Position numbers and translations under genes: made by a program | In this document: positions 1 through 64,000 of the stretch, one piece after another | Layout: each line of letters opens with the position of its first letter | Numbering within the stretch: position 1 is the first letter of the stretch | The notes under the pieces: model-generated | What the model was told of the DNA's origin: nothing | The model's input: the letters and a program-made list of their open reading frames with translations, nothing else | Database searches by the model: none | Source of the DNA: Chloroflexia bacterium SDU3-3 | GTDB taxonomy: Bacteria > Chloroflexota > Chloroflexia > Chloroflexales > Roseiflexaceae | Direction: 5' to 3' | DNA: 64,000 nt | Assembly (NCBI GenBank): GCA_009268125.1 | Contig: WBOU01000009.1 | Location: forward strand, 160,195-224,194

Positions 1-174
1 CGGTAGCGCGCCAGACGACCACGGTAGCGCGCCAGACGACCACGGTAGCGCGCCAGACGACCACGGTAGCGCGCCAGACGACCACGGTAGCGCGCCAGAC
101 GACCACGGTAGCGCGCCAGACGACCACAGTAGCGCGCCAGACGACCACAGTAGCGCGCCAGACGACCACAGTAG
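1..174. repeat. 21-bp tandem repeat, eight copies plus a partial ninth
   Basis: The unit cggtagcgcgccagacgacca repeats head to tail with no spacer from the first base of the window; the array probably continues to the left. Copies 1-6 are identical. Copies 7 and 8 (127-168) share one g-to-a change at the second base, and the array decays after a six-base partial copy. The unit length is a multiple of three, but no frame joins it to the downstream gene cmk, so it looks like an intergenic minisatellite. Confidence 0.95.
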
Positions 175-585
175 CACCATTTTATCGCATCCCCACGCCA
201 TTTCGCCCCTTCGTATCCTCGCGTCTTCGTGGTGAATCGGTTTCCCTGCGTTCTCTTTTGTCTCTTGGTGTCTTGGAGCCTTGGTGGTAAACGAATCGGC
301 GCTCTGTCGAGAACGCAGAAGCCCTGCGCGTCCCAGTCGCGCATATTGCCCGTATCCAGAGGCACATGCTACAATAGCCACAAAATGGCGTACCGAGCGC
401 CTTACGCGCCAGCCGATGCCAAATACCCCACGCACGCCCAACGCCTGGACGATGGACCGATAACTGCATAATTGCACCCAGGCACCGGCGCGCCGTAGGA
501 TCGGCTGCGGTACAAGACGAAAACCAGCGGCGCGCGGCCAATGGCGGCCCCACGCCGACACAGAGCGAGTGAGTGAATCGAAACG
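175..585. other. Intergenic region upstream of cmk
   Basis: No convincing gene lies here. Positions 217-330 hold a copy of a dispersed repeat built from a 'cttcgtggtgaa / cttggtggtaaa' phrase followed by 'gagaacgcag'; related copies are at 37519-37694 and 60605-60668. A promoter-like element is at 367-375. Short reading frames here overlap each other on both strands and have no recognisable content or ribosome-binding site. Confidence 0.7.
367..375 (+). promoter_or_regulatory. Extended -10 element, possible cmk promoter
   Basis: TGCTACAAT matches the extended -10 form (TGn plus TAyAAT) found before many genes in this window. It lies about 210 bases before the cmk start, which would leave a long leader. 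No clear -35 box is seen. Confidence 0.4.
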
Positions 586-1266
586 ATGGAAACCCCACAC
601 ATTATCACGATCGATGGGCCAGCAGGCGCGGGCAAAAGCACCCTGGGCGAGATGCTCGCGCGAAAGCTTGGCTACCTCTACTTTGATACGGGCGTGATGT
701 ACCGCGCCCTGACCCTGGCCGCCATCGCGCGCGGGGTCGCCTGCGACGACGTGGCCGGCCTGACCCACCTGGCCGAGACCATCGACATCCAGGTCACCCC
801 GCCCCACATCGAGGACGGCCGCCAGTACACCGTGCGGATCGACGGCCAGGATGTCACCTGGCAGCTGCGCCAGCCCGAGGTCGAGAAGAACGTCTCGGCC
901 TGCTCGCGCGACACCAGCGTGCGCAGCGTGATGCGCAGCCGCCAGCGCGCCATCGGCGAGGCGGGCCGCGTGGTGATGGTCGGGCGCGACATCGGCAGCG
1001 TGGTGATGCCCGACGCCCCGCTGAAGATCTACCTTGAGGCATCAATCGACGAGCGGGCCAAGCGGCGCACCGCCGAGCTGCAGGCCCAGGGCCGCCAGGC
1101 CGAGGTCGGCCACATCCGCCAGGATGTCGAGCGGCGCGACGCGCTCGACCGCCACGTGATGCAGCCCGCCCCCGACGCCCTGGTGCTGCACAGCGACACG
1201 CTCAGCCCCGAGGATGAAGTTGCGGTGATCATGCGCCACATCGCGGCGCAGGCTTCCAGCCGCTGA
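586..1266 (+). CDS. cmk: Cytidylate kinase
   Basis: Cytidylate kinase phosphorylates CMP and dCMP to the diphosphates in pyrimidine salvage, in the cytoplasm. The 226-residue product has the typical length. The P-loop DGPAGAGKST is at residues 10-19, followed by the family motif 'YFDTGVMYRALT' and, mid-protein, 'MVGRDIGSVVMPDA', which matches the conserved GRDIGTVV element of the nucleotide-binding region. The ATG at 586 is the only sensible start before the P-loop; no strong ribosome-binding site is visible. The gene is followed 31 bases later by the PH-domain membrane protein on the same strand and could be co-transcribed with it. Confidence 0.96.
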   Translation: METPHIITIDGPAGAGKSTLGEMLARKLGYLYFDTGVMYRALTLAAIARGVACDDVAGLTHLAETIDIQVTPPHIEDGRQYTVRIDGQDVTWQLRQPEVEKNVSACSRDTSVRSVMRSRQRAIGEAGRVVMVGRDIGSVVMPDAPLKIYLEASIDERAKRRTAELQAQGRQAEVGHIRQDVERRDALDRHVMQPAPDALVLHSDTLSPEDEVAVIMRHIAAQASSR

Positions 1267-1297
1267 TGAGGCCCTAGCGCCCCAAAGGACGCAATGC

Positions 1298-3100
1298 ATG
1301 CTCACATCCCTGCTGATCATTGTTCCGGCCATCCTGCTGGTGCTCACCCTGCTCTCGCGCATCGGCGAGGAGCACGGCGACATCGCCTACGAGCCAGACG
1401 AGCACGTCATCTACGCGGCCTACCGCCACTGGACGGTGATCTTCTTCCGCTGCCTGCTGATCGCCATGGTGGCGGCGCTGTTCTTCGCCGCCGCCGCCTA
1501 CCGCGCGGTGGGCGGCAGCATGGTGGTGGATGCGATCGCGCCGCGCGGCAACGACCTGTTCAACTACATGCTGATCGTGGTGTTCCTGATCATCCTGGGG
1601 GTGGGCGGCCAGCAGGCCTATAGCGCCAGGAAAAAAAAGCACAAGCTGCCCATGTGGGAGCGCATGCTGTTCTACATCCTGTTCGCGGCGCTGCTGTTCA
1701 CCATCGCCTTCCGCTACGACGGCGGGCGGATCTTCAACATCGACCGCGCCAGCGCCGCCGGGCTGGATGTGCTGAACGGCCTGCTGATCGGCATGGGCCT
1801 GCTGCTATGCGCCTTTGGGGTCTACACCTACTTCGACCTGCGCGACGACTCGCTGGTGCTGACCAACCTGCGCGTGCTGCGCCGCGAGGTGCAGGAGATC
1901 CCCATCCTGGGCGATGTGTTCGCGCTGATCTTCCGCCGCCCGATCGTCATCCGCGAGTATGTGCAGCAGGTGGTGCTGGAGGATATCCAGCAGGTAAACG
2001 TGAAGCAGGAGAGCTACTTCGAGTTCTACCTCTGGAAGTTTTTCGAGTTCCTTGAGCGGTTCGGCGTGAAGGGCTACCAGCGCTACGGCACGATCGTGGT
2101 GCAGTCGCTCAGCTTCGTGGCCATCCGCTTCGACGACGCATCTGGCCCGGTCGAGATGCAGAAAAAGATCCTGAACCGCGTGCAGGATGTGAACCGCAAC
2201 GAGACGCCTGACATGCTGCTGCGCCGCACGCTGGAGGAGCAGGTGTGGGGCCAGAAGACCCCGGCGCACCGCAAGATCCGGCGGCACAACATCCAGCAGA
2301 CGGCGGGCCTGTTCTCGTGGCTGTTCCCGCCCAACCCCGAGTACCAGAATGACGCCAAGCAGACCATCATCTGGCGGCCCTCGTGGGTGTTTATCTTCTG
2401 GCGCATGCTGCGGGCCATCCTCACTCTGGTGGGCGTGCTGGTGGCGGCGGCGGTGGTGAGCGCCTACAGCCTGATCGACGGCGCGCTGCTGATGGCGCTG
2501 GCCATCCCGCTCATCGCCGGGTCGTGCTTCTGGATGTGGTGGATCTACGACACCTACCAGCACGACCGCTACATCCTCACCGACGAGCGGATCATCGACG
2601 AGGACAAGTCGCCCTTCGGCCCCACCAACCGCCGCGAGGCCGAGCTGCGCTCCATCCAGAACGTGCTGTTCGAGGAGGGCTTCGTGGAGGGCCTGCTGAA
2701 CTACGGCGACGTGATCATCCGCACCGGCGGCGCAGGCGGCGGCGACTTCACGTTCTACCACATCCCCAGCCCGCGCGAGGTGCAGGCCCAGATCAACACC
2801 TACGTGGTGGATTTCCGCCGCCGCGAGCAGGAGAAGAACCGCCGCCAGACCATCCAGGCGCTCACCCAGTACCATATCCTGCAGGACAAGCACGACGAGC
2901 TGTTCCGAACCGAGCGCGTCGACCAGATGATAGGCACAACCATGCGCAATGTGACCAGCACGATCTCCACCCAGCCCGACGAGGCCGCCACGCGCGAGGT
3001 GCTGAGCGCGGCCCGCGCCGAAGCCAAGGCCAGCGCCCGCCGCGAGCTGTACGCCTTTGTCCGCCGCTTCCTCCGCCGCCAGTCGCGAGGCCGCGCATGA
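1298..3100 (+). CDS. Polytopic membrane protein with two bacterial PH-like domains
   Basis: The 600-residue product begins with a membrane helix (residues 1-20) and has about four more hydrophobic segments up to residue 185. A soluble stretch follows that starts 'DDSLVLTNLRVLRREV', the usual opening of a bacterial PH domain. A second membrane pair (around 365-415) is followed by a second PH-like stretch, 'DRYILTDERIIDED', and a charged C-terminal helix. Such double PH modules resemble the YdbS/YdbT proteins of unknown function. The start is the second of two ATGs at 1294 and 1298, with AAAGGA upstream. The stop codon overlaps the start of the next gene (ATGA), so the two products are translationally coupled and probably act together at the membrane. 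The substrate is unknown. Confidence 0.8.
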   Translation: MLTSLLIIVPAILLVLTLLSRIGEEHGDIAYEPDEHVIYAAYRHWTVIFFRCLLIAMVAALFFAAAAYRAVGGSMVVDAIAPRGNDLFNYMLIVVFLIILGVGGQQAYSARKKKHKLPMWERMLFYILFAALLFTIAFRYDGGRIFNIDRASAAGLDVLNGLLIGMGLLLCAFGVYTYFDLRDDSLVLTNLRVLRREVQEIPILGDVFALIFRRPIVIREYVQQVVLEDIQQVNVKQESYFEFYLWKFFEFLERFGVKGYQRYGTIVVQSLSFVAIRFDDASGPVEMQKKILNRVQDVNRNETPDMLLRRTLEEQVWGQKTPAHRKIRRHNIQQTAGLFSWLFPPNPEYQNDAKQTIIWRPSWVFIFWRMLRAILTLVGVLVAAAVVSAYSLIDGALLMALAIPLIAGSCFWMWWIYDTYQHDRYILTDERIIDEDKSPFGPTNRREAELRSIQNVLFEEGFVEGLLNYGDVIIRTGGAGGGDFTFYHIPSPREVQAQINTYVVDFRRREQEKNRRQTIQALTQYHILQDKHDELFRTERVDQMIGTTMRNVTSTISTQPDEAATREVLSAARAEAKASARRELYAFVRRFLRRQSRGRA

Positions 3101-4962
3101 TCAGCACCCGCACTATGGTCGGCGTGCTGGCCGCGCTGCTGCTGCCGCTGCTGCTGGCAGCCGCCCCGGCCCAGGCCCAGCAGCCCGGCATCCGGCTCGA
3201 CGCCACGCTGGGCTACGAGGGCATGTACCGCCCCAGCACCTGGACGCCGATCAGCATCACCGCCAGCAACAGCGGCACCAACGCCCAGGGCACGATCGAG
3301 TGGAAGGCGGCCAACAGCAGCGCGGTCTTCTCGCAGCAGATCGACCTGCCCAATGGCTCGCAGAAGCATCTGGCGCTCAATGTGCAGCTGCCCAGCTCGA
3401 CCCGCAGCGGCACGCTCTCATTTATTAGCGGCGGTACGACGCTGGCCCAGATCACCCTGCGCGCCGACGAGCTCGACAGCGACCAGCTGCTGGTGGCAGT
3501 GGCCAGCAGCGACTCGGGCCTGCTGAACAGCCTCAGCGGCATGACGGGCAGCAGATTCGCCAGCGCTCGGGTGGCCCACATCGCCCTGGCCGACATCCCC
3601 GAGCACGCCGCAGCGCTGGCCTCGGTGAGCGCACTGTTCGTGCACGATCTCGACACCAGCGCCATCACCGAGGCCCAGCGCCGCGCGCTGGGGGCGTGGG
3701 CCAGCGTGGGCGGGCAGCTGGTGGTCAGCGGCGGTAGCGGCGACACCACAGTGGCGGCGGGCCTGGGCGACCTGATGCTGGTCGACCTGCCCGGCGGCTA
3801 CCAGCAGGCCACGCTCAAGCCGCTGGCATCCGGCGCGGCCCAGCAGGCTGGGCTGCCCGACGCCGCCACCATCAGCAACGCCACGCCGCGCCAGGGCAGC
3901 AGCCCGCGCTACAGCTCGCTGGTCTACACGCGCTCCACAGGCGGCGGCCAGCTGATCTTCACTGCGTTCGACCTGGCCGCGCTGCGCGGCTGGGCGGGCG
4001 AGGCGGGTTTCTGGGGCGGGCTGCTGGAAAACCACCGCATCCAGCCGATCATGCAGTCCATCCAGCAGTACAACGGCACATCGAGCTGGTTCTCGCTCGA
4101 CAGCATCACCATGCTGCCGGTCTGGGGGCTGTTCTGCATCTTCGCGCTCTACATCCTGGCGCTGGGGCCGGTCAACTACCTCATCCTGCGGCGGCTGCGC
4201 AGGCTCGAGCTGGCCTGGGTCACCATCCCCGCGCTGGCGGTGCTGTTTGTGGCGGGCATCTACGTGGGCGGGCGGGCCATGCGCGGCGGCACCACCCAGA
4301 TCTTCCAGGTGAATATCTTCCAGGGCGGCGCAACCATGGCGGATGGCATCGAGACGAGCTACACCGGCATCTTCTCACCCAACCGCGACAGCTACACGAT
4401 CGGGTTCGACCCGCAGACGCTGCTGGTGCAGAGCGCCGGTGACGATGGCTTCTATGGCAGCACCAGGATCAGTGGCCAGTACCTCACCGATGATACCGGC
4501 ATGAAGCTATGGAACGAGGTGGTGGACATTGGCGAGATGCGGACGGTGGTCAGCGAGCGCACCGCCGCCAACCCCGCGCAGGCAAGCGGCAAACTGCGCA
4601 TGACCGACACATCGCTGAGTGGCAGCATCACCTACAGCGGGATCGAGCTAGAGGATGCGATGGTGGTGCACAGCACCGGCAATGCCCAGCAGCTCGGCAG
4701 GCTCAGGCCCAACGAGACCAAGACCATCCAGATCAGCAGCACCTCGCCATCAATCCAGTCGATCAGTATGTCGGAGACGAGCCATGTGCGCCGCGATCAG
4801 ATCCTCCAGGCGCTGCCCTACCAGATGATGAACCAACCCACATCGGCCTTCCTGATCGGCTGGCAGACCACCGCCACGATAGCGCCCACGATCAACGGCA
4901 GCCCCAGCCAGCCGCAGGGCGTCACGCTGTACATCATTCAGCTCGACACGGCGGGCCAGTAG
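3097..4962 (+). CDS. Exported membrane-anchored protein with an amidotransferase-like extracellular domain
   Basis: The 621-residue product starts inside the stop codon of the PH-domain gene (ATGA overlap). It opens with a signal peptide ending near 'AAPAQAQQ'. A beta-rich domain follows, then a segment around 'ALFVHDLDTSAITEAQRRAL' and 'QLVVSGGSG', which resembles the class-I-amidotransferase-like fold of membrane proteins linked to VWA and MoxR systems. Two membrane helices lie near residues 345-390, separated by the basic loop 'LRRLRRLELAW', followed by a second beta-rich domain. No catalytic triad could be identified. Most of the protein is predicted to face outside. Coupling to the PH-domain protein suggests a shared envelope role. 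The function is unknown. Confidence 0.75.
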   Translation: MISTRTMVGVLAALLLPLLLAAAPAQAQQPGIRLDATLGYEGMYRPSTWTPISITASNSGTNAQGTIEWKAANSSAVFSQQIDLPNGSQKHLALNVQLPSSTRSGTLSFISGGTTLAQITLRADELDSDQLLVAVASSDSGLLNSLSGMTGSRFASARVAHIALADIPEHAAALASVSALFVHDLDTSAITEAQRRALGAWASVGGQLVVSGGSGDTTVAAGLGDLMLVDLPGGYQQATLKPLASGAAQQAGLPDAATISNATPRQGSSPRYSSLVYTRSTGGGQLIFTAFDLAALRGWAGEAGFWGGLLENHRIQPIMQSIQQYNGTSSWFSLDSITMLPVWGLFCIFALYILALGPVNYLILRRLRRLELAWVTIPALAVLFVAGIYVGGRAMRGGTTQIFQVNIFQGGATMADGIETSYTGIFSPNRDSYTIGFDPQTLLVQSAGDDGFYGSTRISGQYLTDDTGMKLWNEVVDIGEMRTVVSERTAANPAQASGKLRMTDTSLSGSITYSGIELEDAMVVHSTGNAQQLGRLRPNETKTIQISSTSPSIQSISMSETSHVRRDQILQALPYQMMNQPTSAFLIGWQTTATIAPTINGSPSQPQGVTLYIIQLDTAGQ

Positions 4963-4966
4963 CCCC

Positions 4967-6337
4967 GTGCGCGACGCGATCGCCCGCCTGTTCGCCGCCC
5001 ACGCCATGGCCCCGCGCGGCGCGCTGCTGGTGGCCGCCGTGTCGGGCGGGCCGGACTCGCTGGCCATGCTGCACGCGCTGCACGCGCTGCGCGAGCAGCT
5101 GGGCATCCGCATCCACGTGGGCCATGTGGACCACATGCTGCGCGGCGCGGCCTCCGCCGCCGACGCGGCCTTCGTGGCCGAGACCGCGCGGGCCTGGGGC
5201 CTGCCCTGCACAGTGCAGGCGGTCGACGTGGCGGCCTACGCCCAGGCCCAGCGGCTCAACCTGCACGATGCCGCCCGCCGCGCCCGCTACGAGCTGCTGG
5301 CCCAGCTGGGTGGCCAGCTGGGCGCGCACGCCGTGGCCACCGCCCACACCGCCAGCGACCAGGCCGAGACCGTGCTGATGCACCTGCTGCGCGGCGCTGG
5401 CCCCGACGGGCTGGGCGGCATCCGCCCAGTGGGCACCATGGCCGGGGCGCGGCTGGTGCGCCCGCTGCTGGGTGTGGCGCGCGCCCAGGTCGAGCAGTAC
5501 TGCGCCGCCCACCAGCTGCGCCCCCGCGCCGACGCCACCAACGCCGACACCGCCTACACCCGCAACCGGCTGCGCCACGAGCTGCTGCCTCACCTCGCCA
5601 GCTACAACCCCCAGATCGAGAGCCTGCTAGGCCGCACCGCCGCGATCTGCGCCGACGAGAGCGACTTCATCCAGCAGGCCCTCGACGCCCAGTGGGGCGC
5701 GCTGGCTAGGCAGTCCCCGCTGGGCACCACGCTGGATGGCCCGCGCTGGGCCGCGCTGCACCCCGCGCTGCAGCGCGCCGCGCTGCGCCGCGCCTACGCC
5801 GCCCTGGCCACCGGCGAGGCTCTGCCCTGGGAGCAGGTGGAGCAGGCCAGGGCGCTGGCCGCAGGGCCGGTGGGGCGGCGCATGCCGCTGGCGGGCGGGG
5901 TGTGGCTGCAGATCGGCTACGGGGGCGAGATCAGCATCGGTGCCGCCCAGCACAGCGGCCCCCAGCTGGGCCACGCCCCGATCGAGCTGGGCGCTATAGG
6001 CGACTACCCGCTGGCCAATGGCTGGCGCATCTGGCTCAGCGCCCAGCCGCTGCCGCCGGGGCCGTGGGCCGTCGCCCTGCGCCGCGCCGACCTCCAGCCG
6101 CCGCTGCTGGCCCGCCCGCGCCAGCCCGGCGATCGCATCCGCCCCGCCGGGGGGCGCGGCAGCCGCTCGCTGCAAGACCTGTTCGTGGATGCCAAACTGC
6201 CCCGCGCCCTGCGCGACCGCTGGCCGATCATCGCCGATGCCCAGCGCGTGCTCTGGGTGCCCGGCCTGCGTGCCGCCGAGGCCGCCAGCGGCCAGGCCGC
6301 CGACCTGTGGATCCAGATCTGCCCCCCAGCCGTATAG
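4967..6337 (+). CDS. tilS: tRNA(Ile)-lysidine synthase
   Basis: TilS attaches lysine to C34 of the AUA-reading tRNA-Ile, which is essential for decoding AUA. The N-terminal PP-loop ATPase motif SGGPDS is at residues 26-31, followed by 'HVDHMLRG' and 'ATAHTASDQAETVLMHLLRG', both typical of the family. The C-terminal substrate-binding domain is recognisable from 'PGDRIRP' and 'LQDLFVDAKLPRALRDRWP'. The length of 456 residues is normal for a three-domain TilS. The start is a GTG four bases after the stop of the previous gene, so coupling is likely. In many bacteria tilS, hpt and ftsH are adjacent, and the same order is seen here. Confidence 0.95.
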   Translation: MRDAIARLFAAHAMAPRGALLVAAVSGGPDSLAMLHALHALREQLGIRIHVGHVDHMLRGAASAADAAFVAETARAWGLPCTVQAVDVAAYAQAQRLNLHDAARRARYELLAQLGGQLGAHAVATAHTASDQAETVLMHLLRGAGPDGLGGIRPVGTMAGARLVRPLLGVARAQVEQYCAAHQLRPRADATNADTAYTRNRLRHELLPHLASYNPQIESLLGRTAAICADESDFIQQALDAQWGALARQSPLGTTLDGPRWAALHPALQRAALRRAYAALATGEALPWEQVEQARALAAGPVGRRMPLAGGVWLQIGYGGEISIGAAQHSGPQLGHAPIELGAIGDYPLANGWRIWLSAQPLPPGPWAVALRRADLQPPLLARPRQPGDRIRPAGGRGSRSLQDLFVDAKLPRALRDRWPIIADAQRVLWVPGLRAAEAASGQAADLWIQICPPAV

Positions 6338-6486
6338 AAGGCAGATAGTCGCCAGACTGCCCGCCGAGGCGGCGCAGCGCCCATGCCAAAATCGCGTATC
6401 ATGGCAGCTCTATACGCTACCGGTGCAATCATTCGGCAGATCGTTGCCAGCAGACGCGCCGCACACAGGAAACAGCAGGAGCAGAC

Positions 6487-7029
6487 ATGAAGAACGATAT
6501 GGCATCCATCCTCATCAACGAGGAGCAGCTGCAGGGCCGCATCCGCGAGCTGGCCAAGCAGATCACCGAGGACTACCGCGAGCTGAACGACCTGTTGCTG
6601 GTGGGCGTGCTCAAAGGCAGCGTCATGTTCCTGGTCGATCTGGCCCGCAATATCGAGGTGCCGCTGGCCATGGACTTTATGGCCATCTCAAGCTACGGTG
6701 CCAGCACCCAGTCCAGCGGGATCGTGCGCATGCTCAAAGATCTGGACACCGACATCAACGGGCGGCACGTGCTGATCGTCGAGGATATCATCGACAGCGG
6801 CCTGACCCTGGCCTACCTGGTCGACCAGCTGCAGCGCCGCAACCCGGCCAGCCTGAAGATCTGCGCGCTGCTGAACAAGCCCGAGCGCCGCGTGTCGGAT
6901 GTGGCGGTCGACTACCTTGGCTTCGACATACCCAACGAGTTCGCCGTCGGCTATGGGCTCGACTACGCCGAGCACTACCGCAACCTACCGTTCATCGGCG
7001 TGCTGAAGGAGGAGGTCTACAAGCGCTAG
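6487..7029 (+). CDS. hpt: Hypoxanthine phosphoribosyltransferase
   Basis: Hpt converts hypoxanthine or guanine plus PRPP to IMP or GMP in purine salvage. The PRPP-binding loop 'VLIVEDIIDSGLT' is at residues 95-107. Upstream are the family segments 'LLLVGVLKGSVMFLVDL' and 'DFMAISSYG', and the C-terminal 'FDIPNEFAVGYGLDYAEHYRNLPFIGVL' closes the active site. The length of 180 residues is standard. A good AGGAG site precedes the ATG. A 150-base gap with no recognisable gene separates it from tilS, and ftsH follows, giving the common tilS-hpt-ftsH arrangement. Confidence 0.97.
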   Translation: MKNDMASILINEEQLQGRIRELAKQITEDYRELNDLLLVGVLKGSVMFLVDLARNIEVPLAMDFMAISSYGASTQSSGIVRMLKDLDTDINGRHVLIVEDIIDSGLTLAYLVDQLQRRNPASLKICALLNKPERRVSDVAVDYLGFDIPNEFAVGYGLDYAEHYRNLPFIGVLKEEVYKR

Positions 7030-7106
7030 TAGCCCCTAACAGGGCATCGGTGATGGGCGGGCCGCAGAAAACCGACAAATGGTACAAAAACTGTGATCTT
7101 GTTACC

Positions 7107-7135
7107 TTGTCGCGCCTAGAGCGGTTTGCTATAAT
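7107..7135 (+). promoter_or_regulatory. Promoter of ftsH
   Basis: TTGTCG (7107-7112) and TATAAT (7130-7135) are separated by 17 bases, with a TGn extension before the -10 box. It lies about 100 bases upstream of the ftsH start and is the best two-box promoter in the first 10 kb. Confidence 0.7.
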
Positions 7136-7234
7136 ACCGTCAATTCGCAACTTCACGCTGGCCCTTATCCCTCTTCTGAAGGAAATAGCCTTTTACATCG
7201 AGGATCAGTAGGGTCCGGGAGGAACATACCAACT

Positions 7235-9154
<1,920 letters not shown>

Positions 9155-9178
9155 CAACCGGCAGCAACAGACCGCCTA

Positions 9179-9216
9179 GCAGAAGCGCGCGCAAGGAACC
9201 TTGCGCGCGCTTCTGC
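9179..9216. terminator. Long perfect hairpin after ftsH
   Basis: GCAGAAGCGCGCGCAAGG (9179-9196) is fully complementary to 9199-9216, an 18-bp stem with a minimal loop. No T-run follows on either strand, so it may be an mRNA 3'-end stabiliser or an unusual terminator and not a classic intrinsic one. Confidence 0.65.
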
Positions 9217-9260
9217 ATGCGATCGTAAGGCAGCCCAATGCACGGAACCAGCACGCGGTA

Positions 9261-9269
9261 TGCTATAAT
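9261..9269 (+). promoter_or_regulatory. Extended -10 promoter of the YebC-family gene
   Basis: TGCTATAAT lies 36 bases before the start codon. An AGGAGG ribosome-binding site is at 9292-9297. No convincing -35 box is present, as expected for an extended -10 promoter. Confidence 0.6.
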
Positions 9270-9304
9270 GGCGGGAGATTAACAAGGTTTTAGGAGGCGT
9301 AGTT

Positions 9305-10063
9305 ATGTCCGGCCACTCAAAATGGCATACAATCCGCCGCACCAAAGGTGTTCTCGACCAGAAGCGCGGCCAACTCTTCACCAAACTCGGGCGCGACATC
9401 ACCATGGCGGCGCGCGAGGGCGGCGGCGACCCCGATATGAACTTCCGGCTGCGCCTAGCGGTCGATAAGGCCCGCGCGGCCAACATGCCGATGGACAACA
9501 TCCAGCGCGCTATCGACAAGGCCACCGGCAAGGGCAGCGAGTCGGCGCTGGAGGAGATCACCTACGAGGGCTACGCGAACGGCGGCATCGCCATCCTTGT
9601 CGAGACAGCCACCGACAACCGCAACCGCACAGCATCCGAGGTGCGCGCCACCTTCACCAAGGCGGGCGGCAACCCCGGCGAGCCTGGCTCGGTCTCGTGG
9701 ATGTTCGAGCAGAAGGGCCTGATCACGCTCGACTTCGCCGGCAAGAAGTTCGACGCCGACGACGTAATGCTGCAGGCCATCGACGCGGGCGCGGATGATG
9801 TCGAGGTCTCCGACGACATCGTCGAGATCTACACCGACTTCAAGCAGCTGGCCGCCGTGCGCCAGGCCCTGATCAGCGCGGGCCTGCCGGTGAGCGAGGC
9901 CGAGAAGACCATGCGCGCCAAGACCACCATCCAGCCCGATCTGAAGGATGCCCTGCAGGCCCTGAAGCTGATCGAGCGGATGGAGGATCTCGATGACGTG
10001 CAGAAGGTCTACAGCAACCTCGACATCACCGACGAGGTCGCCGAGCAGATGGAGAACAGCTAG
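9305..10063 (+). CDS. YebC/PmpR family DNA-binding or translation-assisting protein
   Basis: The product opens with '[21 protein letters not shown]' (here split over the first 21 residues), the diagnostic start of the YebC/TACO1 family, and continues with '[17 protein letters not shown]' and '[20 protein letters not shown]'. Its 252 residues match the usual length. Members have been described as transcription regulators and, more recently, as factors that relieve ribosome stalling. In many bacteria yebC lies directly before ruvC, as here, where ruvC starts 75 bases downstream beyond a terminator. A strong AGGAGG site sets the start. Confidence 0.96.
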
Positions 10064-10076
10064 GCCTGCACCAGCA

Positions 10077-10128
10077 GGGCGAAAGGGAGCTGGCGCATGT
10101 CCGGCTGCCTTTCGCCCTTTCTTTATTT
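10077..10128 (+). terminator. Intrinsic terminator between yebC-family gene and ruvC
   Basis: GGGCGAAAGG (10077-10086) pairs with CCTTTCGCCC (10108-10117) and is followed by TTTCTTTATTT. The hairpin lies right up against the ruvC start, so ruvC is probably expressed by read-through or from a promoter inside this region. Confidence 0.75.
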
Positions 10129-10138
10129 CACCACCACT

Positions 10139-10633
10139 ATGAGAACTCTTGGCATTGACCCAGGGACCGCGATCATGGGCTGGGGCGTGGTCGACGAGAC
10201 CAGCGGCAAGCTGGCGCTGGTCGACTTTGGCGCGCTCACTACACCCGCTGGGATGCCCCAGCACGAGCGGCTGGTGCAGCTCTACAGCGGGCTGCAGCAA
10301 CTGATCGCCACCTACGCCCCGCAGGCATCCGCCGTCGAGGAGCTATTCTTCGGCAAGAATGTCAACACCGCCCTAACGGTGGGGCAGGCGCGCGGCGTGG
10401 CCCTGCTGGCGCTCACCCAGGCGGGCATCCCGATCAGCGAGTACAAGCCCATGATCATCAAGCAGGCGCTCACCGGCTACGGCAGCGCCGACAAAAAGCA
10501 GATGCAGGAGATGGTGCGGCTGACCCTGGGGCTGGAGAAGATCCCCCGCCCCGACGACGCCGCCGACGCGCTAGCCGTGGCGATCTGCCACGCCTACAGC
10601 GCCCCGCTGCAGCGCCGCATCGCCCAGGGCTGA
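10139..10633 (+). CDS. ruvC: Holliday junction resolvase RuvC
   Basis: RuvC cuts Holliday junctions with RuvAB during recombination repair. The start 'MRTLGIDPGT' places the first catalytic Asp at D7. 'AVEELFFGKN' provides the catalytic Glu (E67/E68), and 'PRPDDAADALAVAICHA' provides D140 and D143. The length of 164 residues is typical. A longer in-frame start at 10097 was rejected because it sits in the loop of the terminator hairpin and adds residues foreign to the family. No strong ribosome-binding site is visible before 10139, so translation may be weak or the mRNA may start very close by. Confidence 0.96.
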   Translation: MRTLGIDPGTAIMGWGVVDETSGKLALVDFGALTTPAGMPQHERLVQLYSGLQQLIATYAPQASAVEELFFGKNVNTALTVGQARGVALLALTQAGIPISEYKPMIIKQALTGYGSADKKQMQEMVRLTLGLEKIPRPDDAADALAVAICHAYSAPLQRRIAQG

Positions 10634-10661
10634 CACCAGCCCCCAGAGGAGGAGGAGAGAT

Positions 10662-11735
10662 ATGCCCGATACGATTGTTGTGCTCGAAGGCGACCAGACT
10701 GGCCAAGAGCTGCTCGAAGAGTCGCTGCGCGTGCTGGCCCCCGAGGTGATCGACCTCACGCTCAATCTCCAGCGCTTCGACCTGAGCCTTGAGAACCGCC
10801 GCGCCACCAAAAACGCCGTGGTGTTCGACGCCGCCGACGCCATGAAGCAGGCCGGGCTGGGCCTGAAGGCGGCCACCATCACCCCCGAGATCAAGGGCGA
10901 CGTGGGCAGCCCCAACGCCATCCTGCGCGAGCGGGTGGATGGCTCGGTGATCGTGCGCACCGGGCGGCGCATCCCCGGCGTGCGCCCGCTGGGCGGCGTC
11001 TACGCGCCGATCTCGGTCATCCGCATGGCGGTGGGCGACGCCTACGGCGCGAAGGAGTGGCGCGAGGGCGAGGGGCTGGATGAGGTGGCCTTCCGCACCG
11101 AGCGGATCGAGCGCAAGATCTGCCGCGCCGTGTCCGAGTACGCCTTCCTGCACGCCGAGCGGATGGGCGGCAAGGTGTTCGGCGGGCCGAAGTACACCGT
11201 CAGCCCGGTGTACGAGGGCATGCTGAAGGAAGAGATGGACGCAGCATCCAAGCGCCACCCGGCGGTGCGCTACGAGCCGCAGCTGATCGACGCCACCTAC
11301 GCGCTGCTGCTGACCCAGAGCGGCGACGCGCTGGTCATCCCCTCGCTCAACCGCGACGGCGACTGCCTGAGCGACCTGGTGCTGCAGATGTTTGGCTCGA
11401 TCGCCGGGTCGGAGTCGCTGCTGATCAGCTTCGACGACCAGTTCAAGCCCGCCGTGGTGATGGCCGAGGCCCCGCACGGCACCGCGCCCTCGCTGTTTGG
11501 CAAGAATATCGCCAACCCCATGGCCATGATCCTGGCCTGCGCCTCGCTGCTGGGCAGCACGGGCGCGGCCAAGGGCACCCTGGCCGGGCGCGCTATCTCC
11601 GAGTCGGTGTTCGAGGCGGTGTACGATGGCGTGCGCACCGCCGACCTGGGCGGCCACGCCACCACCACCGAGTTCACCGACGAGGTCATCCGCCGCGTGC
11701 GCACCAAGCTGGCGGTCTGGCCGTCGATCGCCTAG
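10662..11735 (+). CDS. Isocitrate/isopropylmalate dehydrogenase family protein (divergent)
   Basis: The 357-residue product has the fold signature of beta-decarboxylating dehydrogenases. The N-terminal 'EGDQTGQE' replaces GDGIGPE. 'NRDGDCLSDLVLQMFGSIAGS' replaces the metal-binding N-x-YGDILSD segment, and 'EAPHGTAPSLFGKN' replaces EPVHGSAPD. The catalytic Lys region is 'FGGPKYTVSPVYEG', where the family usually has VHKANVLK. Oxidation of isocitrate in the TCA cycle is the most likely reaction, but the substrate-recognition segments are altered and homologous acids are possible. The ribosome-binding site AGGAGGAGGAG is very strong. A bidirectional terminator follows. Confidence 0.8.
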   Translation: MPDTIVVLEGDQTGQELLEESLRVLAPEVIDLTLNLQRFDLSLENRRATKNAVVFDAADAMKQAGLGLKAATITPEIKGDVGSPNAILRERVDGSVIVRTGRRIPGVRPLGGVYAPISVIRMAVGDAYGAKEWREGEGLDEVAFRTERIERKICRAVSEYAFLHAERMGGKVFGGPKYTVSPVYEGMLKEEMDAASKRHPAVRYEPQLIDATYALLLTQSGDALVIPSLNRDGDCLSDLVLQMFGSIAGSESLLISFDDQFKPAVVMAEAPHGTAPSLFGKNIANPMAMILACASLLGSTGAAKGTLAGRAISESVFEAVYDGVRTADLGGHATTTEFTDEVIRRVRTKLAVWPSIA

Positions 11736-11755
11736 CCCCAAGTCATAGGCAAAAC

Positions 11756-11804
11756 AAAAAGGCTTTACAGCTTGGTAATCCCCAAACTGTAAAGCCTTTT
11801 CTTG
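11756..11804. terminator. Bidirectional intrinsic terminator
   Basis: AAAAGGCTTTACAG and CTGTAAAGCCTTTT form a 14-bp stem around a short loop. There are A-rich and T-rich tails on both sides. It serves the dehydrogenase (+) and the histidine kinase (-), which converge here. Confidence 0.9.
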
Positions 11805-11811
11805 CGCGTCG

Positions 11812-13119
11812 CTACGCTAGCTCATCCTCAAAGAATCCATCGCTGGCGATCGGCAGCACCAAGTAGAAGGTCGAGCCTTCGCCCTCGGCGCTGGTGGCCC
11901 AGATCCTGCCGCCGTGGCCCTCCACCAGATGCTTGGCGATCGCCAGGCCCAGGCCGGTGCCACCCGCGTTGCGGGTGCGCGCCCGATCGACCTTGTAGAA
12001 GCGCTCGAAGATACGCGGCAGATCGCGCTGGGGGATGCCGATGCCGGTGTCGGCCACGCTCACCAGCAGCCAGTCGCCGGGGGCCAGCGGCTGGGGCAGG
12101 TGCACCTCGGGGCGGCCCTGCTTGGCCAGCGGCACCTGGCTGCGGCGGCGATCCTCGGGCACCAGCATGCGCTCAAGGCGGCGCTCGATATAGCCCGTGT
12201 GCAGCGACTCGCTGCCCAGCGTGATCACCATAGCGCGCACGGTGACGGTGTCGCCCGAGGCGGTGAACTTCACCGCGTTGTGCAGCAGATTCAGCAGCAC
12301 CTGGCCGATACGCTGGGTGTCGATCATGGCGGGCGGCAGGCGGTCGGGCACAAAGGCGCTCACCCGCACCAGCTTGCGCTCGGCCTGCGGGCGGATGCGG
12401 TCGAGCGCGCGCGCCACCACCGGCGCAAGCGAGGCCATCTCCATCTGCAGCTTTACGCGGCCCGACTCGATCTGCGACAGCTCGTGCAGCTCATCGACCA
12501 GCTGGGTGACGGCGTCCACCTCCTGCGCGGTCTGCACCAGCATGCGCTGGGCCACCTGGGGCGGCGGCGATGACTGGAGGGTCTCGACCAGCAGCTTGAT
12601 CGAGGCCAGCGGCGTGCGCAGCTCGTGCGAGACATTGGCCACCATGTCGCGGCGGGCGCGCTCCAGCAGGCTCATCTGGGTCACATCGCGCACCAGCAGG
12701 GCCGCGCCGCCATCGTAGGTGTCCTTCAGGGCATTGGCGCGCACCTGCAGCGTGCGCCCGCCGCCGTGCTGGTGCACCACCATCTCGCGCGACTCGTGGT
12801 CGCGCATCACCTCGCCCACCAGCGCATCCACCTGGTAGTCGCGCAGCAGCGTGATCAGGCCAGAGCCGATAGCCGACTCGGCGCTGAGGCCGAGCAGATC
12901 TTCGGCCTGAGGGTTGAGGTAGCGCACCTGGCGCTCGGCGTCGAGCACGATCAGGCCGGAGTCGAGGGTGGACGCGACCGAGTGGACCAGCGGGGGGATG
13001 GCGAGGCGGTCGATCGGCGGCGATGTGCGGCGCGCCCGCAGCTGCCGCCGCAGCCACAGCGCCCAGCCGAACGCCCCGCCGCAGGCGAGCCCCAGGATCA
13101 CGACCAGAAGTGTCTGCAT
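11812..13119 (-). CDS. PAS-containing sensor histidine kinase, PhoR type
   Basis: The 435-residue product has one N-terminal membrane helix (residues 2-23), so it is anchored with little outside domain. A PAS domain (about 44-155, 'GLIVLDAERQVRYLNPQAEDLLG') follows, then the dimerisation domain with phospho-acceptor H165 in 'NVSHELRTP'. The catalytic domain has N box 'LLNLLHNAVKFT', G1 'VADTGIGIP', F box 'RIFERFYKVDRAR' and G2 'GGTGLGLAIAKHL'. About 45 extra residues lie between the N and G1 boxes. The start at 13119 was chosen because the membrane helix begins there. The partner regulator is upstream, 51 bases away, the usual PhoB-PhoR order; phosphate starvation is a plausible but unproven signal. 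Confidence 0.92.
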   Translation of the reverse strand: MQTLLVVILGLACGGAFGWALWLRRQLRARRTSPPIDRLAIPPLVHSVASTLDSGLIVLDAERQVRYLNPQAEDLLGLSAESAIGSGLITLLRDYQVDALVGEVMRDHESREMVVHQHGGGRTLQVRANALKDTYDGGAALLVRDVTQMSLLERARRDMVANVSHELRTPLASIKLLVETLQSSPPPQVAQRMLVQTAQEVDAVTQLVDELHELSQIESGRVKLQMEMASLAPVVARALDRIRPQAERKLVRVSAFVPDRLPPAMIDTQRIGQVLLNLLHNAVKFTASGDTVTVRAMVITLGSESLHTGYIERRLERMLVPEDRRRSQVPLAKQGRPEVHLPQPLAPGDWLLVSVADTGIGIPQRDLPRIFERFYKVDRARTRNAGGTGLGLAIAKHLVEGHGGRIWATSAEGEGSTFYLVLPIASDGFFEDELA

Positions 13120-13170
13120 ACGACGGTATGAAGTGGGGTTGCCAAGGCCCCCCACCCAAGGACGAGGCGG

Positions 13171-13869
13171 CTAGCGCCCCGCCGCGACGGGCACCTCGAA
13201 GCGATAGCCGACGCCGCGCACGGTCTGGATGTAGACCGGGCGGCCAGGATCTGGCTCGACCTTCTCGCGCAGCCAGCGGATGTGCACATCCACCGTGCGG
13301 CTGTCGCCCAGGAAGTCGTAGCCCCACACGCGCTCAAGCAGGATGTCGCGCGAGAGCGCCATACCGCGGTTGCGCACCAGACATGTGAGCAGGTCGAACT
13401 CTTTTTGCGAAAGGTTGATCTCGCCGCTCTCGCGCCAGACGCGCCGCGAGCCGGTGTCGATCTTGATCGCGCCCGCATCAAGCACCTCGCGGTCGCCCAC
13501 CGGGCTGCGCTCGGTGCGCCGCAGGATGGCGCGCACCCGCGCCAGCAGCTCGCCTAGACTGAAGGGCTTGCCCACGTAGTCGTCGGCCCCCAGCTCCAGC
13601 CCGGCGATGCGGTCGACCTCATCCTGGCGCGCGGTCAGCATCAGGATGGGGATGCTGCTCTCCTTGCGGAGGATGCGGCAGACCGAGAAGCCATCCAGGC
13701 GCGGCAGCATGATGTCGAGGATGACCATGTCGGGCTGATCGCGGCGGGCGTACTCTAGCCCCACCACGCCATCCATGGCCAGCAGCACCGTGTAGCCCTC
13801 GCGCTCAAGATTGTAGCGCAGGGTCTCGGAAAGGGTCGGATCGTCTTCTACAAGGAGGATAGTTGACAT
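13171..13869 (-). CDS. OmpR/PhoB family response regulator
   Basis: The receiver domain opens with '[14 protein letters not shown]', with acidic residues D9/D10, phospho-acceptor D52 in '[13 protein letters not shown]', and the conserved Lys in '[11 protein letters not shown]'. The C-terminal winged-helix DNA-binding domain is clear from '[17 protein letters not shown]', 'LERVWGYDF' and '[18 protein letters not shown]'. The length of 232 residues is normal. The ATG at 13869 was preferred to an in-frame TTG three codons upstream. It is the first gene of a two-gene operon with the PAS kinase and starts near the galK terminator, so it should have a promoter in the short gap after galK. Confidence 0.95.
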
Positions 13870-13891
13870 ACATTCCAAACAGAGAAGGAAA

Positions 13892-13928
13892 AAGCAGGGC
13901 TAGGGCGCAGATCAACTACGCCCTAGCC
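13892..13928 (-). terminator. Intrinsic terminator of galK
   Basis: GGCTAGGGCG (13898-13907) pairs with CGCCCTAGCC (13919-13928). Read on the minus strand, a T5 run follows the hairpin. Confidence 0.8.
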
Positions 13929-13935
13929 AGCAACT

Positions 13936-15105
13936 TTACTCTTCTGGTATCGCCCGACCAACGCCATCGCTGGCGGCGCAGATATAGATGTTCGCCTGCT
14001 TGCCAGTGCGCTCAAGGTAAGATGCCTTGAGCTGCTCCTGGAAGGCCTCGACGGCGCTGTTTTCCACCAGGCTCACGGTGCAGCCGCCGAAGCCGCCGCC
14101 CGTCATGCGCGAGCCGTAGCAGCCGGGGAGGGCCTGCCCGATCTCCACCAGCACATCGATCTCGGGCGCGCTAATCTCGTAGTCGTCGCGCATGCTGGTG
14201 TGCGAGGCGTTCATCAGCTGGCCGAAGCGTGTGTAGTCGCCCTGCTCCAGGGCATCAACGCTGGCCAGCACGCGCTCGTTCTCGCTGCACACGTGGCGGG
14301 CGCGCCGCAGCACCACGGCATCCAGCAGGTGGCCGTGGGCCTCTAGGTCGGCCAGGGTCACGTCGCGCAGGGCGGTGATGTGGGGCAGCACGCCCTTGAG
14401 CACATGCACGGCCTGCTCGCACTGGGCGCGGCGCACGTTGTACTCGGATGTGCCCAGCTCGTGGCGCACGCCGCTGTCGCAGATCACCACCTTGGCGTCG
14501 TGGGGCAGCGGCACGGCGCGGGCGGTCAGGTTGCGGCAGTCGATCATCAGCGCGTGATCTGCGCGGCCCAGCGCCGAGATGAACTGATCCATGATGCCGC
14601 ACTTCACGCCCACGAAGGTGTTTTCCGCACCCTGGGCCAGCAGGGCCAGCTCCTCGCCGAGGATGTTCAGCCGGTTCAGCACCTGGAAGGTGTAACCCAC
14701 CGAGACCTCCAGCGCAGCCGAGGACGAGAGGCCAGCGCCGCGCGGCACGTCGCTGAGGAACACCATATTTGCGCCGGTGAGCGTGTGGCCAGCGGCCAGC
14801 AGGCCCTTCACCACGCCGCGCACATAGTTGCTCCAGCCATACTGCTGGCTGCGCTCGATCGGCGCGTCTAGGTCGAAGATATCGGTCTCGTTCACATCCA
14901 GGGCCGTCACATGGATGTATCGGTCATCGCGGGGCCGAGCGGCGACGTAGGTCGCGCGGTCGATCGCAACGGGGAAGACAAAGCCGTCGTTATAGTCGGT
15001 ATGTTCGCCGATGAGGTTGACGCGCCCCGGTGCGCGGATCATCAGGCGGGGATGCACCCCATAGTGCTGGGCAAATGCATCACGGATCTCGGTGATATCG
15101 AGCAT
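13936..15105 (-). CDS. galK: Galactokinase
   Basis: GalK phosphorylates galactose at C1 in the Leloir pathway. The 389-residue protein carries the galactokinase signature '[20 protein letters not shown]', the GHMP ATP-binding motif '[14 protein letters not shown]' and the C-terminal '[14 protein letters not shown]'. The ATG at 15105 lies seven bases after AAGGAG; a GTG one codon upstream is poorly spaced. No other Leloir gene is adjacent, so here it may serve salvage of galactose for the nearby surface-sugar pathways. Confidence 0.97.
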
Positions 15106-15140
15106 CACATTGCTCCTTGGTGGCCAATCAGACGCTGGCC

Positions 15141-15149
15141 ATTATAGCA
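15141..15149 (-). promoter_or_regulatory. Extended -10 promoter of galK
   Basis: On the minus strand this reads TGCTATAAT, 36 bases before the galK start. It shares the divergent gap with the membrane gene starting at 15174. Confidence 0.6.
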
Positions 15150-15173
15150 TACGCCTTATGGTACACTATCGCC

Positions 15174-17198
15174 ATGACACGCTCTCGACTTTGGCTTTTT
15201 GCGCTTGTTGCTGCCGCCGCGCTGCTGTGGTGGGCTGGCCCCGCCGCCCGCTTGGCCGTGGTGTGCGGGCTGCTGCTATTTGCTCCGGGGTTTGTGATCG
15301 CGCGGCTGCTGCCCGGCCCCGATCTCGATGGTCCGTTCGTCGGCCCGGCGGTCTGGCTGGGCCTCAGCATCAGCGTGGTGGCGCTGCTCTACGAGGCGGC
15401 CACCTTCACCGGACTGGCGCTGGCCGCGCCGGTGCTGGCCGCGCTGGCGCTGGGCTGCGCGCTGGGTGCGGCGGCGCTGCTGTGGCGCGGCATGCCCGGC
15501 GAGCCGCGCTGGCCGCAGCTGGCGGGCCACCACTACGCGCTGGGCGCGGCGCTGCTGGCCACCATGGGCCTGCGGCTCTACCAGATCCGCACGCTTGCGC
15601 TGCCATCCTGGGTCGACTCGGTGCACCACGCGCTGCTCATCCGCGTGGCGATCGAGCGCGGCCAGGCCCCCATCGACCTGACACCCTACATGCCGATCAC
15701 CGAGCTGCCCTACCACTGGGGCTACCACGTGCTGGCCGCCGCCAGCGCCCAGCTCGCGGGGGTCAGCGTGCCACAGGTGATGCTGTGGCAGGGGCAGGCG
15801 CTCAACACGCTGCACGTGCTGGCCGTGGCCGCGCTGGCGGCGGCGCTGTGGCGCAGGCCGTGGGCGGGCGTGGCGGCGGGCGTGGTGGTGGGCTGTATAT
15901 CGTTCATGCCCGCATTTTATGTCAGCTGGGGCCGCTACACCCAGCTCACCGGGCTGCTGCTGCTGCCGCCGCTGGCCATCTGCTGGCGGGCACTGCTGCA
16001 GACGGGGCGGCTGCGCCACGCCGTCGCCTCGGCGCTGCTGCTGGCCGGTCTGAACCTGGTGCACTTTCGCATCCTGGTGTTCGCGCTACCGCTACTTGCG
16101 ATCATCGCGGCTATCGAGCTGGCGGGCATGCCGCTAGCGCCCCGCGCGGCGCTGGCGGCGCTGGTACGCGCGGCAGGCGTGGCCCTAGCGGCCCTGGTGC
16201 TGACCGCGCCCTGGCTGTGGCTGCTGGCCCGCAGGCAGCTGAGCACGGTGATCGCCCAGCCCGAGGCGTTCTTCTCCGCCGATGCCTCGGGGGGGATCAA
16301 CGCCGGGCTGATGTGGGCCGGGCAGAACCGGCTGCTGGTGGCGCTGGCGCTGCTGGGCGCGCTGTGGGGCATCGCCACGCGCAGGCAGGCCGCACTGGCT
16401 GTGGTGCTCTGGGTGGCGGCGCTGGTGCTGATGGCCAACCCACAGCTGCTGGTCTCCATCCTGCCAGTGGCGGGCATACCGCTGCTGCTGCTGGGCATCC
16501 AGCAGCGCCGCGCGGCGCTGGCCCTGGCGGGCGGGGCGCTGCTGCTGTGCAACCCGTGGCTGCTGCGCCTGCCCTCGTCGTGGCTGATCACCAACGATGT
16601 GGTGGTGATCAGTCTGTTCTTGCCCATCGGCCTGTGCGTGGGCCTGCTGTGCGATGGCCTGCCCGCCGCGCTGGCGCGGCTGCCCCGCGCGCGCTACGCC
16701 CCGCAGGCGGCGGGCCTGGCCCTGCTGGCGCTGGCGATCTGGGGCGCGTGGGGCCAGCGCGATATCATCAACCCCACCACGGTGCTGGCCACACAGGAGG
16801 ATGTGGACGCGATCGCGTGGGTCGGCCAGCACACGCCGCCCGACGCGCGCTTCCTGATCGATGCGGTGCCCTGGCTGGGCATCGCACAGCGCGGGGTAGA
16901 TGGCGGCTGGTGGCTGCTGCCGCTGGCCGGGCGCTGGGTCAGCACGCCGCCCGTGCTGTTCACCTACGGCCCCCAGTCCGAGGTTGATCGGGCGATCACC
17001 CACAGCCGCGCGCTGGCGGCGCTGGCCTATCAAGACCGTGCGTCCGCCGAGGCGCTGCTGGACCAGGAGCAGATCGACTACATCTACCTGACCCCGCAGA
17101 GCCAGAATCTCACCCGGGCATTTTCGAACAGAAAATCGCTTGCCGTGGTGTACCAGAACGCCAAGGTCACAATCCTTGCCGTCGGCCCGAACCCGTGA
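15174..17198 (+). CDS. Large polytopic membrane protein, GT-C-like (paralogue of the 28645-30717 product)
   Basis: The 674-residue product has at least ten hydrophobic helices. The loop 'LPSWVDSVHHALLIRVAIERG' with 'YHWGYHVLAA', and the downstream motif 'FYVSWGRYTQLTG', are shared almost word for word with the membrane protein at 28645-30717 ('YYVNWGRYTQLGG'). A C-terminal soluble part (about 555-674) follows the last helix. The topology is like dolichyl-phosphate-sugar transferases (GT-C), with an early acidic loop that could be catalytic, but the exact family is not certain. The start at 15174 was chosen because the first membrane helix begins there. A TACACT box ends six bases before the ATG, so the mRNA may be leaderless. 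The function is probably in cell-surface glycan assembly. Confidence 0.75.
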   Translation: MTRSRLWLFALVAAAALLWWAGPAARLAVVCGLLLFAPGFVIARLLPGPDLDGPFVGPAVWLGLSISVVALLYEAATFTGLALAAPVLAALALGCALGAAALLWRGMPGEPRWPQLAGHHYALGAALLATMGLRLYQIRTLALPSWVDSVHHALLIRVAIERGQAPIDLTPYMPITELPYHWGYHVLAAASAQLAGVSVPQVMLWQGQALNTLHVLAVAALAAALWRRPWAGVAAGVVVGCISFMPAFYVSWGRYTQLTGLLLLPPLAICWRALLQTGRLRHAVASALLLAGLNLVHFRILVFALPLLAIIAAIELAGMPLAPRAALAALVRAAGVALAALVLTAPWLWLLARRQLSTVIAQPEAFFSADASGGINAGLMWAGQNRLLVALALLGALWGIATRRQAALAVVLWVAALVLMANPQLLVSILPVAGIPLLLLGIQQRRAALALAGGALLLCNPWLLRLPSSWLITNDVVVISLFLPIGLCVGLLCDGLPAALARLPRARYAPQAAGLALLALAIWGAWGQRDIINPTTVLATQEDVDAIAWVGQHTPPDARFLIDAVPWLGIAQRGVDGGWWLLPLAGRWVSTPPVLFTYGPQSEVDRAITHSRALAALAYQDRASAEALLDQEQIDYIYLTPQSQNLTRAFSNRKSLAVVYQNAKVTILAVGPNP

Positions 17199-17237
17199 TA
17201 TGATCGGCCCGCAAAACAGAGTAGATAGTCACAGATC

Positions 17238-18668
17238 ATGACCTCAGATACGCCCCAGATCAGCGAGCGCGAGCGCGAGATTCTGCGCCTGGTGGCCACC
17301 GGCGCGACCAACCAGCAGATCGCGCAGACGCTCAATATCAGCATAAATACGGTCAAGGTGCATCTTCGCAATATCTTTGCGAAGATCGGCGCGGCCTCGC
17401 GCACCGAGGCTACCGTGTACGCCATGCGCATGGGCCTGTTCGAAATGCCGCCTGGCCAGAGCGCACCTGCCGACCAGAGCACACCTGCTAGCCAGCCCGA
17501 GCCTGCCACACCCGAGCCGATAGTGGTTGCGACGGCAGATCCAGCGCCTATCGATGCCCAGCCGCAGTACGAGGCGCTACCAGTAGCGAACGCCGAGCCT
17601 GCGGTTCCCTCCCCAGCACCAGCATTTCGCCGCTGGATCTGGCCTACGCTTGGGTTCGCTGGCATCCTGGTCATCGTCGCTATCGCGAGGCTGTTTGCAC
17701 CGCAGATCGGCACGCCGCCTCAGCCTACGCCACAGGGCAATACGCTCAACGCCAGCCAGAGCTGGAGCGATATTGCGCCCATGCCGCAGGGCCACGCTGC
17801 ATTTGGCCTAGCCGCCTACGAGAGCAATGGGAAGCAGTACCTCTACGCGATCGCCGGCATGATCGGCAGCAGCATCGATAGCGGCATGCAGCGCTACGAC
17901 ATTCAAAGTAATACCTGGAGCAGCCTCGCACCCAAGCCAACTGCGGTGGGCGATATTCACGCCGCAGTGCTGGGCAAGCGGATCTATGTGCCAGGCGGCA
18001 AGCTTGCTTCGGGGCAGCCGACGGCCACCCTTGAGGCATACGACCAGCAGGACAACCGCTGGATCACGCTAAGCGACATGCCCGCTCCCCGCAGCGGCTA
18101 TGCGCTGGCCGCATTTGAGGGCAAGCTCTATCTCTTCGGCGGATGGGATGGCAGCCGCTACTGCGACGAGGTGTTCAGCTATACGCCCGACACCGACAGC
18201 TGGCAGCAGCTCACCGCCATGCCCACCGCACGCGCCTTCGCCGCCACCGTTCTCGTTGGGCAAGACATCTATGTGGTCGGCGGCGAAAATGAGCAGGGTA
18301 GCCTGACATCTAACGAGCGCTACACCCCAGCCGATGACACCTCGGGCACGCCATGGAAAAGCCTTGGCCCCATGCCTATGGCGGCCAGCCATATCGCCGC
18401 CGCCAGCACCATCGCGAACGAACGGCAGATCTACACATTCGCGGCAGAGCTCGGCAAAAAGCATATGATCTACCATGTGGCAAAAGATGCGTGGGAAACG
18501 GTCGCAATGCCCCAGCCGCTGCCAGTAGATATGCGAATTGCGCTTGTGAATAACAAGATCTACATTATTGGCGGCCAGCTTGATGGAAAAGCAATAACCC
18601 AGGGCTTTATCTACCAGCCCGTCTTTGTGATCTTGCTTCCGCAGATCAATCAGTCGGATTCAAGGTAA
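17238..18668 (+). CDS. Membrane-anchored LuxR-type regulator with an extracytoplasmic Kelch propeller
   Basis: The 476-residue product fuses three parts. A GerE/LuxR helix-turn-helix occupies residues 8-65 ('SEREREILRLVATGATNQQIAQ', here 'NISINTVKVHLRNIFAKIG'). A Pro/Ala-rich linker (70-130) leads to one membrane helix (133-153) preceded by RR, which places the DNA-binding domain inside. Residues 165-470 are Kelch repeats, with units such as 'KLYLFGGWDGSRYCDEVFSYTPD' (only part is repeated per blade) and 'DIYVVGGENEQGS'; about five or six blades are visible. This is the architecture of a one-component membrane sensor-regulator. It sits at the head of the surface-glycan genes that follow on the same strand, so it may regulate them. 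The ligand is unknown. Confidence 0.85.
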   Translation: MTSDTPQISEREREILRLVATGATNQQIAQTLNISINTVKVHLRNIFAKIGAASRTEATVYAMRMGLFEMPPGQSAPADQSTPASQPEPATPEPIVVATADPAPIDAQPQYEALPVANAEPAVPSPAPAFRRWIWPTLGFAGILVIVAIARLFAPQIGTPPQPTPQGNTLNASQSWSDIAPMPQGHAAFGLAAYESNGKQYLYAIAGMIGSSIDSGMQRYDIQSNTWSSLAPKPTAVGDIHAAVLGKRIYVPGGKLASGQPTATLEAYDQQDNRWITLSDMPAPRSGYALAAFEGKLYLFGGWDGSRYCDEVFSYTPDTDSWQQLTAMPTARAFAATVLVGQDIYVVGGENEQGSLTSNERYTPADDTSGTPWKSLGPMPMAASHIAAASTIANERQIYTFAAELGKKHMIYHVAKDAWETVAMPQPLPVDMRIALVNNKIYIIGGQLDGKAITQGFIYQPVFVILLPQINQSDSR

Positions 18669-18709
18669 TATCGCCCATACAAACAGCCAGCAGGGGTACA
18701 GGCCCGCCC

Positions 18710-19621
18710 ATGACAGCCGCCGCAAACCACGCCCAAACACACCGGCTTATCGTCGCCACGCTCAACTGGAATCGACCCGACGACACCATCGCCTGCCTTC
18801 AATCGGCGGCGCGGCTCACCTACCCTGCCGCCGAGCTCGTGGTGGTGGACAACCACAGCAGCGACGACTCGGTCGAGCGCATCCAGGCCGCTGTGCCCCA
18901 GGCCACCATCCTGCGCAACGACCGCAACGCCGGGTTCGCTGGCGGCTGCAACATGGCGCTGCGCTACGCGCTTGGGCGTGGGGCCGACTACATCCTGCTA
19001 ATCAACAACGATACGATCCTCGACCCTGCCATGATCGACCGCATGCTGGCCCACGCCGCGCCAGATGTGGGCATGCTCGTGCCCGCAATCTTCTACATGG
19101 CCAGCCCCAGCCTGCCATGGTCGATCGGCGGCATGCGCCACCCGATCACGCTGGAGAAGACCGGCGACTCGGCGCGGCACTTTGGCCAGATCGCCCACGC
19201 TGACGCGGTCGAGCGCGACTACGCGGTGGGCTGCGCCATGCTGTTCCAGCGCGCTGCGCTGGAGCGGGCGGGCATGTTCGACGAGCGCTTCTTTATGTAC
19301 TACGAAGATATGGATCTGAGCCTGCGCTTCCGCCAGGCGGGCTACCGCATCCTGCTGGTGCCCGCCGCGAAAATGTGGCACAAGGTCTCGGCCAGCAGCG
19401 GCGGCAGCAACTCGCCGGGCGAGCGCTACTGGATGGCCCGCAGCAGTGTAATCTTCTTCCGCAAGCACGCACGCGGGCTGCGCTGGCTGGCCATCGTGCC
19501 CTTCCGCGCGCTCTCGGCGCTGCGCACCACGCTGCGCCTGCTGCGGGCCAACAACGCCGCCGCCGCGCGGGCCTACTGGCGCGGGCTGCGCGATGGAATA
19601 CAGGAAACTCCATGCACATAG
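18710..19621 (+). CDS. Glycosyltransferase family 2 (rhamnosyltransferase-like)
   Basis: The 303-residue product has the GT-A fold signature: 'LVVVDNHSSDDSVERIQ' (about 43-59), 'NAGFAGGCNMALRYAL', and a NNDT metal-binding motif at 99-102. The segment 'MFDERFFMYYEDMDLSLRFRQAGY' is the acceptor-side ED motif typical of WbbL-like and rhamnosyl GT2 enzymes. It would transfer a nucleotide-activated sugar onto a growing surface glycan at the cytoplasmic face. Its end overlaps the start of the next GT by ten bases, so the two are coupled. Confidence 0.9.
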   Translation: MTAAANHAQTHRLIVATLNWNRPDDTIACLQSAARLTYPAAELVVVDNHSSDDSVERIQAAVPQATILRNDRNAGFAGGCNMALRYALGRGADYILLINNDTILDPAMIDRMLAHAAPDVGMLVPAIFYMASPSLPWSIGGMRHPITLEKTGDSARHFGQIAHADAVERDYAVGCAMLFQRAALERAGMFDERFFMYYEDMDLSLRFRQAGYRILLVPAAKMWHKVSASSGGSNSPGERYWMARSSVIFFRKHARGLRWLAIVPFRALSALRTTLRLLRANNAAAARAYWRGLRDGIQETPCT

Positions 19622-20814
19622 CCATGCTCGTATTCAACCAGCCCGGCAAAGGCACCTACTGGCGGGCTTACTACCTCGCGCGCGAGCTATGCCAGCGCGG
19701 GATGCGTGTTACCATCATCAGCACCGCCCCCACCGAGCGCTGGCGCTTCCGCACCCGCTTCGAGCAGGGCGGGCGGCTGGCTCTCGTCGAGGCCCCCGAC
19801 ATGCTGCCGGGCAGCATGCGCTCGGGCTGGGATGTGTGGGCCAGCATCGCCCGCACGGTCTGGATGCACATGGGCCAGTTCGACCTCATCCACGCCTTCG
19901 AGTGCCGCCCCTCGGTGATCGCGCCCGCCCTGCACCACCAGTTCTGGCGGCGCATCCCGCTGGTGATCGACTGGTGCGACTGGTTCGGGCGCGGCGGCTC
20001 GGTGGAAGAGCGCCCCGACGGCATCCAGAAGACCCTACTGCGCCCCGCCGAGACCTTCTTCGAGCAGCGATTCCGCACCTGGGCCGACGCCACCACGGTG
20101 ATCAGCCCATTCCTGGGCCAGAAGGCCCAGGCCCTGGGCGTACCCACCGAGCAGATCGCCCTGGTACCCAACGGCTGCGACACCGATGGCTGGGATCTGG
20201 CCGAGCCGCAGGCCGAGCGCGCCGCACTGGGGCTGCCCGCCGAGGCCCCACTGGTGGGCTACGTGGGCGCAATCTTCCGCCGCGACGCCGACCTGATGGC
20301 CCAGGCCTTCGACGCCATCCGCCAGCGGCGGCCCGACGCGCGGCTGCTGGTGCTGGGCTACTGCAACGTGGCCATCGAGCAGCTGGTGCAGCACCCCGAG
20401 GCGGTCATCCGCACCGGCGGGCTGGATGAGCCGACCCTGCGGCGCTACCTGCGCGCCTGCACCCTCGGCTGGGTGCCGCTCTGCGACTCGGGGGCCAACC
20501 GCGGGCGCTGGCCGCTGAAGATCAGCACCTACATGGCGGCGGGCATCCCCTTTCTCACCACTAGCATCGGCGACCTCGGCGCATTCGCCCAGCGCTACCC
20601 CGCCGGGCTGGCCGTGGCCCCCGCTCCCCAGGCCCTGGCTGACGCCGCCCTCGGCCTGATCGACAGCCCGGCCCAGGCCGCCGCGATGGGCCAGCTGGGC
20701 CGCAGCCTGGCCGAGGGCGAGCTTAGTTGGGCAAGTGTTGCTAATACTGTATATGGTGTATATAATAAATTAGAATCAGCAAAAATCCAGCGCACCAAAC
20801 AGAACAAGGTATAA
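19612..20814 (+). CDS. Glycosyltransferase family 4-like
   Basis: The 400-residue product has a GT-B fold. The N-terminal domain starts 'MHIAMLVFNQPGKGTYWRAYYLA' (first 20 residues most diagnostic). The interdomain 'IALVPNGCDTDGWDLAE' and the C-terminal 'PLVGYVGAIFRRDADL' and 'LGWVPLCDSGANRGRWPLKISTYMAAGIP' contain the donor-binding segments. The ATG at 19612 lies inside the end of the GT2 gene. A long in-frame extension further upstream was rejected because it only reads the GT2 gene in another frame. It probably adds a sugar to the same glycan as the GT2. Confidence 0.87.
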   Translation: MHIAMLVFNQPGKGTYWRAYYLARELCQRGMRVTIISTAPTERWRFRTRFEQGGRLALVEAPDMLPGSMRSGWDVWASIARTVWMHMGQFDLIHAFECRPSVIAPALHHQFWRRIPLVIDWCDWFGRGGSVEERPDGIQKTLLRPAETFFEQRFRTWADATTVISPFLGQKAQALGVPTEQIALVPNGCDTDGWDLAEPQAERAALGLPAEAPLVGYVGAIFRRDADLMAQAFDAIRQRRPDARLLVLGYCNVAIEQLVQHPEAVIRTGGLDEPTLRRYLRACTLGWVPLCDSGANRGRWPLKISTYMAAGIPFLTTSIGDLGAFAQRYPAGLAVAPAPQALADAALGLIDSPAQAAAMGQLGRSLAEGELSWASVANTVYGVYNKLESAKIQRTKQNKV

Positions 20815-20815
20815 T
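20810..20815 (+). promoter_or_regulatory. -10 box upstream of the first methyltransferase
   Basis: TATAAT overlaps the end of the GT4 gene, 40 bases before the methyltransferase start. It lies in an AT-rich stretch (20740-20850). AGGAG precedes the start by ten bases. No clear -35 box is seen. Confidence 0.45.
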
Positions 20816-20855
20816 ATCTCATCTTTGCCATACATGGATTAGGAGCTAATCATAC

Positions 20856-21791
20856 ATGGAACCGTTGCTTGAGGCAATACACTGTCCCCTTTGTGATCAT
20901 GACAAAACACAAATTCTGGTAGAAAGCCCCGATCTTTTGCTGGCGCATCCCGACGAGCATGTGTTCCGGCTGGTCACATGCCAGCACTGCGGCCACATCT
21001 ACCAGAACCCACGCCCCACCATCGAATCTATCGGCCGCTACTACCCGCCCGACTACGCCCCTTTCCAAAAGGCCATCGATGACGAGCCAAGCCCGTGGGT
21101 GCGCTTCAACCGCAGGCGCTGGCAGCATAAGATCTGCAGCGCCGTACACACTTATGCAGGGAAGCCGGGCAGGATCCTCGATATCGGCTGCGCCACCGGA
21201 CTCTTCTTGGATGGCATGAAATCGCTCGGCTGGGAAACCGTAGGCGTCGAGCCATCCGATGTGGCGGCCCAGTACGCCCGCACCCGCATGGGGCTCAATG
21301 TCTTCCACGGCACGCTCGAGAGCGCGGCATTCCCTGACAGCAGCTTCGATGTCGTCACGCTCTGGGATGTGTTCGAGCACCTGCACGACCCGATCGCGAC
21401 GCTTGCCGAGATCCGGCGCATCCTGCGGCCCGACGGAAGGCTTGTCATCAGCATCCCCAACCCCGATAGCTTTGAGGCCCACTTCTTCAAGCAGCACTGG
21501 CTCGGCTGGGATCTGCCCCGCCATCTCAACCTCTTCCGACCACTGCACCTTGAAACGAGGCTACGCTCGCTCGGCATAGCCGTCGAGCACAAGCGCTCGT
21601 TTATCTACGGCTACGCGCTTTTTGCCATGAGCCTGCGACAGAAGCTTCGCGGCAACCCGCTTGCCAAAATGGCCGACCTGCTGCTGCTGGCTCCCACCAC
21701 CCGCGCGCTGGCTATGCTCTACTACGATGGCCCAGCAAACTGGTATAATCTGAGTTCGACGATCGTCCTCTTTAGCAGAAAACAGAGCTAG
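20856..21791 (+). CDS. Class I SAM-dependent methyltransferase with N-terminal zinc-finger-like segment
   Basis: The 311-residue product has paired cysteines at C10/C13 and C42/C45, a zinc-ribbon-like lead-in common in sugar and polysaccharide methyltransferases. Motif I is 'ILDIGCATG' (107-115), and 'FDVVTLWDVFEHLHDP' marks the motif near the acceptor. Residues 190-280 form the usual cap with 'PNPDSFEAHFFKQHWLGWDLPRH'. It lies in the glycan gene run, so methylation of a surface sugar is likely but unproven. The next methyltransferase gene starts five bases after its stop. Confidence 0.88.
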   Translation: MEPLLEAIHCPLCDHDKTQILVESPDLLLAHPDEHVFRLVTCQHCGHIYQNPRPTIESIGRYYPPDYAPFQKAIDDEPSPWVRFNRRRWQHKICSAVHTYAGKPGRILDIGCATGLFLDGMKSLGWETVGVEPSDVAAQYARTRMGLNVFHGTLESAAFPDSSFDVVTLWDVFEHLHDPIATLAEIRRILRPDGRLVISIPNPDSFEAHFFKQHWLGWDLPRHLNLFRPLHLETRLRSLGIAVEHKRSFIYGYALFAMSLRQKLRGNPLAKMADLLLLAPTTRALAMLYYDGPANWYNLSSTIVLFSRKQS

Positions 21792-21796
21792 CCCCT

Positions 21797-22555
21797 ATGA
21801 ATACAGACCCGACGCCATACAACGTACGCTTCGAGATCGAGCTATACCCGCCCGAGGTCGACTGGACTCGTATCGCCTACGATGCGATCTACGAAGATCG
21901 CGGCATCCGCCACCTCGACTCCTTCTACTCTTGGAACATCAGCCTGCTCAAGCCCACCGCAGGCAAATCGCTGCTGGATGTGGCCTGCGGCGAGGGCGTG
22001 CTGCCCAACCTCGCCCGCCGCACCTTTGGGCTAGAAGCGTACGGCACCGACATATCGCTCGCCGCCACCCGGATCGGTGCCGACGAGGGCAAGCGAACGT
22101 TCAGCGTTGCCGTGGGCGAGAAGCTGCCCTTTGCCAGCAAATCCTTTGATTATGTCACATGCATCGGCAGCCTTGAGCACTTCCTCGATGTTGAGGCAGG
22201 CATGCGCGAGATGTCGCGCGTGCTGAAGGATGACGGGGTGGCCTGCATCCTGGTGCCCAACACCTACAGCCTGCTCAACAACATCTACAAGGCCTGGAAG
22301 ACCGGCATGAGCACGGTAGACACCCAGCCGCTGCAGCGCTACGCATCGCGCGGCGAGTGGGCAATGCTGCTTGAGCGCAACGACTTCGAGATTGTGGGTA
22401 CCACCAAGTACGATCGCGAGCGCCCGCTCTCGCTGAACGACGCGATCTGGTACACCCAGCACTGGCGCGAGCTGGTCAAGCTGGCGCTCACGCCCTTCAT
22501 CCCGATCAACCTAGCGAACTCGATTGTCTATCTCTGCAAGCCGAAACGAGCATAG
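21797..22555 (+). CDS. Class I SAM-dependent methyltransferase
   Basis: The 252-residue product has motif I 'LLDVACGEG' (59-67) and 'FDYVTCIGSLEHFLDVEAGM' for motifs II and III. It lacks the cysteine-rich lead of its upstream neighbour. It sits in a tight run (5-base gap before, 3-base gap after), so the methyltransferases and the flippase-like gene form one operon. No Shine-Dalgarno site is visible, which suggests translational coupling. The substrate is probably a surface glycan or lipid-linked sugar. Confidence 0.88.
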   Translation: MNTDPTPYNVRFEIELYPPEVDWTRIAYDAIYEDRGIRHLDSFYSWNISLLKPTAGKSLLDVACGEGVLPNLARRTFGLEAYGTDISLAATRIGADEGKRTFSVAVGEKLPFASKSFDYVTCIGSLEHFLDVEAGMREMSRVLKDDGVACILVPNTYSLLNNIYKAWKTGMSTVDTQPLQRYASRGEWAMLLERNDFEIVGTTKYDRERPLSLNDAIWYTQHWRELVKLALTPFIPINLANSIVYLCKPKRA

Positions 22556-22558
22556 CCT

Positions 22559-23581
22559 ATGCGCTTCCCAGGTTGGATAGCCCGAAGATGGAGCAGCAGA
22601 AATGTGCTCAAAGCATCGCTCGGGCTTCTTTCTGTCACAGCGCTCACCAGCTTTGCGCTCTATATCTTCTTGTATAAAAACGCAAAGACGATCAATATAC
22701 AGGATATCATCGGCCACCTAGGGTTTACCACCTTCGCGATCACCAGTGCGATCTACGCCCTCGCCATGGTCTTCTCGGTAATCGTGTGGGGGTGGATGAT
22801 GGGCACAGTCGGCCACAACTGGCAGTGGTGGGAACACGCGAAGATCTACTTCATCACCACCTTCACGCGCCGCCTGCCAGGGGCGATCTGGTACATGATC
22901 GGCCGCGTTATGATGTACGAGCGGCTGGGCGTACCCCGTACGCAAACCATCATCGTCGGCGGGATCGAGGCTGGGGTGCTGATCGCCAGCGGCCTAGTGG
23001 TGGCGCTGCTCGCATGGCCCACCAGCCTCTTGGGCCAGGCGCTCTCGCCTGGCTGGTTTATCGCTGGCGCGATCGGCTGTGTTATTGTGCTGAACCCCCA
23101 GGTGCTCGGCGCGATCATCCGCAAGGTCAGCCGCCAGCCCGACATCCAGGTCTCCTACCCCCAGCTGCTGGGCTGGATGCTCATCCACAGCCTCACTTGG
23201 GCATGCAACGGCAGTATCCTGTTTGCGCTTGCCAACAGCATCCACCCCCTACAGCCGAGCCAGCTGCCCGCCGTCATCGGGATCGGCGCAGCCACCGGCG
23301 TGATGTCCTTCTTACTTTCCATCGTGCCATTCGGCCTCGGCATCCAAGAGATCACCATCACGGTCCTCCTCACCCCCATCATTGGCGAGGCCGATGCCCT
23401 AATCGTAGCGCTGCTGGCCCGGGCGGTGCTCACCTTCAACGAGCTTCTCTGGGCGATCATTGGGGGGGTGTGGAATATCCAGGAGCTCTACGAAAGTATT
23501 AGGAAGGCAAGAATTTCGCTCTCTGAAGCCAAAAAACCAAAAGAAGTAGAGGCCATCGAGGTAGTACCACCAGCAAAATAA
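22559..23581 (+). CDS. Flippase-like membrane protein (lysylphosphatidylglycerol synthase TM region, UPF0104)
   Basis: The 340-residue product has about eight hydrophobic helices. 'TTFTRRLPGAIWYMIGRVMMYERLGV' matches the conserved 'R-x-P-G..W...R' element of the UPF0104/LPG-synthase membrane domain, and 'SFLLSIVPFGLGIQEITITVLL' matches the later 'P.PgGlGv.E' motif. No catalytic lysyltransferase domain is present. Stand-alone copies beside glycosyltransferases are thought to move lipid-linked sugars or lipids across the membrane. It is the last gene of the methyltransferase operon. Confidence 0.8.
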   Translation: MRFPGWIARRWSSRNVLKASLGLLSVTALTSFALYIFLYKNAKTINIQDIIGHLGFTTFAITSAIYALAMVFSVIVWGWMMGTVGHNWQWWEHAKIYFITTFTRRLPGAIWYMIGRVMMYERLGVPRTQTIIVGGIEAGVLIASGLVVALLAWPTSLLGQALSPGWFIAGAIGCVIVLNPQVLGAIIRKVSRQPDIQVSYPQLLGWMLIHSLTWACNGSILFALANSIHPLQPSQLPAVIGIGAATGVMSFLLSIVPFGLGIQEITITVLLTPIIGEADALIVALLARAVLTFNELLWAIIGGVWNIQELYESIRKARISLSEAKKPKEVEAIEVVPPAK

Positions 23582-23671
23582 TCCCTACGGGTTATTGCGC
23601 CAGCACCCACCAACCTTCATACTGTATCCGTAGAAACCGTCTTCGGTCTTACCCTTTCTAAGGAGACTTGA

Positions 23672-25072
23672 ATGAAGCTCGCGAACACCGTAGCGCTTGC
23701 AGCTGTTGCGGCAAGCTCCCTGGCGATGGTTGGTGCCAGCCCCGTGCAGGCGGCTGCCAGCCACACCTACTCCACTGGCTTCCAGATCCAGAACCTGAGC
23801 AGCACCACTGCCAACGTTACCATGTCGTTCTACGCCCAGGGCAGCTCGTCCTCGACGCCTTCGGCGACGTTCTCGACGACTGTTCCCGGCAGCCAGTCGG
23901 TCAACTACTCGACCCTGCCCGACGCGGTGTCCGCTGGCTTCACCGGTGGCGCTGTGATCTCCTCGGATCAGAAGGTCGCCGCGACCGTCAACATCGTCGT
24001 CGATGGCGATGTCTACTTCGGCGACGCCTACACGGGCGTCAGCGCTGGCTCGACCTCGGTCACCCTGCCGCTGCTGTTCCGCGAGTCCTACGGGTTCAAC
24101 ACGTTCTTCAACGTGCAGAACACCGACACTGCGGCTGCTGCGGTCACTGTCACCTACTCCAACGGCGCAACCGAGACGGCCACCGTCCAGCCTGGCGCGA
24201 CGGCCCGCTTCGATCAGTCGGCCAACGCTAGCCTGCCGCTCAGTGGCCAGGCTGGGTTCACCGGCTCGGCGGTCGTCACCGCCGACAAGAATGTGGCCGT
24301 CACCGTTGCCCAGGTGGACACCAGCACGCTGGCCAACTACAACGGCTTCGGCGACACCAGCAACCTGACCCCGGTCTTCCCGCTGATCAACTCGAACAAC
24401 TCGGGCTACGTCACGGGTATTCCGATCACCAACGTCGGCAACGCGTCGACCGATGTGACCGTGACCTACACGCCTGGTAGCCAGGCAACCTACCCGAAGA
24501 ACCCGGTCAAGAGCTGCACCGAGACCCAGACCATCGCTGCTGGCGATACCAAGTACTTCGCGCTGTACTCGCAGGGCCCCTCGACGGCTGAGACCGTGAC
24601 CAGCGACTGCACCAAGGGTGCCTACTTCGTCGGCTCGGGCGAGGTCACCATCAACACGACCTCGCAGCCGCTGGTGGCTCTGGTCAGCCAGCTGAACTCG
24701 GCAGGCAAGAAGTCGGGTATCTACTCGGCGTTCAATGCCGCAACGGCCACCTCGACGGTGCTCTTCCCGATCATCAACGACCGCTTCTACGGCTACAACA
24801 CTGGCTTCACGATCGTGAACGTTGGTACCGGCACCGTGAACGTGGTCTGCAGCTACGCTGGCTCCAGCTACCAGGACACCGCCACCCTCGGGCCGGATGG
24901 TGTGATGGGTACCCTGCAGACCAACAAGCTGGCTGACAAGACCAACACCTCGGGCACCTGCGTTGCCACCGCCACCGATGGCAGCACACCCAAGATCGTC
25001 GGCGTCATCAACCAGCTGTCGGTTAGCGCCGCCAAGGATGCGCTGTTCGTCTCCGGCGGCATCAACAACTAG
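23672..25072 (+). CDS. Secreted protein with four tandem beta-rich repeats, probable surface-layer component
   Basis: The 466-residue product has a signal peptide with a likely cut after 'ASPVQA' (residue 27). The mature part holds four repeats of about 105 residues (near 33-109, 139-216, 246-342, 374-450), each opening 'Y-x-T-G-F-x-I-x-N' and ending in a 'VAxTVxQ' strand. Repeats 3 and 4 each carry a cysteine pair (C282/C313 and C393/C430) that could form disulfides. The composition is rich in Thr, Ser, Ala and Val and low in Lys and Arg. A strong TAAGGAGA site, a long uniform set of preferred codons and a strong terminator suggest high expression. No anchor motif was found. An S-layer or adhesin role is inference. 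Confidence 0.75.
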   Translation: MKLANTVALAAVAASSLAMVGASPVQAAASHTYSTGFQIQNLSSTTANVTMSFYAQGSSSSTPSATFSTTVPGSQSVNYSTLPDAVSAGFTGGAVISSDQKVAATVNIVVDGDVYFGDAYTGVSAGSTSVTLPLLFRESYGFNTFFNVQNTDTAAAAVTVTYSNGATETATVQPGATARFDQSANASLPLSGQAGFTGSAVVTADKNVAVTVAQVDTSTLANYNGFGDTSNLTPVFPLINSNNSGYVTGIPITNVGNASTDVTVTYTPGSQATYPKNPVKSCTETQTIAAGDTKYFALYSQGPSTAETVTSDCTKGAYFVGSGEVTINTTSQPLVALVSQLNSAGKKSGIYSAFNAATATSTVLFPIINDRFYGYNTGFTIVNVGTGTVNVVCSYAGSSYQDTATLGPDGVMGTLQTNKLADKTNTSGTCVATATDGSTPKIVGVINQLSVSAAKDALFVSGGINN

Positions 25073-25106
25073 GTCGTCTTTATAGCCAACCCCAACCTGG
25101 CTATGC

Positions 25107-25140
25107 AAGAAAGGGCAGCACCTATGCTGCCCTTTCTTGC
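25107..25140 (+). terminator. Intrinsic terminator of the surface-repeat protein
   Basis: AAGAAAGGGCAGCA (25107-25120) pairs perfectly with TGCTGCCCTTTCTT (25125-25138) over a four-base loop. The 3' arm itself carries the T-rich end. Confidence 0.85.
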
Positions 25141-25154
25141 GGTATGGAGGAAAT

Positions 25155-25646
25155 ATGCGTCATATGGTTATGGCCGCGCTACTGGCAACGTCCCTCTTGA
25201 TCTCTAGCTGCACCACTGCACAAAATCCAGCCAGTCCTCAGCCAAACACAACAGCCGCCGCATCTGTAAATGTCAACCAGGCTCCCTCAGATAATCAGGC
25301 TGGAAATATCTCGGGAAAGCTCATTTATATAAAAGAAGATGGATCTCGTATTCCTTTCAATAACGCAGATCTATATCTTGGCGAGTTGATCGGTAACGAG
25401 CAGAATCCGCAGGCTATGGCCAGCATGTCACGTGAAAATTCGCCAAAAACTAATACCGATGCCAATGGTAACTTCATCTTCCAAAATGTGAAACCAGGCA
25501 ACTACACACTCTGGATCGATACCCCTCGTGGCGCAATCATGCTGAACGCGCCCACCGATGGAAAGAACTTTATATTTCAGTCAACGGCGGGAAAAGTCAC
25601 CAATCTCGGTGATCTGCCCTATAATCTGCCATTTCCCCCTCAATAG
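25155..25646 (+). CDS. Lipoprotein with a carboxypeptidase-regulatory-like domain
   Basis: The 163-residue product has a lipoprotein signal: hydrophobic core 'MVMAALLATSLLISSC' with lipobox LISSC, so Cys is acylated and the protein is anchored outside. Residues about 60-145 ('GKLIYIKEDGSRIPFNNADLYLG' in part, then 'TDANGNFIFQNVKPGNYTLWIDT') match the beta-sandwich of carboxypeptidase-regulatory-like domains. The start follows GGAGG. The gene is visibly richer in A and T than its neighbours. It is a single gene between two terminators, so it is transcribed on its own or by read-through from the surface-protein gene. Confidence 0.8.
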   Translation: MRHMVMAALLATSLLISSCTTAQNPASPQPNTTAAASVNVNQAPSDNQAGNISGKLIYIKEDGSRIPFNNADLYLGELIGNEQNPQAMASMSRENSPKTNTDANGNFIFQNVKPGNYTLWIDTPRGAIMLNAPTDGKNFIFQSTAGKVTNLGDLPYNLPFPPQ

Positions 25647-25652
25647 AAAAAA

Positions 25653-25690
25653 GCCCGAGTATCAAATATTGATACTCGGGCCTTTTCCAT
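25653..25690. terminator. Bidirectional terminator between convergent genes
   Basis: GCCCGAGTATCAA (25653-25665) pairs with TTGATACTCGGGC (25669-25681). A-rich sequence precedes and TTTT follows, so it works for the lipoprotein (+) and the GT4 gene (-). Confidence 0.9.
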
Positions 25691-25705
25691 CTCCTCAGCG
25701 CTCAC

Positions 25706-26848
25706 CTACCCCACTGGCAGCCCCGCAATTACCTCTACCAACTTCGCCCACGAAAACCGATCGCCCTGCTGATGCTGGACAAACTCGGTCAGGCGCACGC
25801 CACAGCCATCTTGGAAGAAATCCTCAATAGCCTGAGCGAGCTGCACCTCATCCTGCGGTGGCACGATCAGGCCATTCACCCCGTGCTCCACCACCTCGTG
25901 CAGGCCACCCACGCGCGTGGTGATCACCGGCTTGCCAAAGCCAAAGGCCAGCTGCACCACGCCGCTCTGCGTGGCCGAGACATACGGCAGCACCACCACA
26001 TCGCATAGGTCGAAATAGGGGCGGATCTCCTCGTTGGGGATGTAGCTATTGATGAAGGTGATCGCGCCCTCGATCCCAAACTCACGGGCGTAGCGCACGT
26101 AGAAATCTGGGTCGGTCCAGAATTCACCCACCACCACCAGGTGCACATGGCGCTGCTTGAGCACCAGCGGCATCGCCTGGATCAGGTACTCCAGCCCTTT
26201 GTAGGGCCGCACAAACCCAAAGAACAGCAGGATGGGCAGTTCGGGATCGATACCATAATGTTTGCGCAGCTCAGCCGGCGTGGTCGAGCCAGCCGAGGTT
26301 GCCAGCTCGGCGTAGGTTGGGTGGTACATCTTCACCACATGAGCATCGGGCAACAGCGCCTGAAGCTGGTAGCGATCGGACTCGCTGTGCACGATAAAGG
26401 TGTCGCCCTGGCGAAGAACCGCAGTCGCAAGGCGGCGGTCGAGAATACCACCGCCGTCATGCGGCACCACATTATGGCAAATGTAGACAATGTGCGTTTT
26501 TGTATGCCGCTTCAGCCAGCGCGAGATCGCCGTCAGGCATGGCGTCCAGTAGGGTACCCACCACTGAAGAATGATCACATCAGGGGCATCAGCCCTGATC
26601 CGATTGCAGAGCCGCCACCACGTGATCGGGTTCATTGGGTCGAGCAGGTACTCGCACTCGATCTGCAGCGGCGCGAGGCTGGGGTCTTTGTCGGTACGCC
26701 CAGGGAAGAGGATACGCGGGTACTGGCGCGTAAACGAGTAGAGCCGCGTCCAGTGCCCGGCCTCGCGCAGATGCCTCACCAACAGCGTTGTATAGTGTGC
26801 GATGCCCCCTCGATAGGGGTAGGTTGGGCCAACCACACAGATGCGCAC
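25706..26848 (-). CDS. Glycosyltransferase family 4
   Basis: The 380-residue product has a GT-B fold. The N-terminal glycine loop 'PTYPYRGGIAHYTTLLVRHL', the acceptor-domain 'VVPHDGG', and the donor-side 'FFGFVRPYKGLEYLIQAMP' and 'LPYVSATQSGVVQLAFGFGKPVI' (E-x7-E-like area with Q/S) are clear. The start is a GTG that overlaps the last base of the upstream carbamoyltransferase stop (TAGTG), so the two genes are coupled. It probably adds a sugar to a surface glycan whose sugar is carbamoylated by its partner. Confidence 0.9.
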   Translation of the reverse strand: MRICVVGPTYPYRGGIAHYTTLLVRHLREAGHWTRLYSFTRQYPRILFPGRTDKDPSLAPLQIECEYLLDPMNPITWWRLCNRIRADAPDVIILQWWVPYWTPCLTAISRWLKRHTKTHIVYICHNVVPHDGGGILDRRLATAVLRQGDTFIVHSESDRYQLQALLPDAHVVKMYHPTYAELATSAGSTTPAELRKHYGIDPELPILLFFGFVRPYKGLEYLIQAMPLVLKQRHVHLVVVGEFWTDPDFYVRYAREFGIEGAITFINSYIPNEEIRPYFDLCDVVVLPYVSATQSGVVQLAFGFGKPVITTRVGGLHEVVEHGVNGLIVPPQDEVQLAQAIEDFFQDGCGVRLTEFVQHQQGDRFSWAKLVEVIAGLPVG

Positions 26849-28500
26849 TAGATCTCATCCTCGGGCAGGGCGGTATCTGCCTTCCAAACTAGATAGTCGC
26901 CAATCGCCATATAGTCCAGACCACAGTTCTGGAATGTCCAGATCGCATCCGCCGGAGACGAGACGATCGGCTGCGAGTCGATGTTAAAGCTGGTGTTCAT
27001 CACCGCGGGCACACCGCTCAGCTCGTAGAAGGCATTGATCATGCCCCAGTAGCGCGGCTGGATCTCGCGCGAGACCGTCTGCGGGCGGCACGAGTTGTCC
27101 ACATGGATGGCGCTGGCCATGCTGACGCACTTCTCGGGCTTGGTCTGGAAGGCCATGATCATGAAGGGCGAGGAGGCCGCATCCACAATATACTCTTCCG
27201 CATGCTCCTCAAGGATCGAGGGGGCAAACGGACGCCAAGGCTCACGCCGCTTCACCTTGATGTTCACAGTATCTTTCATCTCGGCAATTGAGGGGTTGGC
27301 CAAGATGCTGCGCGCCCCGAGCGCGCGCGGGCCTACCTCGGCGCGGCCCTGGAACCAGCCCACGATCTTGCCGTGGTGGAGCGCCCGCGCGGTATCTTTA
27401 GCGATATCATCCGACTTGCGGTAGGTGCGGATGCCCGCCAGCTGCAGCGCCTGCTCGATCTCGTCATTGCCAAACTCTGGCCCCCAGAACGCGTGGCGCA
27501 TGTGGAAGGTCGGGCGTGTGCCGGTCAGCTTGATATGGGCAGCCAGCGCCGCGCCCAGAGCGGTACCCGCATCGTGCGCAGCAGGCTGGATGAAGATCTC
27601 GTCCACGTAGGGCGAGCGCAGCAGCGCCCCGTTCATCGAGCAGTTGAGCGCGACGCCACCCGCAAGACACAGCCGCCGCGATCCGCTGCGACGGTGCATA
27701 TACGCCACCATCTGTAGCGCCGCCCGCTCAAGGTCGTGCTGGAGCGTGGCCGCCAGATCCTTGTGGTACTGCGTCAGCGGCTCGTCAGGCTTGCGCTGCG
27801 GGACATTGGCCAGAAAGCGCAGCTTCTCGGCCTTGATGATCTTTGGTAGCTCGCCCGACCAGTCGATAAACGGTAGGCCATCGGGATAGGGTGTGCCATA
27901 GGGCGCAAGGCCCATGGTCTTGCCCTCACCGCTATGCCGCTTGAAGCCGATCTTCCCCGTGATCTGCTCGTAGAGCACGCCCCAGCTATTGTAGTTGGAA
28001 AGGCGCTCGTAGACCTGCATCGAGGTGCCCTCGGCATAGCCCAAGAAGCCCGACTCGGAGCCGCCCGTCGCATCGAATGTCATGAAGTTCGTGCTCTCAA
28101 AGCCGCTGGCAAACACCGCGCTGGAAGCGTGGGCCACATGGTGGCTCACATACATAATTTTCTTACCGACATCCCGGCCCGGAATATGCCGTGCGTGCCA
28201 GGGTGTCTTGAAGGCCCAGCGGAGCGCGCCATGCCAGCCATTCCAGACACCAGTGCGGGTCAGGTGGCCATAGGCCACACCCAACGCGCGGCCAAACCCG
28301 GCAGCCACCACATCCACATCATCCATGGTGATACCAGCGGCCTTGAGCACATATTCTGTTGCCAGCACAGGTGGCATGAGCGGCGCATGCTTGATACGGT
28401 TGAGGCGCTCCTCCTCCACCATCGCTATCAACTCGCCATCTTTCACAATACATGCAGCCGTATTCCAAGATATAGGGTGACTTACGCCAAGTATAATCAT
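26848..28500 (-). CDS. NodU/CmcH-type O-carbamoyltransferase
   Basis: The 550-residue product is a two-domain carbamoyltransferase of the TobZ/NodU family, which uses carbamoyl phosphate and ATP to carbamoylate a hydroxyl on a sugar or small molecule. The N-terminal Kae1-like domain opens 'MIILGVSHPISWNTAACIV' and includes 'HHVAHASSAVF' (metal-binding His) and 'CLAGGVALNCSMNG'. The C-terminal domain has 'GRAEVGPRALGARSILANPS'. Two ATGs occur in tandem; the second (28500) is better spaced from GAGG. Its stop overlaps the GT4 start. The context of GTs indicates carbamoylation of an exported glycan. Confidence 0.93.
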   Translation of the reverse strand: MIILGVSHPISWNTAACIVKDGELIAMVEEERLNRIKHAPLMPPVLATEYVLKAAGITMDDVDVVAAGFGRALGVAYGHLTRTGVWNGWHGALRWAFKTPWHARHIPGRDVGKKIMYVSHHVAHASSAVFASGFESTNFMTFDATGGSESGFLGYAEGTSMQVYERLSNYNSWGVLYEQITGKIGFKRHSGEGKTMGLAPYGTPYPDGLPFIDWSGELPKIIKAEKLRFLANVPQRKPDEPLTQYHKDLAATLQHDLERAALQMVAYMHRRSGSRRLCLAGGVALNCSMNGALLRSPYVDEIFIQPAAHDAGTALGAALAAHIKLTGTRPTFHMRHAFWGPEFGNDEIEQALQLAGIRTYRKSDDIAKDTARALHHGKIVGWFQGRAEVGPRALGARSILANPSIAEMKDTVNIKVKRREPWRPFAPSILEEHAEEYIVDAASSPFMIMAFQTKPEKCVSMASAIHVDNSCRPQTVSREIQPRYWGMINAFYELSGVPAVMNTSFNIDSQPIVSSPADAIWTFQNCGLDYMAIGDYLVWKADTALPEDEI

Positions 28501-28585
28501 CATTACCTCACTATAGGGACAGAAAAAACGTAGCTAGCATAGAGCGAAACATTCAAGCAGAATATTCAACAAGCACCATTATAGG

Positions 28586-28628
28586 GTTATAGCATTCAGT
28601 CCGATGCGATCTTTCCGATGCGATCTTT
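28586..28628 (-). promoter_or_regulatory. Promoter region of the carbamoyltransferase with a tandem 14-bp operator-like repeat
   Basis: On the minus strand AAAGATCGCATCGG occurs twice in direct repeat (28628-28615 and 28614-28601), just before an extended -10 box TGCTATAAC (28594-28586). The repeats overlap the expected -35 position, so a regulator bound there could control the gene. A second TATAAT is at 28583-28578. Confidence 0.5.
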
Positions 28629-28644
28629 TCCGATAACATCTCAG

Positions 28645-30717
28645 CTATCGTATCCTCCAGATAGTCACGCCGCCCTTGGCGTAGACCTTCTCGTACAGGT
28701 CGGGTAGGCCATCCACCACATCAGGGCGGATGTATTCGGCCCCGCCCGGCGAGGTGTTGCCTGGCCCATCGTAGAGATAGCTGAACCCCGCACGCTTCAG
28801 CGCCTGCACGGCCTCGGGCTGCTCAAGGCTGTGGGCCATGATTGTCTCGTTGACGCCCTGCACCCAAAATTGGAAATCGGGCCGCTCGCCCGCCTCGGTG
28901 CCGTAGGGCGCGGGCTGGACATTGGTGGTGCGGCCAGCCAGGAACGTGATCCACCAGCCGCCATCCGAGCCAGTGTACACGCCGCCGCCGTAGGATGGAA
29001 AGCTATTGACAAAGATCTGCGCGTCCGCCGGGATCTCCTGGCGGATCCAGTCCATCGCCTGCATATCGGCGGGGAAGACCAGCTGATTCTGCGGTGCCAG
29101 GATCTGCTGCTGCCAGGGCAAGCCCCAGCCGATCAGCGCCACGCCCAGCAGCGCGGGCAGGCCCGCCCGCAGCAGCGGCGCACGCACCCGCAGCAGGCCC
29201 AGCGCCAGCTCGGCCCCGTAGGCCAGCGCCGCGCCCGCCAGCGGCATCAGAAACAGATACAGCCCGATCAGCACCGTGAAGCTGGTGATCAGGCCGGTGC
29301 CGGGCAGGTGCAGCAGGTAGGGGTTGGCCGCCAGCCATGTGAGCACCAGCCACCCGGCCAGCAGCAGCGCGCGCCACTGCCGCCGCCAGAGGCACAGCCC
29401 CAGGCCCGCCGCCGCCAGCGCCGCCAGCCACGGCGCCAGGTACAGCCCAAAGGCGTCGCCCACACCAGCGTCGGCGCTGACCGCCGTCGAGAGATAGTAG
29501 CCGCCGATCCGCAGCAGCGCGCCCTCGCGCAGGCGGATGAGCCACGGCAGCGTGGCCAGCACCACAGCCGCGCAGGCCGCCGCTCCAGCCCACACCAGCG
29601 GCAGCAGCCGCGCCAGCCAGGCCCGCCAGGTGTAGCCCGCGCCGCGCTCGTGTAGCCAAGCCGCGCTCAGCGCATAGCACACATATAGCGGCACAAAGCA
29701 CACCGCGAACACCGCGATCCGGTAGTGTGTGACCACAATGCCTGCAGTTGTGAGCGCCGCCAGGGCCACCAGCCGCACCCGCTGGCCCCAGCCCAGCTGC
29801 GGCTGGTCAAGCGTCGCATCCACCAGCCACATCCACGCCACCATGATCGCCACCAGCTCGGTCTGCCCGCCCAGCTGGGTGTAGCGGCCCCAGTTCACAT
29901 AGTAGGCGGGCATGGTGCTCACAAAGACGGTCAGCAGCGCGCCGAACAGCGCCGCGCCCTCGTGGCGCAGCAGCCGCCGCGTCAGCAGGTAGACCATGGG
30001 CGCGGCCAGAGCGCTCTCGACCTGGCCCACCGCGATCACGCTGGCGGTGGCGGGGATGCCGCCCAGCATGGACAGGAAGGCCGCCAGGCTATGGAAGCCG
30101 TAGTGGTAGGTGAAGGTTTTTAGCGGCGCGTAGGGCTGCCACGAGGAAAACAGGCCGCCGTGATCGATCAGCAGCTGCGTGATGATGGTATGGTGGTACG
30201 AGTCGCCAAACATCGCCACCGGCAGGTCGCGGCTCACATACAGCCGCAGCAGCAGCGCCAGCGCGGTGATGCCCAGCAGCGCCACGTGTGAGGGCGAGAG
30301 CGCAAGGCCAGCCCGCGCGTGCCCGCGCCGCCGCCACCAGCCCCAGGCCACCACCCCAGCGCAGAGCGCCAGCAGCGCCCATGCCAGCGCCGCACCCCAG
30401 CGCAGCCCCACCAAGCTCGACCCGAGCAGCAGCAGCGGGATAGCCGAGCAGCTCACCCCGACGGCCAGCACCCAGCGCTCGGCGGGGGCCAGCGGGCCAA
30501 ACCACAGCAGCTCCAGCAGGGCCATGCCGGGCAGCAGGAGCAGCGCCGCAGCCGCCACGATCGGCAGCAGCGCGGGGATCACGTTCCGCGCCCCCCACAG
30601 CACCATGGCTGGGGCGAGCGCGCACACGATAGCGAAGATCAGCGCTGCGGCAAGGGCTTGCTTCCACCAGCTATACCTAACCAAAGATGGCTCATCTCGC
30701 AAGGCCACTTGCTCCAT
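28645..30717 (-). CDS. Large polytopic membrane protein, GT-C-like (paralogue of the 15174-17198 product)
   Basis: The 690-residue product has ten or more hydrophobic helices. The loop 'LPVAMFGDSYHHTIITQLLIDHGG' (acidic D followed by HH) and 'FTYHYGFHSLAAFLSML', then 'AYYVNWGRYTQLGGQTEL', match the equivalent motifs of the membrane protein at 15174-17198. The C-terminal soluble domain begins near residue 555. It resembles GT-C membrane transferases, with an early-loop acidic residue as a possible catalytic base. The start has a moderate site upstream. The carbamoyltransferase and GT4 follow in the same direction, so the three probably act in one glycan pathway. The donor is unknown. Confidence 0.75.
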   Translation of the reverse strand: MEQVALRDEPSLVRYSWWKQALAAALIFAIVCALAPAMVLWGARNVIPALLPIVAAAALLLLPGMALLELLWFGPLAPAERWVLAVGVSCSAIPLLLLGSSLVGLRWGAALAWALLALCAGVVAWGWWRRRGHARAGLALSPSHVALLGITALALLLRLYVSRDLPVAMFGDSYHHTIITQLLIDHGGLFSSWQPYAPLKTFTYHYGFHSLAAFLSMLGGIPATASVIAVGQVESALAAPMVYLLTRRLLRHEGAALFGALLTVFVSTMPAYYVNWGRYTQLGGQTELVAIMVAWMWLVDATLDQPQLGWGQRVRLVALAALTTAGIVVTHYRIAVFAVCFVPLYVCYALSAAWLHERGAGYTWRAWLARLLPLVWAGAAACAAVVLATLPWLIRLREGALLRIGGYYLSTAVSADAGVGDAFGLYLAPWLAALAAAGLGLCLWRRQWRALLLAGWLVLTWLAANPYLLHLPGTGLITSFTVLIGLYLFLMPLAGAALAYGAELALGLLRVRAPLLRAGLPALLGVALIGWGLPWQQQILAPQNQLVFPADMQAMDWIRQEIPADAQIFVNSFPSYGGGVYTGSDGGWWITFLAGRTTNVQPAPYGTEAGERPDFQFWVQGVNETIMAHSLEQPEAVQALKRAGFSYLYDGPGNTSPGGAEYIRPDVVDGLPDLYEKVYAKGGVTIWRIR

Positions 30718-30804
30718 ACCAGCCCCTAGCGCTGCAAATCTGTGTGCGAAAGCGCATTATACGAGCGCCAAAAAGGTGTGTCAATCGCAGCTCGGCGCGG
30801 CGAG

Positions 30805-31104
30805 CTAGAGCACATAGCCACGCTTGCGCGCGACCTCCTCTTTGTGCTTGCGAAACAACACGTCGCGCTCGGTCGCCTTCAGCTCGCGCTGGTAGGTGCC
30901 CAGGATGCGCTCGACCTCGGCATCGATCTCGGCCTCGACCGCCAGATCGGCCATGATGAAGTCGTAGATCTCCTTCACCCGCGCGGCGCGGCCTGTGCCG
31001 GGCTTCACACCCTTCGGCTCTTTGTACGACAGCAGGCCGCGCTGCTCTAGCTCATCGTGCAGGCGCTCAGAAATGCGGCGGACTTTATCCTCGGACAGAC
31101 GCAT
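30805..31104 (-). CDS. DUF507 family protein
   Basis: The 99-residue product opens 'MRLSEDKVRRISERLHDEL' and ends 'ATERDVLFRKHKEEVARKRGYVL', the conserved ends of the DUF507 family. It is mostly helical and highly charged, with no membrane segment, so it is cytoplasmic. The ATG at 31104 has GGGAGG upstream; an in-frame start further out adds unrelated residues. No function is established for the family. Confidence 0.85.
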   Translation of the reverse strand: MRLSEDKVRRISERLHDELEQRGLLSYKEPKGVKPGTGRAARVKEIYDFIMADLAVEAEIDAEVERILGTYQRELKATERDVLFRKHKEEVARKRGYVL

Positions 31105-31141
31105 AGCACCACCTCCCAGACCTATTCGCAGAAGCTGCTGC

Positions 31142-31150
31142 ATTATAGCA
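31142..31150 (-). promoter_or_regulatory. Extended -10 promoter of the DUF507 gene
   Basis: On the minus strand this reads TGCTATAAT, 37 bases before the start codon at 31104. Confidence 0.6.
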
Positions 31151-31169
31151 CCGCTCGACCGCAGCCAAA

Positions 31170-31205
31170 AAAGAAGGGCGGCAGGCAGAAAGCTGCCCGC
31201 CGCCC
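31170..31205 (-). terminator. Intrinsic terminator of the NACHT-like/FGE gene
   Basis: GGGCGGCAGGCAG (31176-31188) pairs with 31193-31205 with one mismatch. Read on the minus strand, TTCTTTTTT follows the stem. Confidence 0.8.
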
Positions 31206-31220
31206 AGGTCGCACTCGCGG

Positions 31221-33872
31221 CTAGCCCTCATCCGCCGCCAGCGTGATCAGCGGCAAGCCCAGCACCACGCGGAAGCCCAGGTGGTAGCGCCAGTAGTCCA
31301 CGGGCAGTCGGCTGCGGTAGGTGCAGCGCGCGTGCGTGGGCAGCGATGCGCACGACGAGCCGCGCAGTGTGTACGAGCCAGCCTCGTGGAACGATGCCAG
31401 CGCACCTGGGTAGCTGGCATACTCGCTCATGGTCCACTCCCACACATTGCCAATCATGTCGTGTGCGCCATAGGCGCTCTGCCCAGCAGGGAAGCAGCCC
31501 ACCGGCGCGGTAGTCCACGCGCCGCGGCCCTCGGTGGTGTTGGCCGCACCGGACAGCCAGGCATCGCCCCAAGGGTAGGTGCGCTTGCTGCGCCGCCGCG
31601 CATCCCAGCTGGCCACCTTCTCCCACTCCACCTCCAGCGGCAGTCGCACCTCCATGGTTGCGGGCAGCAGCCCGGTGGCCCGCAGCTTCACCGTGAGCCA
31701 CTGGCAGTAGGCCACCGCATCGCCCCATGTCACACCCACCACCGGCTGCGAGGGGTTGTTGTACGACTGGTCGTACCAGTATTTGGGGCGCGGTTGCGAC
31801 GGCATCTCATCCAAAAAGCGGCCATACTCGCGATTCGTCACCGGGTAGGTGCCGATCGCAAACGCTGGTATGTCCACCCACTGCTGCGGCCCCTCATCTT
31901 CGTAGCCGTCGCGCGTGCCCAGCAGGAAGGCCCCGGCGGGCACCCGCACCAGCGGCGGCAGCATAGTGGCGAAGCGCGGGTCGCCCAGCTGGCCCAGCAG
32001 CATGCCCGCCCGCACCCGCTCGCTCGCCGCCACCTCGCGCATGCGCATGATGTCCTGCAGGCGCTCCTGAAGCTCGGCCAAGATGGCCCGCTCGGGCGTG
32101 CCGATCGACTCGAACTCGATCAGGCATTCGGCAGCCAGCAGCGTATCGCTCACGGCGCGCTCGCTTGAGTGCTGCGCGCTCTCCAGCAGCAGCCGCAGCA
32201 GCTCGCGCGCCGCATACACGCCCGCGCCCAGGGCCAGCTCGCGCACGGCCAGCAGCAGCGTCTCGCGCCAGCGCGGCTCGGCGGCTAGGCTATGGGCGCG
32301 GGTGGGGAAATCCTGCTGCGCGGCCAGCGCGCGGGCGGCCAGGTACTCGCGCAGCGAGCGCCACGGCATGGCGTACTCGCTCGACGACTCGTTGGTGGCC
32401 AGCAGGCCGTGGCGGCACAGCCACTGCAGCAGCTGCGGGATCACGTGCTCCACCGCGCGCCGCCACTCGACGCCCATGTGCATCAAGCTCTCGCGCAGCC
32501 ACGGCTCGACCTCAGGGTAGCGCATGGTGGCTGGCATGTCGCCGCTCAGGTCGGGGCGCAGCTGCAGGGCCAGGGCCAGCGGCTGCAGCAGCGCCAGCCG
32601 CATCTCCAGCCGCGCCAGCTGCTCCACATCCAGCATGCTCGCGAGCGGCGCAATCGCCTCCTCGCTGCGGCGCTGCTCCCAGCGCTCCAGCAGCAGATCG
32701 ATCATGCGCGTGAACACCACCCCGCGCGCGCTGGGCAGCGGCTGGCCCTCGGCCTCGGTGAGCAGACACACCACCGCGCCCAGCGGGTTGCTGGCCATGG
32801 TGCGCAGCCGCTCGTGGGTGCGGATGCTGCTGCAGATCCGCCGCGTGTAGCTTTCCGGCTCGTCAAAGGTGAGCGCGCTCAGCGGGGTGAGCAGCGGGTA
32901 GTAGGCGACGATCAGCGCATCAAGCTGCTCGTTTTCCAATGGGGGCAGGCTGTAGTGGCTGAAGCCAAACAGCGACGCGGTGGAGAGATTGGACAGATGG
33001 CGGCAGGTGAACACATAGCGACTATCGGGGTAGCGGGCCACAAAACGGCTGATCATGGCGGGCAGGTTGCGCCCCCGCTCACCTACCATGATCTCATCCA
33101 GCCCATCGATCATCACCAGGCCCAGCCCTGCGCGCAGCGCCTGCTCGATCGCGGGCAGCGCCGAGGCAAAGCCGTCGTGCTGGAAGGTATACTCGATCAC
33201 ATCCCAGAGGCCCAGCTGCCGTCCCGCCACATCCAGCGCCGCCATGGCGCGCGCGATGTCGTAGGAGTCGAGCACCACGGGGATGGGGGCGCTGTCGAGC
33301 ATGCGCGGGAAGAAGGCCATCTGGCGCTCATCGCCGCTGTGCAGGCCGATGCAGGCCAGGGCCAGCCGCCGGATGGCGATCGTCTTGCCGCCGCCCAGCT
33401 CGGATGCGATCAGAATGCGGGTGTGGTTGTCGGCCAGCAGCCCGGCCAGGGTGGCGGTGGGCATACCAGCGGCCTGCGGCGTAAGATCACGCTCGATATA
33501 GATATCGCTGAGCGGCAGGGCTGGGCCGCGCCACTCGGCGAGGCCGTCGAGCGAGATATAGCCCAGTCGGTCGCCCACGGTGCGCAGATACGCACGCAAC
33601 GTGCTGTTCTGGTGAGCACCCAGCACGATCGTCGCGCTCAGGCCGCGATCCGAGGCGGTATCGCCGGGCTGCTCATCCACATCCGCACCAAGGGAGGCAA
33701 GCTCGGCCTTCACCTGAGCGATCTGCATCCTGGTATCATCCAGCTGATGTCGGATATGCAACGGGGTGAGAGGCCCAAAGTGAGAGCATTGCTCTTCGAG
33801 ATAGGCCACAGTCCGCCGATGGATGGCAAGCCGCGTTTGCAGCGATGAGATTGGATCGACACCAATGGCCAT
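31221..33872 (-). CDS. STAND NTPase (NACHT-like) fused to an FGE-sulfatase domain
   Basis: The 883-residue product has an N-terminal helical hairpin (about 10-65). Next is an NTPase core with a P-loop 'ASELGGGKT' (156-164, first Gly of Walker A replaced by Ser) and Walker B 'GLVMIDGLDEI' (251-261). The sensor-like 'YVFTCRH' is at 287-292. A helical region (about 300-635) follows, where STAND proteins place winged-helix and helical repeats. Residues about 640-875 form a formylglycine-generating-enzyme (sulfatase-modifying factor) domain: 'VRVPAGAFLLGTRDG', 'YPVTNREYGRFL', 'GVTWGDAVAYCQWL', 'RLPLEVEWEKVA', 'GNVWEWTMSEY', 'HLGFRVV'. The cysteines of catalytic FGE are not in the expected positions, so the domain may bind ligand without catalysis. 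Such fusions are typical of conflict or signalling systems. Confidence 0.85.
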   Translation of the reverse strand: MAIGVDPISSLQTRLAIHRRTVAYLEEQCSHFGPLTPLHIRHQLDDTRMQIAQVKAELASLGADVDEQPGDTASDRGLSATIVLGAHQNSTLRAYLRTVGDRLGYISLDGLAEWRGPALPLSDIYIERDLTPQAAGMPTATLAGLLADNHTRILIASELGGGKTIAIRRLALACIGLHSGDERQMAFFPRMLDSAPIPVVLDSYDIARAMAALDVAGRQLGLWDVIEYTFQHDGFASALPAIEQALRAGLGLVMIDGLDEIMVGERGRNLPAMISRFVARYPDSRYVFTCRHLSNLSTASLFGFSHYSLPPLENEQLDALIVAYYPLLTPLSALTFDEPESYTRRICSSIRTHERLRTMASNPLGAVVCLLTEAEGQPLPSARGVVFTRMIDLLLERWEQRRSEEAIAPLASMLDVEQLARLEMRLALLQPLALALQLRPDLSGDMPATMRYPEVEPWLRESLMHMGVEWRRAVEHVIPQLLQWLCRHGLLATNESSSEYAMPWRSLREYLAARALAAQQDFPTRAHSLAAEPRWRETLLLAVRELALGAGVYAARELLRLLLESAQHSSERAVSDTLLAAECLIEFESIGTPERAILAELQERLQDIMRMREVAASERVRAGMLLGQLGDPRFATMLPPLVRVPAGAFLLGTRDGYEDEGPQQWVDIPAFAIGTYPVTNREYGRFLDEMPSQPRPKYWYDQSYNNPSQPVVGVTWGDAVAYCQWLTVKLRATGLLPATMEVRLPLEVEWEKVASWDARRRSKRTYPWGDAWLSGAANTTEGRGAWTTAPVGCFPAGQSAYGAHDMIGNVWEWTMSEYASYPGALASFHEAGSYTLRGSSCASLPTHARCTYRSRLPVDYWRYHLGFRVVLGLPLITLAADEG

Positions 33873-33999
33873 GCGGTATGTATACTCCTGGCACAACAGG
33901 CGCGGGAATACATCGATATCGTTAAAAAGCGCGGATGGCTAGCGAGCATTGCTGCTCACCGCCGGTTCCGCGCATTCGACACAATCATTATGACCCTTG

Positions 34000-34398
34000 T
34001 TAGGCAAATCGTGACATGAGCGGAATAGTAGGTTGTAGGAAAGATGAGACCTCTTGTAGCAGGGCGTCAAGGTTGAACGGCTTGAAGATCACGCGCTGGA
34101 TACCCGCGCGGCGGGCGGCATAGAGCGTAGCGCCCACACCATAGGCGGTCATGGCGATGATCGGGACATCCTCGTGCAGCGGATCGGATCGGAGCTGGCG
34201 GGCAACCTCAAGCCCATCGATACCCGGCAGATTGATATCCATCACGATCAGCGATGGGCGATGGCGATGGGCTTTCTGGACAGCTTCAAGGCCGCTTTCG
34301 GCCTCGATGACACGGCAGCCATTCTTGGTGAGAAGTCGCGTGACGATCTTGCGAATATCGGCGGAATCATCAACTACCAGAACAAGGTTGGTTGTCAT
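34000..34398 (-). CDS. Single-domain response regulator
   Basis: The 132-residue product is a CheY-like receiver: 'NLVLVVDDSADIRKIV' with acidic D10/D11, phospho-acceptor D54 in 'LIVMDINLPGIDG', 'PIIAMTAYG' with the conserved Thr, and Lys in 'VIFKPFNLD'. No output domain follows, so it must act through a partner or as a phosphate sink. The ATG at 34398 is preceded by GAAGG; an upstream in-frame ATG would add an unrelated 25-residue tail. No kinase gene is adjacent. Confidence 0.92.
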   Translation of the reverse strand: MTTNLVLVVDDSADIRKIVTRLLTKNGCRVIEAESGLEAVQKAHRHRPSLIVMDINLPGIDGLEVARQLRSDPLHEDVPIIAMTAYGVGATLYAARRAGIQRVIFKPFNLDALLQEVSSFLQPTIPLMSRFA

Positions 34399-35116
34399 GG
34401 GCGTGCCTTCCCATCTGTATATGCATGCGGGACGAGATCTGGCAGGGTATCGCAACGGGATATATTGTTGCAACTACATTATGTCGTAGAACAGTATAGT
34501 GGATAGGGCGGGCTGAGTCAATGCAATTTTAATGAAATTCTTACAATTTTTTCCTTAAAAGATAAATGCCCGCCTGGGATTAGGCACCCCAAGATAGTCT
34601 ACATGCTGAAACGCCAAAATAATCCTAGCGGTAGCCTAATACCATTTTATTACCACCGGTAATACTTGCCTTGCTAGTATCATTCACGCGCAGAGCCACC
34701 CGTTTAAATAAGTACTTCTCGTCTACTCATGCGGCTGTTAGGGCAGGCAATAGCATGCCTGTTCGTGCTCTTTTTCTTTGCGTGCGCTTGTAGCCACATG
34801 CGTCTGCAAGTGTAGCCAGATTATAAAGCGGAGCATGTTCATCGCGATCGCAAACAGCGAATCAATATCATGCCAATTATGACGATCAGGCCCAGAGATC
34901 GAATCAAACATAAGGTATATAACGCATCGCACAATCATACAACAATCGGACTAGATGCTCCCGCTTATTTTGCAACATATGCGCAAAGAACGATCATAGC
35001 GATCATAATCATCACCCAACGGGCAAGCATGAATCTGCTCCCCAAGCGATGCTTGGAGAGCAGAAATGATGGCCCCATTTCTATGACAGAGCCTATGATC
35101 CTTCCAAAACTGACGA
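34399..35116. other. AT-rich gene-free region of about 720 bp
   Basis: This gap is clearly richer in A and T than the rest of the window. No ribosomal, tRNA or known protein pattern could be read. A 66-residue minus-strand frame at 34738-34938 has a hydrophobic helix but no ribosome-binding site or neighbouring homology that I can see. Small inverted repeats occur (for example TTACC/GGTAA near 34660), none with terminator form. The stretch may be the remnant of a lost or transferred segment. Confidence 0.55.
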
Positions 35117-37213
35117 TCAGTGTGAGATGTGCGCCTTCTTCTGGGCCTCGACGAGGGCGGCCAGCAGGTGGGCAGGCACATCGTCGTAGTGGTCGAAGCG
35201 CTGCGAGAAGTGGCCGCGCCCCTGGGTCATCGAGCGCAGGTCGGTAGCGTAGCGCAGGATCTCGGACAGCGGCACGTGGGCGGTGATGTGGGTGTGGCCA
35301 TTCTCGGGCAGCATGCCCAGCACGCGCCCGCGCCGCGTGGTGATGTCGCCCATGATGTCGCCGGCAAACTGATCGGGGATGTTGATCTCCAGCTGGTAGA
35401 CCGGCTCCAGCAGCGCGGCACCGGCCTTGAGCGCGGCCTGCTTGAAGGCCTCGTGCCCGGCGATCTGGAAGGCGATGTCCTTGCTGTCCACGGGGTGCAT
35501 CTTGCCGTCGAACAGCTCGACCCGCACATCGATCATGGGATTGCCAGTGATCACGCCCTCCTGCATGGCGGCGCGCACGCCCTTTTCAACCGAGGGGATA
35601 AACGAGCGGTCGATCACGCCGCCGACGATGGCGTTGACAAACTCCAGCGGGTCGGCGCGGTTCGGGTCGGTGGGCAGCGGCTCGACGCGGATGGTGACAT
35701 CGGCGAACTGGCCAGCGCCGCCCGACTGCTTCTTGTGGCGGTACTGCGCCTCGGCCTTGCCGCGAATGGCCTCGCGGTAGGCCACCTTGGGCAGCTCGAT
35801 ATCGACATCGACATCGAACTTGTGCTTCATGCGCTCGGCCAAGATCTGCAGGTGCGACTCGCCCAGGCCGGAGAGCAGGGTGCCGCCCTGACTGTCGCGG
35901 CTCAGGGTGATCGAGGGGTCCTCCTCGATCATGTGCTGCAGCGCGACGCCCATCTTGTCTAGATCGTTGCGGGTGTGGGGCTTGATCACGGCGGTGAACT
36001 CGACGGGCGGGAAGGCGATCGGGGCTAGGCGCAGCGGGCGGTCGAGCTGGCAGAGCGTGTCGCCGGTGAGCGCGTCGGGCAGCTTGGTGGCCGCGCCGAT
36101 GTCGCCCGCCACCAGCTCGGTGGTGGGGATCTGCTCTTTGCCGCGCAGCAGTACCAGCTGGCCGATGCGCTCTTCCTTGCCGGTGCGGGCGTTCATCACG
36201 GTGGTGTTGGCGGAGATCTTGCCGCTGTAGACCCGCAGGCACGAGACCTTGCCGTAGCGGTCGGAGATGGTCTTGAAGACCATCGCGCCTAGCGGCTGGG
36301 CGGTGCTGGGGCTGATGGCCACCGGCTTGCCCGTAGCTGGCTCGCTGGCCACGATGCTGACGCGGGCGGCGGAGGGGATGCAGTCGAGGATGCCATCCAG
36401 CAGCTGGGCGGTGCCCACGGCCTGGTCGGCGGCGCCGCACAGCACCGGCACGATCGAGCCGTTGGCGATGCCCGCGCGCAGGCCGCGCTGCAGCTCCTCG
36501 GGGGTGAGCGCGTCGGCCCCACCCTCAAGGTACTTTTCGATCAGGTCGTCGTTGGTGGCGGCGATCTTGTCGATCAGCTTCTCGCGCCACTCCAGCTCTA
36601 GCTCGCGGTGCTCGGCGGGGATGTCGGCGTCGACGAACGAGCCGTCGTGGGCGGGGGCGATCATCCAGGCGCGCTGGCGACGCAGCGAGATAATGCCCTT
36701 CAGCTCGCGCTGCGCGCCGATCGGGATCTGCAGCGGGATGACCGAGGCATCCAGCAGCTGCTGGGCCTGCTCGACGGCGCGGAAGAAGTTGGCGTTCTCG
36801 CGGTCGAGCTTGTTGATGAAGAGGATGCGCGGCACGCCCAGCCGCACGGCCTCGGCCCAGGCGGCCTCGGTGCCGACCTCGACGCCGCCAGCGGCGTCGA
36901 TCACGATCACCGCGCCCTCGACCACGCGCATGGCTGCGGCCACATCGCCTGCGAAGTCGGCGTAGCCGGGCACGTCGATCAGGTTGATCTTGTCGTCTTT
37001 CCACTCGATAGGGGCAACGGAGAGATTGATGGAGAGGTGTCGCTTCTGCTCATCCGGGTCGTAATCGCTGACGGTGTTGGCATCCTCGACTCGTCCAGCG
37101 CGGGGTATAGCCTTGGCGGTGAGCAGCAGCGATTCGAACAGGGTCGTCTTCCCGCATCCGCCATGGCCAAAAAGCCCAACGTTGTGGATACGTTCAGTGC
37201 CATAGGTTCGCAT
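35117..37213 (-). CDS. Elongation factor G-like GTPase (FusA2 type, altered GTPase motifs)
   Basis: The 698-residue product aligns over its whole length with EF-G: GTPase domain, domain II, and domains III to V ending 'GRGHFSQRFDHYDDVP'. G1 is 'GHGGCGKTT' (16-24) where EF-G has AHIDAGKTT. The switch I segment 'EQKRHLSINLS' (55-65) replaces the usual ERGITI. G3 is 'DVPGYADF' (80-87), so the catalytic His of DTPGHVDF is Tyr84. G4 'NKLDREN' is intact. Such EF-G2/FusA2 proteins accompany a normal EF-G elsewhere in the genome and probably have a special role on the ribosome. Tandem ATGs are present; the second (37213) is best spaced from AAGGAGG. An 8-bp hairpin lies in the leader (37285-37305). 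Confidence 0.9.
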   Translation of the reverse strand: MRTYGTERIHNVGLFGHGGCGKTTLFESLLLTAKAIPRAGRVEDANTVSDYDPDEQKRHLSINLSVAPIEWKDDKINLIDVPGYADFAGDVAAAMRVVEGAVIVIDAAGGVEVGTEAAWAEAVRLGVPRILFINKLDRENANFFRAVEQAQQLLDASVIPLQIPIGAQRELKGIISLRRQRAWMIAPAHDGSFVDADIPAEHRELELEWREKLIDKIAATNDDLIEKYLEGGADALTPEELQRGLRAGIANGSIVPVLCGAADQAVGTAQLLDGILDCIPSAARVSIVASEPATGKPVAISPSTAQPLGAMVFKTISDRYGKVSCLRVYSGKISANTTVMNARTGKEERIGQLVLLRGKEQIPTTELVAGDIGAATKLPDALTGDTLCQLDRPLRLAPIAFPPVEFTAVIKPHTRNDLDKMGVALQHMIEEDPSITLSRDSQGGTLLSGLGESHLQILAERMKHKFDVDVDIELPKVAYREAIRGKAEAQYRHKKQSGGAGQFADVTIRVEPLPTDPNRADPLEFVNAIVGGVIDRSFIPSVEKGVRAAMQEGVITGNPMIDVRVELFDGKMHPVDSKDIAFQIAGHEAFKQAALKAGAALLEPVYQLEINIPDQFAGDIMGDITTRRGRVLGMLPENGHTHITAHVPLSEILRYATDLRSMTQGRGHFSQRFDHYDDVPAHLLAALVEAQKKAHISH

Positions 37214-37518
37214 CATGTCCTCCTTGACGACGCGAAGTCGCCCACGTAGAGCCAACGGGCAGTCCCAGAGGAGTCGAACGGACCCGAGCAGCGGCCCTGC
37301 TCGGCTCCCGGCGGTTTGTCACGTTGGTTCCAATACCGCTCTCCACTGTTCCGTGGGGATTAAGGGTATGTTATCGAAGTTTGCGGGCGGGGTCAATAGC
37401 CAAAAAAAGGCGCTGTGTTGTGGTTTCAACACCATGGGGTGGCGGTGGGTTGCGGAAGCAACACAGGCGGCGGCGGATGCACAGATTGCGCGTTCGGGCA
37501 AGTTGCCCTGTCTATGAG
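37214..37518. other. Leader region of the EF-G-like gene, no gene found
   Basis: CCGAGCAG (37285-37292) pairs with CTGCTCGG (37298-37305) in the 5' leader of the EF-G-like mRNA. A run of A7 at 37403-37409 and scattered Ts are present, but no promoter could be assigned with confidence. A T-arm-like 'GTTCGACTC' on the minus strand does not fold into a tRNA. Confidence 0.5.
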
Positions 37519-37694
37519 TAGGGTTTATGCGTTCTCGACAGTTCGCCAAATCTTTTACCACCAAGACACCAAGACACCAAGGAACAACGGGAACCACTCC
37601 CCACGAAGGCTTGAAGATTCGAGGAAGAAAGCGATAACACCTGCGCGTCTTCGTGGTGAAAAATCCCTGGCGAATCAAGAACGCATAGACCCTA
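37519..37694. mobile_element. MITE-like element with long terminal inverted repeats
   Basis: The element is 176 bp. Its left end TAGGGTTTATGCGTTCT and right end AGAACGCATAGACCCTA are inverted repeats, and the similarity continues inward for about 45 bases to a 'ttcgcca...accac' block on both sides. It is flanked by GTCTATGAG (37510-37518) and GTCTATGGG (37695-37703), a probable 9-bp target-site duplication with one change. It encodes no protein. Parts of it recur at 217-330 and 60605-60668. A non-autonomous transposon is the simplest reading. Confidence 0.7.
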
Positions 37695-37744
37695 GTCTAT
37701 GGGTATTAGGGAGGAAGCAGGAGGGCTAGGCCGCCCACGGGTGA

Positions 37745-38010
37745 TTGGGTGCATGCCCTGCGCAGGCGGCACCCGTGGGCCTGCCCCTCGGAACCCCGCC
37801 AGGGGGCATCGCCCTCACATGGTGTCACTTTTATGGTTTGCTGAGGCATTTTGACGAAAAGGTGCGTTGCCGTTGATTCGTCAGGGTGCGCCTTCGTGGA
37901 ATAGTGGGTGTGTTTGGATGGTGGTGGATGCCCTGTGCGGGCGGCACCAAGGGCTCCGCGCCCTTGGAACCCCGCCAGGGGCATCGCCCCTCACATGGTG
38001 TCACTTTGGA
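37745..38010. repeat. Two tandem copies of the hairpin repeat family C
   Basis: Copies at about 37751-37822 and 37927-38006 share 'gccctgygcrggcggcacc', a stem-loop, 'ggaaccccgccagggg-catcgcccc' and the end 'cacatggtgtcactttt'. The inner hairpin keeps its pairing in the second copy by paired changes (CCAAGGGC with GCCCTTGG). Two more copies are inside the composite repeats at 38107-38193 and 45513-45597. Confidence 0.75.
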
Positions 38011-38020
38011 GTGGTTCTGC

Positions 38021-38292
38021 GTCGGCCCGACCGTGGGCAATGCTTGAAGTGTTGCCCGGTCGGGTCGACCGGTTGCGGCTTCGATGAAGGTGATCCTTTT
38101 GTTTGGTGGGTGGATGCCCTGCGCGGGCGGCGCCGAGGGGCCAGCCCCTCGGAACCCCGCCAGGGGGCATCGCCCCCTTGGAACCCCCAATTTGTAGCCT
38201 TCCTATGCCGAAATCCGGCGGCTGATGTGTGTGCATATGGCCAGTGTGCACGAGCGGCACCTTCGCCGTATGGGTCGGGTGGGATAGTGCGC
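38021..38292. repeat. Composite intergenic repeat, copy 1 (families B, C, D)
   Basis: Three blocks follow in fixed order: cruciform B (38021-38090), hairpin block C (38107-38193) and block D (38222-38292, 'gtgcatatggcc...caccttcgccgtatggg'). The same order and nearly the same spacing recur at 45422-45697. B has outer arms GTCGGCCCGACCG and CGGTCGGGTCGAC with one mismatch, and an inner stem ending GGCAA/TTGCC. Confidence 0.8.
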
Positions 38293-38421
38293 CACGATCA
38301 CGCATTGTGTGAAGCGGGTCGGGAGCGACGCCCGCAATGCACTACCACAGGTGGAAGGGCGTACCTCGTGTCCGCCCCATCGCCATGCGCCGCATGCATC
38401 GCCATCCCACTCGATGCACGC

Positions 38422-38460
38422 GGCGCGGGCGGGCATACAACCCGCCCCTACGTCAATGAT
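38422..38460. repeat. Hairpin repeat family E, copy 1
   Basis: GGGCGGG (38427-38433) pairs with CCCGCCC (38441-38447) over a seven-base loop. It lies in a block starting 'ggcgcgggcgggcat' and ending 'cccctacgtcaatgat'. A near-identical copy is at 55160-55198. The core resembles short G-rich and C-rich palindromes common between genes in many bacteria. Confidence 0.75.
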
Positions 38461-38511
38461 CGTATCGTTGGTTCTGCATAGCCGAGGGTGCTGCATGATC
38501 AAGGGTGAGGT

Positions 38512-38558
38512 TCACCGGCCAGACAGGGGGGTCACCGGCCAGACAGGGGGGTTCACCG
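38512..38558. repeat. 20-bp direct repeat, two copies plus partial
   Basis: The unit tcaccggccagacagggggg occurs at 38512-38531 and 38532-38551 and is followed by a partial unit. It is unrelated in sequence to the other tandem arrays. Confidence 0.85.
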
Positions 38559-38920
38559 AATAAAAGATCTTTTTCGACGCTTGTATGTTGAATAGACAGA
38601 TAAAAGCATGTCTTCTGCTTGAGCGAGCGTATTCTGGATGAAGATAGTGCTTCGGGCATGGGCGATATGATATTTTCTATCTATCATGCATTCATCTATC
38701 GTGTAGAGATCACCCGCTACGATAAAAATGCGCGGCCTTGCCCATCCAGCGAAGGCGCGTGTAGCTGGCGGCTGGCCATGATCAAGCCCGCAGCGACGAG
38801 GGCTTGGCGCGGAGGAAGGCAGATTTTCCCCAAGATCGTGTCGGCGCTCCGTGCTATCACATCTTCATCACCGTCGCGCCTTCGCGGTATTCGTCCCCTT
38901 TGCGGCTGTGTAGAGCGGCC
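38559..38920. other. Intergenic region before the SDR gene
   Basis: No gene was recognised. Positions 38732-38790 ('ttgcccatccagcgaagg...ctggcggctggcc') resemble 55310-55366 in another repeat-rich gap. A 'cgccttcgcggtattcg' phrase near 38876 belongs to the same short dispersed family seen near 57728. Confidence 0.5.
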
Positions 38921-38950
38921 TTGCCAAGAGCGATTCGGCAGGCCTATAAT
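38921..38950 (+). promoter_or_regulatory. Strong promoter directly at the SDR start, probable leaderless transcript
   Basis: TTGCCA (38921-38926) and TATAAT (38945-38950) are separated by 18 bases. Only six bases lie between the -10 box and the ATG at 38957, so transcription should begin at or next to the start codon. No ribosome-binding site is present. Confidence 0.7.
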
Positions 38951-38956
38951 CGGCCC

Positions 38957-39727
38957 ATGAACATACAAGGAAAAGTTGTGGTAATCACCGGCGCTTCGTC
39001 GGGGATCGGGGCGGCGGCGGCGCGGGCGTTTGCGGCGGCGGGGGCCAGGCTGGTGCTGGCGGCGCGCGGCGAGCAGCAGCTGCGGGCCGTGGCCGAGGAG
39101 ACGGGCGGGCTGGCGGTGCCGACCGATGTGGCCAGCCGCGCCGACACCGATGCGCTGGTGGCGCGGGCCTGCGAGGCCTTCGGCGGGGTGGATGTGCTGG
39201 TGAACAACGCCGGGGTGGGCATCGCGTCGCCGGTGGGGGCGATCCGCGAGGAGGACATGCTGGCGGCGCTGCGGGTGAATGTGCTGGGGCCGCTGGCGCT
39301 AACCCAGGCGGCGCTGCCCGCGCTGCGCGAGCGGGGCGGGCAGGTGATCTTCGTGTCGTCGGTGGTGGGGCTGCGGGCGCTGCCCTACCTGGGCGGCTAC
39401 GCGGCCACCAAGGCCGCGCTCGACCGCCTGAGCGAGGCGCTGCGGGTGGAGCTGCGGGGCAGCGGCGTGGCGGTGACGCTGGCGCGGCCCGGCACCACCA
39501 GCACGGGGTTTGCGGGCAGCAGGCTGGGCAGCGGCCACGAGCGGCGGCGCATGAGCAGCCGCGCCGTGCCGCCCGAGCAGGTGGCGCGGGCGCTGGTGCG
39601 CGCGGCGCAGCGGCGGCCCCGCGTGGTCTACGCGGCCTTCGGCGATCGGCTGAACATCCTGTTTAGCCTGCTGACGCCGAGCCTGACCGACCGGCTGCTG
39701 GGCTGGGCGTTCCAGTGGGAGGCGTAG
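38957..39727 (+). CDS. Short-chain dehydrogenase/reductase
   Basis: The 256-residue product is a classical SDR, an NAD(P)-dependent oxidoreductase of unknown substrate. It shows the cofactor motif 'TGASSGIGAAAARAF' (T-G-x3-G-x-G), 'NNAGVG' for the NNAG element, the catalytic Ser in 'VIFVSSVVG' and the catalytic YxxxK in 'YLGGYAATKAALDRL'. 'LARPGTTSTGF' follows as the PG motif. The promoter touches the start codon, so it may be translated from a leaderless mRNA. Its 3' end overlaps the convergent phosphatase gene by about 65 bases. Confidence 0.92.
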   Translation: MNIQGKVVVITGASSGIGAAAARAFAAAGARLVLAARGEQQLRAVAEETGGLAVPTDVASRADTDALVARACEAFGGVDVLVNNAGVGIASPVGAIREEDMLAALRVNVLGPLALTQAALPALRERGGQVIFVSSVVGLRALPYLGGYAATKAALDRLSEALRVELRGSGVAVTLARPGTTSTGFAGSRLGSGHERRRMSSRAVPPEQVARALVRAAQRRPRVVYAAFGDRLNILFSLLTPSLTDRLLGWAFQWEA

Positions 39728-40247
39728 CGCGCGCCCTGGCCTCCCACTCGGCCAGGCGGCGGCGCTGGCGGCCATTGAGCCGGATGATCGGGCGGGCGTG
39801 GTAGATGCGGCCCAGCGCCTCGGCGTAGCTGGCGCCCTCGGCCACGAGGAAGGCCGCCGCCGTGAGCGGCGCGCGCCCGACGCCCGCGTGGCAGTGCACC
39901 AGCGTAGGCATGCCCTGGGCGCGGGACTCGCGCAGGAAGGCCACCGCCTGATCGAGCTGTTCGAGCGAGGGCGGGTGGAAGTCGCGCACCTCCAGGCGCA
40001 GGGTGCGCAGCGGCAGCGGGTCGCAGAAGGCGTCCTCGCGCTCGCCCTGGAGGCTGAGCACGGCACGCACGCCCAGGGCGTGCAGGGCGGGCCACGCGGC
40101 CAGAGAGAACTCGCCGCCGACGTACAGCATGCTATCGACCTGCGAGAGGTTGGGGCCGACCACGCGCCGCCACTGGGTGCGCAGGTAGCGCAGCCACAGC
40201 GCGGGGGCGAGCGGCGGGGGCGAGCCAGGCTCTAGGGGAGGGATCAT
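39663..40247 (-). CDS. Dual-specificity protein-tyrosine phosphatase family protein
   Basis: The 194-residue product has the Cys-based phosphatase signature HCHAGVGR (118-125), giving nucleophile C119 and R125, and a probable general acid D89 in 'EVRDFHPPS'. 'VDSMLYVGGEF' and 'GVRAVLSLQGE' match the N-terminal strands of the dual-specificity fold. The substrate could be phosphotyrosine, phosphoserine or a phospholipid. The start at 40247 is uncertain; an ATG at 40295 is also in frame. The last 22 codons lie opposite the end of the SDR gene and encode a low-complexity tail, so the true tail may be short. Confidence 0.85.
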   Translation of the reverse strand: MIPPLEPGSPPPLAPALWLRYLRTQWRRVVGPNLSQVDSMLYVGGEFSLAAWPALHALGVRAVLSLQGEREDAFCDPLPLRTLRLEVRDFHPPSLEQLDQAVAFLRESRAQGMPTLVHCHAGVGRAPLTAAAFLVAEGASYAEALGRIYHARPIIRLNGRQRRRLAEWEARARATPPTGTPSPAAGRSGSASAG

Positions 40248-40326
40248 CGATATCGCTCTTCGGTATGCGAAACGGCAGATATGGTAGTATACCATGCAGC
40301 AGAGCCACTAGAAGAAGGAGCGACGT

Positions 40327-40605
40327 ATGCTCACCGCCTTTGTGATGATTGACGCCGAGCAGGACAAGATCGTGGAGGTCGCGCAGGCCGTGGCCAACCT
40401 GCCGCACGTGGCCGAGGTCTACAGTGTGACCGGCGAGAACGACATTATCGCGGTGGTGCGGCTGGCCGACTACGAGCAGCTGGCCATCGCCGTGCCGGAG
40501 GGGATCGCGCGAATACCGGGGGTGGTGCGCACCAGCACCACGCTGGCGTTCCGGCGCTTCTCGGCCCAGGATCTGAGCGCCGCGTGGGACATCGGGGTCT
40601 CGTAG
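40327..40605 (+). CDS. Stand-alone Lrp/AsnC ligand-binding (RAM) domain protein
   Basis: The 92-residue product consists only of the RAM effector-binding domain of Lrp/AsnC regulators: 'MLTAFVMIDAEQDKIVEVAQ' start, 'VAEVYSVTGENDIIAVVRLAD' middle, and 'IPGVVRTSTTLAF' end. It lacks the helix-turn-helix, so it cannot bind DNA alone. It may sense an amino acid or small molecule through oligomer formation. AAGGAG precedes the ATG. The next gene starts four bases after its stop, so the two proteins are coupled and likely interact functionally. Confidence 0.9.
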   Translation: MLTAFVMIDAEQDKIVEVAQAVANLPHVAEVYSVTGENDIIAVVRLADYEQLAIAVPEGIARIPGVVRTSTTLAFRRFSAQDLSAAWDIGVS

Positions 40606-40609
40606 CGCC

Positions 40610-42316
40610 ATGAGTGAACGACGAACCAAGCACGACACGCTGGACAGCTTCCAGCGCACCTACCGCTCGCTGCTGCGCAGCAGCGGCGAGATCCAGATCG
40701 AGGCGATGGTGGAGCCGTACCTGATGGCCGAGCCGGTGCTGCACGAGGGCGCGCGCAGCGCCGCGCCGGATGCGGCGGCGCTGATCTACAGCTCGCTGCG
40801 GCTGCCCGCGTGCATGGGGCAGGTGCGGCTGCTGCTGTTCGGGCAGAGCCACGAGGTGTTCGCGCAGCACGGCTTCGGCGACGTGCAGAGCTGGCAGCAG
40901 GTGACGGCCCCAGGTCGGCGGCGCAAGATGTACTTCGACGGCGAGCAGACGCTGGCCGTGCTGATCGCCAGCCCCTCGGACATCGACGACATCATCCCCA
41001 TGGTGCTGGCCTACCAGATCGAGTGGAACAAGATCTACCGCCTGCTGCAGGATCCGGCGCTGGCCCGCCAGCTGCAGGGGGCCGAGAGCGCCCAGGCCGA
41101 GGCCGAGGCGCTGGCCGCGCTGGGGCTGGCCCCCGAGGACCAGGCGCGGCTGCGCAGCATCTGGGGGGCGCGGCTGGGCGCGCACCTCCTGGCCATGGGC
41201 GAGCGCCGCAAGCGGCTGGCCGTGCGCATGCTGGGCGGCGCGCTGATGGACTACCAGCGGGCCACGCTGCGCTGGTGGTGGCACGTGGAGGACAGCACGC
41301 CGCTGGCCATGCGCGACCGCCCGATCTACTTTGTGAGCAGCAACACCCACGCGCTGGTAAACCTGCTCTCGGGCTTCGCGCTGCGCCACACCGACGAGCT
41401 GCTGGGCTTCATCCAAGGCCAGCGCCACGCCTCGCTGATGGAGGAGTACGAGAAGATCCAGGCGATGCAGGTGCCATCCAGCCGCGAGAACTTCTTCTAC
41501 TATGTGCAGAAGAAGTACCAGGCCGACACGGCCAGCCAGGGCTACTTCGCGCAGCGCGCCCGCGACGAGCAGGGCTGCGGCATCCACCGGATCGCCAGCG
41601 AGTTCTACCTGGATGTGGATGTGCAGATCATGGAGCTGGGCAAGCTGCGGCCCGACTGGCTCGATCCGCGCCTGCGGGTGGAGGGCATCGAGCGGCTGGC
41701 CGAGAGCGACGCGCTGATCGTGAATATCGACTACCCGCTGGGCATGGCGGCCTACCAGATCCTGACGATTGTGGCCAGGAGCGTGGGCAGCATCCGCGGC
41801 GTGTACGTGCTGGGCAAGGCCGCCACGCTGAACGGCAAGATCGGCGACGTGCTCATCCCCAACGTGGTGTTCGACGACCACACCGACAACACCTACCACT
41901 TCGCGCCCTGCTTCAGCGCCGCCGATGTGGAGCCGTACCTGACCTACGGCGCGGTGCTGGACAACCAGAAGGCGGCGACGGTGCGCGGCACCTTCCTGCA
42001 GAACCGCACCTTCCTGGATGCGCTGTACGGCGAGTTTCTGACCGACCTGGAGATGGAGGCCGGGCCGTACCTGAGCGCGATCTACGAGCAGAGCGAGCCA
42101 GACCGCACGCCCCATCGGCAGAACATCAGCTTCTTCCGCCCCGCCTACGAGTTCGGGTTCCTGCACTACGCCTCGGACACGCCGGCCAGCAAGGGGCGCA
42201 ACCTGGGGTCGCAGAACCTGAGCTACTTTGGGATGGACCCAACCTACGCCACCGCGCTGGCGGCGGCGCGGCGCATTCTGACCCAGGAGATCGAGCGGCT
42301 CCACCGGGGCCGCTAG
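40610..42316 (+). CDS. Uncharacterised protein with a nucleoside-phosphorylase-like C-terminal region
   Basis: The 568-residue product has an alpha-helical N-terminal part (1-360) without a family I can name with certainty; it may correspond to DUF6909. The C-terminal part looks like the PNP/UDP-phosphorylase fold: 'LIVNIDYPLGMAAYQIL' (near 368), 'VYVLGKAATLNGKIGDVLIP' (near 400, like the GxxG...GD strand), and 'LTDLEMEAGPYL' (about 479-490), where phosphorylases have a conserved M-E-x-A-type nucleoside-binding segment. No membrane helix is present. It is coupled to the RAM-domain protein, so a role in nucleotide or amino acid sensing or salvage is possible. Function is not established. Confidence 0.7.
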   Translation: MSERRTKHDTLDSFQRTYRSLLRSSGEIQIEAMVEPYLMAEPVLHEGARSAAPDAAALIYSSLRLPACMGQVRLLLFGQSHEVFAQHGFGDVQSWQQVTAPGRRRKMYFDGEQTLAVLIASPSDIDDIIPMVLAYQIEWNKIYRLLQDPALARQLQGAESAQAEAEALAALGLAPEDQARLRSIWGARLGAHLLAMGERRKRLAVRMLGGALMDYQRATLRWWWHVEDSTPLAMRDRPIYFVSSNTHALVNLLSGFALRHTDELLGFIQGQRHASLMEEYEKIQAMQVPSSRENFFYYVQKKYQADTASQGYFAQRARDEQGCGIHRIASEFYLDVDVQIMELGKLRPDWLDPRLRVEGIERLAESDALIVNIDYPLGMAAYQILTIVARSVGSIRGVYVLGKAATLNGKIGDVLIPNVVFDDHTDNTYHFAPCFSAADVEPYLTYGAVLDNQKAATVRGTFLQNRTFLDALYGEFLTDLEMEAGPYLSAIYEQSEPDRTPHRQNISFFRPAYEFGFLHYASDTPASKGRNLGSQNLSYFGMDPTYATALAAARRILTQEIERLHRGR

Positions 42317-42358
42317 GCAGCACGCCGCCCCGGTGGCGGCGCATAGAAAGGTCGAGAC

Positions 42359-43336
42359 ATGAAGGCGATTCGCGTACACGAGTTCGGCGGGCCGGAGCAG
42401 CTGCGCTACGACGAGATCCCCACGCCCGAGCCGGGGCCGGGCCAGGCGCGGGTGAAGATCGGCGCGGCAGGCGTGAACTTCATCGATATCTACCACCGCT
42501 CGGGCACCTACCCCAACCAGCTGCCTATGGTGCTGGGCAGCGAGGCGGCGGGCACGGTAGACGCGGTGGGCGAGGGCGTAGCCGACGTGCGGGTGGGCGA
42601 CCGCGTGGCCTACTGCGGCGTGGTCGGCTCGTACGCCGAGTACGCGGTGGTGCCAGCGGCGCGGCTGGTGCCCGTGCCCGAGGGCATCAGCGACGAGGTG
42701 GCGGCGGCGGCGATGCTGCAGGGCATCACGGCGCACTACCTGGTGGATGCGACCTACCCGGTGAAGCGCGGCGACACCGTGCTGCTGCACGCGGCGGCGG
42801 GCGGCGTGGGGCTGCTGCTGGTGCAGCTGGCCAAGCAGCGCGGCGCGCGCCTGATCGGCACCGTCTCGACCGAGGAGAAGGCCGAGCGCATCCTGGCGCT
42901 GGGGGCCGACGAGGCCATCCTCTACACCGAGCAGGATTTCGAGGCCGAGGTGAAGCGGCTGACCGGCGGGCGCGGCGTGGATGTGGTCTACGACTCGGTG
43001 GGCAAGACGACCTTCGAGAAGAGCCTGGCCAGCCTGCGCCCGCGCGGCATGATGGTGCTGTTCGGCCAGTCGAGCGGGCTGGTGCCGCCCATAGACCCCA
43101 ACATCCTGCAGCGCTACGGCTCGATCTACCTGACCCGCCCGACCATGGGCCACTACATCGCCAGCCGCGACGAGCTGCTCTACCGCGCCGGGGCGGTGCT
43201 CAGCGCGCTGGATGAGGGCACGCTCGACCTGCGGATCGACCGCAGCTACCCGCTGGCCCAGGCCGGCCAGGCCCAGGCCGATCTGGCCAGCCGCGCCACT
43301 TCCGGCAAGGTGCTGCTCATCCCCGAGCGGGCCTAG
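42359..43336 (+). CDS. Quinone oxidoreductase, zinc-free MDR family
   Basis: The 325-residue product is a medium-chain reductase similar to NADPH:quinone reductase (QOR). It has the N-terminal 'GVNFIDIYHRSGTYP' and 'VLGSEAAGTVDAVGEGV', and the cofactor motif 'LLHAAAGGVGLLLVQLAKQRG' (A-A-x-G-x-x-G). The zinc-binding cysteines of alcohol dehydrogenases are absent. It would reduce quinones or enone aldehydes with NADPH in the cytoplasm. It begins 42 bases after the phosphorylase-like gene. A terminator follows. Confidence 0.94.
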   Translation: MKAIRVHEFGGPEQLRYDEIPTPEPGPGQARVKIGAAGVNFIDIYHRSGTYPNQLPMVLGSEAAGTVDAVGEGVADVRVGDRVAYCGVVGSYAEYAVVPAARLVPVPEGISDEVAAAAMLQGITAHYLVDATYPVKRGDTVLLHAAAGGVGLLLVQLAKQRGARLIGTVSTEEKAERILALGADEAILYTEQDFEAEVKRLTGGRGVDVVYDSVGKTTFEKSLASLRPRGMMVLFGQSSGLVPPIDPNILQRYGSIYLTRPTMGHYIASRDELLYRAGAVLSALDEGTLDLRIDRSYPLAQAGQAQADLASRATSGKVLLIPERA

Positions 43337-43361
43337 CGGCGGGCGCGCGAGGCAGAAAAGG

Positions 43362-43398
43362 AGAAAGGCGCGGCGGTTACCCGCTGCGCCTTTCTGAT
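43362..43398. terminator. Bidirectional terminator between convergent genes
   Basis: AGAAAGGCGCGGCGG (43362-43376) pairs with CCGCTGCGCCTTTCT (43381-43395) with one mismatch over a TTAC loop. It serves the quinone oxidoreductase (+) and the DUF4388 gene (-). Confidence 0.8.
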
Positions 43399-43415
43399 CT
43401 GAGCCGTGGTGTGGA

Positions 43416-44042
43416 TTAGTGTTGGTACTCGCCCGCCGAGGCCATGATGCGGCCAAAGAAGCCCTGGCTGTGCGTGCTGCGCGCGGCAGGCTCGGGCCGG
43501 GCCGGGCGAGGGCGGGCCGCGATCAGGCGGACCGCGCCCTGATCGTGCAGGTCGCAGAGCGCGGCGGCCACATCCAGCGCGAGCTGGCCAAGGTGCTCGG
43601 CGATCTCGTTGATGCTACGGTGGCCATCGATGGCCGAGAGAACCCCCCAGGATGTATCCTGAAGCCGCACGGCGTTGGCGCTCGGCTGTGTCAGCACTGG
43701 CACAAGGTCAAAGCTTGGGATCATGCGCTGTACGCGCTTCCAGCTGCGCTCGTTCTTCTGGGCGAAGGCGATCAGCTCGTCCGCGCTCTGCCAGAGCGAC
43801 TCCTCGCGGATGGCCGTGCCTGCAGTGAAGCGAAATGGTGCGTCGCCCTTTAGAAACAGCTGGCAGAAGGCAGCTACCCCCGTATCGGTGTCGGTTGCGG
43901 CGTGGTAGGGCTTGCCGTCGCGGAAGTACAACCGCCCCGGCGCTGCCTCGCCAATCTCCAGGCATCCGGTCACCGAACTGCCCGCGATCATCGCTAGGAG
44001 CTCCGGTAAGGGAAACTGCGCAAGAGTGCTTTCGAGTTGCAT
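43416..44042 (-). CDS. DUF4388 (PATAN-like) domain protein
   Basis: The 208-residue product opens 'MQLESTLAQFPLPELLAMIAGSSVTGCLEIG', the usual start of DUF4388/PATAN domains (first 20 residues most telling), followed by 'GRLYFRDGKPYHA'. A C-terminal winged-helix-like part ('SAIDGHRSINEIAEHLGQ', then 'ALCDLHDQGAVRLI') resembles the PATAN-associated tail. Such proteins are linked to two-component and motility signalling in Chloroflexota, Myxococcota and cyanobacteria. No kinase or receiver gene is next to it. The exact role is unknown. Confidence 0.85.
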   Translation of the reverse strand: MQLESTLAQFPLPELLAMIAGSSVTGCLEIGEAAPGRLYFRDGKPYHAATDTDTGVAAFCQLFLKGDAPFRFTAGTAIREESLWQSADELIAFAQKNERSWKRVQRMIPSFDLVPVLTQPSANAVRLQDTSWGVLSAIDGHRSINEIAEHLGQLALDVAAALCDLHDQGAVRLIAARPRPARPEPAARSTHSQGFFGRIMASAGEYQH

Positions 44043-44070
44043 GGGTTCTTGACTCCTTGCTCAGGATTTT

Positions 44071-44079
44071 ATTGTAGCA
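44071..44079 (-). promoter_or_regulatory. Extended -10 promoter of the DUF4388 gene
   Basis: On the minus strand this reads TGCTACAAT, 28 bases before the start codon at 44042. Confidence 0.55.
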
Positions 44080-44270
44080 CGGTTAAAATGCGAAGAAAAC
44101 AGGACTTGTATACCGTTGTCCCCTAGGTCTATACGTAGGTTTCCCACCAGCCGACTGCATACAGCGTGCCACAGGATCGCGCTGTACAGCGCGGGGCAGA
44201 TCAGGTAGCATGGGGCGCATCGCTCTACGCAAACTATCATTTTGCTACCAAGGAAGGAAAAGGTTCGGCT

Positions 44271-45293
44271 ATGCTGATTGTTATGGATGCGAACGCCACC
44301 GAGGCGCAGATCCGCCAGGTCTGCAAGGCGGTTGAGGAGCTAGGCTATGTGCCCAACCCCATGCCAGGGCCGACCCGCACGGCCATCGGGATCACGGGCA
44401 ACCGCGGGCCGATCACCGAGTCGGAGATGATCACGCGGCTGCCGGGGGTGCGCGAGATCATCCGCGTGACCTCGCCCTACAAGCTGGTCTCGCGCGAGTT
44501 CCACGAGGCCGACACGGTGGTGCAGGTGGGCCAGGCGCGCTTCGGCGGGCCGGGGGTGGCGGTGATCGGCGGGCCGTGCACGGTGGAGACCCGCGAGCAG
44601 ACGCTGCGCGTGGCCCAAGAGGTGAAGGAGCTGGGCGCGGTGATGCTGCGCGGCGGGGCCTACAAGCCGCGCACCTCGCCCTACGCCTTCAGCGGGCTGG
44701 GCGAGGAGGGCCTGAAGATCTTGGCCGAGGCCCGCGAGCTGACCGGGCTGCCGGTGGTGACCGAGGTGATGGATGTGGAGACGCTGCCGCTGGTGTGCGA
44801 GTACGCCGACATGCTGCAGATCGGCGCGCGCAACATGCAGAACTACCCGCTGCTGCGCGCCGCTGGCCGCGCCAAGCGCCCGGTGCTGCTCAAGCGCGGC
44901 TTCGCCTCCACCGTCAAGGATCTGCTGCTGGCCGCCGAGTATATCGTGAACGAGGGCAACGCCGACGTGGTGCTCTGCGAGCGCGGCATCCGCACCTTCG
45001 ACGATAGCGCCCGCTTCACGCTGGACCTGGGCGCGGTGCCGATCATCAAGCAGCTCTCGCACCTGCCGGTGGTGGTGGACCCATCCCACGCCACAGGGCG
45101 AGCCGACCGCGTGTTGCCGCTGGCGCGCGCGGCTATCGCCGTGGGGGCCGATGGCCTGATCGTGGAGGTGCACGACGACCCGCTGCACGCGCTGTGCGAT
45201 GGCGAGCAGGCCCTGGTGTCGGAGAGCTTCGGCCAGATGATGGACGAGGTGGGCAAGATCGCGGTGGCCATTGGCCGCTCGCTTCAGGCCTAA
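44271..45293 (+). CDS. aroF: 3-deoxy-7-phosphoheptulonate synthase (DAHP synthase, class I beta)
   Basis: DAHP synthase condenses PEP and erythrose-4-phosphate to open the shikimate pathway. The 340-residue protein has an N-terminal ferredoxin-like regulatory domain ('MLIVMDANATEAQIRQVCKAV') and a TIM-barrel domain with 'VAVIGGPCTVETREQTL', 'LRGGAYKPRTSPYAFSGLG', 'LQIGARNMQNYPLL', 'DPSHATGRAD' and 'LIVEVHDDPLHALCDG'. The N-terminal domain probably carries feedback control. The start at 44271 is preceded by AAGG; the long in-frame extension upstream reads noncoding sequence. No other shikimate gene is next to it. Confidence 0.95.
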   Translation: MLIVMDANATEAQIRQVCKAVEELGYVPNPMPGPTRTAIGITGNRGPITESEMITRLPGVREIIRVTSPYKLVSREFHEADTVVQVGQARFGGPGVAVIGGPCTVETREQTLRVAQEVKELGAVMLRGGAYKPRTSPYAFSGLGEEGLKILAEARELTGLPVVTEVMDVETLPLVCEYADMLQIGARNMQNYPLLRAAGRAKRPVLLKRGFASTVKDLLLAAEYIVNEGNADVVLCERGIRTFDDSARFTLDLGAVPIIKQLSHLPVVVDPSHATGRADRVLPLARAAIAVGADGLIVEVHDDPLHALCDGEQALVSESFGQMMDEVGKIAVAIGRSLQA

Positions 45294-45421
45294 GGGGGAC
45301 CGTTTTACTACGAAGGCTCCTTCTGGGAACCGCTTTACCACGAAGACTCCAATGCTCCAAGTTTCCGAAGAAACGGGGGCTTGGAGTCTTTTGTTGCACG
45401 GTGCTCTTGGGATGGTTGCGC
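45294..45421. repeat. Intergenic repeat block with a 10-bp terminator-like hairpin
   Basis: AAGACTCCAA (45343-45352) pairs with TTGGAGTCTT (45381-45390), with a small inner hairpin GTTTC/GAAAC, and TTTTG follows. It may terminate the DAHP synthase mRNA. The 'accacgaagac' phrase at about 45336 and 'actacgaagg' at 45308 belong to the dispersed repeat found at 217-330 and 37519-37694. Confidence 0.6.
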
Positions 45422-45697
45422 GTCGGTCCGACCGTAGGCAATGCTTGGAGCGTTGCCCGGTCGGACCGACTGGCTGCGGCCTCGATCATAATGGTTCCTC
45501 GTGGATGCTGGGTGCGTGCCCTGCGCGGGCGGCGCCGAGGGGCCAGCCCCTAGGAACCCCGCCATGGGGCTACGCCCCCTTGGAACCCCCAATTTGAGGC
45601 GTTCCTATGCTGCTCGCTGGCTGCTGGTGTTCGTGCATATGGCCATCAAAACATGAGCGACACCTTCGCCGCATGGGCCGGGTAGGTGGGGCGGCGT
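45422..45697. repeat. Composite intergenic repeat, copy 2 (families B, C, D)
   Basis: Cruciform B is at 45422-45470: arms GTCGGTCCGACCG (45422-45434) and CGGTCGGACCGAC (45458-45470) are exact reverse complements, and GGCAATGC (45437-45444) pairs with GCGTTGCC (45450-45457) with one G-T wobble. C follows at 45513-45597 and D at 45633-45697, the same order as in 38021-38292. Confidence 0.85.
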
Positions 45698-46066
45698 GCT
45701 GTTTTGTTGTATGTCGTGCTCTTTTGTGGGCGGGGATAATTGAGGCGGCGCGCGGGCCGCTGGTCATCCTGCGGGCTGGGGTGGGCTGCGCTGAGGTGGT
45801 ATGGGCAAAAAAGTGCAGGCGGCCTATTTTTTCTCTCGCCATACTGATGATCGCTCGCGGCATGCTTGGGAGGAAAAGCGGGCTGCTTGGGGAGAAAAGT
45901 GGCGTGCTTTATAGACAGGAGAGCACATCTGTTCGCAGAAGTACGCTGCATTGTTGTTCAAGCATGCCGCATGATGGGGGAAGCAAGCGGCGCAAGCGGG
46001 TAGGCAAGATCCAAAAGAAGCCAAGTAAGCTACGCAAGCAGGCTGCGCAAAAGAACAAACAGCACA
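45698..46066. other. Intergenic region, no gene supported
   Basis: This gap is rich in 'gcaagc' and 'caagcag' phrases (45975-46045), which produce a Lys- and Arg-rich frame (45607-46131) with no ribosome-binding site and no recognisable domain. No promoter or further repeat was identified. Confidence 0.55.
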
Positions 46067-46096
46067 AAGCTCGCCTGATGATGGTCAGGCGAGCTT
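46067..46096 (-). terminator. Terminator of the nucleotide-sugar dehydrogenase gene
   Basis: AAGCTCGCCTGA (46067-46078) pairs with TCAGGCGAGCTT (46085-46096) over a six-base loop. On the minus strand a T-rich stretch (TTTGTGCTGTTTG) follows. Confidence 0.75.
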
Positions 46097-46117
46097 GGGG
46101 ACGGGAACACCTGCGGG

Positions 46118-47443
46118 CTAGAGCAGCGTGATCTTCTCACGGCCCTGGGCCACGGCCTTGGTGGCGTTGCGGGTGTCCACCACCGCGCGCGAGAGCGACA
46201 CGATGCGCTCGTACTCGAAGGCGCTGTGGTTGGTGATGATCACCGCGCAGTCGGCGGAGGCCAGCAGCTCGTCGGTGAGGCGCACGGTGTGGTGGGCCTT
46301 GCCATCGTGGGCGATGAACTCATCGACGAAGGGGTCGACCATGGCCAGCCGCGCGCCGTCGTGCTCCAGCAGATCCATCACCTTGAACACCGGCGACTCG
46401 CGGTAGTCGGCCACGTCAGGCTTGTAGGCCACGCCCAGCAGCACGATGCTCGCGCCGCGCAGGGCCTTGCCCTGAGCGTTGAGGGCGCGCACCACCAGCT
46501 CGCGCACATGGCGGGGCATCTCGGCGTTGATCTCGCCAGCCAGCTCGGTGAAGCGGGTGGAGAAATCGAACTCGCGGGCCTTCCAAGTGAGGTAGAAGGG
46601 ATCGATGGGGATACAGTGGCCGCCCCAGCCGGGGCCGGGTGAGAACTTCATGAAGCCGAAGGGCTTGGTAGCCGCCGCGTCGATCACCTCCCACGGGCTG
46701 ACGCCCATGCGGTCGCACAGCAGGGCCAGCTCGTTCACCAGCGCGATATTCACATTGCGGAACACGTTCTCGAACAGCTTGGTCAGCTCGGCCACGCGGG
46801 GCGAGGAGACCGGCACCACGGTGGTGGTGATCTGGCTATAGAAGGCGGCGGCCAGCTCGGAGCAGCGAGGGGTGACGCCGCCCACGACCTTGGGGGTGTT
46901 CTCGACGGTGTAGCCCTTGCTGGAGACCTGGCCCGGGTCGATGCGCTCGGGCGAGAAGGCCAAGAAGAAGGTCTCGCCCACGGTGATGCCGGGCCGCACC
47001 ATGCGGGGCATCAGCACCTCCTCGGTGGTGCCAGGCCATGTGGTGCTCTCCAGCACCACCAGCTGACCAGGGCGCACGGCGGCGGCGATATCGTCGGCGG
47101 CGTGCTCGATGTAGCGCATGTCGGGGTCGCGGGTCTTGTTCAGCGGGGTGGGCACGCAGATGATGATCGCATCGCACTGGGCCAGGCGGGCCATGTCGGT
47201 GGTAGCCTCGATGCGGCCCTGGGCGCGCAGCGCGGCGATCTCGGATGCGGGCACGTCGCCCACATCGCTGCCGCCGCCATTGATCAGGTCGATCTTGGCC
47301 TGGCTCACATCGAAGCCCAGCACGCGGAAGCCGACCCGCCCGGCGCGCGCGGCCAGCGGCAGGCCGACGTAGCCCAGCCCAATGATGCCGATCGTCGCCG
47401 TGCGCGTGGAGATGGCATCCAGCAGTGATTCAAAAACAGACAT
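46118..47443 (-). CDS. UDP-sugar 6-dehydrogenase (WbpA/WecC-like)
   Basis: The 441-residue product oxidises a UDP-hexosamine or UDP-glucose at C6 to the uronate, a precursor for exported glycans. The NAD-binding start is 'IGIIGLGYVGLPLAARAG' (about 18-35). 'CVPTPLN' and 'ESTTWPGTTEE' follow, with the catalytic Cys in 'GWGGHCIPIDPFYLTWKA'. The C-terminal domain has 'LLGVAYKPDVADYRESPVFKVMDLL' (in part). 'GHCIPIDP' favours UDP-GlcNAc or UDP-ManNAc dehydrogenases of the WbpA/TviB branch over UDP-glucose dehydrogenase. It starts 28 bases after the GT4 stop, so it belongs to the GT operon. Confidence 0.92.
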   Translation of the reverse strand: MSVFESLLDAISTRTATIGIIGLGYVGLPLAARAGRVGFRVLGFDVSQAKIDLINGGGSDVGDVPASEIAALRAQGRIEATTDMARLAQCDAIIICVPTPLNKTRDPDMRYIEHAADDIAAAVRPGQLVVLESTTWPGTTEEVLMPRMVRPGITVGETFFLAFSPERIDPGQVSSKGYTVENTPKVVGGVTPRCSELAAAFYSQITTTVVPVSSPRVAELTKLFENVFRNVNIALVNELALLCDRMGVSPWEVIDAAATKPFGFMKFSPGPGWGGHCIPIDPFYLTWKAREFDFSTRFTELAGEINAEMPRHVRELVVRALNAQGKALRGASIVLLGVAYKPDVADYRESPVFKVMDLLEHDGARLAMVDPFVDEFIAHDGKAHHTVRLTDELLASADCAVIITNHSAFEYERIVSLSRAVVDTRNATKAVAQGREKITLL

Positions 47444-47471
47444 CGGAATCCTCGTTCCCGTAGAAAACAGA

Positions 47472-48692
47472 TCAGCAGGCGCTCTGAAAGAGACGCTCAA
47501 AGCGCTCGGCGGTGTTGTCCCATGTTAGCTCGTTGACGATGCGCTGGCGAGCGGCCTCGCCCAGCCGCTGGGCCAGGGCGCGGTCATCCAGCAGGCGGCA
47601 CATGGCCTCGGCCAGGGCCTGGGGGTCGCGCTCGGGCACCAGCAGGCCGTGGCGCTCGTGGTCGATGGCCTCGGGGATACCCGCCACCCGCGAGGCCACA
47701 ATGGGCCGGGCCGCGCCCATACCCTCCAGCAGCGCATTGGGCAGGCCATCCACGTTGCCGCCCTGGTCGCGGATGGAGGGCACGGCGTACACATCCGCCG
47801 CCGCGATGTAGCGGGCGGCCTGCTCGCGGTCGAGCTGGCCGGGGAAGCGCACGCTGGCGGCAATGCCCAGCGCCTGGGCCTGGCGCTCCAGATCCTCGCG
47901 CAGGTCGCCGTAGCCGCAGATCGCCAGCACGGCGTCGGGGTGGCGGGCCAGCACGGCGGGGAAGGCGTCGAGCAGGTAGGTCAGGCCCTTCTTGTAGACC
48001 AGGCGGCTGACAGTGACGACCAGCGGCGCGGCAGCGGCCATGCCCAGCTCGGCGCGCACCTGCGGCCCGGCCTCGGGGCTGGGGCGGAAGGCGCTGGCAT
48101 CAACGCCGTAGGGGATCACGTCGAAGTTGGCGGGCCGCGCGCCCAGGCGCAGGGCGCGGTCGCGCAGGTCGCCGCTGCACGCGCTCACGCCCGCTGCGGC
48201 GCGAAAGGCCCAGGCGGCGGCGGCGGAGAGCGGCGGGGCCTGCTCGGAGAGGAACACATCGGACCCGTGCAGGCTCACCACCAGCGGCACGCGGCGGATG
48301 CCCGCCACCCACGCGGCGGGCACGGCGTTGGGCAGCACCCAGTGGGCCTGGATGATGTCGAAGCGGGCGGCGGCGGTGACGCGCAGCATGGCCAGCGCGG
48401 CGGCGGAGAGCGCCAGCGGCGCGGCGGCCAGGGTGCGGCCCCGCACGCTCACATCGGCGTGGAGCGACTCGGCGTAGCCCCACACGTTCAGCGCGGGCAC
48501 CGGCGCGTAGCGGAAGAAGTGCAGGTGGATGCCGCGCTCGACCTGGCCCCGGCGGACATCGCGGTGGAAGGGCGCGACCACGTGGACCTCGTGCCCGCGC
48601 CGCACCAGCCCGGCGGCGATCTCCTCGATAAAGGGCGCGGTGGTCTCACCGGGGTATTTCGGGTACGAAGAAGTCAGCATGCAGATCTTCAC
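47472..48692 (-). CDS. Glycosyltransferase family 4
   Basis: The 406-residue product has a GT-B fold: 'MKICMLTSSYPKYPGETTAPF' start (first 20 residues characteristic), 'VSLHGSDVFLSEQ' acceptor loop, 'VIPYGVDASAFRP' interdomain, 'TVSRLVYKKGLTYLLDAFP' donor loop, and 'VPSIRDQGGNVDGLPNALLEGMGAARPIVAS' with the E-x7-E-like motif. Its start overlaps the end of the membrane GT by four bases. Transfer of a sugar from a nucleotide donor to a lipid-linked acceptor is expected; linkage and sugar are unknown. Confidence 0.93.
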   Translation of the reverse strand: MKICMLTSSYPKYPGETTAPFIEEIAAGLVRRGHEVHVVAPFHRDVRRGQVERGIHLHFFRYAPVPALNVWGYAESLHADVSVRGRTLAAAPLALSAAALAMLRVTAAARFDIIQAHWVLPNAVPAAWVAGIRRVPLVVSLHGSDVFLSEQAPPLSAAAAWAFRAAAGVSACSGDLRDRALRLGARPANFDVIPYGVDASAFRPSPEAGPQVRAELGMAAAAPLVVTVSRLVYKKGLTYLLDAFPAVLARHPDAVLAICGYGDLREDLERQAQALGIAASVRFPGQLDREQAARYIAAADVYAVPSIRDQGGNVDGLPNALLEGMGAARPIVASRVAGIPEAIDHERHGLLVPERDPQALAEAMCRLLDDRALAQRLGEAARQRIVNELTWDNTAERFERLFQSAC

Positions 48693-51580
48693 GGGCGTAG
48701 CTCCGGCACATTGCCATAGTCGGCGGGAAACTCATAGACGAGGGTGCTCCCCTTCTCGTAGCGAGGGGTTGCGTAGCGCAGCAGCGCCGGGTCGGCGAAC
48801 AGCTGCTCCAGCTTCTGCTGGGTGGCCGGCTCGGGGCGCTGGGCCACATCCATCACCAGATAGCGCACGCGGTAGTGGCGGGCGATCTGCAGCAGCTTGG
48901 TGGTGTCCTCGGTAAACGGGATCATCACGGTCGGGCGCTCGGTGTACCAGTTCACCTGCCAGGGCACGCGGGTCATCAGCACGGCGTCGGGCGGGGTATG
49001 CTCGCGGATCCAGGCGTAGGCGTCGCGGTCGCCGTCGGCGTAGGTCCACTGGTGCAGCTTCACCTGGGTGAGGCTCCACGAGGGCACGACGATCTGGGCC
49101 ACCAGCGCCGCCGAGAGCGCCAGCGCCAGCGGGGCCAGCCTGCCGCCGCGCCAGGATGCCACGCGGTCGTAGATACGCCAGACCGCCAGCGCGATGGCCA
49201 GCGCCAGCCAGGGCATCAGGGCCACGAAATAGCGCTCCTCGTCGGCGTGCCAGTAGAGAATGAGGAAGGCGGTGTAGGGCGCGAAGCCCAGCGCCAGCAG
49301 CCCGGCCAGATCGGCGCGGCGGCGCAGCGCGGCCAGCAGGCCCAGCGCCGCCAGCCACGCGCCCATGGCCGAAAACAGCCGCTTGTCGTCGAGGTTGGGG
49401 CGGGCGGCGGTGGGGCCGCCGCTGGGGCCGCTCAGCAGATCGCCCAGCCCAGCGGGCATGCCGTACCAGGGCGGCAGCAGGTAGTTGCGCACGGCGGCCA
49501 GGCCCGGGTCGCCCACCACGGTGGCCAGGGCGCGGTCGAAGCCCCAGCGCAGCAGCCAGCTGCGGTCGGGCAGGCCCTGGGTCTCGCTCAGGCCCGCCTC
49601 GTCGGTGTAGATCTTGTAGATCCAGTCGCTGTTGGGCGCGTACTTCCAGACCCAGGCGTCGCGGCTCTCGGTCGAGTAGATCAGCGAGCCGTAGATGCCA
49701 CCGCTCGCCCGTGAGAGGGCCAGATTGCGCATCAGGTAGGGCGCGAGCATGCATAGCGCCACGGCAGTCCAGACCGCCAGCGGCAGCAGGCGCGGCAGCA
49801 GCGCCGCCCAGCGCCGATCGCCGCGCCCGCGCCAGAGCATGGCCAGCATCCACAGGCCCATACCCGCCGCCATAAACACGCCGTTCGAGGTCTTCTGCAG
49901 AAACATCAGGCCGGTGAGCAGCCCCAGGCCCAGCGACCACCAGCCGCCCAGTCGCTGCCACAGCGGGCGCGGCGCTTCCTGGCCCGCGCGCATGCGCTGG
50001 CCGCGCCAGTAGACCATGCCCAGCGCGGCGAAGGAGAACAGCACGAAGGGCAGATCGGTGGTGGCGTTGATCACCAGCAGCAGGAACAGGTTGCTGGTGA
50101 CCAGCAGCGCCGCCGCCAGCAGGCCCACGCGGCGATCCCAGGCCCTCGCCCCGAAGCGGTAGACCAGCACGCCCAGCGCGGCGGTGAACAGCAGGTTCGG
50201 CAGCTTGGCGGCCCAGTCCACCGCGCCGAACAGCAGGAAAAACGGCGCGATCCACACCGGCTGCATCAGCGACCATGTCTCCTGCGGGCGGGTGAGCGAG
50301 GGGTAGAGCTTGTAGAACTGCGTCACGTAGTCCACCACCCAGCCGCGCCCGCGCACCAGGTTGCGCGCCACCACCGCGTTGTCGGCGTAGTCGGCGTGGC
50401 CCACCCCCGGCATGGTGAAGATCAGGTAGGCCTCGTAGCCCAGACAGCCAGCCAGCACGAAGCCTAGCACCAGCAGCGCGCCGCGCCTGCCGCCCAGGGC
50501 GCGGCCAAGCCCCTGCGCGGCGCGGGGCAGCAGCAGCGCGCGGGGCACGAAGGCCCAGGCCGCCAGCAGCAGCGCCGCCAGCCAGAAGCATAGCTCGGCG
50601 GGGCCAGCGCCCGAGCGGGCCAGCGCCGCCGCCCGCAGGCCGCCGTAGAGCAGCCAGCCGCACAGCGCGGCCGCCATGCCCGCATCCAGCGCGGCGGGGC
50701 GCGCCAGCCGCGCCATGAAGCCCCGCAGCGGCGGCCACACCGCGCGCCAATACACCACCAGCAGCGCCAGCGCCAGCAGGCCCGCCGCCCACGGCAGCAG
50801 CGCCGCCGCCCACACCCGCGCCAGCGCCAGCGCCAGCCCGCCCAGCGCGGCCAGCGCGCCAGCCCCAGCTAGGCCCGCCCAGCGGCGGCGGCTGGCCCGC
50901 GCCAGGGCCGCGTAGCCCAGCGCCACGCCCAGCGCCAGCAGCACCAGCGGCGCGGCGGCGGGCCGCGAGGATACACCCGCCACGCGCAGGCTGGCCACGC
51001 GCAGCACCTTCTGGCGCACGTCCTCACCGTCGCTTGTATCCGTGAAATAGTCGGGGGAGCGCAGCTCGATCTGCAGGTCGCCGCCCGAAAGCGCGGCGGG
51101 CGGGATGGCCACGCGGTGCTCGGCCCACTGCGGCGTGGGCTGGATGCTGCCCGCCGACACGCCGTTGACCAGCACCTCCACCGTGGGCTGGGCGGGCGCG
51201 CCGGGGCCGCGCAGGGCGTTGGCAGGCCAGCCCTGCGCCACCAGCGTCAGATCGGCCTGGCCAGCCGCGCCCAGGCCTGGCAGCCGCACCAGGGCGCGCT
51301 GGCGCATCCAGCGCGAGCGGTGGGTGGGCGCGTCGTCGGTCAGCTCATCCGAAAACCAGCGGCCCGCCTCGGCCTCGCGCGCGCCCAGGCCCTCGCTGGC
51401 GGGCAAGAACAGCCGGTCGCCCAGCCAGCCCACGGCCAGGCTGGCGCGCGGCGGGGCCAGGTAGCCCAGCAGGCCCGCCAGCAGCCCCAGCGCCAGCGCG
51501 CAGCCCACCCCCCAGTCAAAAAGACGCGCCAGCGTCAAAAGACGGGCGCGGGAAAGTCCCATGTTGTCGGTTGTTTCCAT
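48689..51580 (-). CDS. Membrane glycosyltransferase, PMT/ArnT-like (GT-C fold), with an N-terminal beta domain
   Basis: The 963-residue product has an N-terminal membrane helix (about 14-42), a long outside beta-rich segment (about 43-190), then many helices. The PMT_2-type motif 'GVGHADYADNAVVARNLVRGRGW' (near 390, acidic D's in the first outside loop) and 'PNLLFTAALGVLVYRFGARAW' are clear. The C-terminal soluble domain follows the last helix ('TPPDAVLMTRVPWQVNWYTERPTV'). The enzyme would use a polyprenyl-phosphate sugar outside the cell to glycosylate lipid or protein. The start at 51580 was chosen because the first helix begins soon after; a longer frame from 51790 adds noncoding residues. 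A -10 box at 51594-51599 lies 13 bases upstream. Confidence 0.82.
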   Translation of the reverse strand: METTDNMGLSRARLLTLARLFDWGVGCALALGLLAGLLGYLAPPRASLAVGWLGDRLFLPASEGLGAREAEAGRWFSDELTDDAPTHRSRWMRQRALVRLPGLGAAGQADLTLVAQGWPANALRGPGAPAQPTVEVLVNGVSAGSIQPTPQWAEHRVAIPPAALSGGDLQIELRSPDYFTDTSDGEDVRQKVLRVASLRVAGVSSRPAAAPLVLLALGVALGYAALARASRRRWAGLAGAGALAALGGLALALARVWAAALLPWAAGLLALALLVVYWRAVWPPLRGFMARLARPAALDAGMAAALCGWLLYGGLRAAALARSGAGPAELCFWLAALLLAAWAFVPRALLLPRAAQGLGRALGGRRGALLVLGFVLAGCLGYEAYLIFTMPGVGHADYADNAVVARNLVRGRGWVVDYVTQFYKLYPSLTRPQETWSLMQPVWIAPFFLLFGAVDWAAKLPNLLFTAALGVLVYRFGARAWDRRVGLLAAALLVTSNLFLLLVINATTDLPFVLFSFAALGMVYWRGQRMRAGQEAPRPLWQRLGGWWSLGLGLLTGLMFLQKTSNGVFMAAGMGLWMLAMLWRGRGDRRWAALLPRLLPLAVWTAVALCMLAPYLMRNLALSRASGGIYGSLIYSTESRDAWVWKYAPNSDWIYKIYTDEAGLSETQGLPDRSWLLRWGFDRALATVVGDPGLAAVRNYLLPPWYGMPAGLGDLLSGPSGGPTAARPNLDDKRLFSAMGAWLAALGLLAALRRRADLAGLLALGFAPYTAFLILYWHADEERYFVALMPWLALAIALAVWRIYDRVASWRGGRLAPLALALSAALVAQIVVPSWSLTQVKLHQWTYADGDRDAYAWIREHTPPDAVLMTRVPWQVNWYTERPTVMIPFTEDTTKLLQIARHYRVRYLVMDVAQRPEPATQQKLEQLFADPALLRYATPRYEKGSTLVYEFPADYGNVPELRP

Positions 51581-51706
51581 ATGCACGCCGCGTATTATAC
51601 CGCGAAGTGCCAGATCTGCTGATAGCGCCGCGCTGAGACCAGCCTGAGCCGCAAATCGCTGGGATCTCACCAAATACTCAGAAACATTTAATCGTGGCAC
51701 AGCATA

Positions 51707-51715
51707 TGCTATAAT
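51707..51715 (+). promoter_or_regulatory. Extended -10 promoter of the 74-residue gene
   Basis: TGCTATAAT lies 77 bases before the start codon at 51793. It is one of the recurring extended -10 elements of the window. Confidence 0.6.
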
Positions 51716-51792
51716 ATCCTCACCTCGAGAAGAGAGATTATGTATAACTGCGGGGTAGAAAAACGCGGGAATGCTGCGTTCAGGAGGCATGT

Positions 51793-52017
51793 ATGTCAGC
51801 AGTTGAGATCGACTCGCTGATCATTCGGCTGTTGCCAAAAGTTCTTGCCGACCGCGATCTTGGCGACGGTCGGATCTTCACCAAACTTCACCTTAACCAC
51901 CTGTGGGCGCTGAGCTGCATGTACGCCGGCGAGTGCTACGACGAGGAGCTGCTGGCCCAGCGTGTCCCCTACCACCTGCCGCCCCAGGTTCAGATGGTGC
52001 GCGAGGTCGGCACCTAG
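51793..52017 (+). CDS. Small protein of unknown function
   Basis: The 74-residue product begins 'MSAVEIDSLIIRLLPKVLAD' and ends 'PPQVQMVREVGT'. It is mostly helical with no membrane segment, zinc site or known motif that I can recognise. It is supported as a gene by an AGGAGG ribosome-binding site five bases before the ATG, an extended -10 promoter upstream and an intrinsic terminator downstream. It is transcribed alone between a divergent GT and a convergent Fe-ADH. Confidence 0.75.
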   Translation: MSAVEIDSLIIRLLPKVLADRDLGDGRIFTKLHLNHLWALSCMYAGECYDEELLAQRVPYHLPPQVQMVREVGT

Positions 52018-52040
52018 CCGCCGCCACAGCGCATACGAAA

Positions 52041-52076
52041 GCCCAGGCTCGCCACGACGCGAACCTGGGCCTTTTT
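52041..52076 (+). terminator. Intrinsic terminator of the 74-residue gene
   Basis: GCCCAGG (52041-52047) pairs with CCTGGGC (52064-52070), with partial pairing inside, and TTTTT follows. Confidence 0.75.
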
Positions 52077-52089
52077 GCGCCCTGCGACC

Positions 52090-53250
52090 CTACCAGGCCG
52101 CCTGCAGCAGCGCCAGGATGTCCCCGGCGCTGGCCTCGCGCGGGTTGGAGAAGATCGCCGCATCCACCAGCGCCGTCTCGGCCAGGGCGGGCAGCGCCTC
52201 CTCGGGGATCTCTAGGCTGCGCAGCCGCATGGGCAGCCCGCAGTCCTGGGCCAGCGCGCGCACCGCGTCGATCCCATCCTCGATCACGTGCTCCTCGGGG
52301 CGGCCCCCGGCGTTCACGCCCAGCGCGCGGGACACCCGCACCAGCCGGTTGGGCACCACCGCGCTGTTGAAGCGCATGCCGTGCGGCAGCAGGATGGCGT
52401 TCACCGTGCCGTGGTGGACGGGGAACACCCCGCCGACCGCGTGCGCCATGGCGTGCACCACGCCCAGCATGCTGCTGGAGAAGGCCATGCCCGCGATGCA
52501 CGAGCCGATCAGCAGCTGGCCGCGCGCGAACTGGTCCTCGGGGGTGAAGGTGGCGGCGCGCAGGTTGTTGGCGATCAGGTCGATGGCCTGCAGCGCCAGC
52601 GGCTCGCTGATCGGGTTCGACTCGCGCGAGAGGAACGACTCGATCGCGTGGGTCAGCGCATCCATGCCGGTGGCGCTGGTGATCGGCGGCGGCAGCTCGC
52701 GCGTGGTCTCGGGGTCGAGGATGGCCACCTCGGGGGAGAGGTAGGGGCTGGAAAAGGTGAGCTTGAGCTGCTGCTCCTCGTCGCGGATGACGGCGAAGGG
52801 CGTGACCTCGCTGCCGGTGCCGCCCGTGGTGGGGATGGCGATCATGGGGGTGAGCGCGCGCTCCAGGACGTTGTAGCCCTCGTAGTCGCGCAGCTGGCCG
52901 CCCTCGGTCAGCAGGATGCGCATGGCCTTGGCGGTGTCCAGCGGCGAGCCGCCGCCCAGCCCCACCACGATATCGGCCTGGGCCTGCCGCGCCGCCGCCG
53001 CGGCCCGCTCTACCGCCGCCACCGACGAGTTAGCGGGCACATCGCAGAAGATCCCCACCACCTCGGCGCTGCCGCCGATGCCGCGCACCACGCGGTCGAG
53101 CAGGCCCGAGCGCTGGAGGCCAGCGTCGCTGACGATAAACACGCGGCGCGCGCCGCGCTGGGCTATCTCGTGGCCCAGCTCATCCACCAGGCCCTGGCGG
53201 TAGAGCACACGGGGCCGCACCTGAAACTCAAAGAAGTCTGGCATCTCCAT
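52090..53250 (-). CDS. Iron-containing alcohol dehydrogenase
   Basis: The 386-residue product is a group III alcohol dehydrogenase. The cofactor motif 'GLGGGSPLDTAKAMRIL' matches the GGGS...DxAK signature. The metal-binding C-terminal domain has 'DALTHAIESFLSRESNP' and 'AHAVGGVFPVHHGTVNAILLPHGMRFN', with the expected His ligands. It would interconvert an aldehyde and alcohol with NAD(H). The substrate is open. The gene is single and convergent with the small gene at 51793. Confidence 0.95.
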   Translation of the reverse strand: MEMPDFFEFQVRPRVLYRQGLVDELGHEIAQRGARRVFIVSDAGLQRSGLLDRVVRGIGGSAEVVGIFCDVPANSSVAAVERAAAAARQAQADIVVGLGGGSPLDTAKAMRILLTEGGQLRDYEGYNVLERALTPMIAIPTTGGTGSEVTPFAVIRDEEQQLKLTFSSPYLSPEVAILDPETTRELPPPITSATGMDALTHAIESFLSRESNPISEPLALQAIDLIANNLRAATFTPEDQFARGQLLIGSCIAGMAFSSSMLGVVHAMAHAVGGVFPVHHGTVNAILLPHGMRFNSAVVPNRLVRVSRALGVNAGGRPEEHVIEDGIDAVRALAQDCGLPMRLRSLEIPEEALPALAETALVDAAIFSNPREASAGDILALLQAAW

Positions 53251-53460
53251 GCTCCTGGGGTGATACTCGCGATCGCTTTAGCCGGGGCGTGCAAGCTCCC
53301 TCCGGGGATGGGGCCGATGCCCCCTTTTCCGCCTCCGCACGCTATGCGCCGCTGTGAAACGATGCCACATGCAGCGTTCTTATGCTCATTATATGCGTGC
53401 AGATAGGCGAGACAAGGGGGCTTTTCTGAGAATACGGGTAGGAATCTGCGCGGGGATCAT
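53251..53460. other. Intergenic region between CpXC gene and Fe-ADH
   Basis: No gene or clear promoter was identified. The Fe-ADH start follows CCCCAGGAGCATGGAG on the minus strand, so a ribosome-binding site is present. Confidence 0.5.
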
Positions 53461-53512
53461 GGCTGGGGCGCTGCGGCGGCGGGAAACCCTGCGCCGCCGC
53501 AGCGCCCCAGCC
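53461..53512. terminator. Long perfect hairpin after the CpXC gene
   Basis: A 21-base arm at 53461-53481 is fully complementary to 53492-53512, with a ten-base loop. The stop codon of the CpXC gene lies three bases away. No T-run follows. It is the same type of structure as the hairpin after ftsH. Confidence 0.7.
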
Positions 53513-53514
53513 GA

Positions 53515-54720
53515 TCAGATCATGCCGGCCTGCACCTGGCTGAGCAGCTGGCGCTGCTGGTCGGCGCGCTGGGCCGATGCCTCGTCGCCACGGCTGCGGG
53601 CGGCGGCGATGTAGACATCCAGGGCTTGCTGGGCCACGCTGGTGAGCAGCGCGGGGTGGGCCAGCAGTGCGCGCTCCAGCGCATCGGTGTCGGCGGCGGC
53701 CAGCAGATCTTGCAGGGCCTTGGTCAGCGCCTCGTCGCCCAGCAGGATGGCACGCATGGCAGCCAGCGCGTCGGCGCGGTCCTCGATCAGGGTGGCCAGC
53801 CGCTCGTTGCCCTCCTCCAGCGTGCGCTCGATCCGCGCCGAGAGCAGCTCGTCGATCTGCGGCTCCAGCAGCAGCGGGAAGATCCGGATGGCCTCCATCA
53901 GCGTGGCGTCGGATGCGGTCTGCAGCAGGGCCTGGTATGCGCCGTCGGGGATGTCGGCCAGGCCGGGGGCGGGCTGGTCGGGGGCGGCCAGGGCGGGCAG
54001 GGCGGCATCGTGGCCCGAGCGCAGGGCGGCCAGGGCGGTGCGCAGCCCGTGCAGCGCGGTGGAGAGGTCGCGGTCGCCCTGGTTGAAGGCGTCGTCGGCC
54101 AGCTGGCGCAGCTGCTCGTCGGCGTCCTCGCCCAGCAGGCGCGGGTTGTCGTGCACGATGGCGCGCAGCTGCTCGGGGGTGCTGGCGGCCAGGGCCTGGG
54201 TGATCGCCGCCGAGATCGCGGGGCCAGTGCGGCGGGCCGGGGCGGGCCGGGGCGCAGGCGCGGCGGCGGCGGGCGTGTCGGGCATGGGGATGGGCTTGCC
54301 AAAGCTGGGCTTGCCGCCGACCCGCGTGATCTGGCGGCGCACCAGGGCGCGGCGCAGGCCCTCGATCTCCTGGTGCACCTGCACGTCGCCCAGGTAGGGC
54401 AGCTGCGACTCCTCGGGCAGGGCGTCGGCCAGGCTATAGATCAGGGCCTGCGCCCGCTCGCGCCAGCGGTACTCCTCCTGCCCGGCGGGCACGGCGAAGT
54501 GCACCCGCCGCCGCACCGGGTCGTGGTAGAGCAGCTCGACCTGCGACTGGTTGGGTGCGCCGCACTGCGGGCAGGGGGCCATGTCCAGCTCGCCGTCGAG
54601 CAGCTGCTGGTCGAGGTCGGGGCGCTCGCCCGCATCCACGATCACCCAGGCCTCAACCTCGATTGGTGCGCCGCAGGCCGCGCACGTGAGGCGTATCCAC
54701 TCCTGCGCCGAGATCGCCAT
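53515..54720 (-). CDS. CpXC domain protein
   Basis: The 401-residue product has a zinc-ribbon-like CpXC domain at its start, with C13/C16 in 'LTCAACGAPIEVE' and C50/C53 in 'APCPQCGAPNQSQV'. Residues 60-130 ('VELLYHDPVRRRVHFAVPAG') complete the domain. A Pro/Ala linker near 140-165 leads to a helical C-terminal region (165-401) rich in Ala, Leu, Asp and Glu with no named family. Its function is unknown. CpXC proteins are thought to bind metal or nucleic acid. The ATG is well placed, with AAAGGATG upstream on the minus strand. Confidence 0.85.
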   Translation of the reverse strand: MAISAQEWIRLTCAACGAPIEVEAWVIVDAGERPDLDQQLLDGELDMAPCPQCGAPNQSQVELLYHDPVRRRVHFAVPAGQEEYRWRERAQALIYSLADALPEESQLPYLGDVQVHQEIEGLRRALVRRQITRVGGKPSFGKPIPMPDTPAAAAPAPRPAPARRTGPAISAAITQALAASTPEQLRAIVHDNPRLLGEDADEQLRQLADDAFNQGDRDLSTALHGLRTALAALRSGHDAALPALAAPDQPAPGLADIPDGAYQALLQTASDATLMEAIRIFPLLLEPQIDELLSARIERTLEEGNERLATLIEDRADALAAMRAILLGDEALTKALQDLLAAADTDALERALLAHPALLTSVAQQALDVYIAAARSRGDEASAQRADQQRQLLSQVQAGMI

Positions 54721-54844
54721 AGCTCATCCTTTCTACTTGCTCATCGCATGATAGCAGATTCTGCGCGCCGATGCTGCGGGGAAACGGATACCTCGATGGC
54801 ACAGGGGGAGGCGAATACCACGAAGGCACGAAGGGGAAAAGCGG
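54721..54844. other. Intergenic sequence upstream of the CpXC gene
   Basis: No gene was found. The phrase 'accacgaaggcacgaagg' (54818-54835) belongs to the dispersed family seen at 217-330, 37519-37694 and 57725. Confidence 0.5.
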
Positions 54845-54921
54845 CCATGGTGCAAGCCCGACCTGCCATGGTGCAAGCCCGACCTGCCATGGTGCAAGCC
54901 CGACCTGCCATGGTGCAAGGG
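54845..54921. repeat. 21-bp tandem repeat, three copies plus a partial
   Basis: The unit ccatggtgcaagcccgacctg repeats at 54845-54865, 54866-54886 and 54887-54907, followed by a partial copy. It has the same unit length as the array at 1-174 but a different sequence. It runs directly into cruciform repeat B. Confidence 0.9.
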
Positions 54922-54990
54922 TCGAGCCGACCGTAGGCAATGCTTGGAGCGTTGCCCGGTCGGCCCGACCAGCTGCGGCTTCGATGATAG
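54921..54990. repeat. Cruciform repeat family B, copy 3
   Basis: Arms GTCGAGCCGACCG (54921-54933) and CGGTCGGCCCGAC pair with one mismatch. The inner stem GGCAATGC/GCGTTGCC and the following 'gctgcggcttcgatga' match copies at 38021 and 45422. Blocks C and D do not follow here. Confidence 0.85.
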
Positions 54991-55159
54991 CTGAAGATGA
55001 CACCCATCACATAATGCACGCTTAACCATTCGCAGTCGGCTGCCGCTCATTGCGCCTGGGCGGCATCGCCTACCCACCCGATGCCTACGGCCCGCAACAA
55101 TGCGCTCCACGCCGCGCATCGGCATCATCGAACACCCCTGCGATGCGCACGATGCCCAC

Positions 55160-55198
55160 GGCGCGGGCGGGCACGAGACCCGCCCCTACAACAATGAT
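55160..55198. repeat. Hairpin repeat family E, copy 2
   Basis: GGGCGGG pairs with CCCGCCC over the loop cacgaga. The block differs from the copy at 38422-38460 at only a few positions, mostly in the loop. Confidence 0.75.
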
Positions 55199-55441
55199 TG
55201 CATCGCTGGCAGGGCATGACCGCTGGGGTCACGTGGTCAGGCATCCGCATGCCCAATGGCTGAAAACGGCCAACTGTCGCGCATGGGTCGGTGCGCGGTT
55301 TTTCGCCAACGGCCTCGCCCATCCAGCGAAGGTGCCGCGCGCGACGGCTGGCCATAATCCGCACCGAAGCGGTAGAGCATCGCCTCACGCGGCGGCCTAT
55401 GTTCTCTTAAAAAAGCGGCCAGCGGCGTGCGCATGGCCTAT
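55199..55441. other. Intergenic sequence before the PMT-like gene
   Basis: No gene is supported. Positions 55310-55366 resemble 38732-38790. The promoter of the next gene follows at 55442. Confidence 0.5.
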
Positions 55442-55471
55442 TTGACGGGAAAAGAGGCGCTCCTCTACAAT
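55442..55471 (+). promoter_or_regulatory. Promoter next to the PMT-like gene start, probable leaderless transcript
   Basis: TTGACG (55442-55447) and TACAAT (55466-55471) are separated by 18 bases. Seven bases lie between the -10 box and the ATG at 55479. No ribosome-binding site is present. Confidence 0.65.
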
Positions 55472-55478
55472 CGGGGCT

Positions 55479-57668
55479 ATGAAAGCAACGATCAACACAC
55501 GCGGCGCGACGCTGCGACGACATCTGCCCGCCATGGGCGCTGCGGTCATCATGGCCGCGAGCCTGCTGCGGCTGTACCGCCTGGGCGCGCAGAGCCTGTG
55601 GCTGGATGAGGGCGGCACCTGGGCCGAGGTGACGGGCAAGGGCTGGGGGCAGCTGGCCCAAGATCTCTTCGCGGGAACGGCGGGCTACCCGCTGTACCAC
55701 CTGCTGATGAAGGCCTGGGTGGCGCTGGCGGGCGACAGCGAGTGGTCGCTGCGGCTGCCCTCGGCGCTGGCCGGGGTGGCCATGGTGGCCGCGCTGATGT
55801 CCGCCGCCCGCGAGCTGGCCCGCGCCAGCGGGGCCGACGGGCCTGGCCAGGCGCGCTGCGGGCTGGCCGCCGGGGCGGTGGCGGCGATCTCGCCCTACGC
55901 GCTGTGGCACGCGCAGGACGCCAAGGTCTACAGCCTGCTGATGCTGACGATGGCGCTGCTGCTGTGGGCGGCGCTGCGGGCGCTGCGGCTGCGCAGCCTG
56001 CGGGCATGGGCCGCCGTGGGCGCGCTGCTGCTGGTCAGCCTGTTCGTGCACCGGCTGGCGCTGCTGGCGGTGGCCGGGCTGCTGCTGGGGCTGGGCTGGG
56101 GCGGTCTGGCCGCTGGCGGCGGCATCTACCTGCCCGCGCTGCGCAGGCGCGGCGGGCTGGGGCTGAGCGCCGCGCTGGCCGCGCTGGGCCTGGGGGCGGG
56201 CGGCCTGGGCGTATGGGGGCTGGCCAGCGCGATCGAGACCAATGGCTGGCACGAGAGCGGGCACGCCGCCGCCGCGCCGCTGGAGAGCGTGTGGCTGAAC
56301 CTGATGCACTTCGCGCTGGACCGTGGCGACCTAGGCGGCTGGCTGGGCGTGCCGCTGGCGCTGTGGGCCGCGCCCGCGCTGGCGCTGGGCGCGTGGGGGC
56401 TGGCGCTGCTGGGCCGGGCCGCGCGGCGCGGCGCCGGGGCCGCCGCCGTGGTGGGCGCGGCGCTGCTGCCGCTGCTGCTGTTCGCGCTGGCGCTGTTGCG
56501 CAGCCCGGTGTACGAGCCGCGCTACGCCGCCGTGGCCTTCCCGGCCTGGGCTATGCTGGTGGCCTGGCCGCTGGGGCAGGCCAGGGGCGGCGAGCGGGCC
56601 GCCGCGCTGGCGCTGGGCGCGGCGCTGCTGGGCGTGAATGCCGCCGCGCTGGCCCAGCCGGTGCACGGCCAGTTCAGCGGCGCGCCGGTGAAGGAGCAGT
56701 GGCGCGAGGGTGTGGCCGCCATCGCCGCCGAGGCCCACCCCGACGACCTGCTGGTGGTGCACCCCTACTACACCGAGGTGATGTGGCGCTACTACGCCAG
56801 CCGTGTGACTCCCGACCCGCTGCCCGCGCCCAGGGTGTTCGACATCTACGGCCAGGGCAACTGCGTGGAGGAAAACCGGGGCAACGCGGCGGCCATCCGC
56901 GAGTGCTACCGCCGCGCCTACGACGACCCATTCAACCAATTCGCCGAGGGCAAGAAGCGCGCCCTGCTGCTGATCGCGCCCGACCACGCCGCCACGATCG
57001 ACCCGCCCAAGAAGCTGGCCGACCTGGAGTCCGACTACGCGGCGGGCTACATCCAGCAGCGGCCCGCCAAGGATGACGCCTACGGCTCGGTGGGGCTGCG
57101 CTTCGCCATCCCGCAGCGCTCGTGGCCGTGCGGCGGGCAAACGTTTGTGGGCGTGGAGACCATGTGCCAGAGCTACCCCGAGTTCTACCGCAGCGGCCAC
57201 AGCAGCCGCGCGCCCGCGCCAGCGGTGGCGCTGGAAGCGACCTTCGGCGGGCTGATCACGCTGCGCGGCTACAGCGTGGACATGTTCGGCGGCGCGGCGC
57301 GGCCCGGCGGGGCACTGCCCGTGACGCTGTACTGGCAGGCGGCCAGCCCGGTCGACCGGCCCTACAGCATGTTCCTGCACCTGTGCCGCGACTGCGCGCT
57401 GCCGCCGCTGGCCGCCAACGACGGCCCGCCGCTGCACGGCTACCCCGACGCTGGCCTGACCAACACATGGGAGGTGGGCTACCCCGTCCACGACGAGCGC
57501 AGCATCGCGCTGCCCGCCGACCTGGCGCCCGGGCGCTACACACTGCTGCTGGGCATCTACCCCGCCGACAACCCCGCCGAGGCGGCGCGGCTGCCGGTGG
57601 CCAGCGCGCGGGGCCAGGTGCTGGGCGGCACGCGGCTGGTGCTGGGCCAGGTGGAGATCAGCAGGTAG
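55479..57668 (+). CDS. Membrane glycosyltransferase, PMT/GT39-like
   Basis: The 729-residue product has a hydrophobic N-terminal helix, then the first outside loop 'SLWLDEGGTWAE' (40-50), where D43/E44 correspond to the acidic catalytic pair of PMT and ArnT enzymes. 'GYPLYHLLMKAWVAL' follows, with about ten further helices to residue 390. The C-terminal part (about 395-729) is soluble and faces outside. It includes 'LPVTLYWQAASPVDRPYSMFLHL' and 'LAPGRYTLLLGIYP', a beta-sandwich seen at the end of many bacterial GT39-like proteins. It would use a lipid-linked sugar to glycosylate an exported acceptor. It seems to be transcribed alone. Confidence 0.85.
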   Translation: MKATINTRGATLRRHLPAMGAAVIMAASLLRLYRLGAQSLWLDEGGTWAEVTGKGWGQLAQDLFAGTAGYPLYHLLMKAWVALAGDSEWSLRLPSALAGVAMVAALMSAARELARASGADGPGQARCGLAAGAVAAISPYALWHAQDAKVYSLLMLTMALLLWAALRALRLRSLRAWAAVGALLLVSLFVHRLALLAVAGLLLGLGWGGLAAGGGIYLPALRRRGGLGLSAALAALGLGAGGLGVWGLASAIETNGWHESGHAAAAPLESVWLNLMHFALDRGDLGGWLGVPLALWAAPALALGAWGLALLGRAARRGAGAAAVVGAALLPLLLFALALLRSPVYEPRYAAVAFPAWAMLVAWPLGQARGGERAAALALGAALLGVNAAALAQPVHGQFSGAPVKEQWREGVAAIAAEAHPDDLLVVHPYYTEVMWRYYASRVTPDPLPAPRVFDIYGQGNCVEENRGNAAAIRECYRRAYDDPFNQFAEGKKRALLLIAPDHAATIDPPKKLADLESDYAAGYIQQRPAKDDAYGSVGLRFAIPQRSWPCGGQTFVGVETMCQSYPEFYRSGHSSRAPAPAVALEATFGGLITLRGYSVDMFGGAARPGGALPVTLYWQAASPVDRPYSMFLHLCRDCALPPLAANDGPPLHGYPDAGLTNTWEVGYPVHDERSIALPADLAPGRYTLLLGIYPADNPAEAARLPVASARGQVLGGTRLVLGQVEISR

Positions 57669-57672
57669 CAAA

Positions 57673-57703
57673 AGGGCGGCCACATGCGGCATGTGGTCGC
57701 CCT
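57673..57703. terminator. Hairpin between convergent genes
   Basis: AGGGCGGCCACATG (57673-57686) pairs with CATGTGGTCGCCCT (57690-57703) with one wobble. It lies between the PMT-like gene (+) and the GT2 gene (-). AAAA precedes the left arm, giving a T-run on the minus strand. Confidence 0.7.
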
Positions 57704-57742
57704 GCTGGTCACAATCGGTTCTTCGCGCCTTCGTGGTATTGG

Positions 57743-58912
57743 CTACCCCGCCACGTCTACATCGCCGTAGCGTCGGCCCTTCCAGGTCACGCCGCGCCGC
57801 TGCGAGTGGCGGTAGGCCGAGTTGACCACAATGCCGATGAACACGAAGCCGCCCAGCGGGTGCAGCGCGAAGTCGCGCAGCGAGGTGGGGAAGAAGCGCC
57901 GCGCGCGCCAGCGGGTGATGATCACCAGGGCGCTGCTCAGCAGGTTGACCAGCAGCGGGTCGAAGATCGACTGGCTGAACTTAAACGCCACCAAAGCCCA
58001 GATCGTCAGAAAGAACGGGCTGATCGCCAGCGTGTAGGTGGCCAGCACCGCCAGGAAGGCGATGATGAAGCTGCGGTTCAGCATCAGGAAGTTATTCTTC
58101 GACCAGCCCTCCCAGATGCCATTGAGCGAGGTGTACATGCGGGTCGAGAGCACGGCGGTGCCGTCCATCATCACGATCGGCAGACCCGCGTGCTTGAACT
58201 CCCACGACAGCTTCTGGTCCTCCACCACCGCATCGCGCACGCGGGCGTGGCCGCCCACCTGCTCGTAGGCGGCGCGCTCGACCAGGATAAACTGGCCGTT
58301 GGCGAAGGCCCAGTCAGGGTAGCGCATGTCGTTCACGCGCAGCAGCGTGTCGGTGGACATGTTGAGGCCGATCACCACCGGCTGCACCGCCCGCTCCCAG
58401 AACGTCACCAGCTCCTGCCTGGCCCAGAGCGTGACCATCTTCACCTGGCGCTGCAGGGCGGCGGCGTAGGCGGCGCTGAGCGCGCCCGGGTCGATCGCCA
58501 CATCGGCGTCGACGAACAGCAGCCACTCGCCCCGCGCGTGCTGCACGCCCGAGAACACCGCGTTGTTCTTGCCCGTCCAGCCCTTCTTGAGCGGCAGGCC
58601 CTGCACCACCTTCAGGCGCGCGTCCTCGGCGGCCAGCCGCGCCAGGATCTGGGGCGTCTCGTCGGTGGAGGCGTCGTCCACGGCGATCACCTCGAAGCGC
58701 GGGTAGCCCTGGGCCAGCAGCGAGCGCACGCAGCGCTCGATGTTCAGGGCCTCGTTGCGGGCGGGCACCACCACCGAGATCAGCGGCAGCTCGCCCTCGG
58801 GCGGGGCGGCGGGGCGCAGCACGGGCACGCGCCAGAGAAACAGGGCGATGCCGAAGGCGAACAGCCCCACCACCGCCACCGTGAAGATCGTCAGCACCCA
58901 AAGTGCGATCAT
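57743..58912 (-). CDS. Membrane glycosyltransferase family 2 (carotenoid or hopanoid GT-like)
   Basis: The 389-residue product has an N-terminal helix (about 3-28), a GT-A catalytic domain ('ISVVVPARNEALNIERCV', 'VIAVDDASTDETPQI', 'LLFVDADVAID' with the DAD metal motif, and 'VVEDQKLSWEFK' with the ED acceptor motif), and three or four C-terminal helices. This layout matches CrtQ-like and HpnB-like enzymes, which glycosylate carotenoids or hopanoids, among other membrane GT2s. The gene starts six bases after the HAD gene stop, so the two form one operon. The acceptor is not proven. Confidence 0.88.
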   Translation of the reverse strand: MIALWVLTIFTVAVVGLFAFGIALFLWRVPVLRPAAPPEGELPLISVVVPARNEALNIERCVRSLLAQGYPRFEVIAVDDASTDETPQILARLAAEDARLKVVQGLPLKKGWTGKNNAVFSGVQHARGEWLLFVDADVAIDPGALSAAYAAALQRQVKMVTLWARQELVTFWERAVQPVVIGLNMSTDTLLRVNDMRYPDWAFANGQFILVERAAYEQVGGHARVRDAVVEDQKLSWEFKHAGLPIVMMDGTAVLSTRMYTSLNGIWEGWSKNNFLMLNRSFIIAFLAVLATYTLAISPFFLTIWALVAFKFSQSIFDPLLVNLLSSALVIITRWRARRFFPTSLRDFALHPLGGFVFIGIVVNSAYRHSQRRGVTWKGRRYGDVDVAG

Positions 58913-58918
58913 AGCGCC

Positions 58919-59572
58919 TTACATTTCGACTAGCGGCAGAAGCTCAGAGAGCCGCGCGATGGTCGCCACCGGCCTCGGAGCATCCCCCGGCAACACTTCA
59001 TTTCGAGGGTTCACCCACACAAACGGCATCCCCGCCGCCGCCGCGCCGCGCAGATCGTTCTCCACCGAGTCGCCCACATACAGCGTCTCAGCAGGCTGCG
59101 TGCCAAGCATGGCCAGCGCCATGTGGAAGATCGCGGGGTCGGGCTTGGCCACGCCCGCCTCCTCGGAGACGATGATCACCTCCATATGGCGGGCCAGCTC
59201 GAAGTGCTCGATCTTGCGGCGCTGGGTGCTGGTGGGGCCGTTGGTGATCAGGCCCACCTGCACGCGCTGGCGCAGCCGCTCGAACACCGGCAGCGCGTCA
59301 TCCACCAGCGCCAGATCCTCGAACCAGCGGTCGCAGTACTGCTCGCTCACCTGGCGGATGAACGGCGCGTCGTCGATCTCCAGGCCGCGCAGAAAGTCGG
59401 GCATCTGGGCCATGTAGATCTTGCGGCGGATGGCATCCTGAAGCAGCGCGTCGCAGTCGACGTGCGGGTAGCGCCCCTTCACCGCCGCCAGCGCCCGCCG
59501 GAGCCTGCCGGTCCAGTAGGCGCGCAGATCATAGAGCGTGTCGTCAAGATCAAACAGAACAGCACGATACAT
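58919..59572 (-). CDS. HAD-superfamily hydrolase
   Basis: The 217-residue product has HAD motif I 'VLFDLDDTLYD' with D8 nucleophile and D10, motif II in 'GLITNGPTST', a Lys in the 'GVAKPDPAIFHMAL' segment, and motif III 'YVGDSVENDLRGAAAAG'. The helical cap at 15-90 is of subclass C1. It resembles YjjG-like nucleotidases and other small-molecule phosphatases. The start at 59572 fits motif I near the N terminus; a longer start would add unrelated residues. It lies upstream of the GT2 and is coupled to it. Confidence 0.92.
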   Translation of the reverse strand: MYRAVLFDLDDTLYDLRAYWTGRLRRALAAVKGRYPHVDCDALLQDAIRRKIYMAQMPDFLRGLEIDDAPFIRQVSEQYCDRWFEDLALVDDALPVFERLRQRVQVGLITNGPTSTQRRKIEHFELARHMEVIIVSEEAGVAKPDPAIFHMALAMLGTQPAETLYVGDSVENDLRGAAAAGMPFVWVNPRNEVLPGDAPRPVATIARLSELLPLVEM

Positions 59573-59683
59573 AGCTTTGTATATTCTGAGGCGCAAGGTC
59601 ACAAGCTGGGATGCGGTTTGTGATGGTCATACTGTCGGCTAATCATACCACACCGCAACAAGGGGCAGGCGGGGCGCAGGCTA

Positions 59684-59692
59684 TGCTACACT
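59684..59692 (+). promoter_or_regulatory. Extended -10 promoter of the inositol-phosphatase-like gene
   Basis: TGCTACACT lies 69 bases before the start at 59762, in the divergent gap with the HAD gene. Confidence 0.5.
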
Positions 59693-59761
59693 AGGGCCGC
59701 ATCGAGCACCGCAACACTACCGCGCCCGCGCGCCCGGCGCGCCGCGCAAAGCGAGCAGACT

Positions 59762-60529
59762 ATGAGCATCATCGATATCGACGAGGTACGCGGCTGGGCC
59801 GAGGCGGCGGGCAGGCTGGCGCTGCAGCACTTCAACCACGTCGCAGGGCATCGCAAGGCCGACCGCAGCTATGTGACCGAGGCCGACGTGGCCATCGAGC
59901 GCCAGCTGGTGGCCCAGATCAGCGCGCGCTACCCCGACCACGGCATCCTGGGCGAGGAGCAGGCCAAGACCAACCTCGACCGCGAGTTCGTGTGGGCGGT
60001 CGACCCGATCGACGGCACCGCGTCGTTCGTGGCCGGGCTGGGCAGCTGGTGCATCTCGATCGGCCTGGTGCGCAACGGGCAGCCCTACTTCGGTCTCATC
60101 CACATGCCCACGCTGGGCGACACCTACCACGCCGCCGTGGGCGAGGGCGCGTTCCTGAACGGCCAGCCCATCCATGTGAGCCAGCCCGACGCGTGGGAGG
60201 GTGAGACCTGGCTGGCCACCCCGGCCACGCTGCACCGCAGCTTCGAGCTGGACTTCCCCGGCAAGACTAGGGTGCTGGGCAGCACGGCGGCCCAGATGTG
60301 CTACGTGGCCAGGGGCAGCGCCCTGGCCGCGCTGCTGGTGAACGCCTACCCGTGGGATGTGGCCGCCGGCCTCGTGATCGTGCAGGAGGCCGGCGGGGCG
60401 GTGGTGCCGCTCGACCCGGCCACGCCCACCGGCGGCACCGCGCTGGATGGCGGCTGGCTGCACCAGCCCGTGCTCGTGGCCGCGCCCGATCAGATCGCGC
60501 CGCTGCGCCAGGCCTTCCGCAGGCGCTAG
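59762..60529 (+). CDS. Inositol monophosphatase family protein
   Basis: The 255-residue product has the metal-binding set of IMPase-like phosphatases: E65/E66 in 'ILGEEQAK', D81 and D84 in 'VDPIDGTASF', and the C-terminal 'AYPWDVAAGLVIVQEAGG'. It could hydrolyse inositol phosphate, fructose-1,6-bisphosphate, histidinol phosphate or PAP; the sequence alone does not decide. It is a single cytoplasmic gene. Confidence 0.92.
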   Translation: MSIIDIDEVRGWAEAAGRLALQHFNHVAGHRKADRSYVTEADVAIERQLVAQISARYPDHGILGEEQAKTNLDREFVWAVDPIDGTASFVAGLGSWCISIGLVRNGQPYFGLIHMPTLGDTYHAAVGEGAFLNGQPIHVSQPDAWEGETWLATPATLHRSFELDFPGKTRVLGSTAAQMCYVARGSALAALLVNAYPWDVAAGLVIVQEAGGAVVPLDPATPTGGTALDGGWLHQPVLVAAPDQIAPLRQAFRRR

Positions 60530-60604
60530 GCTCTATACGTTCTACACAGCCTTTACGCTAGGGCAAACGGGCAACGCTGGAAGCAGGGGCATTGTGAACA
60601 GGGG

Positions 60605-60668
60605 CTTTTGTTCCTTTGTGTCTTGGTGGTAAACACGTTCTGCCGGACGAGAACGCAGAGACCCTGCC
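60605..60668. repeat. Dispersed repeat related to the MITE-like element
   Basis: The phrase 'tgtcttggtggtaaacacg' and, after a short spacer, 'gacgagaacgcagagaccc' match the inner and outer parts of the 37519-37694 element in reverse orientation and of the repeat at 217-330. Confidence 0.7.
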
Positions 60669-60705
60669 CCAGGCGTTCCTAGCCGGGCCAAACCGCATCA
60701 GACTA

Positions 60706-60714
60706 TGCTACAAT
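60706..60714 (+). promoter_or_regulatory. Extended -10 promoter of the receiver gene
   Basis: TGCTACAAT lies 34 bases before the ATG at 60749. AAGGGGA precedes the start. Confidence 0.6.
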
Positions 60715-60748
60715 GGGAGACACTATCTTCACACCTAAGGGGAAGCCC

Positions 60749-61126
60749 ATGTATCGCGCAGGCGACATTCTCGTCGTCGACGACGAGGTCAACATCGCTG
60801 ATCTCATCAACGAGGTTCTCAGCGAGGAAGGCTATACCATCCGCCAGGCCCACAATGGGTCGAGCGCGCTCGCCCAGATCCAAGCTGGCGTCCCTGGCCT
60901 TATCCTGCTCGACCTCTCCATGCCCGACATGGCCGGTACCACGTTGCTCCGCCATATCCGCGACAGCGGGCTCACCGACGTGCCCGTGGTGATTATGACC
61001 GCTGGCGCAAACGCGCTGGGCGACCTGATCGCCCAGGGCGCAAGCGGGCTGCTCGCCAAGCCATTCGACCTTGAGGATCTTGTCCGCTGCGTCGCGCACC
61101 ACGTCCCCAGCGCACGGATCGTCTAG
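60749..61126 (+). CDS. Single-domain response regulator
   Basis: The 125-residue product is a CheY-like receiver with acidic residues in 'LVVDDEVNIADL' (D11/D12), phospho-acceptor D55 in 'LILLDLSMPDM', Thr in 'VVIMTAG' and Lys in 'LLAKPFDLEDL'. No output domain is present. The ATG at 60749 follows AAGGGGA; an upstream ATG at 60713 overlaps the -10 box. It is transcribed alone. Confidence 0.93.
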   Translation: MYRAGDILVVDDEVNIADLINEVLSEEGYTIRQAHNGSSALAQIQAGVPGLILLDLSMPDMAGTTLLRHIRDSGLTDVPVVIMTAGANALGDLIAQGASGLLAKPFDLEDLVRCVAHHVPSARIV

Positions 61127-61144
61127 CGCGCCTGCCAGCAGCAC

Positions 61145-61180
61145 AAAGCCCAGCGGAACTAATCCGCTGGGCTTTTTTTG
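61145..61180 (+). terminator. Intrinsic terminator
   Basis: AAAGCCCAGCGGA (61145-61157) pairs with TCCGCTGGGCTTT (61163-61175) over ACTAA, followed by T's. With the A-run on the other strand it may also end the ribosomal operon. Confidence 0.9.
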
Positions 61181-61244
61181 CACAAAAAACCTGGCCCGCA
61201 GCCGAAGCTGGGGCCAGGGGCGCGTAGCTCGTGCGAAGACGAGA

Positions 61245-61643
61245 CTAGCGCTTGGTGTACTGCGGTGCCTTGCGGGCGCGCTTGAGACCTGGCTTCTTGC
61301 GCTCCTTCATGCGCGAGTCGCGGGTCAGCAGGCCAGCCTTGCGCAGCACCGGGCGCAGCTCGGGGTCGAGGTCGAGCAGGGCGCGGGCGATGCCGTGGCT
61401 CACCGCACCAGCCTGGCCGGCGATGCCGCCGCCGCGCACCTTGACCAGCACATTGAAGCTAGCGGTGTTGTTCGTCAGCTCCAGGCCGCGCACCATCAGC
61501 TTGTTCAGGCTGTCGATATTGCCGAAGTGCTCAGTCACCGAACGTCCGTTGACCACAAACTCCCCATTGCCGGGGAACAGGCGAACACGCGCCACCGCAG
61601 TCTTGCGGCGGCCGGTGCCCTGATAGTAGCGTTTCTCAGTCAT
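61245..61643 (-). CDS. rpsI: 30S ribosomal protein S9
   Basis: The 132-residue product has the S9 pattern: 'YYQGTGRRKTAVARVRL' start, 'VRGGGIAGQAGAVSHGIARAL' middle and the conserved 'DSRMKERKKPGLKRARKAPQYTKR' tail (last 20 residues most telling), which ends in the invariant K-R that reaches the tRNA in the P site. It is the last gene of rpoA-rplQ-truA-rplM-rpsI and follows rplM by 108 bases. Confidence 0.98.
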   Translation of the reverse strand: MTEKRYYQGTGRRKTAVARVRLFPGNGEFVVNGRSVTEHFGNIDSLNKLMVRGLELTNNTASFNVLVKVRGGGIAGQAGAVSHGIARALLDLDPELRPVLRKAGLLTRDSRMKERKKPGLKRARKAPQYTKR

Positions 61644-61751
61644 CACATCTCCAAATCGAAGTTGTAGTAGCGTCTGCGCAGCCATGGGCTGCCGATCGCG
61701 GCCAGCGACGGTGCGACGCCTGTGTTCGTCACCCGCCATCTATCTGGGCAA

Positions 61752-62192
61752 CTAGCCGTTGGGGCGCGGCGTGTACACCTTGGGCTGCTGGGCAGCGTGC
61801 GGGTGGCTCGGGCCAGCGTAGATCTTCAGCTTGCCCATGATCTGGCGGCCAAGCCGAGTCTTCGGGATCATGCCCTTCACCGCAAAGCGGATGATGCGGT
61901 CGGGGTGCGACGTCAGCATCCGGCGGTAGGTGATCTTCTTAAAGCCGCCCGGGAAGCCCGAGTGGCGGTAGTACATCTTCTGCTCCGCCTTGCGGCCGGT
62001 CACGCGCACCTTCTCGGCGTTGACCACCACCACAAAGTCGCCGCCGTCGATGTGCGGCGTGAAGGTCGGCTTGTGCTTGCCGCGCAGCAGGGTCGCGATC
62101 TGGGTCGAGAGGCGGCCAAGCACCTGGTCGGTCGCATCGACCACATACCAGTCGCGCTGGACCTCCGCCGTCTTCTGCATATATGTCTTCAT
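61752..62192 (-). CDS. rplM: 50S ribosomal protein L13
   Basis: The 146-residue product has the L13 pattern: '[19 protein letters not shown]', '[20 protein letters not shown]', '[11 protein letters not shown]' and '[19 protein letters not shown]'. The ATG at 62192 is preferred to an adjacent TTG. rplM and rpsI are adjacent in most bacteria, as here. L13 is an early assembly protein of the large subunit. Confidence 0.98.
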
Positions 62193-62232
62193 CAAGAATG
62201 CTCCAAAAAAATGTGGCCGAAACTGGCCGCTC

Positions 62233-63030
62233 TTATATCCGAACGTCCGACCGTGCTATATCTGGCGCTGGCTGCGGCACCGTCGGCGGGTATGAGACCG
62301 CCGTCAGGCACAGGCCGTGCGCCGGGGCCGTGCGCCCCGCCTTGCGGCGATCGCGACCAGCCAGGATCGTTGGTATCGCCGCTGGGTCCATCCGGCCCTC
62401 GCCGATCTGAACCACCGTACCGACAATATTGCGCACCATATGCTGCAAGAACGCGTTTGCCGCAATATCTATGGCGATCAGCTCCCGCCCGCGCTCCTCG
62501 ACCGAGGAGCACCGAGCCAGGAAGCATGTCCGCACCGTCGTGCCCTCAAAGGCTGCGACGGTAAACGCGGCAAAATCGTGCGTCCCCTCAAAGTGCGCTA
62601 ATCCCGCCTGCATCGCCGCCGTATCGAGCCGCTTGGGCACATGCAGCACGTGCCGTCGAGCGAGCGGCGACTCGACCGGGCTATGATCGATCAGGTAGCG
62701 GTAGTCGCGCCGGATGGCGCTATGCCGCGCGTGGAAGTCCATCGGCACATACCACGCCGCGTGGACCGCCACATCCTCAGGCAGGATGGCGTTCAGGCCG
62801 CGCTGGATCGTCTCCGGCTCCAGCCGCGTGCCCGTGCGCACATTCGCCACCTGGCCAAGCGCGTGAACCCCCGAGTCGGTGCGACCAGAGAGGGTCACCC
62901 GCTGGCACTCCTGGGTCAGCTGCTCCCACGCGCCCTCGATCTCGCCCTGTACCGAGCGGCCGTTCTTCTGCCACTGCGATCCGACAAAATCGGTGCCGTC
63001 ATATTCGATTCGCAGGGCGACGTTCTTCAT
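62233..63030 (-). CDS. truA: tRNA pseudouridine(38-40) synthase
   Basis: TruA converts U38-U40 in the anticodon arm of many tRNAs to pseudouridine. The 265-residue product has the catalytic motif '[17 protein letters not shown]' with the active Asp in RTDSGVHA, '[16 protein letters not shown]', and the C-terminal '[19 protein letters not shown]'. It lies 32 bases after rplQ and 40 before rplM, the usual order in Gram-positive-type and Chloroflexota genomes. Confidence 0.97.
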
Positions 63031-63062
63031 ACAGGAAAAAGCGCTTTGAAGCGTTACAACGC

Positions 63063-63413
63063 CTAGAGCAGCTCGAGCACCGCCATCTCAGCGCCGTCGC
63101 CCTTGCGGGGGCCGACCTTGGTGATGCGGGTGTAGCCGCTGCTGCGGGTGGCGTACTGCTCGGGCGCGAAGGCAAACAGCTTGCGCATCGCATCCTTGTT
63201 GGCCAGCCGCGAGAGGGCCAGGCGGCGGTTCTGCGGCGTGTCGGCGCGGCCCAGGGTGATCAGCTTCTCGATGTGGGGCTGCACAACCTTCGCCTTCGCC
63301 AGCGTCGTCTGGATCTTGCGGTGCTCGATCAGGGCGATCATCTGGTTGCGGATCAGCGCCACGCGGTGCTCAGCCGAGGTGCCCGGCATCCGCTTCGGTT
63401 TTCCGTGTCGCAT
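63063..63413 (-). CDS. rplQ: 50S ribosomal protein L17
   Basis: The 116-residue product starts 'MRHGKPKRMPGTSAEHRVAL', and 'LIEHRKIQTTLAKAKVVQPHIEKLITLGR' is the usual L17 core (first 20 residues distinctive). The C-terminal 'GYTRITKVGPRKGDGAEMAVLELL' is typical. It follows rpoA directly, as in the classic alpha operon. Confidence 0.98.
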   Translation of the reverse strand: MRHGKPKRMPGTSAEHRVALIRNQMIALIEHRKIQTTLAKAKVVQPHIEKLITLGRADTPQNRRLALSRLANKDAMRKLFAFAPEQYATRSSGYTRITKVGPRKGDGAEMAVLELL

Positions 63414-63485
63414 TGTCGTCTATCCTCAAAATACACCACAAGCCTGCCATATGCTGGCAGCCCTGTGATCAGTTCTATGCCTTTG

Positions 63486-64000
63486 TTATGCCGCCGAGCT
63501 GCCCAGGCTGGTGAGCGCGTGGCCGCTGTTTGGCAGCAGGTAGCCGCGATCGATCAGCTTGTCGCGGATCTCTTCCATCGACTTCTGCCCAAGGTTACGC
63601 ACGCTGAGCAGCGCCTTCTCGTCCATCTCAAGCACCTGGCCCACCTTGGTGATGTCGGCCCGCTTGAGGCAGTTGTAGGTGCGCGTCGACAGGTCGAGCT
63701 CTTCGATCGGCGTGTCGTAGATATCCGCCGGGATGGCCAGGCCCTTCGTCACGTCCGCCGTCGTCTCCTGCTCGGTAGACGAGCGGTTGAAGTCGGCGAT
63801 CGTCTGGCTGTACTGCACCAGCACCTGGGCGGCGTGGCTCAGCGCATCGCCGGGCTTGATCGTCCCATCGGTCCAGATCTCCAGCAGCAGCCGGTCGTGG
63901 TCGGTCGCCTGGCCCACACGTGTGTTCTCGACGACGTAGTTCACCTTCGGCACCGGCGTGAAGATCGCATCCACCGGGATCTCGCCGATCGGCAGCGCAT
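63486..64000 (-). CDS. rpoA: DNA-directed RNA polymerase alpha subunit (3' part, continues past window)
   Basis: Only the C-terminal part of the alpha subunit is present. The frame stays open to the right edge of the window and reads 'ALPIGEIPVDAIFTPV' there, matching the end of the alpha N-terminal domain. 'KVNYVVENTRVGQATDHDRLLLEIWTDGT' follows in part. The C-terminal domain, which binds UP elements and activators, is 'PIEELDLSTRTYNCLKRADI' and 'LLSVRNLGQKSMEEIRDKL'. It heads the visible operon rpoA-rplQ-truA-rplM-rpsI. The apparent start at 63974 is not the true start. Confidence 0.97.
   Translation of the reverse strand, partial: ALPIGEIPVDAIFTPVPKVNYVVENTRVGQATDHDRLLLEIWTDGTIKPGDALSHAAQVLVQYSQTIADFNRSSTEQETTADVTKGLAIPADIYDTPIEELDLSTRTYNCLKRADITKVGQVLEMDEKALLSVRNLGQKSMEEIRDKLIDRGYLLPNSGHALTSLGSSAA

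Follow-up and report, generated by a model that had tools for sequence, protein, structure and literature searches.

Proteins in which a STAND NTPase is joined to a C-terminal FGE domain (STAND-FGE, or STAND-FGS, proteins) have been described previously, and receiver domains that operate without histidine kinases were noted in related conflict systems (PMC8195603). For the STAND-CLec antigen sensors, recruitment of effectors by way of adaptor domains has been proposed (PMC10907252). The pattern by which the effector-associated domains (EADs) were defined is recurrence within one genome on core and effector proteins, sometimes encoded by adjacent genes (PMC7159879). Indirect sensing of phage is possible for a bacterial NLR relative, as bNACHT25 shows, which perhaps guards a host process (PMC12169576). 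The locus described here lies in a 64,000 nt stretch of DNA from Chloroflexia bacterium SDU3-3, termed the window, and positions given without a contig or locus handle refer to it. Its 883-aa protein is a variant of the known STAND-FGS kind; what is new is an apparently unnamed N-terminal adaptor and a receiver partner encoded by the preceding gene.

Domains of the STAND-FGE protein

The 883-aa open reading frame, read from an ATG at 31221-33872 on the minus strand, is judged to be real, and an in-frame TTG offers a possible N-terminal extension to position 33896. Features of the locus, with the evidence for each, are as follows.

31176..31205, minus strand: intrinsic terminator after the STAND-FGE gene (13-pair stem with 11 GC pairs, T-run)
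31221..33872, minus strand: hairpin-NACHT-FGE protein, 883 aa (ORF, and orthologues of 35-45% identity in the same family)
31263..31373, minus strand: segment equivalent to the variable region (VR) of diversity-generating retroelement (DGR) targets, aa 834-870 (mean pairwise identity 72%)
31263..31958, minus strand: FGE/C-type-lectin-fold domain, aa 639-870 (Pfam PF03781, E=1.6e-46; VIA-align)
32022..32837, minus strand: helical arm, aa 346-617 (model secondary structure; inside the aligned NLR region)
32838..33428, minus strand: predicted NACHT-clade ATPase core, aa 149-345 (aa 84-630 match NLRC4/NOD2/NLRP3 in VIA-align at Z about 17; Foldseek match to NLRC4 at E 6e-11)
33090..33113, minus strand: Walker B MIDGLDEI (canonical DGLDE), aa 254-261 (orthologue alignment)
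33381..33404, minus strand: Walker A SELGGGKT, aa 157-164 (orthologue alignment)
33429..33656, minus strand: linker region before the ATPase, aa 73-148 (alignment)
33657..33872, minus strand: two-helix hairpin, candidate EAD-like adaptor domain, aa 1-72 (model helices 7-35 and 38-60; recurrence in the genome and the order)
34000..34398, minus strand: single-domain CheY-like receiver, co-directional, 127 nt upstream of the STAND-FGE gene (Pfam Response_reg, E=3e-29)
34493..34521, minus strand: promoter-like site upstream of the receiver gene, TTGACT-17-TATACT (consensus scan 10/12, which alone is no proof of function)
35117-37255, minus strand: EF-G-like gene upstream of the receiver/STAND pair (neighbourhood in common with G006 and, without the receiver, G004)

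The AlphaFold2 model of the protein (mean pLDDT 68.7, pTM 0.61) displays two N-terminal helices, then the ATPase with its helical arm, and then the C-terminal lectin-type domain. The domain order is thus the hairpin (aa 1-72), a NACHT/STAND ATPase (aa ~84-630) and the FGE/C-type-lectin-fold domain (aa 639-870), and it bears out the original prediction of a helical N-terminal hairpin (pLDDT of this block mostly 77-86) fused to a STAND and an FGE domain. A STAND NTPase, a C-terminal FGE/FGS domain and an N-terminal adaptor, the parts of the STAND-FGS conflict proteins, are all present.

A search with NACHT and FGE-sulfatase profiles, which had been suggested as a check, gave a divided result. 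FGE-sulfatase is the sole Pfam match of the protein at E up to 1, and Pfam NACHT does not match it. The NACHT model does find relatives: the G006 orthologue weakly (E=4e-5, below the cut-off) and some more distant proteins above the cut-off. In structure comparison, aa 84-630 of the model superpose on NLRC4, NOD2 and NLRP3 in VIA-align, with concordant Foldseek results, and the sequence carries both a P-loop and a DGLDE-type Walker B, as do NACHT-clade STAND NTPases. NACHT is therefore the best label for the predicted ATPase, although the Pfam model misses this protein. A structure lacking an NTPase fold had been named in advance as evidence against the prediction; the model predicts an NTPase fold.

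Ser does replace the first Gly of the P-loop, as had been pointed out (S157-ELGG-GKT). The change is private to this protein: the nine orthologues whose sequences span this position all have Gly, and none departs from GK[ST]. Walker B is intact only here; the orthologues display DGLND, DDMDD, DDIDG, DGVAG, DGVTP and DGIEP. To judge from these motifs, nucleotide binding appears to be kept more clearly than hydrolysis in the orthologue family, and ATP hydrolysis may be unimportant in it, since even the closest orthologues have a degenerate Walker B.

In the C-terminal part, aa 632-874 align in VIA-align with ToxD (Z 23.4), EgtB (18.9), PvdO (17.9), TvpA (17.1) and human FGE (16.6), and Foldseek agrees. 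The positions of the human C336/C341 pair are both occupied by other residues or deleted in five aligned orthologue tails, so that the earlier observation of missing FGE cysteines holds. Among the orthologues, mean pairwise identity is lowest in the helical arm (36%) and the NTPase region (39%), higher in the FGE core (64%) and highest, at 72%, in aa 834-870, the VR-equivalent, which is thus the most conserved part of the orthologue family. The FGE domain is likely a non-catalytic, ligand-binding sensor, as the original prediction had suggested. Its ligand would be expected to be fixed across the orthologue family, because the VR-equivalent is the most conserved part and neither a DGR template nor a DGR context was found. 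A conserved binding segment means that an FGE/lectin-fold sensor is not necessarily a hypermutated antigen receptor, and that the ligand should be findable.

Two enzymatic or receptor roles that the FGE fold brings to mind fit these data poorly. In one, the domain would be a hypervariable receptor diversified by a DGR, and both the architecture, which is like that of DGR target proteins (PMC10907252), and the fold match to TvpA speak for it. The segment that should vary is however the one that is conserved, and a search of the genome for a template repeat found no template-like copy of the VR-equivalent; its single DNA match (41 bp, 83%) lies inside an unrelated amylase-like gene. No DGR-type reverse transcriptase was recognised either, as no DGR context was seen for the genome's only RVT_1 match, a protein of 820 aa. 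Diversification by a DGR is thus strongly disfavoured and most improbable. The 820-aa protein itself (G000:C23:55230-55625, L138:7991-10453) has a weak reverse transcriptase match and is possibly a defence-type RT. In the other role, the domain would be a catalytic enzyme of the FGE or EgtB type fused to the STAND domain. The tail of the domain (31263-31373) is in fact closer to Chloracidobacterium EgtB than to FGE, and aligns best with it (LRGGSCAT...RxTYR, E 1.6e-7), but this match does not reach beyond the C-terminal part (83 bits with NCBIfam egtB, whose cut-off is 360), and the same NCBIfam search did not detect the EgtB N-terminal iron-binding domain in the 883-aa protein. With the cysteine pair missing and no full-length EgtB match, a catalytic FGE or EgtB enzyme was rejected as most improbable. 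A sulfatase operon with an intact FGE site, a setting that would have spoken against the original prediction, is likewise not in evidence: no sulfatase is among the annotated neighbours in the window, and the only Sulfatase-family match of the genome is on another contig, which also speaks against a catalytic FGE.

The receiver gene and the history of the locus

The STAND-FGE gene was originally thought to stand alone with its own terminator. The terminator is present, but the gene is not alone, as a conserved receiver gene lies directly upstream on the same strand. No promoter or terminator is predicted between the two genes. The receiver is found directly upstream in all four hairpin-bearing orthologues (the own genome, G006, G010 and G013) and in none of the six complete hairpin-less ones. 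The spacing varies, with a gap of about 165 nt in G006, an overlap of 8 nt in G010 and an overlap of about a dozen nt in G013. EF-G is located upstream of the locus in the own genome, in G006 and in G004, the last without a receiver. The locus is thus stable and not an island. Elsewhere in the window, a full 12/12 sigma-70 consensus, TTGACA-17-TATAAT, is found at 30756-30784 (minus strand), upstream of a DUF6541 membrane-protein gene at 28645-30717.

Ten of the genomes sampled from the family carry orthologues, at about 35-45% identity; one of these orthologues (L034) is from a MAG labelled Roseiflexus, which makes a host among the Roseiflexaceae probable. Across the order, STAND-FGE proteins of more remote relationship are frequent. 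The six complete hairpin-less orthologues, together with a truncated seventh, form one supported clade. Receiver and hairpin were therefore probably lost together in a single event, possibly by one deletion of contiguous DNA.

The N-terminal hairpin and its copies on other proteins

With a profile built only from the four orthologous hairpins, copies of the hairpin are found in about nine other genes of the own genome (E 6e-14 to 5e-6). The carriers are a NERD protein, a CHAT protease-like protein in which the His/Cys pair looks intact, three long STAND-repeat proteins on contig C17 and several small proteins. Of 80 genomes of the order, 43 have matches to a broader profile, made of the orthologous hairpins and the own-genome copies, and in a sample of 301 genomes of the phylum the matches stay inside the order, save for one genome of the same class. 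Fusion partners of the hairpin are CHAT, TIR, TIR+FGE, FGE, PNP_UDP, iSTAND, vWA, NERD and TPR-CHAT. Genomes with a hairpin-bearing orthologue have 10 (own genome, G000), 9 (G006), 10 (G010) and 14 (G013) matches; those with a hairpin-less orthologue have 0-1.

A generic coiled coil as the source of these matches was ruled out, as reversed and shuffled proteins gave none against 37 for the real ones. The hairpin has no model in Pfam; no Pfam EAD is among the matches up to E=10 for 11 hairpins, and the Pfam EAD1 model matches neither the own genome nor its controls. A search of the open-access literature for the hairpin in Roseiflexus or Chloroflexota found no report.

Both of two neighbouring genes bear the hairpin at L191 (where the genes overlap by 4 nt), L192 and L210, though this is not the case at the STAND-FGE locus itself. 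The adjacent copies are 67%, 49% and 34% identical, and in one of the three pairs the neighbour is the closest relative. Thus a small non-enzymatic domain is shared by a core protein and effectors of one genome and also recurs on adjacent genes, the features that mark EADs. By this sequence pattern the hairpin behaves like an effector-associated adaptor. The original prediction described the hairpin but saw no effector in the N-terminal part, a view that passes over the adaptor-like character of the hairpin and its recurrence on CHAT, TIR, NERD and other proteins.

Some arrangements of hairpin genes should be noted in their own right. Three tandem genes at G000:C17:47949-61391 (L153, L154) encode proteins of some 1440-1540 aa that all combine an N-terminal hairpin with a STAND ATPase and repeats, and contig C17 has further hairpin genes besides these. 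At L191:6616-8978 and L192:627-3192, a gene for a small protein with a C-terminal hairpin is followed by a hairpin-FGE gene, apparently as partners. A fusion of the hairpin to an inactive STAND domain (iSTAND) at L208:658-1734 in G013 suggests an overlap with ternary conflict systems.

Possible roles and comparison with known systems

Its adaptor-like hairpin, found also on effector-type proteins, and the pairing of its gene with that of a CheY-like regulator make the STAND-FGE protein a probable signalling hub and not a sensor-effector acting on its own. The original view of a self-contained sensor-effector is at odds with this pairing, and with a hairpin that fits the pattern of an adaptor recruiting effectors encoded elsewhere. 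From the domain make-up, the predicted NLR fold, the gene pairing, the hairpin network, the missing cysteines and the conserved sensor surface, a two-gene module can be pictured, in which a CheY-like receiver precedes an NLR-like switch that has a fixed ligand and recruits hairpin-tagged effectors in trans; the balance tips slightly in favour of this scheme. The non-catalytic lectin-fold domain would bind a conserved, fixed ligand or partner, and this binding, possibly gated by the receiver, would lead the NACHT ATPase to load ATP and to oligomerise in the manner of NLRC4 and NLRP3. The N-terminal hairpins, once clustered, would bind the same hairpin on effectors encoded elsewhere and recruit them by homotypic contact, the proteins at G000:C2:298580 (CHAT protease-like) and C17:34042 (NERD) being candidates.

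Several points stand against the hub. No hairpin effector gene adjoins the STAND-FGE gene, the mean pLDDT of the model is only 68.7, Walker B is degenerate in the orthologues, receiver and hairpin may have been lost in a single event, and adjacent hairpins are not in every case closest relatives.

What such a hub would serve, defence or a function of the host itself, is a separate matter. Antiphage defence by the 883-aa protein is possible. Here the protein would be an Avs/bNACHT-like receptor whose FGE domain recognises a phage product and brings about abortive cell death via hairpin-recruited effectors, a reading given about one chance in three. The predicted NLR fold is in agreement with it, as are the TIR, CHAT and PN-superfamily domains of the hairpin partners, which are found in PADLOC defence models, and a part in sensing invaders has been suggested for STAND-FGE proteins (PMC8195603, PMC10907252). 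The protein itself, however, matches 0 families of the PADLOC protein models at E up to 1; no defence-type genes are among the neighbours examined, the position beside EF-G is kept in three genomes, and the sensor surface is conserved, not diversifying. The alternative is an endogenous switch, in which receiver and STAND-FGE protein form a host module for signalling or stress that senses a metabolite or host protein and is unrelated to phage. The conserved pairing with a single-domain receiver, the conserved ligand segment and an inheritance that looks vertical within the family point that way, but conflict systems are the more usual setting for a hairpin-tagged network of TIR, CHAT and PN-type proteins. 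In addition, guarding of a host process, which has been proposed for bNACHT25 (PMC12169576), is open to a conserved sensor too; given such indirect sensing, a conserved sensor is compatible with defence. An endogenous switch is given a little under one chance in three.

Returning to the receiver-gated hub, a wider form of it can be put forward tentatively, at somewhat under even chances. In this form the hairpin would be an unnamed homotypic adaptor, so far seen in a single bacterial class, probably Chloroflexia, that wires up to about a dozen tagged effectors (TIR, CHAT, nucleosidase-like and nuclease-like) to a receiver-gated STAND-FGE hub with a fixed ligand site, and one Roseiflexus-type clade would have lost the network along with the receiver and hairpin of the hub. 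If true, bacterial NLR-type systems would gain a CARD-like adaptor family, and a STAND protein coupled to a two-component-style receiver would connect phosphorelay-type signalling with NLR-like assembly in filamentous bacteria. The effector candidates of the hairpin network are named and can be tested.

Among known systems, the STAND NTPase-FGS conflict proteins (Kaur et al. 2021, PMC8195603, Fig. 2I) are similar in their N-terminal adaptor or effector, central STAND NTPase and C-terminal FGE/FGS domain, and in having adaptor copies on effectors elsewhere, interchangeable EADs being described there. The protein described here differs in that its adaptor has no Pfam model, its sensor is conserved and non-DGR, and a receiver gene lies ahead of it. 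The DGR-diversified STAND-CLec sensors of Thiohalocapsa and other multicellular bacteria (PMC10907252) share the STAND domain with a C-terminal CLec/FGE domain, whereas here no DGR was detected and conservation peaks in the VR-equivalent. Like the hairpin, EAD1-EAD10 (Kaur et al. 2020, PMC7159879) are small non-enzymatic domains that recur within a genome on core proteins and effectors, the genes in some cases being neighbours; the hairpin is distinct as a two-helix unit without a Pfam EAD match, found here only in the order and in one other genome of the class.

The animal NLRs NLRC4, NOD2 and NLRP3 and the bacterial bNACHT and Avs proteins have in common with this protein the predicted NACHT fold and a C-terminal sensor. 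Here the sensor is of the FGE/lectin fold instead of LRR or TPR repeats, no effector is fused, and the ATPase differs in its Walker A Ser and in the weak Walker B of the orthologues. Finally, ToxD, EgtB, PvdO and the formylglycine-generating enzyme have the same FGE/CLec fold as the C-terminal domain (Z 16.6 to 23.4), and the STAND-FGE protein is set apart from them by the absence of the FGE cysteine pair, by the lack of a detected EgtB N-terminal domain and by its fusion to a NACHT ATPase.

Follow-up and report, generated by a model that had tools for sequence, protein, structure and literature searches.

The 176-bp element at positions 37519–37694 (plus strand) of the window, the 64,000-nucleotide stretch of DNA analysed here, is probably an old MITE whose ends were moved by a DDE transposase of the ISAs1 type and whose core words were taken up. 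This complete copy, read from the sequence, is bounded by 17-bp terminal inverted repeats (TIRs) that can be seen directly, TAGGGTTTATGCGTTCT on the left (37519–37535, plus strand) and AGAACGCATAGACCCTA on the right (37678–37694, plus strand), and its two sides pair imperfectly, with short breaks, across some 45 nt each. Folding gave about 42 pairs across the outer ~50 nt per side, with free energies of −65.3 (z −7.8) and −76.7 kcal/mol (z −5.7) for the two strands. The interior carries a core word of the CCAAG type with three period-8 units, CCACCAAGACACCAAGACACCAAG (37558–37581, plus strand), a second of the CGAAG type, CCACGAAGGCTTGAAG (37601–37616, plus strand), and an inverted word of the CGAAG type, CTGCGCGTCTTCGTGG (37641–37656, minus strand). 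No convincing coding capacity was found in the element from the list of open reading frames: those that overlap it, such as 37319–37678 (minus) and 37415–37729 (plus), extend through it and its flanks. The site is a gap of ~1.5 kb between divergent genes, which by inspection of their translations are elongation-factor-G-like (35117–37255, minus) and short-chain-dehydrogenase-like (38804–39727, plus). Adjoining the MITE, at 37720–38195, are three copies of a different repeat (GCCCTGCGCGGGCGGC...GGAACCCCGCCAGGGGCATCGCCCC), a 16-mer of which, TGCCCTGCGCGGGCGG, occurs 34 times in a 2.05-Mb sample of the genome.

Related sequences were detected at no fewer than 45 places in the genome (6.76 Mb, 51 contigs; taken for Chloroflexota by inspection), at least that many being counted with 40 of 474 candidates scored. 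The family search used a profile built on 23 copies and covered 2.0 Mb from five large contigs plus the window, or roughly 30% of the genome, and further contigs contributed additional loci; this yielded 26 distinct full-length copies, the window element among them, of 153–193 bp with a mean pairwise identity of 73% and the consensus TAGGGTCTATGCGTTCTCGACAGAGCGCCGATTCTTTTACCACCAAGACTCCAAGACACCAAGG...CCTTCGAGCCTTCGCGTCTTCGTGGTAAAGAATCTTCGGTGAATCAAGAACGCATAGGCCCTG. Such an identity fits the expectation for an old family, and the MITE family is old, decaying, and probably immobile. Its interior words are more conserved than its TIRs, which is not predicted for a simple dead MITE, though detection bias may contribute. 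Two other high-copy families in the 2.05-Mb sample, CCCATGCGGCGAAGGT (54 occurrences) and TTGATGGCCATATGCACGAACACC (~30–53), are unrelated to the MITE. The first-pass annotation had described a non-coding, MITE-like element of 176 bp with inverted ends of about 45 bases and a 9-bp target duplication with one change, belonging to a family widespread in this genome; the 17-bp TIRs, the full-length copies recovered in the family search, the family-wide duplications, and the empty site of a sister copy described below bear out that description.

Two further members lie inside the window, and the fragments that had been seen at 217–330 and 60605–60668 both proved real. The second of these is the right end of a 140-bp TIR copy (60527–60666, plus strand) that has the same ends and a different left interior, which it has in common with the sequence at C4:205350, and a possible target duplication, CCGCAGGCG (60517–60525) and CCCCAGGCG (60667–60675). 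The other is the only end retained, on the minus strand, by a copy that spans 188–326 (minus; TIR at 310–326), its opposite end being replaced by core-word sequence. Allowing up to 4 mismatches made the TIR pattern unspecific, with 39 matches against 56 for its reversed control; matches were therefore accepted only when they were close and backed by structure. At the start of the window, positions 1–175 hold a tandem array with a short unit of ~20–25 bp (CGGTAGCGCGCCAGACGACCA...).

The flanks of the window element, GTCTATGAG on the left (37510–37518) and GTCTATGGG on the right (37695–37703), match at 8 of 9 positions, and their match score of 8 is reached by unpaired family flanks in ~0.1% of cases. 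Because the GTCTATG of this flank is also similar to TIR bases 5–11, the pair is weak if taken singly, and the claim of a target-site duplication rests on the family test. There, each left flank was set against the right flank of the same copy and against those of the other copies: the mean score was 5.3 for paired flanks versus −0.25 for unpaired ones, and the paired mean was never reached in 20,000 permutations (p ~5e-5), supporting target duplications of 9–10 bp. Five of the 31 rows in this test repeat copies that had been counted once, matched on the second strand; they inflate it slightly but do not create the signal. Exact 10-bp duplications were found as CCTAGCGCTA, GGTATCGGCG, AGGTAGATAC, CGTCGGGCGC, and ATTCCTCAAT, and an exact 9-bp one as CTCGCCACA.

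A sister copy, at locus L028, preserves the record of its own insertion. It occupies the extreme end of a gene, which it entered within the final 10 coding bases: the reading frame there closes with ...MYLPIVGR and reads ...CTGCCGATCGTCGGGCGC|TAG, the stop TAG coming from the MITE tip (L028 1501–1503), while the 10 bases before the element, CGTCGGGCGC, recur after it and are followed by another TAG. In the relative G010 (locus L395), the orthologous gene, 75% identical in DNA, lacks the element, ends ...LYLPVARR-TAG, and reads ...CTGCCGGTGGCGCGGCGCTAGCCC. The comparison with a relative that the first-pass annotation had proposed thus produced an empty site, solely for the copy at L028; the relatives examined included no genome of the same genus, and no paralogous empty site within the genome was convincing. 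Common ends, 9–10 bp duplications, the empty site of the sister copy, dispersed copies, and the lack of a frame of its own are all shown, and they support the MITE interpretation.

The MITE interior consists of period-8 words of the form CCACSAAG-ACNCSAAG-ACNCSAAG, inverted across the element around a loop and occurring in two versions, CCACCAAG-ACNCCAAG-ACNCCAAG or CCACGAAG-ACNCGAAG-ACNCGAAG. The variable letter is nearly always constant within a word (93 CA-CA-CA, 46 GA-GA-GA, and ~30 mixed). The genome contains 431 exact three-unit core words, compared with 0 for a reversed-pattern control, and of 399 further genomes sampled from the phylum only 4 have any. Most core-word clusters, 137 of 181 in 2.05 Mb, have no adjoining MITE end, and many of these are direct arrays. 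With genes taken from a simple home-made caller, TIR-less arrays facing a stop codon start a median of 15 nt after it, and 69% lie within 25 nt versus 31% expected. In tandem intergenic regions the strand of the words followed no simple sense rule, 24 running with the genes and 44 against them.

The same hairpin reaches far beyond this genome. Among the matches listed, it was intact in Methylobacter, Thiohalophilus, Geothrix, other Holophagaceae, and further Acidobacteriota, and also in Verrucomicrobiales, Deltaproteobacteria, Rhodospirillales, SAR324, Mariprofundaceae, and Chloroflexi; it is present in high copy in some bacteria and absent from their relatives. These cross-phylum hairpins lack the MITE ends, and in 121 of them direct duplication in the flanks was not above chance; they show a mild tendency towards stop codons, with 44% no more than 40 nt away versus 33%. 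In one orthologous Methylobacter spacer the hairpin is intact in SV96, decayed or variant in four relatives, and absent from the other readable ones; these differing states indicate that it turns over. That spacer (L331–L346) holds different palindromes in different species (the core hairpin, a GTAGGAGCGGCTTTAGCCGCG hairpin, and others) or is short, and is a hot spot for repeat turnover. Host-specific outer inverted repeats around the core in other phyla were considered and dropped, the Verrucomicrobiales flank being the end of a paralogous gene. Searches for vectors of the core returned two weak matches among plasmids, both on Rhizobium rhizogenes plasmids, and no phages; core stretches numbered 43 among 2.9 million viral contigs. 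One viral contig (L393, IMG/VR, 17854 bp) carries four core words in two inverted pairs. Rfam gave no relevant match to the element, and a literature search for core-word strings found no relevant paper among those covered. We regard the MITE and its core as two things, because the first shows DDE-type movement with duplications and the second occurs across phyla without either the ends or the duplications.

As for what moved the MITE, the genome has one decayed ISAs1 copy (L281), covering the first 124 of 314 positions of model NF033564 with one TGA, and this copy begins CAGGGCAAACGCATTATGAATC at the matching distance from its frame. ISAs1 copies free of internal stops were found with the same model in relatives from the same family (G003, G013, and G004). 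One of the ISAs1 elements, at L283, has the ends CAGGGCCAACGCATTAT and an exact 10-bp duplication, GCATGCTTGC; others in relatives end in CAGGGCTTACGCATCTA (L282) and TAGGGCAATCACATCTAA (L289). The end form of the MITE, CAGGGCCTATGCGTTCT, equals the L283 end at 13 of 17 positions, with equal duplication length, and its tip and AYGCRTT block recur in L282, in the decayed L281, and partly in L289. Within the genome, neither an intact transposase with exactly the MITE ends nor an autonomous ISAs1 or other element with identical ends was found, so we infer an ISAs1 origin rather than assign membership. From sequence likeness, the source transposase was likely of the ISAs1 family. That first reading was right about the MITE and its duplication; the type of transposase and the cross-phylum interior word had escaped it. 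An origin from some other DDE family that makes 9–10 bp duplications (IS4, IS256, ISLre2, or others) is unlikely by comparison. It would fit with no autonomous copy having identical ends, and the length of the duplication alone does not single out ISAs1; against it, the CAGGG tip and AYGCRTT block, at equal spacing, are common to the relatives' ISAs1 and the genome's own decayed one, and, in a search for the source that covered PF01609 and ISAs1, PF01609 transposases were rejected since the ends at three of their loci do not match.

Two explanations that dispense with a DDE transposase fare worse. The element could be an extragenic palindrome of the REP kind that a RAYT (Y1) transposase has mobilised, its duplication-like flanks due to chance, as would suit a palindromic, intergenic sequence with hundreds of core words whose cross-phylum hairpins lack target duplications; yet the genome has only two Y1 genes, with no core words near, and both adjoin a gene that reads as TnpB-type by inspection, the IS200/IS605 layout. 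In core-rich genomes, a clear core hairpin appeared in the fetched flanks of 1 of 30 Y1 loci, and that one ~1 kb off, so Y1 mobilisation was rejected for the core. For the TIR-bearing copies it is refuted by their significant 9–10 bp duplications and the empty site, and we consider this explanation as a whole extremely improbable. Scarcely better is a host regulatory hairpin, a terminator or stabiliser of mRNA 3′ ends repeated by chance, with ends that are part of the RNA structure. The very stable fold and the clustering of TIR-less arrays just after stop codons would agree with such a role, but TIRs with target duplications require transposition, and the window copy is flanked by divergent genes and does not follow a stop codon, with no T run behind it and no match to known RNA families. 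Moreover, left and right ends were no more alike within a copy (12.4 of 17 positions) than between different copies (12.3), which gives no sign of maintained end pairing. We judge this very unlikely.

The likely account remains an old MITE moved by an ISAs1-type transposase. A DDE transposase, with ISAs1 as its likeliest family, would have recognised the ends 5′-(T/C)AGGGYCTATGCGTTCT and inserted the MITE with 9–10 bp of target duplicated, presumably acting in trans; the source transposase has probably since decayed, leaving a family that is no longer mobile. The MITE probably took up its period-8 words from an independent genomic repeat family, and insertions are probably tolerated thanks to its hairpin and its position between genes. 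The MITE is of an ordinary kind, for which the evidence is unusually clear: family-wide duplications, an empty site, and a likely transposase type. Of greater interest is the core, an 8-nt-periodic hairpin word in many unrelated bacteria with no carrier found. A bolder reading, which we put forward tentatively and consider somewhat improbable as it stands, is that the CCACSAAG word is a previously undescribed cross-phylum repeat with its own RAYT-independent means of spreading, preferentially sited just after stop codons, amplified to hundreds of copies here, and picked up as the exchangeable interior of an ISAs1-type MITE. If this were true, one repeat would travel both alone and inside a transposon; if the core has its own mechanism, it would represent a new route for small repeats between phyla, shaping the 3′ ends of genes.

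Comparison with known systems places the two parts differently. ISAs1 insertion sequences (NF033564; L282, L283, and L289) share with the MITE the CAGGG/TAGGG tip and the TIR pattern YAGGGCNNAYGCRTY, and L283 also its 10-bp target duplication, whereas the MITE has no transposase gene, differs from them at ~4 of 17 TIR positions, and has an unrelated interior. The TIR-less core hairpins resemble REPs and REPINs with their RAYTs (PMC8266576, PMC3733652) as short, high-copy extragenic palindromes that are often near gene 3′ ends, but they have no RAYT beside them, their arms have a period of 8 nt, and the same word recurs in many phyla. Chunjie, a MITE of Geobacter uraniireducens with dozens of full and partial copies of 178–235 bp, is similar in its conserved TIRs and duplications, a likeness drawn from its description in a review (PMC10969869). 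BrickBuilt, a Porphyromonas gingivalis MITE with an internal minisatellite that was reported from one species, likewise has inverted ends, a tandem-repeat interior, intergenic placement, and tens of copies (PMC4596501); its unit is 23 nt long (PMC4596501), whereas the unit here is 8 nt, is inverted on the two sides, and forms a word that occurs independently in many phyla.
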